NCBI RefSeq assembly: GCF_020252405.1 | Contig: NZ_JADCDA010000001.1 | Span: 1-64,000, forward strand | Reading direction: 5' to 3' | From: Aestuariivirga sp. | Lineage (GTDB): Bacteria; Pseudomonadota; Alphaproteobacteria; Rhizobiales; Aestuariivirgaceae | DNA: 64,000 nucleotides | Part shown: positions 1 to 64,000 of the stretch, piece by piece | How positions within the stretch are numbered: the stretch's first letter is position 1 | How the letters are laid out: each line of letters starts with the position of its first letter | Position numbers and translations under genes: made by a program | The notes under the pieces: generated by a model | Seen by the model: the letters and a program-made list of their open reading frames with translations, nothing else | What the model was told of the DNA's origin: nothing | Databases searched by the model: none

Positions 1-64
1 ACGAGGGCGATCCTACTCTAACTCGGCCCGTCAAACGGCCAGCAAAATCACGATCCGTCCCTCG

Positions 65-98
65 CCGCTGGACGGGAGTTATAACTCCCGTCCAGCGG
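65..98. repeat. Perfect 34-bp palindrome
   Basis: Arms of 16 bp (65-80 and 83-98) pair perfectly around a central AT. A short T-containing tract (TCTTTT) follows the right arm, so it may terminate a transcript entering from the left edge. A protein-binding dyad is the alternative. The rest of 1-291 holds only this element and the interspersed repeat at 139-185; I see no gene there. Confidence 0.6.
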
Positions 99-138
99 AT
101 CTCTTTTCGCACTTTCGAACGCAATTGTCATAAGACAA

Positions 139-185
139 GCATGATCCGCAAAAGTGGAACCCGCTTTTGCGATAAGATCATGCTC
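139..185 (+). repeat. Interspersed palindromic repeat R1, module A
   Basis: One of ten copies of module A in the window. Outer arms GCATGATC and GATCATGC flank inner arms resembling CGCAAAAG and CTTTTGCG, giving a hairpin. The copy is intergenic, upstream of the tRNA-Leu gene. It looks like a REP-type element; no mobile gene is attached. Confidence 0.8.
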
Positions 186-291
186 AGGCATATGATCCGG
201 CGCCGCGCTCCCAGGGATGCAAAGGCGAAGAACGCGTCCGCAGGACCGCGGTTGACAGCCACGCCGGGCGTCTCTATGAGACCCTTCGCCT

Positions 292-376
<85 letters not shown>

Positions 377-410
377 GATTTGACAGTCGAGTTACGGCGG
401 GACCCCTGCG

Positions 411-1022
411 ATGGCCATCAAGCTTTACAAGGGCGACCTGCCTCCGGGTCTGGATTTCGGAAGCTCCGTTGCGGTGGACACCGAAACCCTGGGCCTCGTT
501 CCCCGCCGCGACAAGCTTTGCCTTGTGCAGCTCTCCGCCGGCGATGGCAATGCGCATCTGGTGCAGCCGGACCGCTCGGGCTATGACGCGCCCAACCTCA
601 GGGCGCTGTTCGCCAACCCCGCCGTCACCAAGATCTTTCATTACGCCCGCTTCGACGTCGCGGTGATCAGACATTATCTCGGCGTCGATGTGTTTCCGCT
701 CTATTGCACCAAGGTCGCCTCGAGGCTCACCCGCACCTACACCGACCGGCACGGGCTGAAGGACCTGGTGAAGGAGCTTCTGGGGATCGAGCTCAACAAG
801 CAGCAGCAGAGCTCGGACTGGGGCGCGCACATGCTGTCGGATTCGCAGAAGCAATATGCCGCGCAGGACGTGCTCTACCTGCATGAGCTGAAGTCCCGCC
901 TTGACCAGATGCTGGCGCGCGAGGGGCGCGAGGCGGTGGCCAGGGCCTGCTTCGACTTCATCCCCACGCGTGCCGCGCTCGATCTTTCGGGCTGGACCGA
1001 GGAAGATGTCTTCGCCCACTAA
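411..1022 (+). CDS. rnd: RNase D-like 3'-5' exonuclease (short form)
   Basis: A DEDDy-family 3'-5' exonuclease of 203 residues, probably acting on tRNA or other small RNA 3' ends in the cytoplasm. Visible motifs are Exo I DTETLG (D23, E25), Exo II around HYARFD (D82) and Exo III YAAQD (Y149, D153), so all catalytic acids are present. Classical E. coli RNase D is longer and carries C-terminal HRDC domains; this is the short alphaproteobacterial form with none. It sits 34 bp after tRNA-Leu. Its stop lies inside the start of lptC (overlap 1006-1022), which suggests translational coupling. Family assignment is firm; the exact substrate is inferred. Confidence 0.9.
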   Translation: MAIKLYKGDLPPGLDFGSSVAVDTETLGLVPRRDKLCLVQLSAGDGNAHLVQPDRSGYDAPNLRALFANPAVTKIFHYARFDVAVIRHYLGVDVFPLYCTKVASRLTRTYTDRHGLKDLVKELLGIELNKQQQSSDWGAHMLSDSQKQYAAQDVLYLHELKSRLDQMLAREGREAVARACFDFIPTRAALDLSGWTEEDVFAH

Positions 1023-1638
1023 AGACGCCCGCAGGGCTGTCCGGGCGGCCGAGGTCTCTCGCCTGTTGAGCTGGCTGGCGGCGGCCATCGGCATCGGTTT
1101 CGTGATCGCCTTCCTGGCCCAGGCCGGGCTGTTCCAGGCGCTGCTCCCGAAGCAGGCGGAGCCGCCGCCGCCGGGCATCGAGCCGGACCGCATCACGGCC
1201 GGCGGTTCCACCGTCAGCGGCATCGACGACGGGAAGCAGCCCTACAGGGTCACGGCGAAGCGCGGCTGGCAGGACGGCAAGACGCCGAATCTCGTCCATC
1301 TCGAGGAGCCGGTGGGCGTGTTCCGCCGGGCCAGCGGCGCCGAATACACCATCACCGGCGCGGCCGGTCTTTATGACACCAAGGTCAAGTCGCTCAATCT
1401 TGACGGCAACGTGGTGCTGGAGCAGGAAGGCCGCTTCAAGGTGCGCATGGACAGGGCCGAAATCGCGGTGAAACAGAAGAAGCTCACCGCCAACACCCCG
1501 GTCATCGCCCAGTTCGCCTCCGGCACGGTCGATGCGAAAGGCATGCAAATAACCGATGACGGCGCACGGATTCTGTTCTTGAATGGCGTTCGGGCGCGCT
1601 TTTCGGCGGCCAAGGGCAAGGGAGACACCAATCCATGA
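1006..1638 (+). CDS. lptC: LPS export ABC transporter periplasmic protein LptC
   Basis: Bitopic inner-membrane component of the Lpt bridge that moves lipopolysaccharide from LptB2FG to LptA. The 210-residue product has one N-terminal membrane segment (about residues 19-41) followed by a periplasmic LptC/OstA-like domain with repeated beta-strand patterns such as GAAGLYDTKVKSLNLDGNV. The chosen ATG at 1006 lies inside the end of the RNase D gene. An in-frame upstream start at 901 would only translate RNase D sequence out of frame. It overlaps lptA by four bases (ATGA). Similarity in LptC is mostly structural, so context with lptA and lptB carries weight. Confidence 0.88.
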   Translation: MSSPTKDARRAVRAAEVSRLLSWLAAAIGIGFVIAFLAQAGLFQALLPKQAEPPPPGIEPDRITAGGSTVSGIDDGKQPYRVTAKRGWQDGKTPNLVHLEEPVGVFRRASGAEYTITGAAGLYDTKVKSLNLDGNVVLEQEGRFKVRMDRAEIAVKQKKLTANTPVIAQFASGTVDAKGMQITDDGARILFLNGVRARFSAAKGKGDTNP

Positions 1639-2210
1639 TGTTGAGGCTCGCCGCCAGCGCTGCGGCATTGTTCCTGCTGGCCGCCGCGCCAGCCCTCGCC
1701 CAGGAGGCGGCAAGCCCGGACGCCACGTCTGGCGCGAATGCCGCCGCCAAGGCAGGCGGCAAGGCCGCGGACAGCACCCCGGTCGACATCGTGTCGAACG
1801 AGATGGAAATTCTCGACAAGGAAAAGAAAGCCATCTTCCGCGGCGCGGTTGACGCCACCAGGGGCGCCACCAACCTCAAGTCGGACGAGCTCACCGTCAC
1901 CTATGCTGACGTGAAGCAGCCGGACGGCGCCACCAAAACCGACGCCACCGACCTCGACGCCAAGGGCAATGTCATCATCACCACGCCCAGGGAGAAGATC
2001 ACGGGCGACTGGGCGAAGTATAATCCGCAGTCCGAGAAGCTCACCGTCGGCGGCAAGGTGAGGCTGGTGCAGGGCACAACGGTTCTCGAGGGCAGCGAAC
2101 TCCAGGCCGACCTCAGGACCGGCCGCACCCAGATGACGGGCGGCCGCGTCAGGGGCAGTTTCCTGCCGAAGTCCGGCGGCGGCGGCACGGGGTCCGGCGC
2201 CCCGCAATGA
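1635..2210 (+). CDS. lptA: LPS transport periplasmic protein LptA
   Basis: Periplasmic OstA-like protein of 191 residues that would form the beta-jellyroll bridge carrying LPS across the periplasm. An N-terminal signal peptide is clear (hydrophobic core AALFLLAAAPALA, predicted cleavage after ALA near residue 22). The mature part has the typical pattern of SNEMEILDKEKKAIFRGAV and later DLDAKGNVIITTPREKITGD. The start ATGATG overlaps the lptC stop, so either Met could be used. The C-terminus is a Gly/Ser-rich tail. Followed 41 bp later by lptB. Confidence 0.9.
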   Translation: MMLRLAASAAALFLLAAAPALAQEAASPDATSGANAAAKAGGKAADSTPVDIVSNEMEILDKEKKAIFRGAVDATRGATNLKSDELTVTYADVKQPDGATKTDATDLDAKGNVIITTPREKITGDWAKYNPQSEKLTVGGKVRLVQGTTVLEGSELQADLRTGRTQMTGGRVRGSFLPKSGGGGTGSGAPQ

Positions 2211-2251
2211 CACTCCTTATCCAAAATTAAACCTATTGGGCGGACACTCAT

Positions 2252-3079
2252 TTGGCGCGTGACGAAGGCGCAGTGGAAGACAGGCAGGCAAAGGCAATGG
2301 CGCCCCGGCGGGCACGGAGTCCGCGGACGGGCGAAGGCGCTTCAGCCGAAGCTGGCCGTGCGGGCCTCGTGGTGGAAGGGCTGAAGAAGTCCTACAAGCG
2401 GCGGCCGGTGGTGCGGGATGTCTCTCTCGCCGTCAGGCGCGGTGAAGCTGTGGGACTTCTGGGACCCAATGGCGCCGGCAAAACCACGGTGTTCTACATG
2501 ATCACCGGGCTCATTGCCGCCGACAGCGGCCGGATCAGCCTCGATGGCGCCGATATCACGCATCTGCCCATGTACCGCCGGGCGCGGCTGGGTATCGGAT
2601 ATCTGGCGCAGGAAAGCTCGATCTTCCGCGGCCTCACGGTGGAGGAAAACATTCGCGCCGTGCTGGAGCTGACCGAGGGCTCGAAGCAGAAGCGCGAAGT
2701 CAAGTTGCGTGAGTTGCTCGATGAATTCTCCATCACCCACATCCGGAATTCGCCGGCTGTTGCGCTTTCTGGCGGCGAGCGCCGCCGCGTGGAAATCGCC
2801 CGGGCGCTTGCCGCCGGCCCCGAGTTCATGCTCCTCGACGAGCCCTTCGCCGGAATTGACCCGATTGCGATCGGTGATATCCGCCGCCTGGTGCGACAGC
2901 TCACCTCTCGGGGAATCGGGGTGCTTGTTACGGATCACAACGTCCGCGAAACCCTCGAGCTCATCGACAAGGCCCTCATCATCCATGAGGGCCAGGTTCT
3001 GACCGAAGGCTCGCCACAGGAGATCGTCTCCCACCCGGACGTCCGGCGCTATTACCTTGGCGCCGACTTCACCCTCTAG
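2252..3079 (+). CDS. lptB: LPS export ABC transporter ATP-binding protein LptB
   Basis: Cytoplasmic ATPase of the LptB2FG LPS extractor. Walker A GPNGAGKT (residues 71-78), Q-loop (Q120), signature LSGGE (172-176) and Walker B LLDEP (194-198) are intact. FYMITGLI and GLTVEENI are typical of the LptB subfamily. As read from the TTG at 2252 it has 275 residues, about 35 more than E. coli LptB, with a basic low-complexity N-terminus. ATG at 2297 (MAPRR) is a plausible alternative start, since no strong ribosome site precedes the TTG. No lptF or lptG is present here. Confidence 0.93.
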   Translation: MARDEGAVEDRQAKAMAPRRARSPRTGEGASAEAGRAGLVVEGLKKSYKRRPVVRDVSLAVRRGEAVGLLGPNGAGKTTVFYMITGLIAADSGRISLDGADITHLPMYRRARLGIGYLAQESSIFRGLTVEENIRAVLELTEGSKQKREVKLRELLDEFSITHIRNSPAVALSGGERRRVEIARALAAGPEFMLLDEPFAGIDPIAIGDIRRLVRQLTSRGIGVLVTDHNVRETLELIDKALIIHEGQVLTEGSPQEIVSHPDVRRYYLGADFTL

Positions 3080-3080
3080 C

Positions 3081-3184
3081 GCATGTTCCGCGAAAGTGGA
3101 ACCGGTGTTGCGACAAGATCATGCTCAAGATTTTGATCTGGCGCATGTTCCGTCCAGGCGGTTCCGCCTGAATGGATCATGCTC
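3081..3184 (+). repeat. Interspersed repeat R1, modules A and B
   Basis: Full-length R1 unit between lptB and rpoN. Module A carries the GATCATGC outer arm and a slightly degenerate inner arm. Module B carries an internal dyad around CAGGCGGTTCCGCCTG. The whole lptB-rpoN gap is occupied by this element, so rpoN probably depends on read-through or on signals in the repeat. Confidence 0.8.
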
Positions 3185-3203
3185 CAGCGGGGTGCCCTAA
3201 CCC

Positions 3204-4718
3204 ATGGCGCTGAACCAGCGGCTTGACCTGCGCCAGGGCCAGTCCCTGGTGATGACGCCGCAGCTCCAGCAGGCCATCAAGCTGCTGCAAATGTCCAATC
3301 TCGAACTGCAGGCCTTCGTCGACCAGGAGCTGGAGCGGAACCCGCTGCTGGAGCGTGACGAACGCGCCGAGGTCCGGAAACCCGCCGAACCCGCGGGGGC
3401 CCAGACCGACATGGTCACCGCGCTGGCGTCCAGCAGCGCCGCGGAGGAGCGGCTGAGGACGCTCGATACGGAGCTCGAGAATGTCTACACCCATGAATCC
3501 CGCGCCGATGCGGCAAACCGGGAGCAGGCGGCTCCCCCGCCTGACTCCGGCTGGTCGTCGCTCCGGCCGCAGGGCGCGCTCTCGCTCGATGCCGGGGACA
3601 CCGACTTCGACGCGACCCTGACGCGGCCGCCCACACTCGCCGAGCACCTCACCGGCCAGATGCGCCTGCTGCTTACTGACCCTGCCGAGCAGCTTATCGG
3701 CCAGCACCTCATCGGCAGCCTCAACGAAGCCGGCTACCTCACCGCCGATATTCCCTCCATGGCCGAAACGCTGGGCGCCTCCACGGCCCATGTCGAGGCG
3801 GTGCTGGCCAGGCTCCAGGCTTGCGAACCTTCCGGCGTCTTCGCCCGGGATCTCATGGAATGCCTCACCCTGCAGCTTAAGGAGCGTGACCGCTTCGACC
3901 CCGCCATGGCCATCCTCGTCGGCCATCTCGACCTGGTGGCCAGGCGCGACTATGCGGCCTTGAAGATCCTCTGCCGCGTCAGTCCCGAGGATGTGAAGGA
4001 CATGGTGGCCGAGCTGCGCGCGCTGGACCCCAGGCCCGGCCACGCCTTCGGGGCGGAGCCCGTCCAGCCGGTCATCCCGGACGTCATCGTGCGGCCCTCG
4101 CCCGAGGGCGCCTGGACCGTGGAGCTCAACACCGAAACGCTGCCGCGCGTGCTCATCAACAACCAGTACCTCGCCCGGGTCTCCGCCAACGCCCGGAGGA
4201 GCGAGGACAAGGTCTATCTGTCCGAGTGCCAGACCAATGCCACCTGGCTGGTGAAGAGCCTCGACCAGCGCGCCAGAACCATCCTCAAGGTGGCGCGCGA
4301 GATCGTGCGCCAGCAGGATGCCTTCCTGCTCCTCGGCGTTCAGCACCTGAGGCCCCTCAACCTGCGCACCGTGGCCGACGCGATCGGCATGCACGAATCG
4401 ACCGTCAGCCGCGTCACCTCCAACAAATACATGGCCACACCCCGCGGCATCTTCGAGCTGAGGTATTTCTTCACCACCGCCATCGCCTCCTCCGACTCGG
4501 ACGGCGATGCCCATTCCGCCGAGGCCGTCCGCCACCGCATCAGGGAGTTGGTCGCGGAGGAGGGCCAGAACGCGCTCTCGGATGACGCGATCGTCGGAAA
4601 ATTGCAGGCCTCAGGCATCGACATCGCCCGCCGCACGGTTGCCAAGTACCGGGAAAGCCTGGGAATTCCATCTTCCGTCAGGCGCCGCCGAGAAGCCCGG
4701 GCACAAGGCCCCCAATAG
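3204..4718 (+). CDS. rpoN: RNA polymerase sigma-54 factor RpoN
   Basis: Alternative sigma factor of 504 residues, needed for enhancer-dependent transcription of nitrogen and other regulons. The Gln/Leu-rich region I is at residues 1-50 (RQGQSLVMTPQLQQAIKLLQ). An acidic linker follows, then the core-binding and helix-turn-helix regions (ESTVSRVTSNKY). The diagnostic RpoN box ARRTVAKYRE is at about 475-484. Length matches the family. It lies in the conserved lptB-rpoN-hpf-ptsN order. Confidence 0.97.
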   Translation: MALNQRLDLRQGQSLVMTPQLQQAIKLLQMSNLELQAFVDQELERNPLLERDERAEVRKPAEPAGAQTDMVTALASSSAAEERLRTLDTELENVYTHESRADAANREQAAPPPDSGWSSLRPQGALSLDAGDTDFDATLTRPPTLAEHLTGQMRLLLTDPAEQLIGQHLIGSLNEAGYLTADIPSMAETLGASTAHVEAVLARLQACEPSGVFARDLMECLTLQLKERDRFDPAMAILVGHLDLVARRDYAALKILCRVSPEDVKDMVAELRALDPRPGHAFGAEPVQPVIPDVIVRPSPEGAWTVELNTETLPRVLINNQYLARVSANARRSEDKVYLSECQTNATWLVKSLDQRARTILKVAREIVRQQDAFLLLGVQHLRPLNLRTVADAIGMHESTVSRVTSNKYMATPRGIFELRYFFTTAIASSDSDGDAHSAEAVRHRIRELVAEEGQNALSDDAIVGKLQASGIDIARRTVAKYRESLGIPSSVRRRREARAQGPQ

Positions 4719-4721
4719 GGT

Positions 4722-4750
4722 TTGACGGGGCCTCCGCCCTCGACTAGTTT
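4722..4750 (+). promoter_or_regulatory. Candidate sigma-70 promoter for hpf
   Basis: TTGACG (4722-4727), a 17-bp spacer and TAGTTT (4745-4750) lie just after the rpoN stop and about 160 bp before the hpf start. The spacing is ideal and the -10 element is weak. Confidence 0.45.
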
Positions 4751-4909
4751 CCGCCCGCTTCGCAAAGGGACCCCGACGGGAGCGGGCTCCGCACGCAGCT
4801 TGGGCGAAGTGGAAGGCAACTGCGTTTCGGATCAGCCGGACAGTTGACGTGTCAGCCAAACGCGCCCATGTGTAAGAGCCAGGGCGAAGCAGGGATATTT
4901 GCGACGGCC

Positions 4910-5479
4910 ATGCAGATCAAAGTCACCGGTAAGCACCTCGATGTTGGCGACGCATTGCGTGAACACATCGAAACCCGTCTCGGCGTCCTCCAGCACAAGT
5001 ATTTCGATGGCGCCGTCCACGCCACGGTGACGGTGGAGAAGCAGCGCTCCTTCTTCCTCACCGACATTGCGCTGCACCTCGCCACCGGCCTTGTGCTGCA
5101 GGCCGAGGGCAAGGGCGCCGAGGCGCACCCGAGCTTCGATGAAGCCGCCGCCCACCTCGAAAAGCAGCTCCGCCGCTACAAGCAGCGCCTCAAGGACCAC
5201 CACCGCAAGCGCCGCGAGCCGGTGCGCCAGTTCGAGGCCCAGAGCTATGTCATCGAGCCCGCCTCGGACGAGCATGATGCGCAGGGCGAGCACCCTGTCG
5301 TCGTCGCCGAAACCGGGCTCAAGCTGCCGGAACTCTCGGTGGGCGAGGCGGTCATGCAGCTCGACATTTCCACTCAGCCGTTTCTGCTGTTCCGCAACGG
5401 CGGCCATGGCGGGCTCAATCTCGTCTACCGCCGTCCTGACGGGAACATCGGCTGGGTCGATCCCAAGCCGGCGGCCTGA
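4910..5479 (+). CDS. hpf: Ribosome hibernation-promoting factor, long form
   Basis: Binds the 30S decoding centre in stationary phase and drives 100S dimer formation. The 189-residue product has an N-terminal S30AE/YfiA domain (MQIKVTGKHLDVGDALREHI to about residue 100), a variable charged linker, and a C-terminal dimerisation domain (about 130-189, with FLLFRN and GNIGWVDPK), which defines the long form. ATG 4910 is chosen because the S30AE fold begins there; an upstream in-frame start at 4844 would add 22 unconserved residues. Confidence 0.95.
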   Translation: MQIKVTGKHLDVGDALREHIETRLGVLQHKYFDGAVHATVTVEKQRSFFLTDIALHLATGLVLQAEGKGAEAHPSFDEAAAHLEKQLRRYKQRLKDHHRKRREPVRQFEAQSYVIEPASDEHDAQGEHPVVVAETGLKLPELSVGEAVMQLDISTQPFLLFRNGGHGGLNLVYRRPDGNIGWVDPKPAA

Positions 5480-5509
5480 CGCGCGACCTTCACGGGGACC
5501 TGACCCGAC

Positions 5510-5989
5510 ATGATGACCCTCGATTCCCTGATCGACAAGCAGTCCGTTCTGGCCAGCCTCAAGGCCCCGAACAAGAAGCAGCTGCTGCAGGAGCTTTCCC
5601 AGGCGCTCGCCACCCAACTGGCGATCGACCACCGGGTCATTTTCGAAACCCTGCTGACGCGCGAGAAGCTGGGCTCCACCGGCATCGGCCAGGGCATCGC
5701 TATCCCGCATGGCAAATTGCCCTCGATCAGCCGCGTCTATGGCTTCTTCGCCCGCCTCGCCCAGCCCGTCGACTTCGACTCGGTCGACGGCCTGCCCGTC
5801 GATCTCGTCTTCGTGCTGCTGGCGCCCGAGGATGCCGGTGCTGACCACCTCAAGGCCCTGGCCAAGATCTCCCGCCTGTTGCGCGACCCCGCCGTGGTCG
5901 CCAAACTGCGCGGCACGGACGACGCCGAAGGCCTCTACGCCATCCTCACCGAACCCGCCGCCAACCCCAGGTCCGCCTCGGCGGCATAG
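5510..5989 (+). CDS. ptsN: PTS IIA-like nitrogen-regulatory protein PtsN
   Basis: EIIA-Ntr protein of 159 residues, the terminal phosphoacceptor of the nitrogen PTS, which modulates K+ transport, sigma-54-linked and other functions. The phospho-accepting His is visible in GIGQGIAIPHGKLP (H67). Alpha/beta EIIA features such as VFVLLAPEDAGADHLKALAKISRLLRD are clear. The start is ATGATG; the first Met is used here. It ends the lptC-ptsN cluster and is followed by an R1 repeat. Confidence 0.95.
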   Translation: MMTLDSLIDKQSVLASLKAPNKKQLLQELSQALATQLAIDHRVIFETLLTREKLGSTGIGQGIAIPHGKLPSISRVYGFFARLAQPVDFDSVDGLPVDLVFVLLAPEDAGADHLKALAKISRLLRDPAVVAKLRGTDDAEGLYAILTEPAANPRSASAA

Positions 5990-6028
5990 AACAGACAGGG
6001 CGGATGAGGGCCTCTTTCCGCTGGAGAG

Positions 6029-6075
6029 CGTGATCTTATCGCAAAACCGGTTCCACTTTTGCGGATCGTGCGCCA
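6029..6075 (-). repeat. Interspersed repeat R1, module A (inverted)
   Basis: Module A in the minus orientation: GATCTTATCGCAAAA on the plus strand, then a TTTTGCGGATC arm. It lies 40 bp after the ptsN stop. Confidence 0.75.
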
Positions 6076-6190
6076 GGGACCCCCGGCACGCACTCCGGCC
6101 GTGAGTCCGGGGGAGGGGTCATCCGGGATGGGCTTTGGCGCGCCGTCCCGGGAAATCTTTCACAATGTCAATCAGCAGCAGTCGCGTGAG
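6076..6190 (-). ncRNA. Possible short minus-strand transcript with stem-loops
   Basis: This 115-bp stretch lies directly downstream of the minus-strand promoter at 6195-6223. Read on the minus strand it contains two nested dyads: CCGGGA with TCCCGG, and CCCCCGG (about 6109-6115) with CCGGGGG (about 6079-6085). A minimal GTG-started 14-codon frame (beginning KDFPGRRAKAHPG) also fits. No long gene is available. It could be a small RNA, a leader, or transcriptional noise. The 5990-6298 gap otherwise holds one R1 repeat, the promoter and a terminator. Confidence 0.3.
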
Positions 6191-6194
6191 GGGA

Positions 6195-6223
6195 GATATA
6201 GAACATAATAGGAACAAAGTCAA
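6195..6223 (-). promoter_or_regulatory. Sigma-70-type minus-strand promoter with dyad
   Basis: On the minus strand, TTGACT (6223-6218), a 17-bp spacer and TATATC (6200-6195). An inverted pair TAGGAA (6209-6214) and TTCCTA (6232-6237) straddles the -35 box. The same arrangement recurs at 40907-40935. It points away from the hsp20 operon towards ptsN. Confidence 0.55.
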
Positions 6224-6246
6224 GATAAAAATTCCTACCCCGGAAT

Positions 6247-6276
6247 AAAAAAAGGCCCCGGCCTGGCGCCGGGGCC
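6247..6276 (-). terminator. Rho-independent terminator of hsp20-DUF1150 operon
   Basis: Stem GGCCCCGGC (6254-6262) pairs with GCCGGGGCC (6268-6276) around a 5-nt loop. On the minus strand the stem is followed by seven T (6253-6247). It lies 23 bp beyond the DUF1150 stop. Confidence 0.85.
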
Positions 6277-6298
6277 CCCGTTCGTATTGTGGCTGCGC

Positions 6299-6568
6299 TC
6301 AGTGCACGCTCATCGCCATCAGCTCATGTTCGAAGGCGCTGCCCAGGGCGGCTTCCCTGGAGCCGGAAATCGACACCGGGCTGCCGTCGGCATTGTAGAG
6401 GCAGAACAGTTTCGCCCCGGGTGAAACATTCGCCTGGCCGCCCAGCAGCCGCCGGGCCTCGTTGATTGCGATCTCGCGGATATATCCAAGGTCGCCGTCG
6501 CCCAGCAAAGCCAGGTCCTGCGGCGTAAGATCGACGGATTTCTTCAGGTCCGTTTTCTTCAGGTCCAT
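6299..6568 (-). CDS. DUF1150 family protein
   Basis: A small 89-residue alphaproteobacterial protein of unknown function. It matches DUF1150 by its motif of LTPQDLALLGDGDLGYIREI, then KLFCLYNADGSPVSISGSR and a short acidic/His-containing tail. ATG 6568 is preferred over the in-frame TTG at 6583 because GGAGG stands 8 nt before the ATG, inside the last codons of hsp20. The two genes nearly abut (hsp20 stop 6573-6575), so they form one unit. Co-occurrence with Hsp20 is common in this group and hints at a role in proteostasis; the molecular activity is unknown. Confidence 0.85.
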   Translation of the reverse strand: MDLKKTDLKKSVDLTPQDLALLGDGDLGYIREIAINEARRLLGGQANVSPGAKLFCLYNADGSPVSISGSREAALGSAFEHELMAMSVH

Positions 6569-6572
6569 GTCA

Positions 6573-6995
6573 TCACCCTCCAATCTGGATACGGCGGACC
6601 ACCCGCCGCGGTTCGGGTCGTTCGAGGTGAAGTTCGAGGAGGCCGTTCTCCAGCCTGGCCCCGGTCACCTCCATCCCGTCCGCCAGCACGAAGGCCCGCT
6701 GGAACTGGCGGGCGGCGATGCCGCGGTGCAGATAGGCCTTGCCGTCCTCCTCCTTCTGGCGGCCGCGGATCACCAGCTGGTTCTCCTCCACCGTCACGTC
6801 GAACTCGTCGCGGCTGAAACCCGCCACGGCGAGCGTGATGCGAAGCCGCTCGGCCTCGCCCTCCGCCCGTGGGAGGCGTTCGATGTTGTAGGGTGGGTAG
6901 CCGTCCCCGCCGGTCTTGGTGGCCCGGTCGAGCATCCGCTCAAGCTCATCGAAGCCGAGCAGCAGGGGGGACGAAAAAACAGATAGGCTTTTCAT
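6573..6995 (-). CDS. Small heat-shock protein, Hsp20/IbpA family
   Basis: ATP-independent holdase of 140 residues. The alpha-crystallin domain spans about residues 32-125 (YNIERLPRAEGEAERLRITL, then GRQKEEDGKAYLHRGIAARQFQRAF, and the strand NGLLELHLERPEP). N-terminus MKSLSVFSSPLLLGFDELERML is typical of the IbpA class. ATG 6995 is chosen: GAGG lies 9 nt upstream and the family begins there. A longer frame to 7064 would translate the promoter region. An RpoH-type promoter and a possible RNA thermometer lie upstream. Confidence 0.93.
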   Translation of the reverse strand: MKSLSVFSSPLLLGFDELERMLDRATKTGGDGYPPYNIERLPRAEGEAERLRITLAVAGFSRDEFDVTVEENQLVIRGRQKEEDGKAYLHRGIAARQFQRAFVLADGMEVTGARLENGLLELHLERPEPRRVVRRIQIGG

Positions 6996-7056
6996 TTCGG
7001 TTTGCCCTCGCAAAGCAGCAATGCGCTGGAACCCGGACGCGGCATCCTCAGCGACG
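6996..7056 (-). promoter_or_regulatory. Possible ROSE-like RNA thermometer in hsp20 leader
   Basis: The roughly 60-nt leader between the predicted start site and the hsp20 ATG carries TTGCT, which can pair with GGCAA overlapping the GAGGG ribosome site just before the ATG. Rhizobial small heat-shock genes are known to use ROSE elements in which UYGCU pairs with the Shine-Dalgarno region. The match here is partial and inferred by eye. Confidence 0.3.
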
Positions 7057-7062
7057 GGCATC

Positions 7063-7091
7063 ATATGAGAAACCTGTTCCCGCCTTTCAAG
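7063..7091 (-). promoter_or_regulatory. RpoH (sigma-32)-type promoter of hsp20
   Basis: On the minus strand, CTTGAAA (7091-7085), a 15-bp spacer and CTCATAT (7069-7063). This fits heat-shock promoters closely (CTTGAAA with CCCATNT, or CTTG with CYTATNT in rhizobia). It places a start site about 60 nt before the hsp20 ATG. Confidence 0.65.
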
Positions 7092-7119
7092 CCGCCCGCT
7101 TGACCGGGGGGCCGGGCGG

Positions 7120-7181
7120 GTGATTTGATCGCCCCATCAAGATTGGAATCGCGCCTTGAGGCGGGTTGTGATTAGATCGCC
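7120..7181 (+). promoter_or_regulatory. 14-bp direct repeats upstream of nucleoside operon
   Basis: GTGATTTGATCGCC (7120-7133) and GTGATTAGATCGCC (7168-7181) differ at one base and are 48 bp apart. They precede the first gene of the nucleoside uptake operon by 26 bp and could be operator half-sites for a nucleoside- or deoxyribose-responsive repressor, which is not encoded in the window. Confidence 0.4.
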
Positions 7182-7206
7182 AAAACACCACAACAGGGAG
7201 ACGAAG

Positions 7207-8205
7207 ATGCTCAGACGTACATTCATGGCCGCCGCTGCGGCCCTGGCCATCACCGCGGGGGCGGCGCTGGCGGATGAAGCGAGGCCCGCCATCGTGTTCG
7301 ACATCGGCGGCAAGTTCGACAAGTCGTTCAACGAAAGCATGTTCAACGGCGCGGAGAAGTTCAAGGCTGAGACCGGCATCGCCTATGGCGAGTTCGAGAT
7401 CGCCCAGGAAGCCCAGCGCGAGCAGGCCATCCGCAACTTCGCCGACCAGGGCTATTCGCCCATCATCGCGGCGGGCTTCGCCCAGGCCGCGGCGGTCGAG
7501 AAGGTCGCCAAGGAATATCCGGACCTCAAGTTCGCCATCGTCGACATGGTGGTGGACCTGCCCAATGTCCAGTCCATCGTGTTCAAGGAAAACGAGGGCT
7601 CCTACCTCGTGGGCCTCCTTGCCGGCATGGCGTCGAAGTCCGGCAAGGTCGGCTTCGTGGGCGGCATGGACATTCCGCTGATCCGCAAGTTCGGCTGCGG
7701 CTATGCGCTGGGCGTGAAGGCCGCCAGGCCCGACGCCGTCATTTTCCAGAACATGACGGGTGACACGGGTGCGGCGTGGAACGACCCGGTCAAGGGCGGC
7801 GAAATCGCCAAGGGCCAGATGGCCCAGGGCGCGGACGTGATCTACGCCGCCGCCGGCGCCACGGGCCTCGGCGTGCTGCAGGCCGCGGCTGACGGCGGCG
7901 CGCTGTCGATCGGCGTTGACGCCAACCAGAACCATCTCCACCCCGGCAAGGTCCTCACCTCCATGCTGAAGCGCGTGGACGTCGCCGTCTACAACGTGAT
8001 GAAGGGCGGCAATGCCGGCTTCAAGCCCGGCATCCAGGCGCTGGGACTGGCCGAGGACGGCGTGGGCGTGGCCATGGACGACAACAACAAGCCGCTGATC
8101 ACGCCCGAGATGCTGGCGGCCGTCGAGACGGCCAAGGCCGCCATCATCGCCGGCACGATCAAGGTCCACGACTACACCCAGGACAACACCTGCCCCGTGC
8201 AGTAA
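7207..8205 (+). CDS. BMP family nucleoside-type ABC substrate-binding protein
   Basis: Periplasmic ligand-binding protein of 332 residues in the BMP/PnrA (Med) family, which binds purine and other nucleosides. A signal peptide is visible (RRTFMAAAAALAITAGAALA, cleavage near residue 22), then IVFDIGGKFDKSFNESMF, the classic N-terminal BMP signature. DVIYAAAGATGLGVLQAA and SIGVDANQN follow. ATG 7207 has GGGAG 6 nt upstream. The next genes encode a matching ATPase, two permeases and four nucleoside catabolic enzymes, which makes nucleosides the likely ligand. Confidence 0.9.
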   Translation: MLRRTFMAAAAALAITAGAALADEARPAIVFDIGGKFDKSFNESMFNGAEKFKAETGIAYGEFEIAQEAQREQAIRNFADQGYSPIIAAGFAQAAAVEKVAKEYPDLKFAIVDMVVDLPNVQSIVFKENEGSYLVGLLAGMASKSGKVGFVGGMDIPLIRKFGCGYALGVKAARPDAVIFQNMTGDTGAAWNDPVKGGEIAKGQMAQGADVIYAAAGATGLGVLQAAADGGALSIGVDANQNHLHPGKVLTSMLKRVDVAVYNVMKGGNAGFKPGIQALGLAEDGVGVAMDDNNKPLITPEMLAAVETAKAAIIAGTIKVHDYTQDNTCPVQ

Positions 8206-8218
8206 TCGGCGAAGGCCA

Positions 8219-8362
8219 GTTCCTTCTCCCGTCGCAACGCGACGGGAGAAGGCGCCCGAAGGGCGGATGAGGGCTCTTTCAGCCAGCACGACTAGCGGAC
8301 ACACGCCCTCATCCGTCGCTGCGCGCCACCTTTTCCCATTGCTTCGCAACGGGAGAAGGCAA
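8219..8362. repeat. Interspersed inverted repeat between binding protein and ATPase genes
   Basis: Two segments related by inversion: CCTTCTCCCGTCGC with GACGGGAGAAGG and GGCGGATGAGGG on the left, then CCCTCATCCGTCGCTGCGC and AACGGGAGAAGG on the right. Such CTTCTCCC/CCTCATCC elements are common intergenic repeats in Hyphomicrobiales. Its place after the binding-protein gene could protect or limit the upstream mRNA. Confidence 0.6.
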
Positions 8363-8385
8363 ATCGACAATAGAACGGGAACGGC

Positions 8386-9903
8386 ATGACTCCCGCCATC
8401 GAACTCTTACGGATCGACAAGCGCTTCGGCTCCGTCCACGCCAACAAGGACGTGTCGCTGGCGATCGCACCCGGCTCCATTCACGGCATCATCGGCGAGA
8501 ACGGCGCGGGCAAGTCGACGCTGATGTCCATCCTGTTCGGCTTCTATCAGGCCGACTCGGGCGAAATCCGGGTGAAGGGCCGGCCCGTCAGGATCCGCTC
8601 TTCCTCCGATGCCATCGCCCACGGCATCGGCATGGTCCACCAGCACTTCATGCTGGTCGAGCCCTTCACCGTTCTGGAGAACGTGGTGCTGGGCGCGGAG
8701 GGCGGCCTGCTCATCGGACCGGCGCTGGCCAGGGCCCGCGCCGAGCTCACGCGGCTCGCCAGGGACTATGAGCTCGAGGTCGACCCGGACGCCGTCGCCG
8801 GCGAATTGCCCGTCGGCCTGCAGCAGCGCGTCGAAATCCTGAAAGCCCTTTTCAGGGGCGCGGAGACCCTGATCCTCGACGAGCCCACCGGTGTCCTCAC
8901 GCCGGACGAGGCCCGCCACCTGTTCCGCATCCTCCGTACACTGAAGGACCAGGGCAAGACCGTCATCCTCATCACCCACAAGCTGCGCGAGATCATGGCC
9001 ATCACGGACCGCGTCTCGGTCATGCGCCGGGGCGAGCTTGTCGCCACGCGCGGGACGAAAGCCACCACCGTGGAGGAACTGGCCGAGCTGATGGTCGGCC
9101 GCCATGTGCTGCTGCGCGTCGAGAAGGGCCCCTCCAGGCCGGGCGAAACCGTGCTTGAGGTGAGGAACCTCACCTGGAAGGACGGGAAGGGCATCGCCCG
9201 GGTGGACAATGTCTCCTTCTCCGTCCGGAAGGGCGAGATCCTCGGCATCGCCGGGGTCTCCGGCAATGGCCAGTCGGAATTGCTCGACGTGATCGCCGGC
9301 ATCGCGCGGCCCGCCTCGGGCCAGGTGATCTTCGAGGGCAAGGACATCGGCATATTGGGCGACCCGCGCCACGTGCGCGCCGAGGGCCTCGCCCATGTGC
9401 CGGAGGACCGCCAGCACCGCGGCCTCATCGGCTCCTTCGATGCCGCCGAAAGCGCCATCCTCGGCTGGCACCATCTCGACCCGCTGGGCAAGGGCTTCCG
9501 CCTCGACCGCGGCAAGGTCGTGGCGCGGGCCAGGGCCTTGATGGAGGAGTTCGACGTCCGCCCGCCGGACCCGCTGCTGAGGTCCTCCAAGTTTTCCGGC
9601 GGCAATCAGCAGAAGCTGATCATCGCGCGCGAGATCACGTCCAACCCCGATCTCCTCATCGTCGGCCAGCCGACGCGTGGCGTCGATATCGGGGCCATCG
9701 AATACATCCACAAGCGCATCATCCAGCTGCGCGACGAGGGAAAGGCCGTGCTTCTCGTCTCCGTCGAGCTCGACGAAATCCGCTCGCTCTCCGACCGCAT
9801 CCTCGTCATGTTCGCCGGCCGCGTGATGGGCGAGCGCGGCCCGGGCGCTGACGAGCGCGAACTGGGCCTGCTCATGGCCGGCGTTGCGAAGGACGCCGCC
9901 TGA
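8386..9903 (+). CDS. Nucleoside-type ABC transporter ATP-binding protein (double ATPase)
   Basis: Energy-coupling protein of 505 residues with two tandem ABC domains, like RbsA/NupA/YufO. The first has Walker A GENGAGKS (37-44) and Walker B ETLILDEPTGVL with signature region LPVGLQQRVEI. The second has the degenerate Walker A GVSGNGQSE, as is normal for this family, and signature FSGGNQQKLIIARE. The pattern of one active and one degenerate site is therefore not a defect. It overlaps the next gene by one base (TGATG). Confidence 0.92.
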   Translation: MTPAIELLRIDKRFGSVHANKDVSLAIAPGSIHGIIGENGAGKSTLMSILFGFYQADSGEIRVKGRPVRIRSSSDAIAHGIGMVHQHFMLVEPFTVLENVVLGAEGGLLIGPALARARAELTRLARDYELEVDPDAVAGELPVGLQQRVEILKALFRGAETLILDEPTGVLTPDEARHLFRILRTLKDQGKTVILITHKLREIMAITDRVSVMRRGELVATRGTKATTVEELAELMVGRHVLLRVEKGPSRPGETVLEVRNLTWKDGKGIARVDNVSFSVRKGEILGIAGVSGNGQSELLDVIAGIARPASGQVIFEGKDIGILGDPRHVRAEGLAHVPEDRQHRGLIGSFDAAESAILGWHHLDPLGKGFRLDRGKVVARARALMEEFDVRPPDPLLRSSKFSGGNQQKLIIAREITSNPDLLIVGQPTRGVDIGAIEYIHKRIIQLRDEGKAVLLVSVELDEIRSLSDRILVMFAGRVMGERGPGADERELGLLMAGVAKDAA

Positions 9904-11009
9904 TGCGGATGCGCGGCGAGCTTCCGCACTGGGTCGATGTCGGGCTGATCCCGCTCATCAACCTCGCCGTGGCGCTCATCGTTTCGGGGCTGGTGGTGCT
10001 GATCATCGGCGAGAACCCCTTCGAGGCCATGTGGATCATGATCGAGGGGTCTCTCGGCTCGCTCAAGGGCTGGGGCTACATGCTGTACTATGCCACCAAC
10101 TTCGTCTTCACCGGCCTCGCCGTGGCGGTGGCCTTCCATGCCGGCCTCTTCAACATCGGCGGCGAGGGCCAGGCCTATATGGCGGGCGTGGGCGCCGCCA
10201 CGGTGGGCCTCGGGCTCGAATGGCTGCCGTGGCCCATCCTGCTGCCGCTCGCCATTTTCGCCTCCATGGCCATGGGCGCCTTCTGGGCCTGGATCCCCGG
10301 CGTGCTGCAGGCCAGGCGCGGCAGCCACATCGTGATCACCACGATCATGTTCAACTTCATCGCGGCGAGCCTCGTCGGATACCTGATCAATTACTGGTTC
10401 CGCCCGGTGGGCAAGATGGCGGTGGAGAGCCGCGAGATCACCGGGGCCTATATCCTCAGCGCCCGGGAAGTGGCGCGCGAGTTCTTCGGCGTGAGGATCG
10501 CCTCGTCGCCGCTGAACTTCTCGGTGTTCCTCGCCCTCATCGCGGCCTGGGCCGTGTGGTATCTCCTCTGGCGCACCAGGCTCGGCTATGAAATCCGCGC
10601 GCTGGGCGCCAACCCCGCCGCCGCCGTCTATGCCGGCATCAGGCCGGACCGGATCATCATCATCGCCATGACCATATCGGGCGCGCTGGCGGGCCTGATG
10701 GCGGTGAACGAAATCCTCGGCGTGCAGCACCGGCTGCTGCTCGGTTATGTCGGCGGCGCGGGCTTCGTCGGAATCGCGGTGGCGCTCATGGGCCGCTCGC
10801 ATCCCGTCGGCATCATGCTCGCCGCCATGCTCTTCGGGCTGCTCTACCAGGGCGGCTCTGAACTTTCCTTCGCCAGGCCCGGGATCAACCGCGACATGGT
10901 GGTGGTGATCCAGGGTCTCGTCATCCTGTTCATGGGGGCGCTGGAATATGCCTTCCGGCCGGCCCTCTCCGCGCTCCTCTATCCCTTGGGCGGGGAGGCC
11001 AACCGGTGA
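9903..11009 (+). CDS. Nucleoside-type ABC transporter permease 1
   Basis: Inner-membrane permease of 368 residues in the BPD_transp_2 family (NupB/YufP type). Many hydrophobic segments are visible (e.g. LINLAVALIVSGLVVLIIGE, LLPLAIFASMAMGAFWAWIP). A characteristic cytoplasmic loop reads LGANPAAAVYAGIRPDRIII, with NIGGEGQAYMAG near the N-terminal third. It starts in the stop of the ATPase gene and overlaps the second permease by four bases (GTGA), so the three subunits are translationally coupled. Confidence 0.92.
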   Translation: MRMRGELPHWVDVGLIPLINLAVALIVSGLVVLIIGENPFEAMWIMIEGSLGSLKGWGYMLYYATNFVFTGLAVAVAFHAGLFNIGGEGQAYMAGVGAATVGLGLEWLPWPILLPLAIFASMAMGAFWAWIPGVLQARRGSHIVITTIMFNFIAASLVGYLINYWFRPVGKMAVESREITGAYILSAREVAREFFGVRIASSPLNFSVFLALIAAWAVWYLLWRTRLGYEIRALGANPAAAVYAGIRPDRIIIIAMTISGALAGLMAVNEILGVQHRLLLGYVGGAGFVGIAVALMGRSHPVGIMLAAMLFGLLYQGGSELSFARPGINRDMVVVIQGLVILFMGALEYAFRPALSALLYPLGGEANR

Positions 11010-11953
11010 ACCTCTATATCGAACTTCTCGCCTCGACGATCCGCATGAGCGTGCCGCTGATCCTCGCCTGCATCGCCGGCCTCTGGTCGGAGCGGGCGGG
11101 CATCGTCGACATCGGGCTCGAGGGCAAGATGCTGATCGCCGCCTTCGCCGCCGCCTCGGCCTCCGCCGTGTTCGGTTCGGCCTGGATCGGCCTCTTCTGC
11201 GCCATCCTCGCCTCGCTCGCCTTCGCGCTGGTGCATGGCTATGCCGCGATCAATCAGCGCGGCAATCAGGTGGTCTCGGGGGTCGCCATCAACATGCTCG
11301 CCGCCGGATTGGCCGTGGTGCTGGGCAACGAATGGTTCAGGGAAGGCGGCCGCACGCCCGCCCTGCCGCCTGAAGGCCGCTTCCTGCCCTTCCAGTTCCC
11401 GGCGCTGGACGGGCTTCCGGCGGTCGGGCCGCTGGTCCGCATCTTCCTCGAGCACTCGATCCTCGCCTATGTCGCCTTTGCGCTCGTGCCGCTCACCGCC
11501 TGGGCGCTGGCCCGCACCCGCTTCGGGCTCAGGCTGCGCGCGGTGGGCGAGAACCCGCATGCGGTGGATACGGCGGGCATCCCGGTCGCGGCCCTGCGTT
11601 ATCGCGCGGTCATCATCGCCGGCGTGCTGTGCGGCGTGGCCGGGGCCTATGTCTCCACCTCCCTGTCCTCGAGCTTCGTGCGCGACATGACGGCGGGCGG
11701 GGGCTTCATGGCGCTGGCGGCCCTGATCTTCGCCAACTGGCGCGCCTGGCCGGCACTCGGCGCCTGCCTGCTCTTCGGCTTTCTGCAGGCCATCGGCAAT
11801 TTCGCACAAGGTGCCTCGGTCGGGGGCTTCCAGATTCCGGTGCAGTTCATCAACATGCTGCCCTATGTGCTCACCGTGGTGCTGCTCGCCGGCTTCATCG
11901 GCAAGTCGGTTCCGCCGCGCGCCTCGGGCCTGCCCTATGTGAAGGACCGCTGA
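11006..11953 (+). CDS. Nucleoside-type ABC transporter permease 2
   Basis: Second BPD_transp_2 permease, 315 residues (NupC/YufQ type). It starts with GTG inside the previous stop. Diagnostic segments are RAGIVDIGLEGKMLIAAF near the N-terminus, NQRGNQVVSGVAINMLAAGL, and the loop RAVGENPHAVDTAGI. Together with the 368-residue permease it forms the membrane pore of the nucleoside importer. The stop at 11953 is followed at once by cdd. Confidence 0.92.
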   Translation: MNLYIELLASTIRMSVPLILACIAGLWSERAGIVDIGLEGKMLIAAFAAASASAVFGSAWIGLFCAILASLAFALVHGYAAINQRGNQVVSGVAINMLAAGLAVVLGNEWFREGGRTPALPPEGRFLPFQFPALDGLPAVGPLVRIFLEHSILAYVAFALVPLTAWALARTRFGLRLRAVGENPHAVDTAGIPVAALRYRAVIIAGVLCGVAGAYVSTSLSSSFVRDMTAGGGFMALAALIFANWRAWPALGACLLFGFLQAIGNFAQGASVGGFQIPVQFINMLPYVLTVVLLAGFIGKSVPPRASGLPYVKDR

Positions 11954-11954
11954 C

Positions 11955-12347
11955 ATGCGTGACCTGGTCGAGGAGGCGAAATCCGCCCGGCTGCGCGCCC
12001 ATGCCCCCTATTCGAAGTTCCTCGTGGGGGCCGCCATGCGCGACGAGTATGGCCGGGTGCATGGCGGCTGCAACATCGAGAACGCCGCCTACCCGCAGGG
12101 CTGGTGCGCGGAGCCCTCCGCCATCTCCGCCCTCATCATGGCGGGTGGCCGCAAGATCACCGAGATCGCGGTGATGGGCAATGGTTCAACCCTCTGCACC
12201 CCCTGCGGCGGCTGCCGCCAGAAGATCCGCGAATTCGCGGCGCCCGGCGTGAGGATCCACTGCTGCACCGAGGCGGGAGAACTGATCCGGACCTTCACGC
12301 TGGAGGAACTGCTGCCATTCTCCTTCGGCCCGGAGAACCTCGCATGA
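11955..12347 (+). CDS. cdd: Cytidine deaminase
   Basis: Converts cytidine and deoxycytidine to uridine and deoxyuridine. The 130-residue small-subunit form has the catalytic and zinc motif CAE (C51, E53) and the zinc pair PCGGC (C84, C87). The substrate region reads YSKFLVGAA and GCNIENAAYP. It starts 2 bp after the permease stop and overlaps punA by four bases, so it belongs to the uptake operon and acts on imported cytidines. Confidence 0.96.
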   Translation: MRDLVEEAKSARLRAHAPYSKFLVGAAMRDEYGRVHGGCNIENAAYPQGWCAEPSAISALIMAGGRKITEIAVMGNGSTLCTPCGGCRQKIREFAAPGVRIHCCTEAGELIRTFTLEELLPFSFGPENLA

Positions 12348-13126
12348 ACGCGCTGGCGGCAAAGCTCGGCGGCCGCGCGCCGAGGACGGCCGTCATTCTG
12401 GGGTCCAGCCTCGGCGATCTCGCCCAGGCGGTGGAGGACGCGCTGGTCATTCCGTATACGGAGCTTCCGGGCTTCCCGGCGCCGGGAGTTTCCGGTCACG
12501 CGGGCAAGCTCTTCGCCGGCCGTCTTGGCGGCAGGGAAGTGGCCGTGCTGGCAGGCCGCGCGCATCCTTACGAATCCGGCAATGCCGCCGTCATGCGCCC
12601 CGCCATCGGGATGCTGAAGGAGGCGGGGATCGAGACGCTGATCCTCACCAATGCCGCGGGAAGCCTTAGCCCCAGGATGCGCCCCGGCTCCATCATGCTG
12701 ATTGCCGACCACATCAATTGTTCCGGCATGAACCCGCTCATCGGCCAGCACGGCGACGAGAACTTCGTGCCGATGACCGATGCCTATGACCCCGCCCTCC
12801 GCCAGCGCTTCCATGCCGCCGCGAAGGCCGAGGGCATCCTGCTGCACGAGGGCGTCTATTGCTGGTATTCCGGCCCTTCCTTCGAGACGCCGGCCGAAAT
12901 CCGCATGTTCCAGATCATCGGCGGCTCCGCTGTGGGCATGTCGACGGCGCCCGAAACCATCCTTGCCCGCCGTATCGGCCTCAAGGTCGCGGGCCTCTCG
13001 GTCATCACCAACCTCGCGGCCGGCATCGAGGGCGCCTCGCCCAGCCACGGGGAGACGAAGCGCGAGGGCGCGAGGGCGGCTGAGAAGCTGAAACAGCTCG
13101 TCACCCGCTTCCTGAAGGACGGCTGA
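12344..13126 (+). CDS. punA: Purine-nucleoside phosphorylase
   Basis: Cleaves purine (deoxy)ribonucleosides with phosphate to base and (deoxy)ribose-1-phosphate. The product has 260 residues and resembles the trimeric PNP class: the phosphate-binding GSSLGDLA near the N-terminus, the PNP motif AGRAHPYESG, TNAAGSLSPRM, and GMSTAPETILARR. ATG 12344 overlaps the cdd stop. A longer upstream frame only runs through cdd out of frame. A 5'-methylthioadenosine phosphorylase is a less likely alternative given the neighbours. Confidence 0.92.
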   Translation: MNALAAKLGGRAPRTAVILGSSLGDLAQAVEDALVIPYTELPGFPAPGVSGHAGKLFAGRLGGREVAVLAGRAHPYESGNAAVMRPAIGMLKEAGIETLILTNAAGSLSPRMRPGSIMLIADHINCSGMNPLIGQHGDENFVPMTDAYDPALRQRFHAAAKAEGILLHEGVYCWYSGPSFETPAEIRMFQIIGGSAVGMSTAPETILARRIGLKVAGLSVITNLAAGIEGASPSHGETKREGARAAEKLKQLVTRFLKDG

Positions 13127-13127
13127 G

Positions 13128-14435
13128 ATGCTGCCGCAGGAGTTGATCCGCCGGAAGCGCGATGGCGCCTCGCTCAAGCGCGGGGACGTGAAGGACTTCA
13201 TCGATGGCCTTGCCTCGGGTGCGGTCTCCGAGGGCCAGGTGGCGGCCTTCGCCATGGCGGTGTTCTTCCGCGGCATGAGCCGGGAGGAGGCGGTGGGACT
13301 GACCCTTGCCATGCGCGATTCCGGCGCCGTGCTGCGGTGGGACCTGCCGGGGCCGGTCGTCGACAAGCATTCCTCCGGCGGCATCGGCGACAATATCTCG
13401 CTCATGCTCGCCCCCATGCTGGCGGCCTGCGGCTGTTACGTGCCGATGATCTCGGGGCGCGGCCTCGGCCACACCGGCGGCACGCTGGACAAGCTCGATT
13501 CCATTCCGGGCTATGCCACCCAGCCGGGGCTTGACCTGTTCCGCCGCGCCACGCGCGAGGCGGGCTGCGCCATCATCGGCCAGACCGCCGATCTCGCCCC
13601 CGCCGACAAGCGCCTCTATGGCATCCGCGACGTGACGGCGACGGTGGAGTCCGTGCCGCTCATCACCGCGTCGATCCTGTCGAAGAAGCTTGCCGCCGGC
13701 CTTGGCCACCTCGTGCTGGACGTGAAGATGGGCTCCGGCGCCTTCATGACGCGCATGGCCGATGCCGAGGCGCTGGCCGAAAGTCTGGTCGATGTCGCCA
13801 ATGGCGCGGGCCTTCCGGCGACGGCGCTGATCACCGGCATGAGCGAGCCTCTGGCGCCCTGCGCCGGCAATGCGCTGGAAGTGGCGCATGCCGCCGAATT
13901 CCTCCTCGGCCGCCGCGGCGACGCGCGCGTCATGGACATCGCCCTGGCGCTCGGCGCCGAACTGCTGCTGAGCGCCGGGATCGAGCAGGAGCAGACGGCG
14001 GCCCGCGCGCGCCTCGCCGCCGCGCTCGCCTCGGGCAAGGCCGCCGAACATTTTGACCGCATGGTGCGGGCGCTGGGGGGACCGGGGGATTTCCTCTCCG
14101 CTCATGCCAGGCACCTCGCCGCCGCGCCCATCATCCGTCCGGTCTGTTCCGGCCAGCAGGGCTTCGTCTCGTCCATTCATACGCGCGAGCTGGGCCTCGC
14201 CGTGATCGAGCTCGGCGGCGGGCGGCGCGTTGCATCGGATGCGATCGACCATCGCGTCGGCCTTTCCGAACTGCTCGGCAATGGCGCGCGCGTCGAGCCT
14301 TCGCAACCCCTGTGCCTTGTCCATGCCGCCAGCGAAGAGACTTTCAACAGGGCCGCGGAAATCGTAAAATCCGCTTATGTGATTGGCGGACCCGCCGCGG
14401 CGTCGGCAAACATCCTGGCCCGCATCGCCGGCTGA
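13128..14435 (+). CDS. deoA: Thymidine phosphorylase
   Basis: Phosphorolyses thymidine and deoxyuridine to the base and deoxyribose-1-phosphate. At 435 residues it has the length of E. coli DeoA. The glycosyltransferase family 3 fold shows VDKHSSGGIGDNISLMLAPM (phosphate site) and the signature SGRGLGHTGGTLDKLDSI. The C-terminal domain contains GGGRRVASDAIDHRVGL. It starts 1 bp after punA ends. A pyrimidine-nucleoside phosphorylase is the other possibility within the family. Confidence 0.95.
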   Translation: MLPQELIRRKRDGASLKRGDVKDFIDGLASGAVSEGQVAAFAMAVFFRGMSREEAVGLTLAMRDSGAVLRWDLPGPVVDKHSSGGIGDNISLMLAPMLAACGCYVPMISGRGLGHTGGTLDKLDSIPGYATQPGLDLFRRATREAGCAIIGQTADLAPADKRLYGIRDVTATVESVPLITASILSKKLAAGLGHLVLDVKMGSGAFMTRMADAEALAESLVDVANGAGLPATALITGMSEPLAPCAGNALEVAHAAEFLLGRRGDARVMDIALALGAELLLSAGIEQEQTAARARLAAALASGKAAEHFDRMVRALGGPGDFLSAHARHLAAAPIIRPVCSGQQGFVSSIHTRELGLAVIELGGGRRVASDAIDHRVGLSELLGNGARVEPSQPLCLVHAASEETFNRAAEIVKSAYVIGGPAAASANILARIAG

Positions 14436-14447
14436 AGCGGAGTTCCG

Positions 14448-15638
14448 ATGCCGCGCGCCTTCCTGTTGATCCTCGACTCCTTCGGCATCGGCGGCGCGCC
14501 CGATGCCGCGAGCTTCGGCGACGAGGGGTCGAACACGCTCTGCCACATCTGCGATCACATGAAGCTGCGTGTTCCGCACATGGCCTCGCTCGGGCTGGGG
14601 AAGGCGGCGGCGCTGTCGGCCGGTCGCGATCCGCTGGGCCCGCATCCCCTCATTGGCCAATACGGCGTGGCGCGGGAAGTCTCGCGCGGCAAGGATACGG
14701 TCACCGGACACTGGGAGATTGCGGGCGTTCCGCTGGCCTTCGACTGGGGCTATTTCCCGCACACCGTCCCGGCCTTTCCGCCGGAGCTGATCGAAGGCAT
14801 TGTCCGGGGCGCGAAACTTCCGGGCCTGCTCGCCCTGTGCCATGCCTCGGGCACGCAGGTGATCGAGGATTTCGGCGAGGAGCACATCCGGACGGCCAAG
14901 CCCATCGCCTATACCAGCGCCGACAGCGTGCTGCAGATCGCCGCGCATGAGCGGCACTTCGGGCTGGAGCGCCTTTACGAAGTCTGCCGCGTGGCGCGCG
15001 AGCTCACCTACCCCATGAACATCGGCCGCGTCATCGCCAGGCCCTTTCTCGGCGAGAGGCGCGGAGAATTCAGGCGCACCGGCCACCGCAGGGACTTCGC
15101 GGTGCCGCCGCCCGCGCCGACGCTGCTGAAGGTGCTGAGCGATGCGGGGCGCGATGTCGTGTCGGTCGGAAAGATCGGCGACATCTATGCCCATGCCGGA
15201 ACGGGGCGCGAGATCAAGGTGGCGGGCAACCCCGCCTTGCTCGAAGCGACGCTCGCCAATATGGATGGCTTGAGCGATGGCGGCTTGCTGATGACCAACT
15301 TCGTCGACTTCGACACCGAGTGCGGCCACCGCCGCGATCCAGAAGGCTATGGCAGGCTGCTCGAAGCCTTCGATGCCGAACTGCCGCGCATCCTCGCCAG
15401 GCTGCGCGATGGGGACCTCCTCATCCTCACCGCCGACCATGGCAATGACCCGACGTGGAAAGGCGCCGACCACACGCGCGAGCAGATTCCGGTGATGAGC
15501 TGCATGCGGGGCATGGCGCCCGGCAGCTTCGGCCTGCGGACCAGCTTCGCCGACATCGGCCAGACGATTGCACGGCGCCTCGGCGTCGGCCCGCTCGCCG
15601 CGGGCACTGCCTGGGATATCGCTAATCCTGCCGCTTGA
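14448..15638 (+). CDS. deoB: Phosphopentomutase
   Basis: Interconverts (deoxy)ribose-1-phosphate and -5-phosphate, linking nucleoside breakdown to central metabolism. The 396-residue alkaline-phosphatase-superfamily enzyme has metal ligand D10 in [13 protein letters not shown], the phospho-Thr region [12 protein letters not shown] and the C-terminal metal motif TADHGNDP. It is the last gene of the nucleoside operon. Its 3' end overlaps the convergent choV 3' end by 17 bp (15622-15638). No deoC aldolase gene follows. Confidence 0.96.
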
Positions 15639-16812
15639 GCACGGCCTGCAATACATGCCTCACGCTTATCGAGCCCAGGAACTTGTCGTTCTCGTCGAAG
15701 ATCGCCACCGGCGCCACATCGGTGTTGTGGATCGCCAGCATCACCACCTTCAGCGAGGCGCCGGGCCTCGCCCAGAACACCGGGCGGTGGCCTTCCTCGA
15801 CCGGAGTTTCCACGTGATCGCATGACACCCAGGTGGCCGGATGGCCATCGCGCTCGGCGGCTGCCACCTTGCCGTCCGGCCCCAGCTGGAAGCGCGTGGT
15901 CTTGCGCTTGTCGAGCCACACCCAGCCCCCGGCGTCGCGCTCGAGTTCGGGCAGCGCCCGCATCACGTTCCATGCGGTGAGCACCGACAGCGGATTCACG
16001 TTGGCGATGAAATCGCGCACATAATCATTGGCGGGCTTCAGCACGATATCTTCCGGCGTGCCGGACTGAACGATGCGTCCGCCTTCCATGATGGTGATGC
16101 GGTTTCCGATCTTGAGCGCTTCCTCAAGGTCGTGGCTGACGAAGAGGATGGTCTTCCTGATTTGGCTTTGCAGCTGCAGGAGTTCGTCCTGCAGCTTGGT
16201 GCGGATCAAGGGATCGAGGGCGGAGAAGGGCTCGTCCATCAGCAGGATCGGCGCTTCCGTGGCAAAGGCGCGGGCCAGCCCGACGCGCTGCTGCATGCCG
16301 CCCGAGAGCTCGTGGACATATTTGTTGGCCCATTGCCCGAGACCGACGAGCTCGAGCTGCTTGTCGACCCTCGCGTTGCGTTCGGCCTCCGGCACGCCGG
16401 CGAGTTCGAGGCCGAAGCCCGCGTTCTCGCGCACCGTGCGCCAGGGCAGCAGGGCGAATTGCTGGAACACCATGGCCACCTGTTTCTGGCGGATGTGCCG
16501 GAGTGTCGCCTGATCGCAGGAGGCGACATCGACCATGCGCCCGCCGTCCTTCACCAGCACCTCGCCGCCCGTCACCTTGTTGAGGCCGTTGACGGCGCGC
16601 AGCAGCGTCGACTTGCCGGAACCCGAAAGCCCCATCAGCACGCTGATCTCGCCCTCGTTCACCGTGAGGCTTGCCTGCGTTGCGCCCAGCACGGCGCCGG
16701 TGCGCCTGAGGATTTCGGAGCGGTCGATGCCGGAATGCGCAAGCTTCAACGCTTCCTCAGTCTTGTCACCGAAGATGATGTCGACGTTCCTGAACGCGAT
16801 GGCGGCGCTCAT
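15622..16812 (-). CDS. choV: Choline ABC transporter ATP-binding protein ChoV
   Basis: ATPase of a ProV/OpuA-type importer, 396 residues. Walker A is GLSGSGKS (61-68), preceded by the ProV-type N-terminal region with [16 protein letters not shown]-loop [13 protein letters not shown], signature [15 protein letters not shown] and Walker [15 protein letters not shown] follow. The C-terminal part (about 280-396) is CBS-like with [18 protein letters not shown] 16812 overlaps the choW stop by four bases. A frame continuing upstream is only the antisense of choW. Choline rather than betaine specificity is inferred from ChoX. Confidence 0.92.
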
Positions 16813-17663
16813 TTCCTGGCCCCCGTCTTCACCGCCAGCATGCGGTCGAGGATGATGGCCAGCACCACGATGGCGAGGCCCGCCTCGATGCCCAGCGGAA
16901 TGTTGCGGTTGGACAGGGCCTTGAACACCGGGTTGCCGAGCGAGGGCGCGCCGATCAGCGTGGCGAACACCACCATGGAGAGCGACAGCATGATGCATTG
17001 CGTGAGGCCGGCCATGATCGAGGGCATGGCGGCGGGCAGTTCCACCTTCCACAGCAATTGCCGCCTGGTGGCGCCGAAGGCCTCGCCCGCCTCGATCATC
17101 GGCCTGGGGATCGAGGTGATGCCGAGATAGGTCATGCGCACCGGGGCCGGCATGGCGAAGATGATGGTGACGATAAGGGCGGGTGCGGCGCCAAGCCCGA
17201 AGAGGATGAGGATGGGGATGAGGTAAACAAAGGTCGGCATGGTCTGCATCAGGTCGAGCACCGGCTGGGTAACCTGCCAGACCCGCCGCTTGTGCGCCGC
17301 CCAGATGCCGAGCGGCACGCCGATCGCCATGGACAGCGCCGTGGCGCCGGCGACGAGAACCAGCGTCTGCACCGTTTCCCTCCACAGGCCCTGGTTGATG
17401 ATGAAGACGAGGCCGATCAGCACGCCCAGCGCCAGCTTCCAGGATTTCTGCAGCCAATAGGCGAGCCCTGCGATCAGCAGGGCGAGCAGCACCGGCGGAA
17501 CGGCGAGCAACCCGTCGGTCGCCTTGTCCACCGCGTAGTTGAGCGCCACCTTGAGCGCGTCGAACAGCCATTGGAAATAGGTGATGATGAAGTCGATGAA
17601 GCTCTTTCCCCAGGGACCCACCGGCAGCTTCCAGGATTTGATGAAATTGGAAACCGGATCCAT
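16809..17663 (-). CDS. choW: Choline ABC transporter permease ChoW
   Basis: Inner-membrane permease of 284 residues in the ProW/BPD_transp_1 family. Several membrane segments are visible, and the coupling loop is the EAxxxG-like GEAFGATRRQLLWKVELPAAMPSI. ATG 17663 is preferred because GGGAGGGG lies immediately upstream; a frame starting at 17720 would add 19 residues without a ribosome site. It is coupled to choV by an ATGA overlap and lies behind a stem-loop that separates it from choX. Confidence 0.92.
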   Translation of the reverse strand: MDPVSNFIKSWKLPVGPWGKSFIDFIITYFQWLFDALKVALNYAVDKATDGLLAVPPVLLALLIAGLAYWLQKSWKLALGVLIGLVFIINQGLWRETVQTLVLVAGATALSMAIGVPLGIWAAHKRRVWQVTQPVLDLMQTMPTFVYLIPILILFGLGAAPALIVTIIFAMPAPVRMTYLGITSIPRPMIEAGEAFGATRRQLLWKVELPAAMPSIMAGLTQCIMLSLSMVVFATLIGAPSLGNPVFKALSNRNIPLGIEAGLAIVVLAIILDRMLAVKTGARK

Positions 17664-17741
17664 CTGCCCCTCCCCCGGGAGTGACGCCGCCGGCTTGTGT
17701 TGCCGCGGTCCGTCCGTCATGCACTGGACGAGAAAACGGGG

Positions 17742-17769
17742 AAGCCCGGGAGGCGTCTCCCGGGCTCCC
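17742..17769 (-). terminator. Stem-loop between choX and choW
   Basis: AGCCCGGGAG pairs with CTCCCGGGCT around a short GCGT loop. On the minus strand it is followed by a weak T run (CCCCGTTTTC). A partial terminator or 3' stabiliser here would make choX mRNA more abundant than choWV, as is usual for binding-protein genes. Confidence 0.6.
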
Positions 17770-17777
17770 GAACCTGC

Positions 17778-18716
17778 TTAGCCCTTGAGCGCGGCCTCGA
17801 CCGCGGCTGCGGCATCGCCGCCGTCGATTGTCGTCACACCGGCGAGCCAGGGCTTCACCGTATCCGGGTTGGCCTTGAGCCAGGCCCTCGCGGTTTCCTT
17901 CGGATCCGCACTGTCCTTCAGGACGGGAGCCATCATGGCGCCTTCCATGGCGAGGTCGAACCTGAGGTTCTTCAGAAGCTGGCCGGCGTTCGGGCATTCG
18001 GTGGAATAGCCCGCGCGGGTGATGGTGTAGACGGTCGCGGCGCCGAAGCCTGAATCACCCATGCCGTCGAGGTAATGAATCTTCATCTCGCCCATGACGG
18101 GGTGCGGCGTCCAGCCGAGGAAGATAATCCATTCATTGTTCTTCATGGCCTTCTCGGCCTCGGTCAGCATGCCGGCCTCCGAGCTTTCGACCAGCTGGAA
18201 GCCCGTCAGATTGTTCTTCGGCTCGTCGATCATGGTCTGGATGATGCGGTTGCCGTCATTGCCGGCCTCGATGCCGAAAATCTTGCCATTGAACTTGTCC
18301 TTGTTGGCGCCGAGATCGGCAAGCGACTTCACCCCGGCATCGGCCACATATTGCGGAACGACGAGTCCATAGCCCGCGCCCTCCAGGTTGGCAGCCAGCT
18401 GCTCGATCGACTTGTCGTCGAGATAGGCTTGGATGTCGGCGGTCATGGAGGGCATCCAGTTGCCGAGGAACACGTCGATGTCCCTGTTCTTGAGCGAGGC
18501 CATGGTGACCGGCACCGAGAGGGTGGAGACAGCGGGCTCATAGCCCAGCGCCTCTAGGATCACCGAGGTGGCGCCGGTCGTCACCTGGATGTCCGTCCAG
18601 CCCACATCCGCGAACCTCACCGCCTTGCAGCTGGCCGGATCGGCGGCGAAAGCCGCGGAGGCCATGGCGACGCCGAGGACGGCAGCCGCCGCCACACTCT
18701 TGATGAATGACTTCAT
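17778..18716 (-). CDS. choX: Choline-binding periplasmic protein ChoX
   Basis: Periplasmic binding protein of 312 residues, OpuAC/ProX family. The signal peptide is clear (SVAAAAVLGVAMASAAFA). Aromatic residues that form the quaternary-ammonium cage in Sinorhizobium ChoX have counterparts here in DVGWTDIQ, FLGNWMPSM, the VVPQYVADAG region and FLGWTPHPVM. It is the promoter-proximal gene of choXWV. The 270-bp divergent region to the oxidoreductase gene shows no operator I can name. Confidence 0.92.
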   Translation of the reverse strand: MKSFIKSVAAAAVLGVAMASAAFAADPASCKAVRFADVGWTDIQVTTGATSVILEALGYEPAVSTLSVPVTMASLKNRDIDVFLGNWMPSMTADIQAYLDDKSIEQLAANLEGAGYGLVVPQYVADAGVKSLADLGANKDKFNGKIFGIEAGNDGNRIIQTMIDEPKNNLTGFQLVESSEAGMLTEAEKAMKNNEWIIFLGWTPHPVMGEMKIHYLDGMGDSGFGAATVYTITRAGYSTECPNAGQLLKNLRFDLAMEGAMMAPVLKDSADPKETARAWLKANPDTVKPWLAGVTTIDGGDAAAAVEAALKG

Positions 18717-18986
18717 GATTAGCTCCCTGTTCGCCCGGCCCTTATCCGCGGGCCGCGGCTTCGGAATCGAGGATAATTCAGCTTTTGCGCATCCGGCAAG
18801 TTTTCATTGGACAGCCGGCCCGTGAGAACCGGCGCTTTCCCCGCGGAGGGGAACATGCCGGAGCGCGGAACGGCGCCGGTCCGGCGCGGGCGCTGCGGCG
18901 AGATCGTCCCGCGTGAGGGCGCGCGCACTTCCAACATCGGTCGTGCGCGAGTAAAGATGCCCGACTGAACAGGGAAAGGCAGACTC

Positions 18987-19973
18987 ATGAAACCCGTGAA
19001 ATGGGGCATTATCTCGACGGCGAATATCGGCGTGGCCAAGGTCATTCCGGGCATGCTGAAATCGAAGGAGATCGAGATCGTCGCGATATCGTCGCGCAAG
19101 AAGAAGACAGCGCAGGAGTGGGCCGGGAAACTGGGCATCCCGAAGGCTTATGGCTCCTATGAGGAGATGCTGGCCGACCCCGAGATCGAGGCCGTCTACA
19201 ATCCGCTGCCCAATCATCTCCATGTGCCGCTTACACTTGCCGCAGCGAAAGCCGGAAAGCACGTGCTGTGCGAGAAGCCCATCGCCATCACGGCGAAGGA
19301 GGCAACCCAGCTCCGCAAGATCAAGAATGTCTTCGTCGCTGAAGCCTTCATGGTGCGCCACGCCACGCAGTGGCTCGCGGCGCGCGAGCTGGTGAAGAAG
19401 AAGAAGATCGGCGAGGTGCGCGCCATTCAGGTTCTCTTCTCCTATTTCAACCGCGACCCGAAGAACGTGCGCAACAAGGCCGATATCGGCGGCGGCGGGC
19501 TTCTCGACATCGGTTGCTATCCGATCACCGTCTCCCGCTTCATCTTCGACGGCGAACCGACCCGCGTCGTCGGCACCTTCGACCGTGACCCCAAATTCAG
19601 GACGGATCGGATCGCCGGCGGCCTCGCCGATTTCGGCCAGGGGCGGCACCTGTCCTTCACCGTCTCGACCCAGCTCGCACCCTATCAGCGGGTGAACATC
19701 ATGGGCACCAAGGGCCGGATCGAGATCGAGATTCCGTTCAACGCGCCGCCCGATAAGCCCAACCGCTATTTCGTGCAGGGCCTTGAGATGAATGAAGGGG
19801 AATGGACGGAGCTTCCCGTTTCCGATCAGTACCAACTGCAGGCGGAGGCCTTCGGCCGCGTCATCCGCAAGAGGCAGAAGCCTTTCTGGGGGGTGGAGGA
19901 CGCCATCCAGAACATGAAGATCATCGATGCCTTCTTCCGCTCGGAAACCAGCGGAAAGTGGGAAAAACCCTGA
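18987..19973 (+). CDS. Gfo/Idh/MocA family oxidoreductase
   Basis: NAD(P)-dependent dehydrogenase of 328 residues acting on a sugar, inositol or related polyol. The N-terminal Rossmann fold has GIISTANIGVAKVIPGM. The catalytic region CEKPIA (K97) and the dinucleotide-site loop YNPLPNHLH are typical. DIGCYPITVSRFIFDGEP matches the GYP-like C-terminal motif. It stands alone between choX (divergent) and rpsT, with no sugar gene nearby, so the substrate is unknown. Confidence 0.88.
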   Translation: MKPVKWGIISTANIGVAKVIPGMLKSKEIEIVAISSRKKKTAQEWAGKLGIPKAYGSYEEMLADPEIEAVYNPLPNHLHVPLTLAAAKAGKHVLCEKPIAITAKEATQLRKIKNVFVAEAFMVRHATQWLAARELVKKKKIGEVRAIQVLFSYFNRDPKNVRNKADIGGGGLLDIGCYPITVSRFIFDGEPTRVVGTFDRDPKFRTDRIAGGLADFGQGRHLSFTVSTQLAPYQRVNIMGTKGRIEIEIPFNAPPDKPNRYFVQGLEMNEGEWTELPVSDQYQLQAEAFGRVIRKRQKPFWGVEDAIQNMKIIDAFFRSETSGKWEKP

Positions 19974-19997
19974 GGTTTCGGGCGCTTTTCGAAGCCA

Positions 19998-20026
19998 TTG
20001 ACGCGCGCGCCCGGCCTCTCTATAAG
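19998..20026 (+). promoter_or_regulatory. Sigma-70 promoter of rpsT
   Basis: TTGACG (19998-20003), exactly 17 bp, then TATAAG (20021-20026), about 107 bp before the rpsT start. This is one of the best housekeeping promoters in the window, as expected for a ribosomal protein gene. Confidence 0.75.
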
Positions 20027-20132
20027 CCCGCAATCCCGATGGGCCGGGAAGGCGGGCCGTCTGCCGGTTGGCATGGCGGCCTTGCTTTTGCAGGGCCGAT
20101 CAAACGCATTTCTGAAGCAGGACCAGAGCCAC

Positions 20133-20399
20133 ATGGCCAATACGAAATCGGCGAAGAAGGCCACCCGCGCCGCTGCCCGCCGCACCGAAGTGAACAAGAA
20201 CCGCGTCAGCCGCATCCGCACCTATGTGCGCAAGGTCGAGGAGGCGATTGCGTCCGGCAACCAGGCCGAGGCCGCCGCGGCGCTCCAGGCTGCCCAGCCG
20301 GAGTTGATGCGCGGGGCCCAGAAGGGTGTGCTCCACAAGAACACCGCCTCGCGAAAGGTTTCGCGCCTTGCCGCCCGCGTGAATGCCATCAAGGCCTGA
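20133..20399 (+). CDS. rpsT: 30S ribosomal protein S20
   Basis: An 88-residue basic helical protein that binds 16S rRNA in the 30S body. [17 protein letters not shown] at the N-terminus and [19 protein letters not shown] at the C-terminus are diagnostic. ATG 20133 is chosen because S20 begins there; in-frame upstream sequence contains the promoter. rpsT directly before dnaA is a conserved arrangement in Hyphomicrobiales. Confidence 0.98.
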
Positions 20400-20440
20400 T
20401 TGCGCATCCTGCCGCCGCGGGAACACACCGTTTCTCTGGA

Positions 20441-20468
20441 CGCCGGACCGGTTTTTACCGGCGCTTTT
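20441..20468 (+). terminator. Rho-independent terminator of rpsT
   Basis: CGCCGG (20441-20446) pairs with CCGGCG (20458-20463), followed by CTTTTC. It lies 41 bp after the rpsT stop, before the R1 repeats. Confidence 0.65.
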
Positions 20469-20490
20469 CATTGTGCGCGCGGCGCTTGGA

Positions 20491-20713
20491 GCTTGATCCG
20501 CAAAAGTGGAAACCGCTTTTGCGATAAGATCATGCTCAAGCTTTTGATCTGGCGCATGTTCTTTTCGTTCAGGCGATTTCTCATGAACGGAACATGCGCT
20601 GGAGCATGATCCGCAAAAGTGGAACCGCTTTTGCGATAAGATCATGCTCAAGCTTTTGATCTGGCGCATGTTCTTTCCGTTCAGGGGATTTCGCCTGAAC
20701 GGAACATGCGCCA
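20491..20713 (+). repeat. Two tandem full-length R1 repeats (modules A and B)
   Basis: Copies at 20491-20602 and 20603-20713, each about 111 bp. Each has the hairpin A (GATCATGC arms) and the second dyad B, whose inner arms GTTCAGGCGA and TCGCCTGAAC are best seen near 20680-20700, with outer arms GCGCATGTTC and GAACATGCGC. The tandem copies differ at several bases. Confidence 0.85.
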
Positions 20714-21402
20714 GGCTTTTCCACAGCCGCCACATTTGTCCGGATACGGAACGTCTCGCGCAGAATAAACATCGCAATTTCAATCTCTTGTGCGACAATC
20801 CCCGGATTGGCGCAGCGCCACTGCCGCGCCGCGGGCGGGCAGCGGCAATATTCGCGTTCGGTTGCTTGTGCCGCGAGGCGGATGCGTCCTACGGTAAGCC
20901 TTCGCAAAAATGAAAGAGTCTCAGGGTCTTAGGTTTGGCCTTCCGGAAACGGCGGTGGCCCGGACCCCGTCAAGCCTTTTCCGTGTACGGAGCGTTTTCC
21001 GAATCAGGTTGCTTGGGCGAGCGGCGCTTTTGTAGGTTGTGTTTCGCGGGCGGGCCGCACGGCCAGTCGCCTGCAACACAATCGCAGAACCAGGGACTGT
21101 CGCGCTCAACGGTTCTGCCAATCGGTCAGTGGTGGTGGTTGCTGGACGTCGTTCGTCCAGGGGGATGGCTTTTGTGTGCGGTGTGGGATTGATGCACATG
21201 ACGAAGCTGAATGGCCCGACTGACTCAACTCAATGCTACGGCAGGGGCACATGATGATCACTTCGAACAGTCCGGAATTTATCCTGCCGAGCGTCATGAC
21301 CTGAAAGGGGCGCGTTGCCGGGGTTGAATGTCGGCTGGGTCCCTGGCCCAGCCGCAATGATCATGCGCGCCGCAGAATGCGCGCGAAGGGGTGCGGAAGA
21401 AG
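20714..21402 (+). other. Long gene-free region upstream of dnaA
   Basis: No convincing gene is present in these 689 bp. I see one DnaA-box-like TTTTCCACA near 20718-20726 and three GANTC sites (20916-20920, 21001-21005, 21222-21226), the CcrM methylation motif known to affect dnaA expression in Caulobacter. Base composition is not AT-rich and there is no DnaA-box array, so it does not look like a complete replication origin. It probably holds the dnaA promoter and leader. Confidence 0.5.
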
Positions 21403-22836
21403 ATGACTGTTGTGGCGGACGTGAAGTTGAGGTGGAACCGTGTTGCACAAAGGCTGCGGGCTGAACTTGGTGAAGATCTTTACACTTCATGGTTCGCGCG
21501 CATGGAGCTTGAGGAGTTCGAGCAGGGCCGTCTGATCGTTTCCGTTCCCACCCGCTTCCTCAAGTCTTGGATCGAGACGCATTATGTCTCGAAGCTGCAT
21601 AAGATCAGCGAGGCCGAGCTTGGCCGCCATGACACGATCCATGTGCGCGTGCGCATGCGTGGCGGCGTTCCGCAGCGCGCTGCCTTGCCGGACGAACATG
21701 CGCAGCAAGCAGCGCCGCAGGCCGGCGCAGCGCCGCAGCCGCAGCCTCCGGCAATCGCCCAGGCGCAGGCCGTGGCCACCGCCGATCGCGGTCCGCAGCT
21801 TGACCCCAACCAAAACTTCGAGACCTTCGTGGTCGGCTCCTCCAATCAACTGGCCCACGCCGCCATGTGCCGCGTGGCCGATGCAGCGCCCGGCGCCGCC
21901 GTCAGCTTCAACCCGCTGTTCGTCCATGCGGGGTCGGGCCTCGGCAAGACGCATCTTCTGTCTGCCGTGGCGCACCGTGTGAGGGAGAAGCGGCCCGACC
22001 GCCGCGTGATGTTCCTCACCGCCGAGCGCTTCATGATCAATTTCGTGATGGCGCTCCGCCAGCGCGACACGCTGGCCTTCAAGGACCAGTTCGCGGCGGC
22101 CGACGTGCTGCTCATCGACGACTTCCAGTTCCTGCAGGGCAAGACCATGCAGCAGGAGTTCTGCAACGCCTTCAACGGCCTCGTGGACTCCCGCCGCCAG
22201 GTGATCGTGGCCGCCGACGTGCCGCCCGCCCAGCTCGACTCGATCGACCAGCGCATGCGCTCGCGGCTGATGGGCGGCCTCGTGGTCGACATCGACATGC
22301 CGGACATCGAAACCCGCCGCCGCATCCTGCAGAGCCGCTACGAGACGATGCAGAAGCGCGACCCTTCGGTCATCATCCCCGGCGAAGTGCTGGAGTTCAT
22401 CGCCAACCGGGTGACCGGCACCGGCCGCGAGCTTGAGGGCGCGATGAACCGCATCGCCGCCTACCAGCAGTTCAACAATGCCGCGGTGACGCTTGACCTT
22501 GCGTCGCTCGTCCTGCGCGACATGCAGGCGAGCCCCGATGGCTCGCGCATCAAGATCGACGACATCCAGAAGATTGTCGGCCGCCATTTCAACGTCGGCC
22601 GCACCGACCTGCTCTCGCCGCGCCGCGCCCGCAGCGTTGTGGTTCCCCGCCAGATCGGCATGTATCTGGCCAAGAAGATGACAGCCAGGTCGCTGCCCGA
22701 GATCGGCCGCCGCTTCGGCGGGCGTGACCATTCGACGGTGCTGCACGCGGTGCGCAAGATCGAGGACCAGATCAAGACGGATGACAGGCTCGCCCGCGAG
22801 GTCGCCCTGCTGATCCGGCTTGTCGAACAGGGCTGA
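21403..22836 (+). CDS. dnaA: Chromosomal replication initiator DnaA
   Basis: AAA+ initiator that binds DnaA boxes at oriC. The 477-residue product has an N-terminal DnaB/SeqA-interacting domain (1-85), a Gln/Pro/Ala-rich linker (95-130), the ATPase with Walker A GSGLGKTH (177-184), Walker [12 protein letters not shown], and the C-terminal helix-turn-helix with signature [18 protein letters not shown] 21403 is used; a GTG at 21391 is possible and adds four residues. It is followed by dnaN, recF and gyrB on the same strand. Confidence 0.97.
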
Positions 22837-22932
22837 AAAACCGCCGATAACCCTTGAATTGGCGTGGTTTTCGCGCCAAAGTTCGCGGCCCGGCAAATGG
22901 CCGGAAACCACAGGACGAGGGATCACCGGCTC

Positions 22933-24045
22933 ATGCGTGTCACGATCGAAAGGTCAGCTTTTCTCAAGGCGCTCACCCATGTGCAGAGCGTCGTCGAGCG
23001 GCGGAACACCATTCCGATCCTGTCCAATGTGCTTCTCCAGGCTGGTGACGGGCGTCTGAAGCTCACGGCGACCGACCTCGATATCGAGATTGTCGAAAGC
23101 GTGCCCGCCGAGACCGCCAGGTCCGGCGCCGCCACCGTGCCGGCGCACATGCTCTATGACATCGTCAGGAAACTGCCCGATGGCGCCCAGCTTGAGCTTG
23201 AGCAGGCCGGTGACGGCCAGCGCGTCTCGATCTTTGCGGGCCGTTCGCGCTTTGCGCTGCAGGCGCTGCCGCATGAGGACTTTCCGGACCTTGCGGCGGG
23301 TGACTTTACGCACACCTTCGCCATATCCGCCGCCGACCTCAGGGGCCTGATCGAGAAGACGCGCTTCGCGATCTCGACGGAGGAGACGCGCTATTACCTC
23401 AACGGCATCTATTTCCACGATGTGGCCGCGGACAGCCTGCTGCGCGCCGTGGCGACCGATGGCCACCGCCTCGCCCAGGCGCAGATCGCCAGGCCCGACG
23501 GCGCCAGGGGCATGCCGGGCGTCATCGTGCCGCGGAAGACCGTGCTGGAGGTGGTGAAGCTGTTCGAGGGCATCGATGGCGCGGTGGACGTCTCGCTTTC
23601 CGCCGCCAAGATCCGCTTCGCGGCGGGCGACTTGGTGCTGACGTCGAAGCTCATCGACGGCACCTTCCCGGATTATGAGCGCGTCATTCCGCGCAACAAC
23701 GACAAGAAGCTGGAGCTCGACACCAGGGCCTTCGCCGCGGCGGTGGACCGCGTCTCGACCATTTCGCAGGAGAAGGGCCGTGCCGTGAAGCTGGCAATCG
23801 CCGCCAACAAGGTGGTGCTGACGGTGAACAACCCGGATTCGGGCTCGGCCGAGGAGGAAGTGGCCTGTTCCTATGACGCCGACCCGCTCGATATCGGCTT
23901 CAACTCGCGTTATCTGCTCGATGTGGCGAGTCAGATGAAGTCGGACGGCCTGGAGCTGCAGCTCTCTGACGCAGGCTCGCCCACCATCCTGCGCGACCCC
24001 AACGACGAGCAGGTCCTCTATGTGCTGATGCCCATGCGGGTGTAA
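22933..24045 (+). CDS. dnaN: DNA polymerase III beta subunit (sliding clamp)
   Basis: Ring-shaped processivity clamp of 370 residues, three repeats of the clamp fold. N-terminus MRVTIERSAFLKALTHVQSV and the C-terminal PTILRDPNDEQVLYVLMPMRV (last residues MRV after the methionine-proline pair) are diagnostic. ATG 22933 is chosen because the clamp begins there; an in-frame start at 22864 adds 23 unconserved residues. It follows dnaA by 96 bp. Confidence 0.97.
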   Translation: MRVTIERSAFLKALTHVQSVVERRNTIPILSNVLLQAGDGRLKLTATDLDIEIVESVPAETARSGAATVPAHMLYDIVRKLPDGAQLELEQAGDGQRVSIFAGRSRFALQALPHEDFPDLAAGDFTHTFAISAADLRGLIEKTRFAISTEETRYYLNGIYFHDVAADSLLRAVATDGHRLAQAQIARPDGARGMPGVIVPRKTVLEVVKLFEGIDGAVDVSLSAAKIRFAAGDLVLTSKLIDGTFPDYERVIPRNNDKKLELDTRAFAAAVDRVSTISQEKGRAVKLAIAANKVVLTVNNPDSGSAEEEVACSYDADPLDIGFNSRYLLDVASQMKSDGLELQLSDAGSPTILRDPNDEQVLYVLMPMRV

Positions 24046-24054
24046 GCCTCGTTT

Positions 24055-27647
<3,593 letters not shown>

Positions 27648-27866
27648 TCCCGCCTTTAACGCGCTGTTTAGAGCTGCTGCATTAATGTGAGATTGTGCGG
27701 AATGCGGGCTATCACGGCCCGCCGGCATGACGCCACCCACGAATACCGCCGCAACTCCGTTCACCAAAACACTGTGCAAGGTTCGCGCAGGGTTGCCGCG
27801 GCAATGTCTCCAGTCGGATCGTGAGGTTAGTGGGGGCGCGCCGCGCCGCCCAGCGGGGACCCATCC

Positions 27867-30728
27867 ATGTCGATCGTTACGTCGCTTACCACCAGGCAGA
27901 TTGCGACCCTGAGCACCACCGCCATCCGGGCGCTGTCGACGACCGACGTGCAGGCGCTCTCCACCACGCAGGTGGGCGCGCTGACGGCCTCGCAGATCAA
28001 TGCGATGGAGACGACCGACCTCACGACGCTCAGCACCGCGCAGGTGCAGGCGATCTCCACCACCGCCATCAAATCGCTCATCGCGGCCACCATCACCAAT
28101 CTGGCGGATACGCAGGCGGCGGCCCTCACCACGGGGCAGATCGGCCTGCTGCAGGCCTATGCCGTGGAAGCGCTCGAATCGACCGACGTGCAGGCCTGGT
28201 CCACCACCCAGCTCGGCGCTCTCACCTCCCGCCAGTTTGCCGGTCTCACCACCACGGCGCTCGCCGAATTCACCGACACGCAGCTCGGCCAGCTCACCTC
28301 CACCCAGCTGCGCGGCCTGACCACGAGCCAGATCAACCTTCTCGCCACCGCCCAGCTCAACGCCCTCAACATCGCCGATCTGTCGGCCACCCAGGTGCGC
28401 GGCATGACCTCGACGGCGGTCGCGGCGCTCTCCACCACGCAGGCGCAATCGCTCACCACCTCGCAGATTGCCGTGCTTTCCGCCGCCGGCGTCGAGGCCC
28501 TCGATTCGACGGAGATCCAGGGCTGGTCGACCACCCAGCTCGGCGCGCTCACCTCCCAGCAGCTGGGCGGGCTTTCCACCACCGCCATCGCCGACTTCTC
28601 GGACACCCAGATCGGCCTGCTGAATTCCACCCAGCTGCGCGGCCTCACCACGCAGCAGCTCAACAATCTCGGAACCACGCAGCTTAACGCCATCGACGTC
28701 ACCAGCCTGACGGCGACGCAGATCCGCGGCATGAACGCCACGGCCATCGATGCGCTTTCCACCACCCAGGCCCAGTCGCTCACCACCACGCAGATCGGCG
28801 CCATCTCGGTGACCGGCCTCGACGCGCTCACCTCCACCGAAATCCAGGGCTGGTCGACGACGCAGCTCAACGCCGTCTCCTCGCAGCAGCTGGCGGGCCT
28901 CACCACCACCGCGCTCGCCGATTTCTCCGACACGCAGCTGGGCCAGCTGACCGGCACGCAGGTCAAGGGCCTGACCTCCACCCAGCTCAACAACCTGGGC
29001 GCCACCCAGCTCAATGCGCTGAACGTCGCCGATCTCTCGGTGTCGCAGATCCGCAACATGAACGCGACCGCCATCGGCTCGCTGTCCAGCACGCAGGCCC
29101 AGGCGCTCGGCACGCAGCAGATCGCCGCGCTGAGCGCCGGCGGCCTCGGCGCGCTCGCCTCGACCGATATCCAGGCCTGGTCCACGACGCAGCTCGGCGC
29201 CATCACCTCGCAGCAGCTCGCGGGCCTCGGCACAACCGACATCGCGGACTTCTCGGACACGCAGATCGGCCAGCTTTCCTCCACCCAGGTCCGCGGCCTG
29301 ACGTCCACGCAGCTCAATAACCTCGGCGCCGCCCAGCTCAATGCGCTGAACGTCACCAGCCTCTCGGCGGCGCAGGTGACGGGCCTCTCCACCACCGCCA
29401 TCGGCAATCTCACCTCGACCCAGGCGCAGGGCTTCACCGTGACGCAAGTCGCGGCGCTGACCGCCACGGGACTGGGCAGCATCGCGAGCACCGACCTGCA
29501 GGCCTGGAGCACCACGCAGCTCGGCGCCATCACCACCCGCCAGGTGTCGCAGCTCACGACGACGGCGATCGCCAGCTTCTCCGATACGCAGCTGGGTCAG
29601 CTCACCTCGACGCAGGTGCGCGGACTTACCTCTTCCCAGATCAACACGCTCGGCACCACCCAGCTCAACGCCCTGAACGTGGCCGATCTCTCGACGGCGC
29701 AGGTGCGCGGCATGTCCTCCACCGCCCTCGATGCCTTGTCCACCACCCAGGCCCAGTCGCTGACCACCGCGCAGATCGCGGTACTCAACGCCACCGGCCT
29801 CTCCGCCCTGAGCTCGACGGAGCTTCAGGGCTGGTCGACGACGCAGCTCGGCGCCCTCACCTCGCAGCAGTTCGTCGGCATCGCGGCAACCGAGCTCCAG
29901 GATTTCTCCACCACCCAGCTCGGCAGCCTCACCTCCTCCCAGCTCCGCGGCCTCAACGCCACGCAGCTGAGCGGCCTCGACACGGCCTATCTGCGGGCCC
30001 TCGACGTCACCACGCTCTCGACCCAGCAGGTGGCGGGGCTCACCACCACGGCGGTGGGCAACCTCTCCAGCACCCAGGTGCAGGCGATGCTCACCGGCCA
30101 GATCGGGGCGCTCACGGCGGGCGGTCTCTCGGCCCTGGTCTCCACCGATATCCAGGCGTGGAACACCACGCAGCTCGGCGCGGTGACGGCGACCCAACTC
30201 GGCGGGCTGACCACCACGGAAATCTCCGACTTCTCCGACACCCAGATCGGGCTTCTCTCCACCACCCAGCTGCGCGGCTTCACCACGGGCCAGCTGAACA
30301 ACATGAGCTCCACGCAGATCGGCGTGCTCACGGCGTCCTCGCTCTCGACGGCGCAGATCGCGGGCCTGACCTCGACCGCGCTCGACAACTTCACGACGAC
30401 GCAGATCGGCACGCTCGATGCCGGCCAGTTCCGCGCCATCGCGCCCACGGCGCTCGACGGCCTCGACATCGCGGTGTTCCAGGGCCTCACCTCCACCCAG
30501 GCCGGTGCGCTCACCTCCGCGCAGGTCGCGGCGCTCAGCACCACCAACTTCGCGGCGCTCAACGAAACGACGGGCCTGCCGTCGCTCGCCACCACGGCCA
30601 TCGCCGGCATCACGACCGGCCAGATCGCCGCCTTGTCCACCACCCAGGCCAATGCCTTCACCTCAACCCAGATCGGGCTGATGAGCTCCGACCAGCTCAC
30701 CGCCCTGATCATCGCCTCCAACAGCTAA
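27867..30728 (+). CDS. Giant octapeptide-repeat protein, Ser/Thr-rich, function unknown
   Basis: A 953-residue protein built almost wholly of octapeptides of the form L-[ST]-T-T-Q-[ILV]-x-[AG]; I count about 113. Layout: a 6-residue start, 13 octads, then seven superunits of 109 residues, each 13 octads plus one 5-residue insert of the LN[IV]AD type, then about 80 residues ending LIIASNS. Each superunit opens at a Trp (codons at 28197, 28524, 28851, 29178, 29505, 29832, 30159). In the first unit 32 of 109 residues are Ser or Thr. There is no Cys or His and only two Lys. No signal peptide or membrane segment is visible. ATG 27867 has GGGGA upstream. A glycosyltransferase gene follows 18 bp later. 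The fold (a solenoid is likely) and role are unknown; a glycosylated surface or secreted structural protein is inferred. Confidence 0.88.
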   Translation: MSIVTSLTTRQIATLSTTAIRALSTTDVQALSTTQVGALTASQINAMETTDLTTLSTAQVQAISTTAIKSLIAATITNLADTQAAALTTGQIGLLQAYAVEALESTDVQAWSTTQLGALTSRQFAGLTTTALAEFTDTQLGQLTSTQLRGLTTSQINLLATAQLNALNIADLSATQVRGMTSTAVAALSTTQAQSLTTSQIAVLSAAGVEALDSTEIQGWSTTQLGALTSQQLGGLSTTAIADFSDTQIGLLNSTQLRGLTTQQLNNLGTTQLNAIDVTSLTATQIRGMNATAIDALSTTQAQSLTTTQIGAISVTGLDALTSTEIQGWSTTQLNAVSSQQLAGLTTTALADFSDTQLGQLTGTQVKGLTSTQLNNLGATQLNALNVADLSVSQIRNMNATAIGSLSSTQAQALGTQQIAALSAGGLGALASTDIQAWSTTQLGAITSQQLAGLGTTDIADFSDTQIGQLSSTQVRGLTSTQLNNLGAAQLNALNVTSLSAAQVTGLSTTAIGNLTSTQAQGFTVTQVAALTATGLGSIASTDLQAWSTTQLGAITTRQVSQLTTTAIASFSDTQLGQLTSTQVRGLTSSQINTLGTTQLNALNVADLSTAQVRGMSSTALDALSTTQAQSLTTAQIAVLNATGLSALSSTELQGWSTTQLGALTSQQFVGIAATELQDFSTTQLGSLTSSQLRGLNATQLSGLDTAYLRALDVTTLSTQQVAGLTTTAVGNLSSTQVQAMLTGQIGALTAGGLSALVSTDIQAWNTTQLGAVTATQLGGLTTTEISDFSDTQIGLLSTTQLRGFTTGQLNNMSSTQIGVLTASSLSTAQIAGLTSTALDNFTTTQIGTLDAGQFRAIAPTALDGLDIAVFQGLTSTQAGALTSAQVAALSTTNFAALNETTGLPSLATTAIAGITTGQIAALSTTQANAFTSTQIGLMSSDQLTALIIASNS
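28197..30485 (+). repeat. Seven tandem 327-bp coding repeats
   Basis: The superunit of the octapeptide protein repeats with a period of exactly 327 bp, with no insertion or deletion across seven units. Within it runs a 24-bp (8-codon) period interrupted once by a 15-bp insert. Units have diverged in sequence, so the spacing is conserved better than the bases. Confidence 0.9.
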
Positions 30729-30746
30729 CCGGGAGACCTGAGAGCC

Positions 30747-32732
30747 TTGTCATCCGCCATCGCCGCGCTGTTTCGTGACGCCGACATCCTCGAAGCCACG
30801 GAGGGCGCGGCGGCGGCCGCGGAACTCTACAGGCGGTGGGTGGCGCTCAACCCGGATGACCCGCATATCGCGCCCGCGCTGTTCAACATGGCCGTCGTGG
30901 CCCAGCGCAGCGGCGACCCCTATGACGCCATCAACGCGCTGCGCGCCGCGCTGAGGATCGACCCGGACTTCCACCCGCCCTACATCAATCTGGGCCGCGC
31001 GCTGGAGGATCTGGGTCAGACGGGCGATGCCGTCACGCAGTGGCTGGCCTTCGTCAACCGTCTGCCCGCCGTCAACGGCCCCACGCTCCGCCACAAGCTG
31101 ATCGCGCTGCACCAGCTGGGCCGCGTTCTCGAAGCCAACCATGCCGATGCTCCGGCGGAGGATGCGCTCCGCCAGGCCATCGATCTGTCGCCCGAAAATC
31201 CGCAGGCGGTGCAGCACTGGATCGCGCTCCGCCAGAGGCAATGCAAGTGGCCGGTGGTGCAGGGCTGGGACGGTGTCGATGCGAAGCGCCTCTTCGCCAA
31301 TATCTCGCCGCTGTCGGCGGCGGTGATGTTCGACGACCCGCTGTTCCAGCTCGCCCGCAATGCCGGCTATGCCCGCCAGTCCATCGCCCGGCCGCCGCAT
31401 GTCCACGATCACGCGGGCCGCCCCGCCGAGCGGCCGGCCCGGCTCAAGATCGGCTATGTGTCCTCCGACCTCCGCGAGCATGCGGTGGGCTTCGGCCTCG
31501 CCGAGGCGATGGAACTGCACAGCCGCGGCCGCTTCGACATCCATGCCTATTACTGCGGCATCCCGCGCGAGGATGCCACACGCGCCCGCATCCGCGCCGC
31601 GGTGGAGCACTGGACGGACATCACGGGTGTTTCGGACGATGCGGCGGCGGCGCGGATTGCGGCCGATGGCATCGACATTCTTGTCGACGTCAACGGCTAC
31701 ACGCGCGATGCCCGCACCGCGGTCTTCGCGCGGCGTCCCGCGCCCATCGCCGCCAACTGGTTCGGCTTTCCGGGCAGCATGGGCACGCCCTATCATCACT
31801 ATGTCATCGCCGACGCCAATGTCGTCCCCGAGGGCAGCGAGATTTACTTTGCCGAGCGGGTGCTGCGTCTTCCCTGCTACCAGCCCAACGACCGCAAGCG
31901 CCCCATCGCGGCGGAACCGCCGCAGCGCGGTGCTGAAGGCCTGCCGGAGCAGGGCTTCGTCTTCTGCTGCCTCAACGGCACGCAGAAGATCACGCCGCAG
32001 ATCTTCGGCGCCTGGATGAAAATCCTCGCCGCGGTGGAGGGCAGTGTGCTGTGGCTGCTCGATTCCGCCGCCGACGCCAATGCGCGGCTGCGCGCCATGG
32101 CGGCGGCAACCGGCATCGCGCCGGAGCGGCTGTGCTTCGCGCCAAAGCGCCCCAATCCGCGGCATCTGGCGCGCTATGCGCTGGCCGATCTTTTCCTCGA
32201 CACCTTCCCCTATGGCGCCCACACCACCGCGTCCGACTCAATGTGGATGGGAACGCCCGTGCTGACGCTGGAGGGCCGGGGCTTCGCGGCCCGCGTCTGC
32301 GCCGGGCTGGTGAAATCCGCCGGCATGCCGGACCTCGTCTGCACCAGCCTCGAGGACTACGTCTCGCGCGCCATCGCCATCGCCCAGGCGCCGGGGGCTG
32401 CGGCGGACCTGCGCCGCCGGCTGCGCGCCAACCGCGAACACGCCGCGCTGTTCGACACGCCGCAACTGGTGAAGAGCCTCGAAGCCCTCTACGACCGCAT
32501 GTGGGAGGAGTTCCGCATGGGCGACCTGCCGACGCCGAACCTCGTCAATCTTCCGGTCTATGAGGAGATCGGCCTCGGCCTCATCGAGTCCCGCCAGGGC
32601 GACAGCGTGCCGCCGGAACTCTATGCCGCCGAACTTGCCCGCTGGATGGTGCATGAGCCGCTCATTGCCGACGGGCGGCTCCTGAAACCCGCCGCGGTCG
32701 GGGCGCCCTCGCTGAGGCGCGCAGCGGCATAA
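30747..32732 (+). CDS. TPR-containing GT41 glycosyltransferase (OGT/SPINDLY type)
   Basis: Predicted cytoplasmic protein O-glycosyltransferase of 661 residues. Residues about 20-170 form TPR helices (LYRRWVALNPDDPHIAPALF, ALRAALRIDPDFHPPYINLG). From 232 onward it matches the OGT catalytic region: RLKIGYVSSDLREHAVGF (H245 in the place of the OGT histidine motif), VDVNGYTRDARTAVFARRPAP, FVFCCLNGTQKITP (K414, matching the catalytic lysine K842 of human OGT), and FPYGAHTTASDSMWMGTP (H492-T494, the UDP-phosphate loop). The start is TTG with GGGAG 11 nt upstream. It follows the octapeptide protein by 18 bp, so they form one unit. The donor sugar cannot be read from sequence; the neighbour is the obvious candidate acceptor. 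Confidence 0.9.
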   Translation: MSSAIAALFRDADILEATEGAAAAAELYRRWVALNPDDPHIAPALFNMAVVAQRSGDPYDAINALRAALRIDPDFHPPYINLGRALEDLGQTGDAVTQWLAFVNRLPAVNGPTLRHKLIALHQLGRVLEANHADAPAEDALRQAIDLSPENPQAVQHWIALRQRQCKWPVVQGWDGVDAKRLFANISPLSAAVMFDDPLFQLARNAGYARQSIARPPHVHDHAGRPAERPARLKIGYVSSDLREHAVGFGLAEAMELHSRGRFDIHAYYCGIPREDATRARIRAAVEHWTDITGVSDDAAAARIAADGIDILVDVNGYTRDARTAVFARRPAPIAANWFGFPGSMGTPYHHYVIADANVVPEGSEIYFAERVLRLPCYQPNDRKRPIAAEPPQRGAEGLPEQGFVFCCLNGTQKITPQIFGAWMKILAAVEGSVLWLLDSAADANARLRAMAAATGIAPERLCFAPKRPNPRHLARYALADLFLDTFPYGAHTTASDSMWMGTPVLTLEGRGFAARVCAGLVKSAGMPDLVCTSLEDYVSRAIAIAQAPGAAADLRRRLRANREHAALFDTPQLVKSLEALYDRMWEEFRMGDLPTPNLVNLPVYEEIGLGLIESRQGDSVPPELYAAELARWMVHEPLIADGRLLKPAAVGAPSLRRAAA

Positions 32733-32776
32733 CGGCCCCGCCGCGCTTCGGCCTGAAGAAGCGGCCATGTTGCGCC

Positions 32777-32826
32777 AGAGCAGGTTTCGGTTCAGTGGAA
32801 TCGAAACCTGCTCTGTTTATTTATTT
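32777..32826 (+). terminator. Rho-independent terminator after the glycosyltransferase
   Basis: A 17-bp stem (AGAGCAGGTTTCGGTTC with GAATCGAAACCTGCTCT, loop AGTG) is followed by a T-rich tract GTTTATTTATTT. It lies 44 bp after the stop and closes the two-gene unit. The stem resembles an intergenic repeat seen in related genomes, so it may be both. Confidence 0.75.
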
Positions 32827-32830
32827 GGTC

Positions 32831-32873
32831 GCATTTTCGACGGTCAACAGGTGTCCACTTGACCTGAAAATGC
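32831..32873. repeat. Interspersed palindromic repeat R2
   Basis: Outer arms GCATTTTC (32831-32838) and GAAAATGC (32866-32873) enclose TCAA/TTGA and GTG/CAC pairs. A second copy in opposite orientation is at 36494-36536, sharing the core GGTGTCCACTTGACC. Confidence 0.7.
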
Positions 32874-32897
32874 TTTAATGTCCGCCAAGGTCGATTT

Positions 32898-34067
32898 ATG
32901 GGGGAGAAGATGGGGATTGAACTGCCGGCGGCCACGCTGGAAAACTGGCGTGAGCACCCCCACAGCATCTGGGGCTTCACCCATGTCGACAGCCTGATCC
33001 CCACCGCTCCCATTCCCACCGCGCCGCCGCCCGGCACGCTGCGGCCGGGAAAACCCCTCGACCTTGCGCGCCTTGCCATCGTCTGGGGCGGCGGCCGCCG
33101 CAGCGCCGAGGCGGCGCTGGAGGAAACCCACACCGATGGGTTCATGGTGCTGAAGGACGGCGAGGTGGCCGCCGAGCGCCTGATCAACCAGACGGCAACG
33201 GACCGCCACATCGTCTTCTCGGTCAGCAAGTCGATCACCGCCGCGCTTGCGGGCATCCTCGTCACGGAAGGCAAGCTCGATCCGGACGCTCCCGTGTCGC
33301 GCTACGTGCCGGAGGTCGAAGGCTCGGCCTATGCCGATGCGACCCTGCGCCATGTGCTCGATATGTCGGTCAGCATCCGCTTTGTCGAGGACTATCTCGA
33401 TCCTTTGGGCGATGTGGCGCGCTACCGCGCCGCCATGGGCTGGAATCCGCCGGGCGCCATCGCCAGCGCCGATGGCATCAATGCCTTCATCACCAGCCTG
33501 CCCAAGGCCGATCATCCGCATGGCCGAAGCTTCCGCTATGTCTCGCCCAACACCGACCTCCTCGGCTGGATCATCGAGCGCGCCGCGGGCGAAAACTACG
33601 CCAGCCTGCTGTCACGCCTTATCTGGCAGCCCATGCACATGGCGCGGGACGCCTTCATCACCATTGACCGGCACGGCGCGCCGCGCGCCGCCGGGGGTCT
33701 CTGCATCAGTCTCGGCGACATGGCGCGTTTCGGCGAGATGATGCGCCTCAAGGGCCGCTTCAACGGCCAGCGCATCGTGCCGGAGGAATGGATCAACGAC
33801 ATCCTCCACAACGGCGACCATGCCCAGTGGTCGCGCGGCGAGATGGTGAACCTCTTCCCCGATGGCCGCTACCGCTCCAAGTGGTATGTGCCGGAGCCGT
33901 CGTCTCGCGTGCTCTGCGCCATCGGCATCCACGGCCAGTGGATCTACATCGACTATGATGCCGGCATGGTGGCGGTGAAGCAGTCCTCCCAGCCCATCCC
34001 CGCCGACGGGGCGCTGGACAATCTCACTTATGCGATGTTCCAGGCCATTGCTGACGAGCTGAGATGA
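32898..34067 (+). CDS. Serine hydrolase, beta-lactamase fold, NylB-like
   Basis: A 389-residue member of the class C beta-lactamase/esterase/6-aminohexanoate-dimer hydrolase fold. The catalytic SxxK is SVSK (S108, K111), close to the positions of NylB. The Tyr motif region reads [20 protein letters not shown], as in NylB-type enzymes. The third motif region is [11 protein letters not shown]. No signal peptide is seen, so it is probably cytoplasmic. Substrate is unknown; an amide or ester is likely. It overlaps the next gene by four bases (ATGA), which links it to the formamidase-like protein. Confidence 0.85.
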
Positions 34068-35671
34068 GCCCGGAGCGCGACGGGGCCTGGCGGCGCGAGG
34101 CGGTGCTCGGCAACTATGCCGAGCGGCCCTTTCGCACACCGCCCGCCCGGCCCAGCATCTGGAGCTATTGCGATCGGCTCTCCTATGCGCCGGGCGAGGT
34201 GGTGAAGGTCAGCGTCTGCACCAATGCGCCGCGCTACGACGTCGAGGTCATCCGCGATGGGCTGACACCGGTCACGGTCTTCGCGCGCGGCGGCCTCAAG
34301 GGCGAATGGCGCGGCACGCCGGATGATTGCTCCGTCACCGGCTGCGGCTGGCCCGTCTCCCTGGGGATTCCCGTGCCGCCGGACTGGCCGTCGGGCGGCT
34401 ACATCCTGCGCAGCCGCGGCGGCGGCGACATGCACGAGCATCTCTTCATCGTCCGCCCGCGTCCTGGCGCCGACAAGCGCGGCCGCCTGCTGCTCATCGC
34501 CGCCACCGCCACATGGACCGCCTATAATGACTGGGGCGGCTCCAATCATTATCAGGGCTGTTGCGGCCCCAATGGCGACCGCTTCTCGCCCGTGCTCAGC
34601 ACGCTGCGCCCGCTGGCCAGGGGCTTTGTCTCCTTGCCGCCCGATGCGCCGCGCGCCGTGCTGCTGGAGGATCCGCCGATCAACTCGGAGCCGCGCTACC
34701 CGCATATGGAATGGGCCTATGCCAATGGCTATTCCAAGAAATACATGTCCTCCGGCTGGGCCAGCTTCGAGCGCCACTTCGTCACCTGGGCCGGGGCCGA
34801 GGGCTATGCGCTTGACATCATCAGCCAGACCGACCTGCACTACCGCCCGGACCTGATCGAGGGCTATGCCTGCATCGCCCTCGTCGGCCATGACGAATAC
34901 TGGTCCTGGGAGATGCGCGATGCCATCGATGCTTACGTTGAGGGGGGCGGCCGCATCGCCCGCTTCGCCGGCAATTTCATGTGGCAGATCCGGCTCTCGG
35001 ACGAAGGCCGCACCCAGACCTGCTACAAATACATTGCGCGGGACGAAGACCCATTCATGCGGGAGGGCCCGCGTGAGCGCGTGACCGAATCCTGGGAAGC
35101 GCCCGGGATCGGCCGCCCCGGTTCCGCCAGCTTCGGCCTCAACGCCACGCACGGGCTTTATGCCAGCTGGTCGGGCTGCTCCCCGCGCGGCGCCAAGGGC
35201 TTTCCTGTCTACCGGCCGGAGCACTGGGCCTTCGCCAAAACCGGCCTCTATTATGGCGATATACTGGGCGGCGCGTCGCGCATTTTCGGATATGAGGTGG
35301 ATGGCCTTCCCTATGAGATCCGCGGCGGACTGCCATATGTGGCCGACCCGTCGCTCGCGCCGCAAGGCATCGAGATTCTCGCGCTGGGCATCGCCTCCAC
35401 CATCGAGGAGGGGTCAACCATCCTGCCGGGCCGGAGCTTCCTTGGCGCCGAGGACGGCGAATATGTCGCCTCGGTCCTCACCGGCCGCAAGGACAGGGCG
35501 GCGGTCGAGCAGACCAAGCGCGGCTGCGGCATGATCGTGAACTTCCCCAAGGGCCGGGGCGAGGTCTTCCACGCCGGCTCCAGCGACTGGATCATGGGCC
35601 TCACCCGCAAGGATGCGATCGTCGCGCAGGTCACCCGCAACGTGCTCGACCGCTATCTGGGACGCGCTTAA
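34064..35671 (+). CDS. N,N-dimethylformamidase large-subunit-like protein
   Basis: A 535-residue protein resembling the C-terminal part of the N,N-dimethylformamidase beta subunit (DMFA2_C family), an iron-dependent amidohydrolase. Recognisable parts are an N-terminal Ig-like strand region ([20 protein letters not shown]), [16 protein letters not shown], and the catalytic core [20 protein letters not shown] followed by NFMWQIRL. Characterised large subunits are longer and pair with a small subunit; none is encoded nearby. Translational coupling to the NylB-like hydrolase suggests a joint role in breaking down an amide. Assignment is by pattern, so moderate confidence. Confidence 0.7.
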
Positions 35672-35681
35672 GCAGCGCCAG

Positions 35682-35726
35682 AGCATGATCCGCAAAAGTG
35701 GAACCCACTTTTGCGGAACTTGCGCT
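35682..35726 (+). repeat. Interspersed repeat R1, module A
   Basis: GCATGATCCGCAAAAG arm, then ACTTTTGCGGA; the outer right arm is degenerate. It lies 11 bp after the formamidase-like gene and 40 bp from tRNA-Gly. Confidence 0.75.
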
Positions 35727-35765
35727 AAGCCGGCTGCCGGACAGCGCGTTCCAGGCTGCGGGGGA

Positions 35766-35840
35766 TGGAGCGGGCGATGGGAATCGAACCCACGACATGC
35801 AGCTTGGGAAGCTGCCGTTCTACCACTGAACTACGCCCGC
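35766..35840 (-). tRNA. tRNA-Gly (anticodon CCC)
   Basis: On the minus strand the acceptor GCGGGCG pairs with CGCCCGC, followed by T and an encoded CCA (plus-strand TGG at 35766-35768). The anticodon stem GCAGC/GCTGC encloses loop TTCCCAA, giving anticodon CCC for GGG glycine codons. The T-arm has GGGTTCGATTCCC. Length is 75 nt. Confidence 0.95.
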
Positions 35841-35960
35841 AACGGTTGAGAGATTAGTGGAGCGGCGAAGGGGCGGCAAGGGGGTGTGCGAGGCGCGTGG
35901 CGAAGGCTGCGGAATGGAAAGCCGGGGCGCCAAAACGCCTTGCCCGGTCTCGTATCCTAC

Positions 35961-36011
35961 AGCATGTTCCGATCAATGGAATGTATCGCAAAACCGGTTC
36001 CACTTTTGCGG
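35961..36011 (-). repeat. Interspersed repeat R1, module A (degenerate, inverted)
   Basis: AGCATGTTCC, then ATCGCAAAACCGGTTCC and ACTTTTGCGGATCAT. It lies just beyond the stop of the MAPEG gene and may act at its 3' end. Confidence 0.65.
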
Positions 36012-36019
36012 ATCATACT

Positions 36020-36406
36020 CTAGGCAAAGCGCAGGAATGCAATTGCGATCGATGACGTTATGATGACCGCAAAGGTCATTGTCATGCCCGACACGCGAAA
36101 GCGAAAATTCTCCCGCTGCCGTGAGATGCCCCAGGCATGGATGAGCCGCCCGGCAAGAAGCATCAGAAAGAGTCCGTGAAGAAGAAATTCGTTGCCGCCG
36201 GACTGCTCGAGGATCAGGAGCAAGAGAAGCGCAAGTGGAACATACTCCGAGAAGTTCGCGTGGACGCGCATCGCACGCTCGACGGCCTTGTTGCCCGCCG
36301 TGCCCAGCCCAACCTTCTCCTGTCTGCGGGTCCGGATCACGGTGACTGACAGGATCACATAGAAGATTGCAAAGATGGGTGCGTAAATGGAGATGACTGA
36401 GTTCAT
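36020..36406 (-). CDS. MAPEG family membrane protein
   Basis: A 128-residue integral membrane protein of the MAPEG superfamily, whose members include microsomal glutathione transferases. Four hydrophobic segments are visible (IYAPIFAIFYVILSVTVI; VPLALLLLLILEQ; FLLHGLFLMLLAGRLIHAWG; MTFAVIITSSIAIAFL). The family motif ERAMRVHANFSEYVPLALL is present. Ribosome site is weak. A perfect 20-bp palindrome lies 27 bp upstream of the start. Substrate is unknown. Confidence 0.88.
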   Translation of the reverse strand: MNSVISIYAPIFAIFYVILSVTVIRTRRQEKVGLGTAGNKAVERAMRVHANFSEYVPLALLLLLILEQSGGNEFLLHGLFLMLLAGRLIHAWGISRQRENFRFRVSGMTMTFAVIITSSIAIAFLRFA

Positions 36407-36432
36407 TTGATTTCAGCTTGACCGGGTTGCCA

Positions 36433-36452
36433 GCGCATTCACGTGAATGCGC
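36433..36452. promoter_or_regulatory. 20-bp perfect palindrome upstream of MAPEG gene
   Basis: GCGCATTC (36433-36440), ACGT, GAATGCGC (36445-36452). It ends about 27 bp before the MAPEG ATG on the other strand, the usual place for a repressor operator. No regulator gene is adjacent. The rest of 36407-36697 holds only the R2 repeat. Confidence 0.45.
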
Positions 36453-36493
36453 ATCCGATCGATGTCTGACCGAACTTTATGGCGGTCATTGGC

Positions 36494-36536
36494 GCATGTT
36501 CCGGTCAAGTGGACACCGGTTCATCGTCGAAAATGC
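36494..36536. repeat. Interspersed palindromic repeat R2 (inverted copy)
   Basis: Arms GCATGTTC (36494-36501) and GAAAATGC (36529-36536), with core GGTCAAGTGGACACCGG, the inverse of the copy at 32831-32873. Confidence 0.65.
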
Positions 36537-36697
36537 TGTAGTGGAGCTTTGGCGGGCCCGCAAGGGGGCACCCTGCCCGCGGCAACAATGCAGACGCCCG
36601 CCCCCTTATCCTGAACCATTCCGGACGCCGCAAGGCCACGCGACCGCAGCCTGGATCGGCGACCGTATCGCGAGCCGGTATGCGGCCTCCGGCTGTT

Positions 36698-37894
36698 TCA
36701 GTCGCAATAGCCTTGCGCAGCATAGCTCGGCCCGCCCGGTCCCGGCGCACTGCACAGCGATTGCAGCAGCGCGCCGATGTTGCCCCCGCCATAGCCGCCA
36801 TAGTTGTTGCTGGGAAACTCTTTGTTCTGGGCGAACTGCGAGGAGTAATTGTCCTTGATCGCGTTGGGATCCGCCGATCCCCAGGAGGTGACGCCGATCA
36901 CAACGTTCAGGGCGGAGGCGGTGCCCGGCACCGCACCCCCGAGAAGGTTGGCGGCCCTATAGCCGAAATTCACCACCCACGGACCGCCGCTGGAGCCGCC
37001 GGTGAAGTTGTTGCCCTGCCACATCTGCAGCGCGCCGCGAACCGTGGTGAGGAATGTGGGGCCATCCGCCCGCTGCATGATGAGGCCCCCGTCCATGAGG
37101 CCCGGGTAGCCCAGCGTGGTGACGGCGGCGGTCCACAGGCTCTTCGTTTTGGCCGAGCGCGTGAAGGAATAATTGTTCCAGCCATAAGTCATCCAGCCCA
37201 CCACATCGCCGATGAAAAGATCGCCACTCTTGCTGACGATGAACACTGCAAGGTCATTGTTGCGGGCAGCCCCCACGCCGGTGTCACGCCCGTTGAGCCA
37301 TGTCGCGGGAACGGCGACGCGCTCGGTGGTCCAGGCGCCGAAGGGTTGCTGCTGCGCCAGCGTCGATCCGGCGGGGCCATAGAAGCCGGGGCGGAAGGTC
37401 CAGCCGGAGAACAGCGCATTGGAGCCGAAGTCGGCGGCGCAATGCGCCGCCGTCACCATCACGCTGCGCTTGATCAGGCTGGCCGAGCAATGAGCCTGGC
37501 CGCCATCATACTGAAACACCAGCCGCCCGATGGTGCGATAGGGATAGGTGGTGCTCAGCCGGTTATCCGCGGTGGCGCTGCTCGCCGGTGGCCCGTCCTG
37601 CACCCGCACCGAGGTATAGGGAATACCGAAGCTGCCGAAGGCCCGGGCGCTGGCCTGAGCCTTTCCGCCGCGCGACCAGCCGCTCTGCCGCGGGTCGGCG
37701 GCGGTGACGGGCGTCACCGCCGCGTCCGCCGGGCTGGCCAGCCGGTTGCGCATCGGCGATGCGGCGGCAGGCAGGGGCGGGTGGCTCGGCGTCTGCCGCA
37801 CCACCACGTTGCCATCGGCCAGGGCCTCCGCCGCAGGCAGCAGGGCAGCCAGCCCCATGATCATTGCAAGTCCGGTCACGCCACGTGGTGTCAT
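36698..37894 (-). CDS. Secreted trypsin-like serine protease
   Basis: A 398-residue S1/V8-type peptidase, exported. ATG 37894 follows GGGAAGG and begins a signal peptide (MTPRGVTGLAMIMGLAALLP, then AAEALADG). A pro-region of about 100 residues precedes the catalytic domain. The triad is visible: His in VTAAHC, Asp in NNDLAVFIV, Ser in GGSSGGPWVVNFG. The C-terminus is Gly/Tyr/Asn-rich (NNYGGYGGGNIG) with several Cys that may form disulphides. A longer frame to 38014 would add residues before the signal peptide. It stands alone; target proteins are unknown. Confidence 0.88.
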   Translation of the reverse strand: MTPRGVTGLAMIMGLAALLPAAEALADGNVVVRQTPSHPPLPAAASPMRNRLASPADAAVTPVTAADPRQSGWSRGGKAQASARAFGSFGIPYTSVRVQDGPPASSATADNRLSTTYPYRTIGRLVFQYDGGQAHCSASLIKRSVMVTAAHCAADFGSNALFSGWTFRPGFYGPAGSTLAQQQPFGAWTTERVAVPATWLNGRDTGVGAARNNDLAVFIVSKSGDLFIGDVVGWMTYGWNNYSFTRSAKTKSLWTAAVTTLGYPGLMDGGLIMQRADGPTFLTTVRGALQMWQGNNFTGGSSGGPWVVNFGYRAANLLGGAVPGTASALNVVIGVTSWGSADPNAIKDNYSSQFAQNKEFPSNNYGGYGGGNIGALLQSLCSAPGPGGPSYAAQGYCD

Positions 37895-38097
37895 CTTCGC
37901 CTTCCCTTGGGATATGGAGGATGGAGCGCACAGCACACTGCATCCAGGGTGAAAACACCCGGCGTTATATGCATAAAATGGGACCTGAAACAACCCCCAA
38001 TCCGACAATTGCATGGCCGCGATGTGGGCGCTGTCCGTGCAATTGAAATCCGTTCCGCTCCGGCGGCTGCGCCCGTGTCATCTCCGGCCGACGGGGA

Positions 38098-39216
38098 TCA
38101 GCGCCGCTCCGGATCGAAGGCCTTGAAGTGCTTCGACAGTTTCAGGCCCTGGCGCTGGTAGTTGGAGCCGATGCCCTGGCCATAGACGCGTTCGGGCGCC
38201 TGCGTCAGCGGCTCATAGACCAGCCGCCCGATGATCTGCCCGTCCTCGAGGATGAACGGCACCTCGTGGCTTCTCACTTCAAGAACCGCGCGCGCCCCTT
38301 CTCCGTGGCCTGACGAATGGCCGAAGCCGGGGTCGAAGAAGCCGGCGTAATGCACGCGGAACTCGCCCACCAGCGGGTTGAACGGCGTCATCTCCGCGGC
38401 ATAGGCGGGCGGCACGCGCACCGCCTCCTTCGACGCGAGGATATAGAACTGGTCAGGGTCGAGCACGAGAGACCCGCGCGGCCAGATCGGCTCCCAGTAA
38501 TCCAGCACCTCGAGCGCGGCCTTGCGGTCGATGTCGATGAGGCCCGCATGGCGCTTGGCGCGGAAGCCCACAGGTCCGTCCGCCCCCAGCGTCGAGAGAT
38601 CGACGGAGAGGGCAAGCCCGTTGTCGATGTTCGCCTCGCCGGACGAGATCAGCCCCTCGCGCGCATGGAGATCGCGGATCAGCGCGTCGGTGGCGAGCGA
38701 TGCGCCCCGGCGGAAGCGGATTTGCGACAGGCGTGAGCCCTCGCGCACCAGAATGGGGAAGGTGCGGGGCGAAATCTCGGCAAACAGCGGGCCTTCATAG
38801 CCCTCCGGCGCCTTGTCGAACTCCCGCGCATAATCCGTGATGACGCGCGTGAAAATGTCGAGGCGGCCGGTGGAGCTCTTGGGATTCGCCGCGGCGGCAA
38901 CACCGCCCGGCAGCTTGAGGCTCTCCTGCAGCGGCACGATATAGACGCAGCCCGTCTCCAGCACGGCCCCATCGGCCAGCGGCACGCGGTGCAGCGCCAG
39001 TTCCCTCACCCGCTGGTCCACGGTTGCGCGCGGGCCGGGCAGAAACGATGCGCGCACGCGGTAGGCCCACGGCCCCAGTCTCAGGTCCAGGCTGGCGGGC
39101 TGGATCTGGTCCGCATCAGGCGGCCGGGCAAGTCTGATCTGGCCGTCCTCGCAATAGCGGGCAATGGCTCGGGCGGGCAGGATGCCGCAGGCTTCGGAAC
39201 GGGTTGCCATCTCCAT
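38098..39216 (-). CDS. dcd: dCTP deaminase, two-domain alphaproteobacterial form
   Basis: 2'-deoxycytidine 5'-triphosphate deaminase family protein of 372 residues, supplying dUTP for dTMP synthesis. The first dUTPase-like domain has IQPASLDLRLGPWAYRVRAS and AAANPKSSTGRLDIFTRVI. The second begins near GFRAKRHAGLIDIDRKAALE and has ASKEAVRVPPAYAAEMTPFN and HYAGFFDPGFG. E. coli Dcd has one such domain (about 190 residues), so this is a duplicated form, as in other alphaproteobacteria. ATG 39216 is used; ATG 39210 is equally possible. Confidence 0.88.
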   Translation of the reverse strand: MEMATRSEACGILPARAIARYCEDGQIRLARPPDADQIQPASLDLRLGPWAYRVRASFLPGPRATVDQRVRELALHRVPLADGAVLETGCVYIVPLQESLKLPGGVAAAANPKSSTGRLDIFTRVITDYAREFDKAPEGYEGPLFAEISPRTFPILVREGSRLSQIRFRRGASLATDALIRDLHAREGLISSGEANIDNGLALSVDLSTLGADGPVGFRAKRHAGLIDIDRKAALEVLDYWEPIWPRGSLVLDPDQFYILASKEAVRVPPAYAAEMTPFNPLVGEFRVHYAGFFDPGFGHSSGHGEGARAVLEVRSHEVPFILEDGQIIGRLVYEPLTQAPERVYGQGIGSNYQRQGLKLSKHFKAFDPERR

Positions 39217-39292
39217 CACATGGCGGAAGTGTTGCGGGCTTGGCAAGTGTCTTCGCTGTGGAAAACCCCGCCACATGGGTTAAACTGGCGCC

Positions 39293-39685
39293 ATGTATGA
39301 GCGCATCACCCGCGGCGTCAAAGTCATTGTCCGCCCCAAATATCTCGACGGCCAGTCGAAGCCGGAGGAGGGCCATTTCGTCTGGGCCTATTCCGTCACC
39401 ATCGAAAATCACGGGCGCGAGACGGTGACGCTGCGCACCCGCTACTGGAAGATCACCGATGCGCTGGGCCATGTGCAGGAGGTGCGCGGTGCCGGCGTGG
39501 TCGGCGAGCAGCCCACGCTGAAGCCGGGCGACAGCTACAGCTACACCTCGGGATGCCCGCTGAAGACGTCCTCCGGCTTCATGGCCGGCGCCTATCAGAT
39601 GCAGCTTCCCTCCGGCGAGTTCATCAATGTCGAAATCCCCGCCTTCTCGCTCGACAGCCCGCACGAAAAACACCCCATCAACTGA
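39293..39685 (+). CDS. apaG: ApaG family protein
   Basis: A 130-residue single-domain beta-sandwich protein (DUF525). Typical segments are [60 protein letters not shown] and FMAGAYQMQ. ApaG is linked genetically to Co2+/Mg2+ homeostasis in enterobacteria, but its biochemical role is unsettled. It is divergent from dcd and 8 bp ahead of argE. Confidence 0.93.
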
Positions 39686-39693
39686 GCGAGATC

Positions 39694-40851
39694 ATGACAG
39701 GCACCCGCTATTCGGCCGAGGAGATGCTGGCCCGCCTCATCGCCTTCGACACGACGAGCCGTGACGGCAACATCCCCCTGATCGAATTCGTCGAGAACTA
39801 TCTCGACGGCTGGCGCGTCCCGCATTTCCGCGTCGATTACGAGGCCGGCAGGAAGACCAATCTCTTCGCCACCATCGGTCCGGCCATTGCGGGCGGCATC
39901 GTGCTCTCGGGCCACACCGACGTGGTGCCGGTCGATGGCCAGCCCTGGACGTCTGACCCCTTCGAACTCACGCAACGCGATCAGCGTCTCTTCGGCCGCG
40001 GCGCCTGCGACATGAAGGGCTTCCTCGCCGTTTGCCTCGCGCAAGTTCCGAATTTCCTCGCGGCAGGTCTGAAGTCGCCGATCCATCTCGCGCTCTCCTG
40101 CGACGAGGAGGTTGGCTGCAAGGGTGTCCGCCCGCTCGTCGCCCATATGCGCGACAATCTGCCAAAGCCGCGCGCGGTGATCGTCGGCGAGCCCACCTCC
40201 ATGCAGGTGGTCAATGCCCACAAGTCGGCCGTCACCTTCTCCACCGAGGTCACCGGCCATGAGGCCCATTCCAGCCTCACCCACCATGGCGTCAACGCCA
40301 TTCTTGTGGCGGGCGAACTGCTCTCCGAGATCGGCCGCATCCGCGAGCGCCTGATCGAGGTTGGGGACCCCACCCGCCGCTTCGATCCGCCCTATTCCAC
40401 GATCCATGTCGGCGTCATCGCGGGCGGCACGGCAAAGAACATCATTCCGCGCAAATGTTCCTTCCAGTGGGAGACGCGGCTCCTGCCCACCGCGGACGCC
40501 GATTACGTGCCGCACCGCTTCGAAAGCTTCGCGCGCAAGCTGGAACCGGCGATGAAGGCCGTGGCGCCTGAAACCGGCATCGCCACGCAGGCCGTCAACA
40601 GCGTGCCCGGCCTGGCACCCGAGAAGGACAGTCCGGCGGAGACTCTCGCCCTCCATCTGGCCGGGGCGAATTCCGCCCATGCGGTCAGCTACTGCACGGA
40701 AGCCGGCCTCTTTCAGCAAATCGGCATCCCGGCCGTCATCTGCGGCCCGGGCTCCATCGAACAGGCCCACAAACCCGACGAGTGGATCGACGTGTCCGAA
40801 CTCAGGAAGTGCGAGGCCTTCATGGGAAAACTTGTGTCCCAGCTGTCCTGA
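39694..40851 (+). CDS. argE: Acetylornithine deacetylase
   Basis: M20 metallopeptidase-family enzyme of 385 residues, releasing ornithine from N-acetylornithine in arginine synthesis. Zinc ligand motifs are SGHTDVVPVDG, GRGACDMKGFLA and the catalytic CDEEVGCKG. The dimerisation domain includes the substrate-binding GHEAHSS. ATG 39694 is chosen since the fold begins there; an earlier frame would overlap apaG. argD and argF are about 13 kb away. Succinyl-diaminopimelate desuccinylase is the alternative within M20 and is less likely. Confidence 0.9.
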   Translation: MTGTRYSAEEMLARLIAFDTTSRDGNIPLIEFVENYLDGWRVPHFRVDYEAGRKTNLFATIGPAIAGGIVLSGHTDVVPVDGQPWTSDPFELTQRDQRLFGRGACDMKGFLAVCLAQVPNFLAAGLKSPIHLALSCDEEVGCKGVRPLVAHMRDNLPKPRAVIVGEPTSMQVVNAHKSAVTFSTEVTGHEAHSSLTHHGVNAILVAGELLSEIGRIRERLIEVGDPTRRFDPPYSTIHVGVIAGGTAKNIIPRKCSFQWETRLLPTADADYVPHRFESFARKLEPAMKAVAPETGIATQAVNSVPGLAPEKDSPAETLALHLAGANSAHAVSYCTEAGLFQQIGIPAVICGPGSIEQAHKPDEWIDVSELRKCEAFMGKLVSQLS

Positions 40852-40906
40852 CACCCTGCCGAGAACCCATCCGATCAGCCATGCGAGAAACATCGTCATG
40901 GCGGGA

Positions 40907-40935
40907 GATATAGCACGCTTAGGAATTAAAGTCAA
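40907..40935 (-). promoter_or_regulatory. Second copy of the minus-strand promoter with dyad
   Basis: On the minus strand, TTGACT (40935-40930), 17 bp, TATATC (40912-40907), then CTCCC as in the copy at 6195-6223. TAGGAA (40920-40925) and TTCCTT (40944-40949) flank the -35 region. The transcript would run antisense into the argE 3' end. A frame starting MTMFLAWLIGWVLGRVSGQ begins about 10 bp downstream but soon becomes argE antisense. Confidence 0.5.
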
Positions 40936-40990
40936 GGAAAAATTTCCTTAAACTTTCATTCCTCCGAGTGAACCCCCGCCTCTCCCGGCT

Positions 40991-41017
40991 CGTCACCCCG
41001 GCGAAAGCCGGGGCCCA
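40991..41017. repeat. Short intergenic stem-loop repeat R3
   Basis: CCCCGGC, GAAA loop, GCCGGGG. Related to 46281-46310. Sits 32 bp beyond the stop of the CocE-like gene (minus) and could end its transcript, although no T run follows. Confidence 0.5.
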
Positions 41018-41048
41018 GCTTTCGCAGGGATTACGGTTCAAGAGGGGC

Positions 41049-43067
41049 TCACTGCAGCAGCCGCGGGATTTCCTCGCTGAACTCCTTCTCGAACACCTTG
41101 GCGTCGCCCTCATAGGCCTCGATTTTGCCCCACACGATCCAGTGCCGCTCGGTGGCCGTCAGCCGACCGAAGGTTTCGGTGCGGATCGACCAGTCGCCGC
41201 GCCGCCGCGTCTCCGTCCAATGCGTTTCCATCCGTGCAGAGAGCGGGTCGTCCGGCATGATCGAATAGCTCTCGCGGCCAACCCCGCCGATCACCAGGCC
41301 ATGCGGGTGCAGCTCCTGTTCGCCGAAGTCGTCCACGATCTCGATCCGGAGTTCGCCGGTCCCGGGGTCCGTCACCGTCTCGCGCTTGTGCGAGGCGGGC
41401 GCGATCTCGGTCTGGTCCGCCGGCGGCGCGGCCTCCGGTTCCTGCCAGCTCACCGCCTGCTCGCCCGCCACGTCCTTCCTCAGCGGCAAATGCAGCTGCG
41501 ATTTCCCCGCATAGACGGTGAGGGTGACGGGCTCGGGTGCGGGCCACATCATGGGGAAATAGCAGGTCGAGATCGCGACGCGCAGCTTGTGGCCCCTGGG
41601 CACGCGCATGGCGATGTCGTCCAGCTTGATCTTCATGCGGTAGTGCTTGCCGGGCTCGAGCGGCATGGGGTTCTCGCGGCTGTCGCGCATGCACAGGTTC
41701 TGCAGGTGGTAGGTGATGCGCGACACCTCGCCCGAAGGCCACACGTTGTTCAGGCGAACGGCAATATGCGCCACCGGCCTGTCGGCGGAGAATTCGATCT
41801 CCACCGCCGGCTGGCCCACGATGTCGATGTCGGTGACGAGAGGCGGCGTGTCGAAGGTGATCGACTGCGCATCGTCGCGCCGCTGGTCGCCGGGAAATTC
41901 AGGGCCGAGCCAGATGATGCAGTATTCCCCGCCGTCCGCGCCCGTGGTCTGCTTCGAGCAGACGGTGAGCGGCGTTTCCGCGCCCGCGGTGGGCCCGATG
42001 CCGCCGGAGTTGAGCCACCATTTCTTGATCTCGATATGCCCGAAGCCCCAGAAGCTGTCGCCGATCCAGCGGCCCCCGATCTTCTCCGGAAAGGCGCCGG
42101 GTTTCCACGGCTCCATCACATAATAGCGGTAATCCGGATCGCGCGAAATGTGGGTGGCGGCGCCCTTCAGCCACTGGTCCCACCAGCGAAGACATTCCTG
42201 CAGGAAGCCGATCCGCGGTTCGGGCACGGCGAAATGCGGGTATTTGTGCGCCCAGGGTCCGATGATCGCCTTCCGTGTGGTGCGCAGGCCCTTCATCAGC
42301 CGGGGCACGGCGTTGGAATAGGCGTCGTTCCAGCCCCCCACCACCAGCGTGGGCGCCTCGATCGCGGCATAGTCCTCGCAGACGGAGCCGTGCTTCCAGT
42401 ATGCGTCGCGGTGCGGATGGGAGAGCCAGGGAATGACGAGGAAGGGCTCGTTCTCCAGCCGCTCCATCCACATCCCGCGCCAGCGCTCGCCCACGATCAT
42501 CGGGTCCGGCGGGCGGGAGGAATAGGCCAGCATGGTGGCGGCCCAGCCCAGCATCTCGTTCAGCACCGTGCCGCCCTTGTAATGGACGTCGTCCTCATAG
42601 CGGTCGTCGGTCGAACAGATGGTGACGATGGCCTTCAGGGCGGGGGGCTTCAGCGCGGCCACCTGCAGCGCGTTGAAACCGCCCCAGGAAATGCCGAACA
42701 TGCCGACCTTGCCATTGCACCAGGGCTGGTGGGAGAGCCAGCCGATCACCTCGACCGCGTCGTTCTGCTCCTGCTCGGCATATTCGTCGAGCATCAGCCC
42801 GTCCGAGTCGCCGTTGCCCCGCATGTCGACGCGGACGCAGACATAGCCGTGGCCGGCGAAATAGGGGTGCGTCAGCGCATCGCGCACATGGGTGCCGTCA
42901 CGCTTGCGGTAGGGCAGGTATTCGAGCAGCGCGGGCAAAGGCGTCTCCTCCGCACCCTCCGGCATCCACACCCGCGCGGCGAGCTTCGTGCCATCGGAGA
43001 GCGGGATCCACAGGTTCTCGATTGCCGTCACCCGGCAGGGAAGGTCGGTACGCGTCGCGATGGTCAT
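41049..43067 (-). CDS. CocE/NonD family hydrolase (X-Pro dipeptidyl-peptidase-like)
   Basis: Serine hydrolase of 672 residues. The N-terminal alpha/beta-hydrolase domain shows the oxyanion region LLEYLPYRKRDGT, CVRVDMRGNGDSDG, nucleophile elbow GMFGISWGGF, the acid in VVGGWNDAYSNAV and the His region PWAHKYPHF. The C-terminal half (about 330-672) is the jelly-roll X-Pro dipeptidyl-peptidase C-like domain. No signal peptide is seen. Substrates in this family range from cocaine ester to peptides; the one here is unknown. It starts directly at the end of the upstream alpha/beta hydrolase gene. Confidence 0.9.
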   Translation of the reverse strand: MTIATRTDLPCRVTAIENLWIPLSDGTKLAARVWMPEGAEETPLPALLEYLPYRKRDGTHVRDALTHPYFAGHGYVCVRVDMRGNGDSDGLMLDEYAEQEQNDAVEVIGWLSHQPWCNGKVGMFGISWGGFNALQVAALKPPALKAIVTICSTDDRYEDDVHYKGGTVLNEMLGWAATMLAYSSRPPDPMIVGERWRGMWMERLENEPFLVIPWLSHPHRDAYWKHGSVCEDYAAIEAPTLVVGGWNDAYSNAVPRLMKGLRTTRKAIIGPWAHKYPHFAVPEPRIGFLQECLRWWDQWLKGAATHISRDPDYRYYVMEPWKPGAFPEKIGGRWIGDSFWGFGHIEIKKWWLNSGGIGPTAGAETPLTVCSKQTTGADGGEYCIIWLGPEFPGDQRRDDAQSITFDTPPLVTDIDIVGQPAVEIEFSADRPVAHIAVRLNNVWPSGEVSRITYHLQNLCMRDSRENPMPLEPGKHYRMKIKLDDIAMRVPRGHKLRVAISTCYFPMMWPAPEPVTLTVYAGKSQLHLPLRKDVAGEQAVSWQEPEAAPPADQTEIAPASHKRETVTDPGTGELRIEIVDDFGEQELHPHGLVIGGVGRESYSIMPDDPLSARMETHWTETRRRGDWSIRTETFGRLTATERHWIVWGKIEAYEGDAKVFEKEFSEEIPRLLQ

Positions 43068-44009
43068 TCAGGTCCTCTCGGGGGGAAGGCGACCGCGATG
43101 CGCGAGGCTGGCGCAGGCGAGCGCGATGGCTTCGAAACCGGCGCGCGCCGGAGCGCTCATGCTCCGTGCACGGAGAAAAGCGTGGACGAGCAGCGGTTCC
43201 TCCCGCACATCCGCATGGACCCCAGCCGCGCGCAAGGCCGCCGCATAGTCGAAGCAGTCGTCATGCAGCGGATCGAGCGCCGCGGCTACGAGGAAGGCCG
43301 GCGCCAGCCCGCGGTAGTCGGTCTCGCGCAGGGGCTCGGCGAATTTCGATCCGCCGCCCCGGTAGGTGTCGCGGTAATACCGGACGTCGGCGGTGGAAAG
43401 CCCCGGCGCATTGGCCTGGCTGACGTAGGAGCCCTTGCTCATGTCGCCGCCGAGGCCTGGGTAGATCAGCACCTGGCCCTTGAGCCGCGGCGCCTGCTCG
43501 TCACGCGCCTTGAGGGCCAGCGCCGCGGCAAGATTGCCCCCCGCGGAGTCGCCGCCCACGATGATCTCCGCATGGGCGCGGGCCAAGGCCTTCAGCGCCG
43601 CCCAGCAGTCATCGAAGGCGGCGGGGAAGGGGTGCTCCGGGGCGAGGCGATAATCCACCGCCACCACGTCGATCCGCGCGGCGGCGCAAAGCTCGGCGCA
43701 GATGTCGTCATGGCTGTCGAGCCCGCCCACCACGAAGCCGCCGCCATGGAGGTAAAGCAGCAGCGGCGCATCGGTGGTACCATCGAGCCGGTAGTGTCGG
43801 CAGGCAACGCCGCCATAGCGCCGGTCTTCCGCCGTCACGCCCGGCGGGCGCGGCTGTCTGAAATGGGCGCAGTAACGGTCATAGAAGGCGCGTTGCTCCG
43901 CCATGGTGAAGCGCGCCGCATCGGGCGGATAGAAGCACTCGCCGGCGATCAGGAAATCGCGGATGCCGGGGTCTTCCAGCCAGGCATATTTCTGTTCGGT
44001 CGCGTCCAA
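43068..44009 (-). CDS. Alpha/beta hydrolase, HSL (hormone-sensitive lipase) family
   Basis: Carboxylesterase-like protein of 313 residues. The HSL oxyanion motif HGGGFVVGG and nucleophile elbow GDSAGGNLAAAL are clear. The acid and base fall in LDPLHDDCFDYA and EPLLVHAFLRA. The family acts on short-chain or amide/carbamate esters. The stop codon TGA directly abuts the ATG of the CocE-like gene, so the two hydrolases are co-translated and may act on one substrate. Divergent from the agmatinase gene. Confidence 0.9.
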   Translation of the reverse strand: MDATEQKYAWLEDPGIRDFLIAGECFYPPDAARFTMAEQRAFYDRYCAHFRQPRPPGVTAEDRRYGGVACRHYRLDGTTDAPLLLYLHGGGFVVGGLDSHDDICAELCAAARIDVVAVDYRLAPEHPFPAAFDDCWAALKALARAHAEIIVGGDSAGGNLAAALALKARDEQAPRLKGQVLIYPGLGGDMSKGSYVSQANAPGLSTADVRYYRDTYRGGGSKFAEPLRETDYRGLAPAFLVAAALDPLHDDCFDYAAALRAAGVHADVREEPLLVHAFLRARSMSAPARAGFEAIALACASLAHRGRLPPERT

Positions 44010-44204
44010 GATGTTTCGCTGTGTGGCGCCCGGCGCGGGTGCGGGCCTCCGGCCACGTTACAAGCTCGCCCATCGAAAGCAAGATGAACGGGCGCGGGAT
44101 GGGTGACGGGCTCCGTTGGAGCGCGGGGAAGCCCTGCAGGCCAGGCGGATTTCCTTCCGCCCCGGGCCGCCCTATCATGGCTTACCCAGGAAAGGGGAGC
44201 AACA

Positions 44205-45152
44205 ATGCCTGACTTCAACCAGCCGCTCGGCGGCAATGACATGCCGCGCTTTGCCGGACCCGCCACCATGATGCGGCTGCCCACGCAGGCGACCGCCAGT
44301 GGCCTCGACGTGTGCTTCATCGGCGTGCCGATCGACATCGGGTCTTCGAACCGCTCCGGCACGCGCCACGGACCCCGGCAGATCAGGGCCGAGTCCTGCA
44401 TGATCCGCCCCTACAACATGGCGACCAGGGCCAAACCCTTCGAGTCCTTCCAGGTGGCGGACATCGGCGATGTGGCGATCAACACCTTCGACCTCAAGAA
44501 AACGGTGGGGATCATCGAAAAGGCCTATGACGCGATCCTTGGCGAGAACTGCAAGCCGCTGACCCTGGGTGGCGATCACACGCTGACGCTTCCCATCCTG
44601 CGCGCCATGAAGAGGAAGCACGGGCCGGTGGCGCTGATCCATGTCGATGCCCATGCCGACGTCAATGACGAGATGTTCGGCGAGAAGATCGCCCACGGCA
44701 CGCCCTTCCGCCGCGCCGTGGAGGAAAACCTTCTGGCCTGCGACAAGTCTTTTCAGATCGGCCTGCGCGGCTCGGGCTATTCGCCGGACGATTTCGACTG
44801 GACCAGGAACCGGGGCTTCACCGTGGTGACCGCGGAAGAGTGCTGGTACAAATCATTGGCGCCGCTGATGCAGCAGGTGCGCGCCAGGATCGGCAACCAC
44901 CCGGTCTATCTCACTTATGACATTGACAGCCTGGACCCGGCCTTCGCGCCCGGCACCGGCACGGTGGAGGTGGGCGGCCTTTCGACCTGGCAGGCGCTTG
45001 AGATCATCCGCGGCTGCCGCGGCCTCAATCTGGTGGGCGGCGACCTCGTGGAAGTTTCCCCGCCGCTCGATCCCGCCGGCAACACGGCGCTGATCGGCGC
45101 GAACTTCCTTTACGAAATGCTCTGCGTGTTGCCCGGCTGCCAGTACGGCTGA
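44205..45152 (+). CDS. speB: Agmatinase/arginase (ureohydrolase) family enzyme
   Basis: Mn-dependent ureohydrolase of 315 residues. Metal ligands are visible in GGDHTLTLP, HVDAHADVND and YDIDSLDPAFAPGTGTVE. FIGVPIDIGSSNRSGTRHGP is the usual N-terminal loop. ATG 44205 is preceded by GGGGAG; an in-frame upstream start at 44103 lacks this. Agmatinase is the default call. Guanidinobutyrase or guanidinopropionase, which share the same motifs, cannot be excluded. Confidence 0.88.
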   Translation: MPDFNQPLGGNDMPRFAGPATMMRLPTQATASGLDVCFIGVPIDIGSSNRSGTRHGPRQIRAESCMIRPYNMATRAKPFESFQVADIGDVAINTFDLKKTVGIIEKAYDAILGENCKPLTLGGDHTLTLPILRAMKRKHGPVALIHVDAHADVNDEMFGEKIAHGTPFRRAVEENLLACDKSFQIGLRGSGYSPDDFDWTRNRGFTVVTAEECWYKSLAPLMQQVRARIGNHPVYLTYDIDSLDPAFAPGTGTVEVGGLSTWQALEIIRGCRGLNLVGGDLVEVSPPLDPAGNTALIGANFLYEMLCVLPGCQYG

Positions 45153-45244
45153 AATGCCGGTCGCCCGGCAATCGATCCGTCATACCGGGCTGCAATGCTG
45201 CGCCCATGCATCTGTTTCCTCCGTTCATCCGTATATGAAGCGCA

Positions 45245-46264
45245 ATGCCAAACACCGTGCCGCAGCCTGCCGACCTCGTCCACGCCATGCCGGACCCGGC
45301 CCTGGTGGTGGATGCGCAGGGCGTGGTGAGGCTGGCCAACGAGCAGGCGGTGGAACTGCTTGAGGCCGATCCCGCGGGCCGCCACCTCTCCGCCACGTTG
45401 CGCGCGCCCGACGTGCTGGAGGCCGTCGCCGAGACAACCTCGGGTGCGGGCAGCGCCAGCGTCGATTATGAAATCCGCGTGCCGGTGCCGCGCGCGTTCC
45501 GCGCCCATATTTCCTGCCTGGGCGCGGGCAAGGGCGCGCTCATCACGCTGCGCGACCTGACGCGCGAACAGCAGATCGAGCGCATGCGCGCCGATTTCGT
45601 CGCCAATGCCAGCCATGAGCTGAGAACACCGCTGACTGCACTGTCGGGCTTTCTCGAAACCATCCAGGGTCCCGCCAGGACGGACCCCAGGGCGCAGGAC
45701 AAGTTTCTGGGCCTGATGAAGAGCCAGTCGGAGCGCATGCGCCGCCTGATCGACGATCTCCTGTCGCTGTCGCGCATCGAGATGAACGAGCATGTGCGGC
45801 CCTCGGGCGAGGTGGACCTCAACCGGGTGGCAGCCCATGTTCGCGATGTGTTCTCCGGCATGGCAAGGGAGCTCGAGTGCGAGCTGAAGCTGGCAAGCGA
45901 TGGTCCGGCGGTGGTGACAGGCTCGCGCGACGAACTCGTGCAGGTGCTGCAGAACCTCGCCGAGAATGCCCTGAAATATGGAAGCACCGGCAAGCTGGTT
46001 GAGATCATTGTGCGCAGTGATGCCGGGTGGGCCGATGTCAGCGTGCGCGATTATGGCCCGGGAATTGCCGAGCAGCATATCCCGCGCCTCACCGAACGCT
46101 TCTATCGCGTCAACGCCCAGGACAGCCGCTCGCGCGGCGGCACCGGGCTCGGCCTCGCCATCGTCAAGCATATCGTCAACCGCCACCGCGGCCGGCTGGT
46201 CATCGCCTCCGAACTGGGCAAGGGCAGCACCTTCACGATGCGGCTGCCGGTGAAAGCCGGCTGA
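45245..46264 (+). CDS. phoR: Phosphate-regulon sensor kinase PhoR, no membrane segment
   Basis: Histidine kinase of 339 residues that should phosphorylate PhoB. A PAS-like domain covers about 10-105. The HisKA box NASHELRTPLTALSGFLETI carries H124, and the HATPase domain shows NLAENALKYG, DYGPGIAEQHIPRLTERFYR and RGGTGLGLAIVKHIV. Most PhoR proteins have an N-terminal membrane anchor. Here none is present, and an in-frame TGA a few codons upstream of the ATG excludes a longer start. It is followed by pstSCAB-phoU-phoB. Confidence 0.93.
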   Translation: MPNTVPQPADLVHAMPDPALVVDAQGVVRLANEQAVELLEADPAGRHLSATLRAPDVLEAVAETTSGAGSASVDYEIRVPVPRAFRAHISCLGAGKGALITLRDLTREQQIERMRADFVANASHELRTPLTALSGFLETIQGPARTDPRAQDKFLGLMKSQSERMRRLIDDLLSLSRIEMNEHVRPSGEVDLNRVAAHVRDVFSGMARELECELKLASDGPAVVTGSRDELVQVLQNLAENALKYGSTGKLVEIIVRSDAGWADVSVRDYGPGIAEQHIPRLTERFYRVNAQDSRSRGGTGLGLAIVKHIVNRHRGRLVIASELGKGSTFTMRLPVKAG

Positions 46265-46280
46265 GTGCCCCGCCCACTGA

Positions 46281-46310
46281 CCGTCATCCTGGCAAAAGCC
46301 GGGGTGACGG
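46281..46310. repeat. Stem-loop downstream of phoR (R3-type repeat)
   Basis: CCGTCATCC pairs imperfectly with GGGTGACGG around TGGCAAAAGCCGG. The same CCGGC-AAA-GCCGG core is at 40991-41017. It may end or attenuate the phoR transcript before the pstS promoter. Confidence 0.5.
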
Positions 46311-46341
46311 AATTATGTGATTAATATACAGTAGTTTAAGT

Positions 46342-46385
46342 CGTCAGATTTATGTAATTTTACCGTCACATAAGCGTTTTGTGGC
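46342..46385 (+). promoter_or_regulatory. Pho-box-like array (four 11-bp units) upstream of pstS
   Basis: Units CGTCAGATTTA (46342), TGTAATTTTAC (46353), CGTCACATAAG (46364) and CGTTTTGTGGC (46375) run head to tail with 11-bp spacing, the geometry of PhoB binding (TGTCA plus AT-rich part). Units 1 and 3 fit best. It ends 42 bp before the pstS ATG. Confidence 0.6.
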
Positions 46386-46427
46386 ACTCCTAGTGTGCGG
46401 CGGCCCTCAGACAGGAGTAGAAGTAAT

Positions 46428-47468
46428 ATGAAACGTATCCTCTTGACCGCCAGCCTCGTGGCGCTCACTGCCGTGCCGGCCCTTGCGGCGCGCGACCAGA
46501 TCCGCATCGTCGGGTCGTCCACCGTTTATCCCTTCACCACCGCAGTGGCCGAACAGTTCGGCAAGACCAGCGGCATGAAGACGCCGGTGGTCGAAGCGAC
46601 CGGCACCGGCGGCGGCCTTAAGCTGTTCTGCGCCGGCCTGGGCGAGGACAAGCCCGATTTTGCCAATGCCTCGCGCCCCATCAAGAAGGCGGAGTTCGAA
46701 ACCTGCGTGAAGAACGGCGTCACCGAGATCGTCGAGCTTGAGATCGGCTTCGACGGCCTGTCCGTCGCCCAGTCCAAGGACGCGAAGCCGCTGTCCCTCA
46801 CCAAGGAGCAGCTGTTCAGGGCGCTGGCCAAGAACATCCCCGACAAGGATGGCAAGCTTATCCCCAATCCCAACAAGACCTGGAAGGACGTCGATGCGTC
46901 GCTTCCCGATGTGAAGATCGAAGTTCTGGGTCCGCCGCCCACCTCCGGCACGCGTGACAGCTTCGCCGAACTGGCCCTCGAGGCGGGCGCCCTCAAGATC
47001 CCCGCCATGGCTGACCTCAAGAAGTCTGACGCCAAGGCTTTCGAGGCGGTGTGGAAGTCGATCCGCGAGGATGGCGCCTATGTCGAAGCCGGCGAGAACG
47101 ACAACCTGATCGTCCAGAAGCTGGTCGCCAACCCGGCCGCGCTCGGCATCTTCGGTTTCTCCTTCGTCGAGCAGAATGCCAACGCCATCGTGGACATTCC
47201 GATCGACGGCGTGCAGGCCACCTACGAGACCATCGCCGACGGTTCCTACAAGTTGTCGCGCCCGCTGTTCATTTATGCGAAGAACCAGCACGTGGGCAAA
47301 ATCCCCGGCATCGTCGAGTTCATCGCCGAATATGTCTCCGACAAGGCGATCGGCCCGGATGGCTATCTCGCGGCCAAGGGCCTGGTGACCCTTCCGGGCG
47401 CCGAAGCCGACAAGACCCGTGCAGTTGCCAAGAACATGACCGTTCTCACGGCGGCAGACGTCAAGTAA
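46428..47468 (+). CDS. pstS: Phosphate ABC transporter substrate-binding protein PstS
   Basis: Periplasmic phosphate-binding protein of 346 residues. Signal peptide MKRILLTASLVALTAVPALA is followed by the phosphate-loop segments IRIVGSSTVYPFTTAVAE and GPPPTSGTRDSFAEL. It belongs to the larger SphX-like PstS group of alphaproteobacteria. ATG 46428 follows AGGAG by 11 nt. A Pho-box-like array lies upstream and a stem-loop follows the gene. Confidence 0.96.
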   Translation: MKRILLTASLVALTAVPALAARDQIRIVGSSTVYPFTTAVAEQFGKTSGMKTPVVEATGTGGGLKLFCAGLGEDKPDFANASRPIKKAEFETCVKNGVTEIVELEIGFDGLSVAQSKDAKPLSLTKEQLFRALAKNIPDKDGKLIPNPNKTWKDVDASLPDVKIEVLGPPPTSGTRDSFAELALEAGALKIPAMADLKKSDAKAFEAVWKSIREDGAYVEAGENDNLIVQKLVANPAALGIFGFSFVEQNANAIVDIPIDGVQATYETIADGSYKLSRPLFIYAKNQHVGKIPGIVEFIAEYVSDKAIGPDGYLAAKGLVTLPGAEADKTRAVAKNMTVLTAADVK

Positions 47469-47485
47469 CTGCATAAGTGAGGGAT

Positions 47486-47527
47486 CAGGGGGACCGCGGA
47501 TGAACCGGCCCCCTGTTCTTTGTTTTT
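47486..47527 (+). terminator. Stem-loop between pstS and pstC
   Basis: CAGGGGG (47486-47492) pairs with CCCCCTG (47509-47515), followed by TTCTTTGTTTTT. This terminator-like structure lies 18 bp after the pstS stop and 34 bp before pstC, so it can reduce expression of the membrane and ATPase genes relative to pstS. Confidence 0.75.
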
Positions 47528-47548
47528 CCCGCTAGTGTGGAGCGCGCA

Positions 47549-48727
47549 ATGTTCCTGTGGACCGTGCTGCTGATCGTGCTGATGGCCGCCATCGCCTATT
47601 GGGCCGGTCGTGCGCGCGCCGCAGGCCTCGCCGCCACAGGCGGCGCCAGGCTTCATTCGCTTCCCTCCTATCACGGACTCTTCGCCGCCGCCGGGGCCAT
47701 GATCGGCGGCCTGGCGCTGGCCATTGCCGGGGCTCTGATCGTTGGCGCGCAGTCGGCCTTCATGCCCGTGGCAGCCGTCATTGGCGGCGCCATTGGCGCG
47801 GCTCCGCTCTATTCGATGAGCTCGCCCGACTTCCGCGCCCGCAACAGTTTCGAGCGCATCGTGCTGGTGGTGCTTATCTGCTGCTCGGCTGTGGCCATCC
47901 TCACCACCATCGGCATCGTTTTTTCGGTGCTGTTCGAATCGGTGATTTTTTTCCGCTCGGTATCGCCCATCGAATTCCTGTTTGGCACGCATTGGTCGCC
48001 CACCGGCACGCCGCCGTCCTTCGGTCTCATTCCCCTGCTCGCCGGCACGCTGCTGATCACCGCGATCGCCATCGTGGTGGCCGGTCCGCTCGGCCTGCTC
48101 TCGGCCATCTACATGGCGGAATATGCCACGCCGCGCCTGCGGGGCGCGCTGAAGCCGATCCTCGAAATTCTCGCCGGCATTCCCACCGTGGTGCTGGGCT
48201 TCTTCGCCGCGCTGACGGTGGCCCCGCTGATCCGCGGCTCGGGCGAGGCCATGGGGCTCTCGGTCGCCTCCGAATCCGCCCTCGCCGCCGGCCTCGTCAT
48301 GGGCATGATGATCGTGCCGCTGATCTCGTCCCTTTCGGACGACATCATCAACGCGGTGCCGCAGTCGCTGCGTGACGGGTCCTATGCCATGGGGGCCACG
48401 AAATCCGAAACCATCAAGAAAGTGGTGTTGCCCGCGGCGCTTCCCGGCATCGTTTCCGCCTTCATGCTGGCCATTTCGCGCGCCGTGGGCGAAACCATGA
48501 TCGTGGTCATGGCGGCGGGGCTCGCCGCCAACCTGACGGCCAATCCGCTCGCCGCCGTCACCACCATCACGGTGCAGATCGCCACGCTGCTCGTGGGCGA
48601 CCAGGAATTCGATTCGCCCAAGACGCTGTCGGCCTTTGCGCTCGGCTTCGTGCTGTTCTTCTTCACTCTCATCCTCAATTACATCGCACTGCGCATTGTG
48701 CAAAAATACCGGGAACAGTATGACTGA
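47549..48727 (+). CDS. pstC: Phosphate ABC transporter permease PstC
   Basis: Inner-membrane permease of 392 residues. N-terminal segments (MFLWTVLLIVLMAAIAYWAG and others) precede the BPD_transp_1 core; the coupling loop reads GATKSETIKKVVLPAALPGIV. PstC hallmarks are SPIEFLFGTHWSPTGTP and IYMAEYATPRLRGALKPILE. ATG 47549 has GGAG 6 nt upstream; a GTG at 47537 is possible. It overlaps pstA by 8 bp. Confidence 0.95.
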   Translation: MFLWTVLLIVLMAAIAYWAGRARAAGLAATGGARLHSLPSYHGLFAAAGAMIGGLALAIAGALIVGAQSAFMPVAAVIGGAIGAAPLYSMSSPDFRARNSFERIVLVVLICCSAVAILTTIGIVFSVLFESVIFFRSVSPIEFLFGTHWSPTGTPPSFGLIPLLAGTLLITAIAIVVAGPLGLLSAIYMAEYATPRLRGALKPILEILAGIPTVVLGFFAALTVAPLIRGSGEAMGLSVASESALAAGLVMGMMIVPLISSLSDDIINAVPQSLRDGSYAMGATKSETIKKVVLPAALPGIVSAFMLAISRAVGETMIVVMAAGLAANLTANPLAAVTTITVQIATLLVGDQEFDSPKTLSAFALGFVLFFFTLILNYIALRIVQKYREQYD

Positions 48728-50228
48728 GGTTCGGAACGATCTGGTCGCCAAGCGCTACGCCGCCGAACGCCGCTTCCGCTTTTATGGCGCGACGGCGCTG
48801 GCGCTTACCGCGCTGTTCCTGGCGATCCTGCTGACCGACACCGTCATCAAGGGTATTCCCGCCTTCCACGAAACGAGTGTCGAGCTCGACGTGAAGGTCG
48901 ATCCCGCCGAGGTCGATCCCAACAATCCGGTGGGCGGCAACTATGACAAGATGATCAAGGAGGCCTTCCGCGCCGAGTTCCCGGCGGTCGAGGGCCGGAC
49001 CAATCAGAGGGCGCTCACCGCACTCCTCTCCAGCGGCGGCGCGGACGCCTTGCGCGGCATGGTCGTCGCCGATCCCTCGATCATCGGCAAAACCGTCACC
49101 GTGCCCGTGCTGCTCAGCGCCGACGCCGACATGTTCCTGAAAGGAATGCTCACCAGTCAGACCGTCGCCCCCGGCACGGCGGCGCTGCACATCGCCAGGC
49201 TTGACGGCGAGGAGGGCTTTGTCCTCACCGGCGACAAGACGGGCGAGGAGGCCGAGAAGGAGCTGGGCCTCGCGCCGCGTGACGTGGTGCGCTTCAAGGG
49301 CGGCGCCTTGCGCGTCACCGGTGTCGAGAACGGCTACCTGAAGGCCGTGCCGGTGCTGGCGACTGACCCCGCCGTCACCACCGTCGGTCCCGGCCAGTGG
49401 GACATCGTCAGCTTCTCCGTGCCGGAATCGAACCGCCGCATCAATGACAACCAGGCGCTCTGGCTCGACGAGCTGAAACAGGAAGGCCGCATCGAGAACA
49501 GTTTCTCATGGCGCTTCTTCGAGGCGGGCGACTCGCGCGAGCCTGAACTGGCGGGCATCCGCGGCGCATTGGTCGGCTCGCTCCTGACCGTTCTGGTGGC
49601 GATCGCGCTGGCGTTGCCGCTGGGCATCGCCGCGGCGATCTATCTCGAGGAGTTCGCCCCCAAGAACAAATGGACGGATGTGATCGAGGTCAACATCAAC
49701 AATCTCGCGGCCGTGCCCTCGATCATCTTCGGCCTTCTGGGACTTGCGGTGTTCCTCAACTTCTTCGGCCTGCCGCGCTCGGCGCCGCTGGTTGGCGGCC
49801 TGGTGCTGGCGCTCCTCGTGCTCCCCACCATCATCATCGCCTCGCGTGCGGCGCTCAAAGCCGTGCCGCCGTCGATCACCGAAGCCGCGCTGGGCGTCGG
49901 CGCCTCGAAGCAGCAGGCGGTGTTCCAGCATGTGCTGCCCCTGGCGCTGCCCGGCATCATGACCGGCACCATTCTGGGTCTCGCCCGCGCCTTCGGCGAA
50001 ACCGCGCCACTCCTGATGATCGGCATGGTCGCCTTCATCGCCGACATCCCCTCGGGCTTCACCAGCGCGGCCACCGTGCTGCCGGTTCAGGTGTTCCTGT
50101 GGTCGGACCTGCCGGAACTGGCCTTCAGGTCCAAGACGGCGGCCGCCATCATCGTGCTGCTCGTCGTGCTTTTCGCCCTCAACGCCGCCGCCATCTATCT
50201 CCGCAAGCGCTTCGAGCGCCGCTGGTAA
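48720..50228 (+). CDS. pstA: Phosphate ABC transporter permease PstA with DUF3333 domain
   Basis: Partner permease of 502 residues, much longer than E. coli PstA (about 296). The extra length is a periplasmic insert after the first membrane segment (about residues 50-270), the DUF3333 region of alphaproteobacterial PstA. The permease core follows, with [10 protein letters not shown]-like [20 protein letters not shown] and the coupling loop [25 protein letters not shown] 48720 lies inside the pstC end. An in-frame start at 48636 would be inside pstC coding and is not used. Confidence 0.95.
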
Positions 50229-50239
50229 GGATAAACATC

Positions 50240-51061
50240 ATGAACGCCCCCGTCCCCCACCAGACCCTCGTCACCCCCGAAAAGCCCAAGGCGCTCGCCA
50301 GCGGCCAGTTCAAGGTCACGGCACGCGGCGTCGATGTGTATTACGGCGACAAGCAAGCCATCAAGAGCCTGTCGATCGACATTCCGGACCGCTCCGTCTC
50401 GGCCTTCATCGGGCCTTCGGGCTGCGGCAAGTCCACCTTCCTGCGCTGCATCAACCGCATGAACGATACCATCCCCACCTGCCGCGTGACGGGCCTCATC
50501 GATGTCGACAAGCACGACATCTACGATCCCAAGATCGACGTCGTGCAGCTGCGCGCCAAGGTGGGCATGGTGTTCCAGAAGCCCAATCCCTTCCCCAAGT
50601 CGATCTACGAGAACGTGGCCTATGGCCCGCGCATCCACGGGCTCGCCGCCGGCAAGACCGAGCTTGACACGATCGTCGAGCAGAGTCTGCGCAAGGCGGG
50701 CCTCTGGGAAGAGGCGAAGGACCGGCTTGCCCAGCCGGGCACGGGCCTCTCCGGCGGCCAGCAGCAGCGCCTGTGCATCGCCCGCGCCATTGCGGTCAAC
50801 CCCGAGGTGATCCTGATGGACGAGCCGTGCTCGGCGCTCGACCCCATCGCCACGGCCCGGATCGAGGAACTCATCGACGAGCTCCGCCAGAATTACTGCA
50901 TCGTCATCGTCACCCACTCCATGCAGCAGGCAGCCCGCGTCTCGCAGCTCACGGCCTTCTTCCACCTCGGCACGCTGGTGGAATATGGCGACACCGACGA
51001 GATGTTCACCGCGCCGCAGGAAAAGCGCACTCAGGACTACATCACGGGCCGCTTCGGCTGA
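50240..51061 (+). CDS. pstB: Phosphate ABC transporter ATP-binding protein PstB
   Basis: ATPase of the Pst importer, 273 residues. Walker A GPSGCGKS (58-65), [19 protein letters not shown] (typical of PstB), Q-loop [20 protein letters not shown], signature [14 protein letters not shown] and Walker [14 protein letters not shown] are all present. ATG 50240 is 12 bp after pstA. Confidence 0.97.
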
Positions 51062-51080
51062 GCCCTTGGGAGATCAAGAC

Positions 51081-51803
51081 ATGACCGATCACACCGTCAA
51101 GTCCTATGACGACGACCTGAGCCAGCTCAAGACCATGCTCGCCCAGATGGGCGGCCTCGTCGAACAGCAGCTTGACGACGCCATTGACGCGCTGACGCGG
51201 CGCGACACCGCGCTCGCCGACCGCGTGATCCAGATCGACGAGCGTGTCGATGTGCTTGAGCACCAGATCGAGGAGAAGGCGATCCTCACCATCGCCCGGC
51301 GCCAGCCCGTGGCGCGCGACCTGCGCGAAATCATGGTGGCGATCCGCGTATCGTCCGACCTCGAGCGCATCGGCGACCTCGCCAAGAACACCGCCAAGCG
51401 CACCCATGCCTTGTCGGACCAGCTGCCGAGGAAGCTCATGGCGGGCGTCACCCGCATGGGCCGTCTCGCCCAGGTGGAGCTCAAGAACATCCTCGACGCC
51501 TATTCGCACTCCGACGCCGGCATGGCGATGGAGGTGTGGCGCTCCGATGAGGAGCTCGACGCGCTGTACAATTCGATCTTCCGCGAGCTGCTTACTTACA
51601 TGATGGAGGACCCGCGCAACATTTCGCTGTGCACGCATCTCCTGTTCGGCGCCAAGAACATGGAGCGCATCGGTGACCATGCGACGAACATCGCCGAGAA
51701 CATCCACTATCTTGTCCATGGCAAGCCGCTGGGCGAGGGCCGCCCGAAGAAGGACGTGACCGCCGCCATGCGCATCGACCTCGAGGGATCGGAAGACAGA
51801 TGA
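51081..51803 (+). CDS. phoU: Phosphate signalling protein PhoU
   Basis: Peripheral regulator of 240 residues that links Pst activity to PhoR and prevents signalling in high phosphate. Two three-helix PhoU repeats are seen: ARDLREIMVAIRVSSDLERIGDLA in the first and GAKNMERIGDHATNIAEN in the second, both with the metal-binding E(D)xxRIGD pattern. Its end overlaps phoB by four bases (ATGA). Confidence 0.97.
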   Translation: MTDHTVKSYDDDLSQLKTMLAQMGGLVEQQLDDAIDALTRRDTALADRVIQIDERVDVLEHQIEEKAILTIARRQPVARDLREIMVAIRVSSDLERIGDLAKNTAKRTHALSDQLPRKLMAGVTRMGRLAQVELKNILDAYSHSDAGMAMEVWRSDEELDALYNSIFRELLTYMMEDPRNISLCTHLLFGAKNMERIGDHATNIAENIHYLVHGKPLGEGRPKKDVTAAMRIDLEGSEDR

Positions 51804-52501
51804 GCGTTTCGATCCTTGTTGTCGAAGACGAGGAACCGATTCAGATTTTGCTCAGCTATAATCTGGAATCGGAAGGTTATCGCGTGCGCCACACGGCGGA
51901 AGGCGAGGAGGTGGCGCAGCTCGTCGCCGGCGAGCGGCCCGACCTCATCGTGCTGGACTGGATGCTGCCGGGGATATCGGGAATCGAGGTCTGCCGCCTG
52001 CTGCGCGCCAAGCCCGAGACGCGCGACATTCCCATCATCATGCTCACGGCGCGCAGCGAGGAGGCGGAGCGCGTGCGCGGCCTCGCCACCGGCGCTGACG
52101 ACTACATGGTGAAGCCCTTCTCGGTGCCGGAGCTGCTCGCCCGCATCCGAACCATCCTGCGCCGGGTGAACCCCGATGCGGTGGCCGACCAGCTGAAGGC
52201 GGGCGATCTCTCGCTCGACCGCAAGACGAGGCGGGTGACCCGCGCGACGCGCGACGTGAACCTGTCGCCCACCGAGTTCAAGCTGCTCGAACACCTGATG
52301 AGGAACCCCGGCCGCGTCTATTCCCGCGCGCAATTGCTCGACACGGTGTGGGGTCATGACGTCTATGTCGACGAGCGCACGGTCGATGTGCATGTCGGCC
52401 GTCTGAGAAAGTCGCTCAGCCGCGGCCGCGAGATGGACCCGATCCGCACCGTGCGCGGGATGGGCTATTCCTTCGACGAGAGGTTCGGGCGGACGAACTA
52501 G
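51800..52501 (+). CDS. phoB: Phosphate regulon response regulator PhoB
   Basis: OmpR-type activator of 233 residues. The receiver has acidic pair ED (residues 9-10 region), phospho-acceptor D53 in IVLDWMLPG, and the conserved K in DDYMVKPFS. The DNA-binding winged helix covers about 135-230 with SPTEFKLLEHLMRNPGRVYSR and VDVHVGRLRKSL. It would bind the array at 46342-46385. Last gene of the pho-pst operon; convergent with gcrA. Confidence 0.97.
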   Translation: MSVSILVVEDEEPIQILLSYNLESEGYRVRHTAEGEEVAQLVAGERPDLIVLDWMLPGISGIEVCRLLRAKPETRDIPIIMLTARSEEAERVRGLATGADDYMVKPFSVPELLARIRTILRRVNPDAVADQLKAGDLSLDRKTRRVTRATRDVNLSPTEFKLLEHLMRNPGRVYSRAQLLDTVWGHDVYVDERTVDVHVGRLRKSLSRGREMDPIRTVRGMGYSFDERFGRTN

Positions 52502-52572
52502 GCCAACGGCCACCGCACCCTCTTCATCATCGCCGGGCTTGTTGTTTGGACCGGGGACATGGTTGACGCCCC

Positions 52573-52602
52573 AAAAAAGATGCCCGGGACGCGCCCGGGC
52601 AT
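52573..52602 (-). terminator. Rho-independent terminator of gcrA
   Basis: ATGCCCGGG (52580-52588) pairs with CCCGGGCAT (52594-52602) around ACGCG. On the minus strand the stem is followed by C and six T (52578-52573). It is 23 bp beyond the gcrA stop. Confidence 0.85.
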
Positions 52603-52625
52603 GATGAACGTGATGAGCAGTCGTC

Positions 52626-53162
52626 TCATCCGAAATTCACCTTGCGGTTCCGCCGGTCCTGCATAGGCTGGTAGGCGAGCCTGGCGTGGTATTCGCAGTA
52701 GGGCGAGCCTTCGCGGGGGCCGTGTCCGCAGAAGCAGAATTCTTCCGATCCCGGATCGCCGATCGGCCATTTGCAGGTCTTGTCGGAGAGGTGCAGTATC
52801 GTAACCCGCCCGTCCTTCGGCAGATCGACGAGGCGCAGCGGCTGCGGCTCGGGGATCGCCGCCGGGCGAATATGGGTCTCGGCCCGCATCGTCGGCTTCA
52901 GCGCCGCGGAGCCGGCGGTGGGCATGCTGGGCATCGAGCTTCCGGCGCGCGGAGGAAGGCTGGGCTCGCGCTGCTTCCGGGGTTCGCGGGGGGCGGTGAC
53001 GCGCTGCTGCTGCACCCGGCCCGACAGATTGAGGCGGTGCACCTTGCCGATCACCGCATTGCGGGTGACGCCATTGCCGAGGCGGCCGGCGATCTGGCTG
53101 GCGCTCAGGCCCTCCGTCCAGAGTTTCTTCAGAAGTTCAACGCGCTCATCAGTCCAGGACAA
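52626..53162 (-). CDS. gcrA: GcrA family cell-cycle regulator
   Basis: Alphaproteobacterial regulator that binds sigma-70 RNA polymerase and activates promoters carrying CcrM-methylated GANTC sites. The 178-residue product begins SWTDERVELLKKLWTEGLSASQIAGRLGN, the diagnostic N-terminal HTH, and ends with the sigma-interacting domain CKWPIGDPGSEEFCFCGH and PYCEYHARLAY. The start is a TTG at 53162, with GGAGGGG 5 nt upstream; GcrA proteins start exactly here. A longer ATG frame to 53249 would add 29 unconserved residues. The divergent region to argD is rich in GANTC. Confidence 0.93.
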   Translation of the reverse strand: MSWTDERVELLKKLWTEGLSASQIAGRLGNGVTRNAVIGKVHRLNLSGRVQQQRVTAPREPRKQREPSLPPRAGSSMPSMPTAGSAALKPTMRAETHIRPAAIPEPQPLRLVDLPKDGRVTILHLSDKTCKWPIGDPGSEEFCFCGHGPREGSPYCEYHARLAYQPMQDRRNRKVNFG

Positions 53163-53203
53163 TTTCGCCCCTCCAAGATTGATTTCATGCTGTGCCGACA
53201 ACG

Positions 53204-53476
53204 GAATCCCCCGTTCTTCGCCGGATCTGCTCCGTTCCGGCGTGTTCATTCACCAAACTGACCGTTAGCCGCTACATCTCGTAGCTGATGGCGGCAACCC
53301 TACAATATGCGGTGGTTCACCCGCAACCTTCCGCGCCGGAATCGAACCCGTTTTCCCCAGTTTCCGTGCCAGGCGCCTTGCTTAACCAAACCTTATCAGG
53401 GGCAGGAATCGGCTGTCCCTGCGCTGTTTTGACTCAGTGTGGACAACCGTGAATCACGCCCTGAACGGCGTGAATC
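53204..53476. promoter_or_regulatory. GANTC (CcrM site) cluster between gcrA and argD
   Basis: Six GANTC sites lie at 53204, 53339, 53406, 53431, 53451 and 53472, five of them within 138 bp. The last two flank a perfect inverted repeat TCACGCC/GGCGTGA (6-bp centre). The region holds the divergent promoters of gcrA and argD; otherwise the 429-bp gap contains the argD promoter and leader. Confidence 0.6.
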
Positions 53477-53496
53477 ATCCAGCCGTCCCGGCGTCA

Positions 53497-53525
53497 TTGA
53501 CCCCGCGCGGCCTTGGAATTATAAG
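53497..53525 (+). promoter_or_regulatory. Sigma-70 promoter of argD
   Basis: TTGACC (53497-53502), exactly 17 bp, TATAAG (53520-53525). The predicted start is near 53532, giving a leader of about 60 nt. A GANTC site lies 20 bp upstream. Confidence 0.7.
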
Positions 53526-53540
53526 CTTTCTGCGGCGAGG

Positions 53541-53568
53541 CGCCCACCCAACACGGCGGGCGTCTTTT
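53541..53568 (+). terminator. Terminator-like hairpin in the argD leader
   Basis: CGCCCACC (53541-53548) pairs with GGCGGGCG (53555-53562) with one mismatch, followed by TCTTTT. It sits between the promoter and the argD ATG (53592), where it could attenuate transcription. Confidence 0.5.
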
Positions 53569-53591
53569 GATTTCAATATCAGGGTTCTGCC

Positions 53592-54770
53592 ATGATCACG
53601 CCCGTTCTCCCCACCTATGCCCGTGCGAAGGTTGCCTTCGACAGGGGCGAGGGCGCGCGCGTCTTCACGCCCGAGGGCGAGGCCTACCTCGATTTCGGCG
53701 CGGGCGTTGCAGTGACCAGCTGCGGCCATGCCCATCCGCACCTGGTGGAAGCGCTTACCGACCAGGCCAAAAAGATCTGGCACACCTCAAACCTCTATCA
53801 GATGCCGGGGCAGGAGAAGCTTGCCCAACGGCTGATCGAGAACAGCTTCGCCAACACGGTGTTCTTCACCAATTCCGGCGCGGAGGCGCTCGAATGCGCG
53901 ATCAAGATGGCGCGCAAGCACCAGTCCGCCACGGGCCACCCGGAGCGCTGTCGCCTCATCACCTTCGAGGGCGCCTTCCATGGCCGGACACTGGCCACCA
54001 TCGCGGCCGGCGGCCAGGCCAAATATCTTGAGGGCTTCGGCCCCAAGGTCGAGGGCTTCGACCAGGCGCCCTTCGGCGACCATGAGGCGCTGAAAGCGGC
54101 GATCGGGCCCGAGACGGCCGGCATCCTCATCGAACCCGTGCAGGGCGAGGGCGGCATCCGCCCGGTGCCGCCGCAGTGCCTCAGGGGCCTGCGCGCGCTG
54201 TGCGACGAACACGGCCTGCTGCTGATCTTCGACGAGGTGCAGACGGGCGTGGGGCGCACCGGCAAGCTCTTTGCCCATGAATGGGCGGGCGTCACGCCGG
54301 ACATCATGGCCATCGCCAAGGGCATCGGCGGCGGCTTTCCCATCGGCGCCTGCCTCGCCACCGAAAAGGCCGCTGTCGGCATGACCGCGGGCACCCATGG
54401 CTCGACCTTCGGCGGCAATCCGCTGGCCACGGCGGTGGCCAATGCCGTGCTCGATGTGATCCTTGCGGAGGGCTTCCTCGCAGGCGTGCAGCAGCGCGCC
54501 CTTACGCTGAAGCAGAAGCTCGCCGCGCTGAAGGATTCCCACCCGGCGATCATCGAGGACATTCGCGGCCAGGGACTGATGATGGGCATCAAGTGCAAGG
54601 CGCCCAACACCGCCCTCCAGGCGGCGGCGCTCGACCAGCGCCTCCTCACCATCGGCGCGGGCGACAATGTGGTGCGCCTGCTGCCGCCGCTCATCGTCAC
54701 CGACGCGGACATCGCCGAAGCCATGGACAAGCTCGACCGCGCCTGCAAGGCGCTCGAAGCCACGGCCTGA
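53592..54770 (+). CDS. argD: Acetylornithine aminotransferase
   Basis: PLP-dependent class III aminotransferase of 392 residues, making N-acetylornithine from N-acetylglutamate semialdehyde. Typical features are [18 protein letters not shown], the cofactor-binding [36 protein letters not shown] and the PLP lysine in [15 protein letters not shown]. It probably also serves in lysine synthesis as succinyldiaminopimelate aminotransferase. Followed 12 bp later by argF. Confidence 0.95.
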
Positions 54771-54782
54771 CCTTTCACTCCC

Positions 54783-55724
54783 ATGACGGTTCCCATGAGT
54801 TCTCCGAAGCATTTTCTCGATATCGCCGATCTTGACGCATCAGCGCTGAACGGCATCATCGCCGCGGCGCGCGCCATGAAGGATGCGCGCAAAGGGCGCC
54901 CCAGGGGCCAGCGCGAGACGGACGAGCCGCTGAGGGGCCGGATGCTGGCCCTCATCTTCGAGCGGCCCTCGACGCGCACGCGCGTGTCCTTCGAGGTCGG
55001 CATGCGCCAGCTCGGCGGCGAGACCCTCGTGCTGTCCTCGAACGACATGCAGCTCGGCCGCGGCGAGACCATCGCCGACACGGCGCGCGTTCTCTCCCGC
55101 TATGTCGATGCCATCATGATCCGCGCGGCGAGGCATTCGCACCTCACGGAACTTGCCGCGGCGGCCGCCGTTCCGGTGATCAACGGCCTCACCAACCTCA
55201 CCCACCCCTGCCAGGTGATGGCCGACGTGATGACGCTCGAGGAACATCTGGGGCCTTTGAGGAATCTCACCGTGAGCTGGGTGGGCGACGGCAACAATGT
55301 CGCCGCCTCGTGGATCCAGGCGGTGGGCCGCATGGGCGGCAGGCTGAGGATCGGCGCGCCGGAGGAACTGGCCCCTGTGCCCGAGGTGATGGCCTGGGCC
55401 AGGGCGCAGGGTGCCGACGTCTCCCTGATGACGTCTCCTGAGGAAGCGGTGGAAGGGGCGGACTGCGTGATCACCGATGCCTGGGTGTCGATGCACGACA
55501 CCGATGGCGAGACGCGGCACAATCTGCTCAAGCCCTATCAGGTCAATGGCGCGCTGATGGGGCTGGCGAAGCCCAATGCCAAATTCATGCACTGCCTGCC
55601 CGCCCATCGCGGCGAGGAGGTGACGGACGAGGTGATGGACTCGCGGAATTCGCTGATCTGGGATGAGGCGGAAAACCGCCTCCATGTGCAGAAGTCGATC
55701 CTGCTGCACTGCCTGGGGGCATGA
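54783..55724 (+). CDS. argF: Ornithine carbamoyltransferase
   Basis: Makes citrulline from ornithine and carbamoyl phosphate; 313 residues. Carbamoyl-phosphate loop [27 protein letters not shown], the ornithine SMG-like loop region VSMHDTD and the catalytic [13 protein letters not shown] are present. ATG 54783 is used; ATG 54795 (SSPKHFLDI) is possible. It overlaps hslO by four bases. Confidence 0.96.
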
Positions 55725-56674
55725 TGGCCGATATGGCTGCGCTTGCCGCCGGCGACCTGGCGCTGCCTTTCGAGGTGAAACCCCTGGGCGTGCGCGGCAG
55801 GCTGGTGCGCCTCGGACCCGCGGTCGACGACATCCTGCACCGCCATGCCTATCCCGCACCCGTCTCCGCATTGCTGGCTGAAGCTGTGGCGCTGGCGGTC
55901 ATCCTCGGCGCCATGCTGAAGTTCGACGGCAAGTTCATCCTGCAGACCAAGACCGATGGCCCGGTGGACATGATCGTCGCCGACTATATCGCCCCCGGCA
56001 AGATCAGGGGCTATGCCCGCTTCGACGCGGCGCGCGTGGCGGCGCTCAAGACCCCAACCGAGGCCGGGCTCCTCGGCGCCGGCTATCTCGCCATGACGGT
56101 GGACCAGGGGCCGGACATGGAGCGCTATCAGGGCATCGTGCCGCTCGACGGGGGAGACCTCACCGCAGTGGCCCACAGCTATTTCGAGAAGTCCGAGCAG
56201 ATCCCCACCCGCATCCGCATGGCGGCGGGCCCCCTCATCCAGCGCGGTGCCAAAGGCGAGGCCTGGCGGGCCGGCGCCATCATGGTGCAGCACTTGCCGC
56301 GCGGCGGGGGCTCCAGTCCTCTCCCCACCCATTCCGGCGATGCGCCGGAGGGCACCGATATTGCACCGCAAGAAAACGATGACTGGGTGAGGGCGCGGCT
56401 GCTGCTCGACACGGTGGAGGCGCATGAGCTGCTTGACCCGCAGCTCGGAGCGGAACAGTTGCTCTACCGCCTCTATCACGAAGATGGCGTGACGGCTTAC
56501 CCTGCGACACATCTGGAGCGCTATTGCAGCTGTTCGCAGGAGGGCATCGTGAGGATGCTGGCGCGCTTCCCGGCAGAGGACCGCACCGACATGGTGACGG
56601 ACGGGAAAATCGCCGTCACCTGCGAGTTTTGTTCCACCACCTACACGGTGAAGCCGGAAGACCTGGCGACCTGA
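55721..56674 (+). CDS. hslO: Redox-regulated chaperone Hsp33
   Basis: Holdase of 317 residues switched on by oxidation. The N-terminal substrate-binding domain contains the [20 protein letters not shown] and GRxxG-type strands. The C-terminal redox switch has four zinc-binding cysteines: CSC in [11 protein letters not shown] and CEFC in [11 protein letters not shown]. The argD-argF-hslO order is conserved in many alphaproteobacteria. The 259 bp after it carry no recognisable terminator. Confidence 0.95.
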
Positions 56675-56933
56675 CGGAAAGAACGTCGTTTTTCGCCCAA
56701 AACCTGTCCAAATCGTTAGTAGTATTCACCACCGCCCTGTGCAACTCTGATTGACGGACGCAAATCCCCGTGACAGGCTCGCGCGGATAGGGCCTGAAGC
56801 CCCAAGGATAAAGAAGAACGGACGTGGGAGAGGCGAAGGCATCGGGCTGCGGGACGCTTTTTCCATGCGGTCTCCGGCGCCCCGGAGCCACCCCCGAAAC
56901 CTATCACTGGCGGTCACTTAAGGAGAGAGACGC

Positions 56934-58532
56934 ATGACCGAATTCGAAATGAAACTGAAAGCAGCCGAGAAGGCCGTCGGCCTCGGCAAGCTGTCGCGCC
57001 GCGACTTCATCCACTTCGTGATGGCCTCGGGCGTCACGCTTGCCGCAGCGCAAGGAATGTTCGCCCGCGCCGCACGCGCCGAGCCCAAGAAGGGCGGCAC
57101 GTTCAAGGCCGCCGTGGGCCACGGCCAGACAACCGACTCGCTCGACCCGGCCACCTGGTCCAACGGTTTCACCTTCGCCTGGGGCAAGTCCGTGATGGGC
57201 GCGCCGCTCGTCCATATCAGCACGAAGAACGAAGTCGTCCCGCATGTCGCCGAAAGCTTCGAGCCGTCGGACGGCGCGAAGAAGTGGGTGTTCAAGATCA
57301 AGAAGGGCATCACCTTCCACAATGGCAAGACGCTGACGGCCGATGACGTGGTCGCCACCATCAACTATCACATCGGGCCGGACTCCAAGTCGCCGGCCAA
57401 GGGTGTGCTGTCGAACCTCGTCTCGGTGAAAGCCGACGGCCCGGACACCGTGGTGTTCGAGCTGAGCGGCGGCAACGCCGACTTCCCCTATCTGGTCTCG
57501 GACTACCACCTTGCCATGTATCCCTCCGAGGGCGGCAAGATCCAGTGGGAGAAGGGCATCGGCGCCGGTCCCTATATCCTCAAGTCCTTCGAGCCCGGCG
57601 TGAAGATGACCGCCGAGCGCAATCCGAACTATTTCGGCACCACCTATTTCGATGCGGTCGAAGTTCTGTCGATCATCGACGTGGCGGCCCGCACCAACGC
57701 CTATCTCTCGGGCGAGGTGCAGTTCATCGACCGGGCCGATCCCAAGACCATCGATATCGTGAAGAACGCGCCGAACACCTCGCTCTACAATGTGTCGGGC
57801 ACCGCGCTCTATTCGGCGCCGATGCTGGTCGACCAGGCGCCCTTCGACAAGCTGGAGGTGCGCCAGGCGCTCAAGTGGGCGATCAACCGCCAGGAGCTGG
57901 TGGACAAGATCCTCTACGGCTACGGCTCTCCCGGCAACGACAACATGCTCGCGCCCTCCCTCAAATATGCAATCCAGCCCGAGCCGGTCTATACCTATGA
58001 CCCGGACAGGGCGAAGTCGCTGCTGAAGAAGGCCGGCATGGAAAACCTCAAGGTCGATCTCTCGGCGGCCGATGCGGCCTTCCCGGGCGGTGTCGACGCA
58101 GCCTTGCTGATGGCCGAGCAGGCAAAGGCCGCGGGCATCGAGATCAACGTGGTGCGCGAGCCGAACGACAGCTACTGGGACAACGTCTGGATCAAGAAGC
58201 CCTGGTGCCAGTGCTACTGGGGCGGCCGCCCGACGGCGGATGCGTTCCTGTCGATCTCCATGGCGGCCGGTGCGGCCTGGAACGACACGCGCTGGAAGAA
58301 CCCGCGCTTCAACGAGCTGCTTGTCGCGGCCCGTGCCGAGACGGACGAAGCCAAGCGCCAGGCCATGTATGCCGAGTGCCAGCAGCTGGTGCATGACGAC
58401 GGCGGCCAGGTGGTGCTGATGTTCAACAATTACGTCGGCGCGCTGAGCAACGCGATCGGTCACGATGAGGCCTTCAACACCGACTTCGACCACGATGGCG
58501 GCTTCATGTATGAGCGCTGGTGGATGGCGTAA
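56934..58532 (+). CDS. Peptide-type ABC transporter substrate-binding protein, Tat signal
   Basis: Periplasmic SBP_bac_5 family protein of 532 residues (dipeptide/oligopeptide/glycoside-type). The N-terminus carries a twin-arginine motif SRRDFIHFVMASG ahead of a hydrophobic stretch and ARAARAE cleavage region, so export is predicted by Tat. Family segments are GGTFKAAVGHGQTTDSLDP, KGITFHNGKTLTADDVV and GAGPYILKSFEPGVKM. AAGGAG stands 9 nt before the ATG. The matching permeases start 324 bp downstream, beyond a terminator and a repeat array. Confidence 0.92.
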   Translation: MTEFEMKLKAAEKAVGLGKLSRRDFIHFVMASGVTLAAAQGMFARAARAEPKKGGTFKAAVGHGQTTDSLDPATWSNGFTFAWGKSVMGAPLVHISTKNEVVPHVAESFEPSDGAKKWVFKIKKGITFHNGKTLTADDVVATINYHIGPDSKSPAKGVLSNLVSVKADGPDTVVFELSGGNADFPYLVSDYHLAMYPSEGGKIQWEKGIGAGPYILKSFEPGVKMTAERNPNYFGTTYFDAVEVLSIIDVAARTNAYLSGEVQFIDRADPKTIDIVKNAPNTSLYNVSGTALYSAPMLVDQAPFDKLEVRQALKWAINRQELVDKILYGYGSPGNDNMLAPSLKYAIQPEPVYTYDPDRAKSLLKKAGMENLKVDLSAADAAFPGGVDAALLMAEQAKAAGIEINVVREPNDSYWDNVWIKKPWCQCYWGGRPTADAFLSISMAAGAAWNDTRWKNPRFNELLVAARAETDEAKRQAMYAECQQLVHDDGGQVVLMFNNYVGALSNAIGHDEAFNTDFDHDGGFMYERWWMA

Positions 58533-58564
58533 GCCAGACCTGACCCGTCAATTTCGCCGAACTG

Positions 58565-58594
58565 GACCCCGTCAAGCGATTGACGGGGTCTTTT
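58565..58594 (+). terminator. Rho-independent terminator after the binding-protein gene
   Basis: GACCCCGTCAA (58565-58575), loop GCGA, TTGACGGGGTC (58580-58590), then TTTT. A perfect 11-bp stem 32 bp after the stop separates the binding-protein gene from its permeases. Confidence 0.85.
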
Positions 58595-58610
58595 CGTAGG
58601 GCGCCGCCTG

Positions 58611-58844
58611 GAGCATGATCCGCAAGAGTGGAACGGCTTTTGCGATAAGATCATGCTCAAGCCTTTGATCTGGAGCATGATCCGCAAAAGTGGAACCGGT
58701 TTTGCGGCAAGATCATGCTCAAGCCTTTGATCCGGAGCATGATCCGCAAAAGTGGAAACGCTATTGCGATAAGATCATGCTCAAGATATTGATCTGGCGT
58801 ATGTTCTTTTCATTCAGGCGATTCCGCCTGAACGGAACATGCGC
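58611..58844 (+). repeat. Triple R1 repeat array
   Basis: Three module A copies start at 58611, 58673 and 58735, a period of exactly 62 bp. Only the last continues into module B (GCGATTCCGCCTGAACGG region). The array fills the gap between the terminator and the permease gene, whose ribosome site AGGGGAGAGG starts directly after it. The 58533-58856 gap is thereby fully explained. Confidence 0.85.
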
Positions 58845-58856
58845 GAGGGGAGAGGC

Positions 58857-59828
58857 ATGCATCCGGTTCTGAAAACCGTACTGCAGCGCTTGGGACTTGG
58901 ATTGCTGACGCTGTTCGTTGTGTCGGTCTTGATCTTCGCGTCCCTTGAAATGCTGCCTGGTGGCTTTGCACAAGCCATTCTCGGACAAGGGGCCACGCCG
59001 GAAACGGTGGCGGCCTTCAATCGTGAACTCGGTCTCGACCGGCCAGCAACCATTCGTTATCTTGAATGGATCTGGAACGTGCTCCACGGCAATTTCGGCT
59101 ATTCCTATGCCGGCGCCGGCGGCTCGATCAAGAAGAGCGTTTCCGCCATCATCGCGCCGCGCCTCTACAACACCTTCTTCCTCGCCATCATGACGGCGGT
59201 CATCGCCGTGCCGCTCGCGCTGTTCCTCGGCATCATGGCCGCGCTCTACCGCAACAGCCTGTATGACCGGGCCGTCAACGCCGTGACGCTGACGACCATC
59301 GCAACGCCGGAGTTCTTCATCGCCTATCTGCTGATGTTCTTCTTGGCCATCAAGGTGAGGTGGTTCCCGTCGCTGTCCACCGTGTCCGAGGATACCTCCT
59401 TCCTTGAGCACATCTATCGCGCTGCGCTTCCCGCCATCACCCTCACCCTCGTCATCGTCGCCCACATGATGCGCATGACCAGGGCCGCGCTGATCAATCT
59501 GTTGTCCAGCCCCTACATGGAAATGGCCCGCCTCAAGGGTGTGTCGCAGCGCGACGCGGTCATCCAGCACGCCCTGCCCAATGCCTGGGCGCCGATCGCC
59601 ACCGTCATCGCCTTCAACCTGGCCTATCTTGTGGTCGGCGTCGTCGTGGTTGAAGTCGTCTTCGTCTATCCGGGCATCGGGCAGCTGATGGTCGACTCCG
59701 TGTCGAGCCGCAACATGCCGGTGGTGCAGGCCTGCGCGCTGATCTTCGCGGCCACCTACATCCTGCTCAACCTGTCGGCCGATATCGTGTCGATCGTCAC
59801 CAACCCGCGGCTGCTGCACCCCAAATGA
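58857..59828 (+). CDS. Peptide-type ABC transporter permease (DppB-like)
   Basis: Inner-membrane permease of 323 residues. The first membrane segment is LGLGLLTLFVVSVLIFASLE. The N-terminal NRELGLDRPATIRYLEWIWNVLHGNFGYS is diagnostic of DppB/OppB. The coupling loop reads ARLKGVSQRDAVIQHALPNAWAP. ATG 58857 follows GGGGAGAGG; a start at 58839 would lie in the repeat. It overlaps the next permease by four bases. Confidence 0.93.
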   Translation: MHPVLKTVLQRLGLGLLTLFVVSVLIFASLEMLPGGFAQAILGQGATPETVAAFNRELGLDRPATIRYLEWIWNVLHGNFGYSYAGAGGSIKKSVSAIIAPRLYNTFFLAIMTAVIAVPLALFLGIMAALYRNSLYDRAVNAVTLTTIATPEFFIAYLLMFFLAIKVRWFPSLSTVSEDTSFLEHIYRAALPAITLTLVIVAHMMRMTRAALINLLSSPYMEMARLKGVSQRDAVIQHALPNAWAPIATVIAFNLAYLVVGVVVVEVVFVYPGIGQLMVDSVSSRNMPVVQACALIFAATYILLNLSADIVSIVTNPRLLHPK

Positions 59829-60727
59829 CCGCGCAAGCCCCACAACTCCGCTCCGTCCGCGCCCGCCGTACACTGTGGGAAAACACACGGCGCACGCTCG
59901 CCTCCGCGCCCATCAGCGCCTGGTTCGGCATGATCGTCATTGTGATCTATGTGCTGGCGGCCATCTTCGCCCCCTGGCTCGCGCCCTATGGCGAGGCCGA
60001 GGTGGTGGGCAGGGCCTATCAGCCCGCCAGCGAGCAGTTCCTCCTCGGCACGGACCAGATCGGGCGTGACCTGTTCTCGCGCCTCATCTATGGCGCGCGC
60101 AACACCATCGGCATCGCTTTCCTCACCACGCTTCTGTCTTTCGCCATCGGCGGCACGCTGGGCGTGCTGACCGCGCTGAAGCGCGGCTGGCTGGACCAGG
60201 CGATCTCGCGCGTCGTCGATGCCTTCCTGGCGATCCCGGTGCTGATCTTCGCGCTCATGCTGCTGGCGGTGGCCGGCAAGAGCATCCTCAACCTGATCCT
60301 CATCCTGGCGCTGCTTGACTCGACCCGCGTGTTCCGCCTCGCCCGCGCCACGGCGCTGAACGTCGTGGTGATGGACTATGTCGAGGCCGCAAAGCTGCGC
60401 GGCGAGAAGATGGGCTGGATCATTTTCAAGGAAGTGCTGCCCAACATCCTGCCGGTGCTCATCACCGAGTTCGGCCTCAGGTTCTGCTTCGTCTTCCTCA
60501 CCATTGCCGCACTGTCCTTCCTTGGCGTGGGCATCCAGCCGCCCACCGCCGACTGGGGCTCCATGGTGGCGGAGAGCAAGACGCTCATCACCTTCCCCGT
60601 CCATACCTTTCCCTGGATCCCGGCGCCCTTCTACCCCGCCATGGCGATCGCGCTGCTGACGGTGGCGATCAATTTCGTGGTGGACTGGTTCCTCCACAAG
60701 ACCAGCGGTCTGCGCGATGAAAAGTGA
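59825..60727 (+). CDS. Peptide-type ABC transporter permease (DppC-like)
   Basis: Second permease, 300 residues, with the N-terminal OppC-type segment (ISAWFGMIVIVIYVLAAIFA) and LGTDQIGRDLFSRLIYGARNT, diagnostic for DppC/OppC. Coupling loop is AAKLRGEKMGWIIFKEVLPNILP. Its end overlaps the ATPase start by 11 bp, so translation is coupled. Confidence 0.93.
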   Translation: MTAQAPQLRSVRARRTLWENTRRTLASAPISAWFGMIVIVIYVLAAIFAPWLAPYGEAEVVGRAYQPASEQFLLGTDQIGRDLFSRLIYGARNTIGIAFLTTLLSFAIGGTLGVLTALKRGWLDQAISRVVDAFLAIPVLIFALMLLAVAGKSILNLILILALLDSTRVFRLARATALNVVVMDYVEAAKLRGEKMGWIIFKEVLPNILPVLITEFGLRFCFVFLTIAALSFLGVGIQPPTADWGSMVAESKTLITFPVHTFPWIPAPFYPAMAIALLTVAINFVVDWFLHKTSGLRDEK

Positions 60728-62360
60728 CAACAGACAACGCGTGAAGGGCGAGGCCCTTCTCGAAATCCGCGGCCTCAGGATCGAGGGCAATTCGGATGGC
60801 GTGTGGCACCCCATCGTCAAGGGGGTGGACCTCACGCTGAAGCGCGGCGAGGTGCTGGGGCTGATCGGCGAGTCCGGGGCCGGCAAGTCGACGATCGGGC
60901 TTGCCGCCATGGGCTTCGCCAGGCCCGGCTGCCGCATCGTAGACGGCGCCATCATGTTCGACGGCATCGATCTGCGTGCCGCCCCGGAAGACGCGAAACG
61001 GAAGCTGTGGGGCGCCCGCATCGCCTATGTGGCGCAGAGTGCGGCGGCCTCCTTCAACCCCGCCCACAGGCTGATCGACCAGACGGTCGAAACAGCGGTG
61101 CGCGACGGGCTGATGACGCGCGACAAGGCGGTGGCCGACGCCATCGATCTTTATGGCCGCCTGCAGCTGCCAAATCCGCGGACCATCGGCGAGCGCTATC
61201 CGCACCAGGTGTCGGGCGGGCAGCTGCAGCGCGCCATGACGGCGATGGCCATGTCCTGCCGGCCTGACCTCATCATCTTCGACGAGCCGACGACGGCGCT
61301 GGACGTCACCACGCAGGTCGAGGTGCTGGCGGCGATGCGCAACATCGTCGAGGAGTTCCACACCGCGGCGATCTACATCACCCACGACCTCGCGGTGGTG
61401 GCCCAGATGGCCGACCGCATCATGGTGCTGCGCCACGGCCTCGAGGTTGAGGAAGCCCCCACGCGCGAGATGCTGCGGGAGCCCAGGGAGGACTACACCA
61501 AGACGCTCTGGGCCGTGCGCAAGCTCGCCAAGGAAGAATCGATCAGCGATGACGTGACGCTGAGCGTGCGCAATGTCGATGCGAGTTATTCCGGCGTGGT
61601 CAAGGTGCTCGACAATGTCACCGTCAGCCTGCCGCGCGGCCGCACGGTTGCCGTGGTGGGCGAGTCGGGCTCCGGCAAGTCGACGCTGGCGCGCGCCATC
61701 ACCGGCCTGCTGCCGCCCGCCAGGGGCGAGATCCTGTTCAACGGCAAGCCCCTGCCGCGCGCGCTGAAGGACCGCGACAAGGACACGCTGCGCCGCATCC
61801 AGATGATCTACCAGTCGGCGGACACCTCGCTGAACCCGAAGCAGACGGTCCGCGACATTCTCGGCCGCCCGCTCGAGTTCTACCACGCCGTCAAGGGTGC
61901 GGCGCGCGACCGCAAGGTGGCGGAGCTGCTCGACTCGATCGAACTCGACGAGAGCTACATCGACCGCCTGCCGGGCGAACTCTCCGGCGGCCAGAAGCAG
62001 CGCATCTCGATCGCCCGCGCGCTTGCCGCCGGGCCTGACATCATCATCTGCGATGAGGTGACCTCGGCGCTCGACCAGATCGTGCAGGAGGAAATCCTGA
62101 CGCTGCTGATGAAACTGCAGAAGGACACCAACGTCTCCTACCTCTTCATCACCCATGATATCGCCACGGTGCGGGCGATCTCGGACGAGATCGTGGTCAT
62201 GCACCGCGGCAAGGTGGTGCAGCAGGGGCCCAAGACGCAGGTGCTGAACCCGCCCTTCCCGGCCTATACGGAGCTCCTCCTCTCCTCCGTCCCGCAGATG
62301 GACCCGGACTGGCTCACCAACCTCCTCGCCGAACGCGCCAGGGCGAAGGTCAAGGCCTGA
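60717..62360 (+). CDS. Peptide-type ABC transporter fused double ATPase (DppD-DppF)
   Basis: A 547-residue protein with two complete ABC domains. The first has Walker A GESGAGKS (51-58), signature [14 protein letters not shown] and Walker [13 protein letters not shown]. The second has Walker [10 protein letters not shown], signature [14 protein letters not shown] and Walker [13 protein letters not shown]. In most peptide importers these are two proteins, DppD and DppF; fused forms are common in Hyphomicrobiales. The P of the second Walker B (DEP) is V here, a mild change. Confidence 0.93.
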
Positions 62361-62372
62361 GGACCGGCAATC

Positions 62373-63758
62373 TTGGCCGAACAGCGCAGCACCGGCGGCA
62401 GCCGTTACAGCGGGTCGGGCGAGGGTGAGGCCGCCCTGCTTCTCGGCGGCGGCTCCGCGCATCTGCGCGCGGGCCTTGCCGGCGCCTTTCGCGTCATCGC
62501 GCCCGAACTTGGCGCCGGCGATCCGGTTGCACAGGTCTTGCGGCTGCTGGATGATCTCGGCATCGCCTCCGCCAACATCATCGGGCACGGGGCGGCCGCG
62601 GCCGTTGCCCTTGGCGTCGCGGCGGCCCATCCGCACCGGGTGCGCCGCATCGTGCTGCTCGATGCGGTGCCAGAGCATGGCGGGCCGCCCGTGCTCTGCC
62701 CGGTTCTCATCATCGCCGGGCAGGTGCACGGCCAGGAGGCCGAGGCCCTGGCCCGCCAGCTGCAGCGCGGCCGCGCTGCCGCCGCATCCGGCGATGTCGA
62801 AGCCCAGATCGCCGCCTTCCTCGCCGAACGCCTGAGCACATTCGACAACCGGGAGCTCCGCTCCGCCTTCGGCAGCTTCATGACCGGCGTCACCATCGTG
62901 ACCACGGCGGGGGCGGATGGCCAGCCCCGCGGCTTCACCGCCAACAGCTTCACCTCCGTCTCGCTGGAGCCGCCGCTCCTGATGATCTGCATTGGCAAGC
63001 AGGCGGCCAGCATGGAGACCTTCCGCACCGCCCGTGGCTTCGCCGTCAACATCCTGTCGGAGGCGCAGAAGGACACCTCCGTGCTCTTCGCCTCGAGGCG
63101 CCCCGACAAGTTCGAGGCCACCGGATGGCGCGCCGGCCCCTTCGGCAATCCGCTGATCGAGGGCTCCGCCGCCTGGTTCGACTGCGCCCGCTATCGGGCG
63201 ATCGACGCCGGCGATCACATCATCCTGTTGGGCCATGTCGAAGCCTTCTCTTATTCGGATGCGAACCCGCTGGGTTATGCGCGCGGCCATTACATCACCC
63301 TGGGCCTCGAGCAGGCGGCCGTGAATGCCGCCTCCTCCGCCAGCCGCACCGTGGTGGGGGCGATCCTCGAGAACGACAACCGTCTCGTGCTGCTGCCCGA
63401 CCCGTCACGCCCCAGCGGCCTGGCGCTTCCGGAGGTGGGCCGCCACGGCCATTCGGGCAGCGCCTCGCAGCTCCACGAGCTTCTGCAGCGCGAGGGGCTT
63501 GACGCCACGCTCGGCTTCCTCTTCGCGGTTTTCGAGAAACCGGGCACGCGCGAGCAGTGCATCTACTATCGCGGCGAGGCGCTGCTCCATGCAAGAGGCC
63601 GCACCGTGCTCGCCGGTTTCGAGGACATCCCGTGGGACCGGCTGCCTGACGAGGCCACCCGGTCCATGCTCCGCCGCTATGCGGCAGAGCGCAAGATCGG
63701 CCGCTTCAACGTCTATTCCGGCGACCACCGCCAGGGCACCGTGAAGGCCGTCGATTAG
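62373..63758 (+). CDS. Flavin reductase fused to a degenerate alpha/beta hydrolase and a C-terminal domain
   Basis: A 461-residue fusion. Residues about 20-130 look like part of an alpha/beta hydrolase, but the nucleophile elbow reads NIIGHGAAAAV, so the Ser is missing. Residues about 158-312 are a flavin-reductase-like FMN-binding domain (LRSAFGSFMTGVTIVTTAGA, GFTANSFTSVSLEPPLLMIC, HYITLGLEQA). The last 150 residues resemble NUDIX-like folds only vaguely (VVGAILENDNRLVLLPDPSR). The start is TTG with GAGGA 8 nt upstream, 12 bp after the ATPase gene. The reductase part may supply reduced flavin to a monooxygenase not seen here. Confidence 0.8.
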   Translation: MAEQRSTGGSRYSGSGEGEAALLLGGGSAHLRAGLAGAFRVIAPELGAGDPVAQVLRLLDDLGIASANIIGHGAAAAVALGVAAAHPHRVRRIVLLDAVPEHGGPPVLCPVLIIAGQVHGQEAEALARQLQRGRAAAASGDVEAQIAAFLAERLSTFDNRELRSAFGSFMTGVTIVTTAGADGQPRGFTANSFTSVSLEPPLLMICIGKQAASMETFRTARGFAVNILSEAQKDTSVLFASRRPDKFEATGWRAGPFGNPLIEGSAAWFDCARYRAIDAGDHIILLGHVEAFSYSDANPLGYARGHYITLGLEQAAVNAASSASRTVVGAILENDNRLVLLPDPSRPSGLALPEVGRHGHSGSASQLHELLQREGLDATLGFLFAVFEKPGTREQCIYYRGEALLHARGRTVLAGFEDIPWDRLPDEATRSMLRRYAAERKIGRFNVYSGDHRQGTVKAVD

Positions 63759-63841
63759 AGAGCTATCAGGTCAAGAGGCTGTCGGGCTGGCGGACGCCTC
63801 CCGGGAATTGACGGATACTTGCCGCCGCGCTTTGATGGGCC

Positions 63842-63979
63842 ATGCTCAAGGCCACCATCCAGGATGCCGCGGCTGAGGCGGGTGTCGGCTTCGCAGCCGC
63901 CGGCCGGGCGGTCCGCGGCAGCGCCGCGGTGCTGGCCGATGGTGTCATCGGCATCCATCTCCGCGACAATATACCTTAG
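63842..63979 (+). CDS. Possible small protein, 45 residues
   Basis: A short frame starting MLKATIQDAAAEAGVGFAAA and ending HLRDNIP, with the stop TAG overlapping the ribosome site of the next gene. Codon usage is like its neighbours, but there is no clear ribosome site and I recognise no family. It could be a leader or chance frame. Confidence 0.3.
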   Translation: MLKATIQDAAAEAGVGFAAAGRAVRGSAAVLADGVIGIHLRDNIP

Positions 63980-63990
63980 GAGGACCGCGC

Positions 63991-64000
63991 ATGTATCTGG
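63991..64000 (+). CDS. Start of a gene cut by the window edge
   Basis: ATG at 63991 follows AGGAGG by 7 nt, an excellent ribosome site. Only the first codons (Met-Tyr-Leu) are inside the window, so the product cannot be named. It probably continues the operon of the flavin reductase fusion. Confidence 0.55.

Follow-up and report, generated by a model that had tools for sequence, protein, structure and literature searches.

The window analysed here comprises the first 64,000 nucleotides of contig NZ_JADCDA010000001.1 of Aestuariivirga sp., in which dnaA-dnaN-recF-gyrB are followed, on the same strand, by a gene encoding an octad-repeat protein and a gene encoding a glycosyltransferase (Table 1). 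The position of this pair downstream of gyrB is shared with two related loci (L037 and L038). The initial annotation had described a 953-residue protein made of Ser/Thr-rich octads, a TPR/GT41 gene starting 18 bp after its stop codon and a terminator closing the pair, and this description was borne out on all counts: the first ORF was matched by PF20080 and the second by PF13844 and TPR families, the gap between stop and start measures 18 bp, and a stable hairpin with a T-rich tail was found behind the second gene. Further downstream, positions 34064-35671 encode a protein whose C-terminal domain resembles the N,N-dimethylformamidase beta-subunit (PF20254); this gene lies downstream of a beta-lactamase-fold gene, and both are retained near the pair in the relatives L074 and L075.

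Table 1. Features of the octad-repeat/glycosyltransferase locus (window coordinates)
Feature	Position	Strand	Basis
Octad-repeat (ALTTAQ) protein of 953 aa, proposed as dedicated acceptor of glycans	27867..30728	+	ATG start; PF20080
Super-repeat of 109 residues in seven copies, each with 13 octads and a half unit of 5 residues	28170..30458	+	Autocorrelation, identity 0.515 at lag 109
Likely ribosome binding site (GGGAG) for the enzyme, between the two genes and ahead of TTG	30731..30735	+	Sequence read
OGT-type glycosyltransferase of 661 aa with TPR and GT41 parts; member of group A in the ALTTAQ-linked clade	30747..32732	+	TTG start; PF13844; tree
N-terminal TPR region, approximately residues 7-160, proposed substrate-recognition part	30765..31226	+	Pfam TPR_2, TPR_12, TPR_17, TPR_14
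His245, corresponding to His498 of human OGT	31479..31481	+	Alignment; His in all 91 group A and all 10 group B enzymes
Lys414, corresponding to Lys842 of human OGT	31986..31988	+	Alignment; Lys in all 91 group A and all 10 group B enzymes
OGT HTT-x-x-D motif for binding of the donor phosphate (His492-Thr493-Thr494 ... Asp497)	32220..32237	+	Alignment
Intrinsic terminator closing the pair	~32776..32826	+	18-bp stem, 40-nt hairpin, -31 kcal/mol, then TTTATTTATTT (T-rich tail)

The repeat protein is built of more than 100 threonine-rich, eight-residue units that conform to the octad logo of ALTTAQ proteins, A-L-[ST]-[TS]-T-Q-[ILV]-[AG]. In a Pfam search, PF20080 (ALTTAQ_rpt) matched the protein in 29 stretches with E = 5e-122 and 398 bits, against a gathering score of 26.4; the octad repeat is far beyond chance and is already named in Pfam as the ALTTAQ repeat. 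Autocorrelation analysis recovered the period of eight (identity of 0.28 at lag 8) together with a stronger signal at lag 109, which corresponds to the super-repeat listed in Table 1. Serine and threonine account for 283 of the 953 residues (29.7%), lysine and proline are nearly absent and cysteine is absent. Both genes of the pair were shown to be under purifying selection (dN/dS of ~0.2). Above-cut-off Pfam matches of ALTTAQ proteins to LRR_EndoS, DUF4351, CAAP1 and SAM_3 were taken as repeat artefacts; such matches occur on the window's own repeat protein and on L198, L200, L224 and L225, are probably false and repeat-driven, and could mislead annotation. The heme-utilisation labels carried by database records of ALTTAQ proteins were found to be without support, and no relatives of the repeat protein were found in the phage records searched.

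The second gene encodes an enzyme with the domain combination of OGT-type GT41 glycosyltransferases, as PF13844 was matched with E = 3e-69 (234 bits, cut-off 25) and several TPR families scored above their cut-offs at the N-terminus. Its best relatives in the PDB are human OGT (1.6e-82) and Xanthomonas OGT (XcOGT, 2e-78). In addition to the residues listed in Table 1, His473 aligns with human OGT His901, while the HTT triplet at 492-494 aligns with residues 920-922 and Asp497 with Asp925; these positions (His498, Lys842, His901, HTT 920-922 and Asp925 in human OGT) were taken from the alignment. Among the group A enzymes defined below, His492 and Asp497 are invariant and Thr494 is found in 90 of 91. 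As judged from alignment, the catalytic and donor-binding residues of OGT are intact in the window's enzyme and conserved in nearly all 91 group A enzymes.

To examine the conservation of the pair, an alignment of ten linked enzymes was scanned against one genome per species (~85,000 species) and the 80 nearest loci were analysed. An ALTTAQ ORF adjoins the GT41 homologue in 77 of these loci, and a severed ALTTAQ C-terminus at a contig edge (L134) brings the total to 78. The repeat gene precedes the enzyme gene, in the same direction, in 62 loci (the usual order, with a median gap of 118 bp), while the two genes are divergent in 12 and in the order enzyme to repeat in 3, with no ALTTAQ ORF found in the remaining 3. 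One exception (L112) keeps a short ALTTAQ relic beside its GT41 gene. The relic, at 9453-9776 on the minus strand of this Rhizobium giardinii locus, points to loss of the repeat protein at a locus that retains the mutase gene.

Conversely, none of 40 control regions around other strong GT41 genes, drawn mostly from genomes without ALTTAQ proteins, contained an ALTTAQ gene (Fisher p ~1e-28), and no ALTTAQ gene adjoins the other GT41 genes of ALTTAQ-bearing genomes (L169, L193, L201 and L202). Adjoining ALTTAQ and GT41 genes were also observed in genomes G068, G135, G010, G065, G137, G323, G350 and G418, in the laboratory strain Cereibacter sphaeroides 2.4.1, whose plasmid pA carries a GT41 gene of group B (defined below) together with the repeat-protein gene and a type I exporter, and on plasmids from Niveispirillum, Pseudoroseomonas, Cereibacter, Rhizobium and Rhodovastum. 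Both families are also represented in Caulobacter vibrioides. Three ALTTAQ-positive genomes from the first samples (G121, G189 and G289) have no linked GT41 gene, so the repeat also occurs without the enzyme. Within the window's genus, both genes are present in 5 and both absent from 8 of 13 genomes (Fisher p = 0.0008, a value that is indicative as the genomes are related), and seven other members of the family were found to carry neither the ALTTAQ protein nor its partner enzyme. Neighbourhood conservation, the absence of which would have refuted the initial annotation, thus holds in 78 of 80 homologous loci and on plasmids against none of 40 controls, and together with the concordant presence and absence in the genus it supports the main point of that annotation, the dedicated two-gene pair. 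In four genomes of family f240 of the phylum (G560, G606, G609 and G629), up to 54 GT41 domain matches per genome were observed, along with open frames of up to 3781 aa that contain several GT41 domains and ALTTAQ proteins of ~5000 aa.

A phylogenetic tree of 113 GT41 proteins placed the linked enzymes in one clade (SH-aLRT 95), 59 of whose 63 members are ALTTAQ-linked; the linked/unlinked label changes 4 times on the tree, compared with 38 times when labels were shuffled. The clade comprises two subclades, the larger of which (group A) includes the window's enzyme. Roseomonas and Niveispirillum relatives carry group B in tandem with group A, and Cereibacter and Rhodovastum have group B by itself; a group B gene was found as the second GT41 gene beside the first at L094, L101, L102, L108, L030, L031 and L195. 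Group B enzymes retain the equivalents of His245, Lys414 and Asp497, while Tyr, Gly and Val/Ile replace His473, His492 and Thr494 (OGT His901, His920 and Thr922), respectively. These replacements suggest that group B uses a different donor, perhaps for a second sugar.

Genes for sugar-nucleotide enzymes were associated with the pair in other lineages. A UDP-glucuronate decarboxylase (UDP-xylose synthase, UXS) gene, the identity of which was confirmed by similarity to human UXS1 (E = 1e-127), lies beside 18 loci, often tens to hundreds of bases away, and a UDP-galactopyranose mutase (Glf; identity likewise confirmed) gene lies beside 15, mostly in Rhizobiaceae. The two are mutually exclusive, as no locus carries both (loci among L030-L196). 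At L077, among the closest relatives outside the genus, the repeat gene is followed by the enzyme gene and, after a gap of 31 bp, by UXS. Because UXS or Glf genes adjoin the pair, UDP-xylose or UDP-Galf probably serves as donor in these lineages, be it to attach the first sugar or to extend it. Methyltransferase genes were also found near linked loci, and no sugar gene lies beside the window's own pair.

Furthermore, HlyD-type adaptor genes were found beside 18 of 95 linked loci compared with 1 of 50 controls (p = 0.003), and ABC exporter genes occur in the same places. The f240 order is repeat, HlyD, ABC, GT41, and at L101 the ABC, HlyD, repeat, GT41-A and GT41-B genes form one run. This linkage makes export of the repeat protein likely in some lineages. 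No HlyD gene lies beside the window's pair. In its genome, the linked type I ABC exporter was matched by ABC transporters only from residue 167 on, so that no clear, full-length homologue was found, and no HlyD adaptor scored above the curated cut-off. ALTTAQ genes were observed among flagellar export or flagellin genes at L034, L146 and L197; a flagellar export route, prompted by these loci, was dropped since such neighbours are rare, with flagellin genes beside 4 of 95 ALTTAQ loci compared with 7 of 50 controls.

Structure prediction of the repeat protein using AlphaFold2 returned an all-helical alpha-solenoid with one short helix per octad (mean pLDDT of 87), the global shape of which is uncertain (pTM 0.49). 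In the model, the helix spans octad positions 4-8, with position 3 as N-cap, Q6 at N3, and L2 and I/L/V7 as a hydrophobic pair; the reading of N-cap and N3 residues as a capping box is established for helices. Foldseek comparison yielded long HEAT-type solenoids at TM-scores near 0.1, which signify only 'alpha-solenoid', and a loose shape match to mesothelin (probability 1.0, TM-score of 0.35 on the target). The closest PDB sequence is that of HeliScrew4 (9zem), an apparently designed protein for which a literature search returned no paper, with octads LTPEQIAA or LSPDKIAA. A beta-solenoid or ice-nucleation-like fold, hinted at by the period of 8/16 and by record annotations, was abandoned in view of the all-helical prediction and the HeliScrew4 match. 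HeliScrew4 shares the octad pattern at the level of sequence, including the N-cap hydroxyl (L-[ST]-P-E-Q), but has Pro at position 4 and Glu/Asp at position 5 where the linked proteins have Thr/Ser, which implies that this octad repeat needs a hydroxyl at position 3 only and none at positions 4 and 5.

In the proteins compared, hydroxyls at positions 4 and 5 vary with linkage to the enzyme gene. Across 87 GT41-linked ALTTAQ proteins, Ser/Thr occupies these positions in 68% of cases on average, compared with 31, 31, 25, 41 and 62% in five unlinked proteins (Mann-Whitney p = 0.0013, for five unlinked proteins of which two are alike, and uncorrected for kinship), while position 3 did not differ between linked and unlinked proteins. 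The lowest of the unlinked values belongs to L224, from a genome (G869) without any GT41 match, and the highest to L197, which keeps these hydroxyls though not adjacent to an enzyme gene and has a linked GT41 gene elsewhere in its genome. Among three orthologues from the genus, the hydroxyl was lost in 12 of 248 Ser/Thr comparisons at positions 4 and 5, compared with 13 of 30 at position 1. The unlinked ALTTAQ proteins may form a separate subfamily, and Thr/Ser at helix positions N1 and N2 may have structural value too; the contrast between linked and unlinked proteins is nevertheless the best evidence in the sequences for candidate sugar attachment positions. That four of the five unlinked proteins have mostly lost Thr/Ser at positions 4 and 5 while retaining position 3 lends support to the proposal that the repeat protein is a dedicated acceptor.

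As the same partnership recurs in nearly 100 distantly related bacteria, among Alphaproteobacteria and beyond, the repeat protein is very probably the dedicated, putative sugar acceptor of the neighbouring GT41 enzyme. We consider it likely that the pair constitutes a dedicated cassette for cytoplasmic protein O-glycosylation in which the paired Thr/Ser of the octads would be the acceptors, a reading consistent with the conserved gene pair, the enzyme clade, the active site, the predicted fold, the covariation of positions 4 and 5 with the enzyme and the linkage to sugar genes. The repeat protein would fold into a long alpha-solenoid in which each octad contributes one five-residue helix, capped by position 3 and by Q6 at N3, with L2 and I/L/V7 in the core. 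The hydroxyls at positions 4 and 5, in the first helical turn, would then provide one or two acceptors per octad, regularly spaced on the rod; the TPR part of the enzyme would recognise the solenoid and the OGT-type active site would transfer the sugar, with a UDP-sugar as donor. Some other lineages have a putative donor module linked to the pair (UDP-xylose synthase or UDP-galactopyranose mutase); there, group B GT41 enzymes, as second GT41, and methyltransferases may elaborate the glycan, and a type I exporter may carry the product out.

Alternatively, the repeat protein could bind the TPR part as a scaffold, activator or decoy, with the enzyme glycosylating other cytoplasmic proteins, for example flagellin or targets of general O-glycosylation. 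In its favour, TPR domains serve as binding modules in general, a few flagellar gene clusters contain linked loci (L034, L146 and L197), and Caulobacter flagellins are modified by FlmG, which is likewise a TPR glycosyltransferase (PMC7591256); yet flagellar neighbours occur at few linked loci, and it would be left unexplained why most unlinked proteins have lost Thr/Ser at positions 4 and 5, which renders this alternative unlikely. Somewhat less probable still is a purely structural role of the Ser/Thr richness, in helix capping or solenoid solubility, with the linkage having another cause, for example an enzyme that builds a surface glycan bound by the repeat protein. The N-cap at position 3 and the capping box with Q6 indicate that the pattern is partly structural, and the nearby UDP-sugar and methyltransferase genes would suit a surface-polysaccharide locus. 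Such a role is at odds with the Pro and Glu of the HeliScrew4 octad and with the unlinked ALTTAQ proteins, largely devoid of Thr/Ser at positions 4 and 5, and those GT41 enzymes for which a characterisation was found in papers or structures (OGT, SPINDLY and HMW1C) modify proteins. N-glycosylation of Asn in the repeat protein, modelled on HMW1C, a GT41 enzyme with a dedicated adhesin substrate (HMW1), and on the weak similarity of the window's enzyme to NGT, is highly improbable and was rejected on composition and kinship, given that Asn makes up 1.7% and Ser plus Thr 29.5% of 75 ALTTAQ proteins and that the enzyme resembles OGT (1e-82) much more closely than HMW1C (3e-7) and reaches 34 bits against the cut-off of 1000 of NCBIfam NF049992 (HMW1C/NGT).

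The proposed dedicated O-glycosylation of the repeat protein can be compared with several known systems. Human, Xanthomonas and Thermobaculum OGT have in common with the window's enzyme a fold of TPR and GT41 parts as well as the catalytic residues, and to our knowledge none of them has a dedicated repeat partner. Dedicated enzyme-substrate pairs are already known (HMW1C/HMW1, FlmG/flagellin and the serine-rich repeat glycoproteins), as are OGT-type GT41 enzymes in bacteria; 136 of 385 sampled genomes of the window's class (about a third) encode GT41 enzymes. The HMW1C/HMW1 system of Haemophilus likewise combines a GT41 enzyme with one large dedicated substrate, but HMW1C is only distantly similar to the window's enzyme and its modification is N-linked to Asn sequons, involves two-partner secretion and concerns an unrelated substrate (PMC3012730). 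In Caulobacter, FlmG resembles the present enzyme in description: it is a cytoplasmic TPR-glycosyltransferase of an alphaproteobacterium in which the TPR part confers substrate choice and modification is O-linked, but its substrates are flagellins and its sugar is pseudaminic acid (PMC7591256). Fap1 and other serine-rich repeat glycoproteins, together with Gtf enzymes and accessory Sec, are similar in having a repeat-rich Ser/Thr acceptor, dedicated glycosyltransferases and a linked exporter, and different in being Gram-positive and in their enzymes, repeat and exporter (PMC6973325). By analogy, the ALTTAQ/GT41 system would work like these systems yet has none of their parts in common.

In the literature searched, outside the scope of which subscription papers and preprints mostly fell, no function is recorded for ALTTAQ/PF20080 and no mention of it was found; a search on OGT/GT41 together with repeats, secretion or neighbourhood returned no paper on the ALTTAQ/GT41 pairing. 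For Thermobaculum OGT (TtOGT), activity and substrates could not be found (PMC4683255), and the papers found name no natural substrate for a bacterial OGT-type enzyme. The pairing described here supplies a candidate substrate, candidate acceptor positions and candidate donor sugars. We regard as evenly balanced the broader possibility of a widespread, new bacterial glycoprotein system, in which enzymes of a co-evolved OGT clade would densely O-glycosylate octad rods on Thr-Thr dyads in the cytoplasm, an exchangeable donor gene (UXS or Glf) would determine the sugar, and some rods would leave the cell through a dedicated type I exporter to form a glycan-coated surface fibre. If dedicated glycosylation of the repeat protein is true, bacterial OGT-type enzymes would have, in the rod, their first defined natural substrate, and the octad solenoid would provide a simple, regular scaffold for glycans and glycoengineering.
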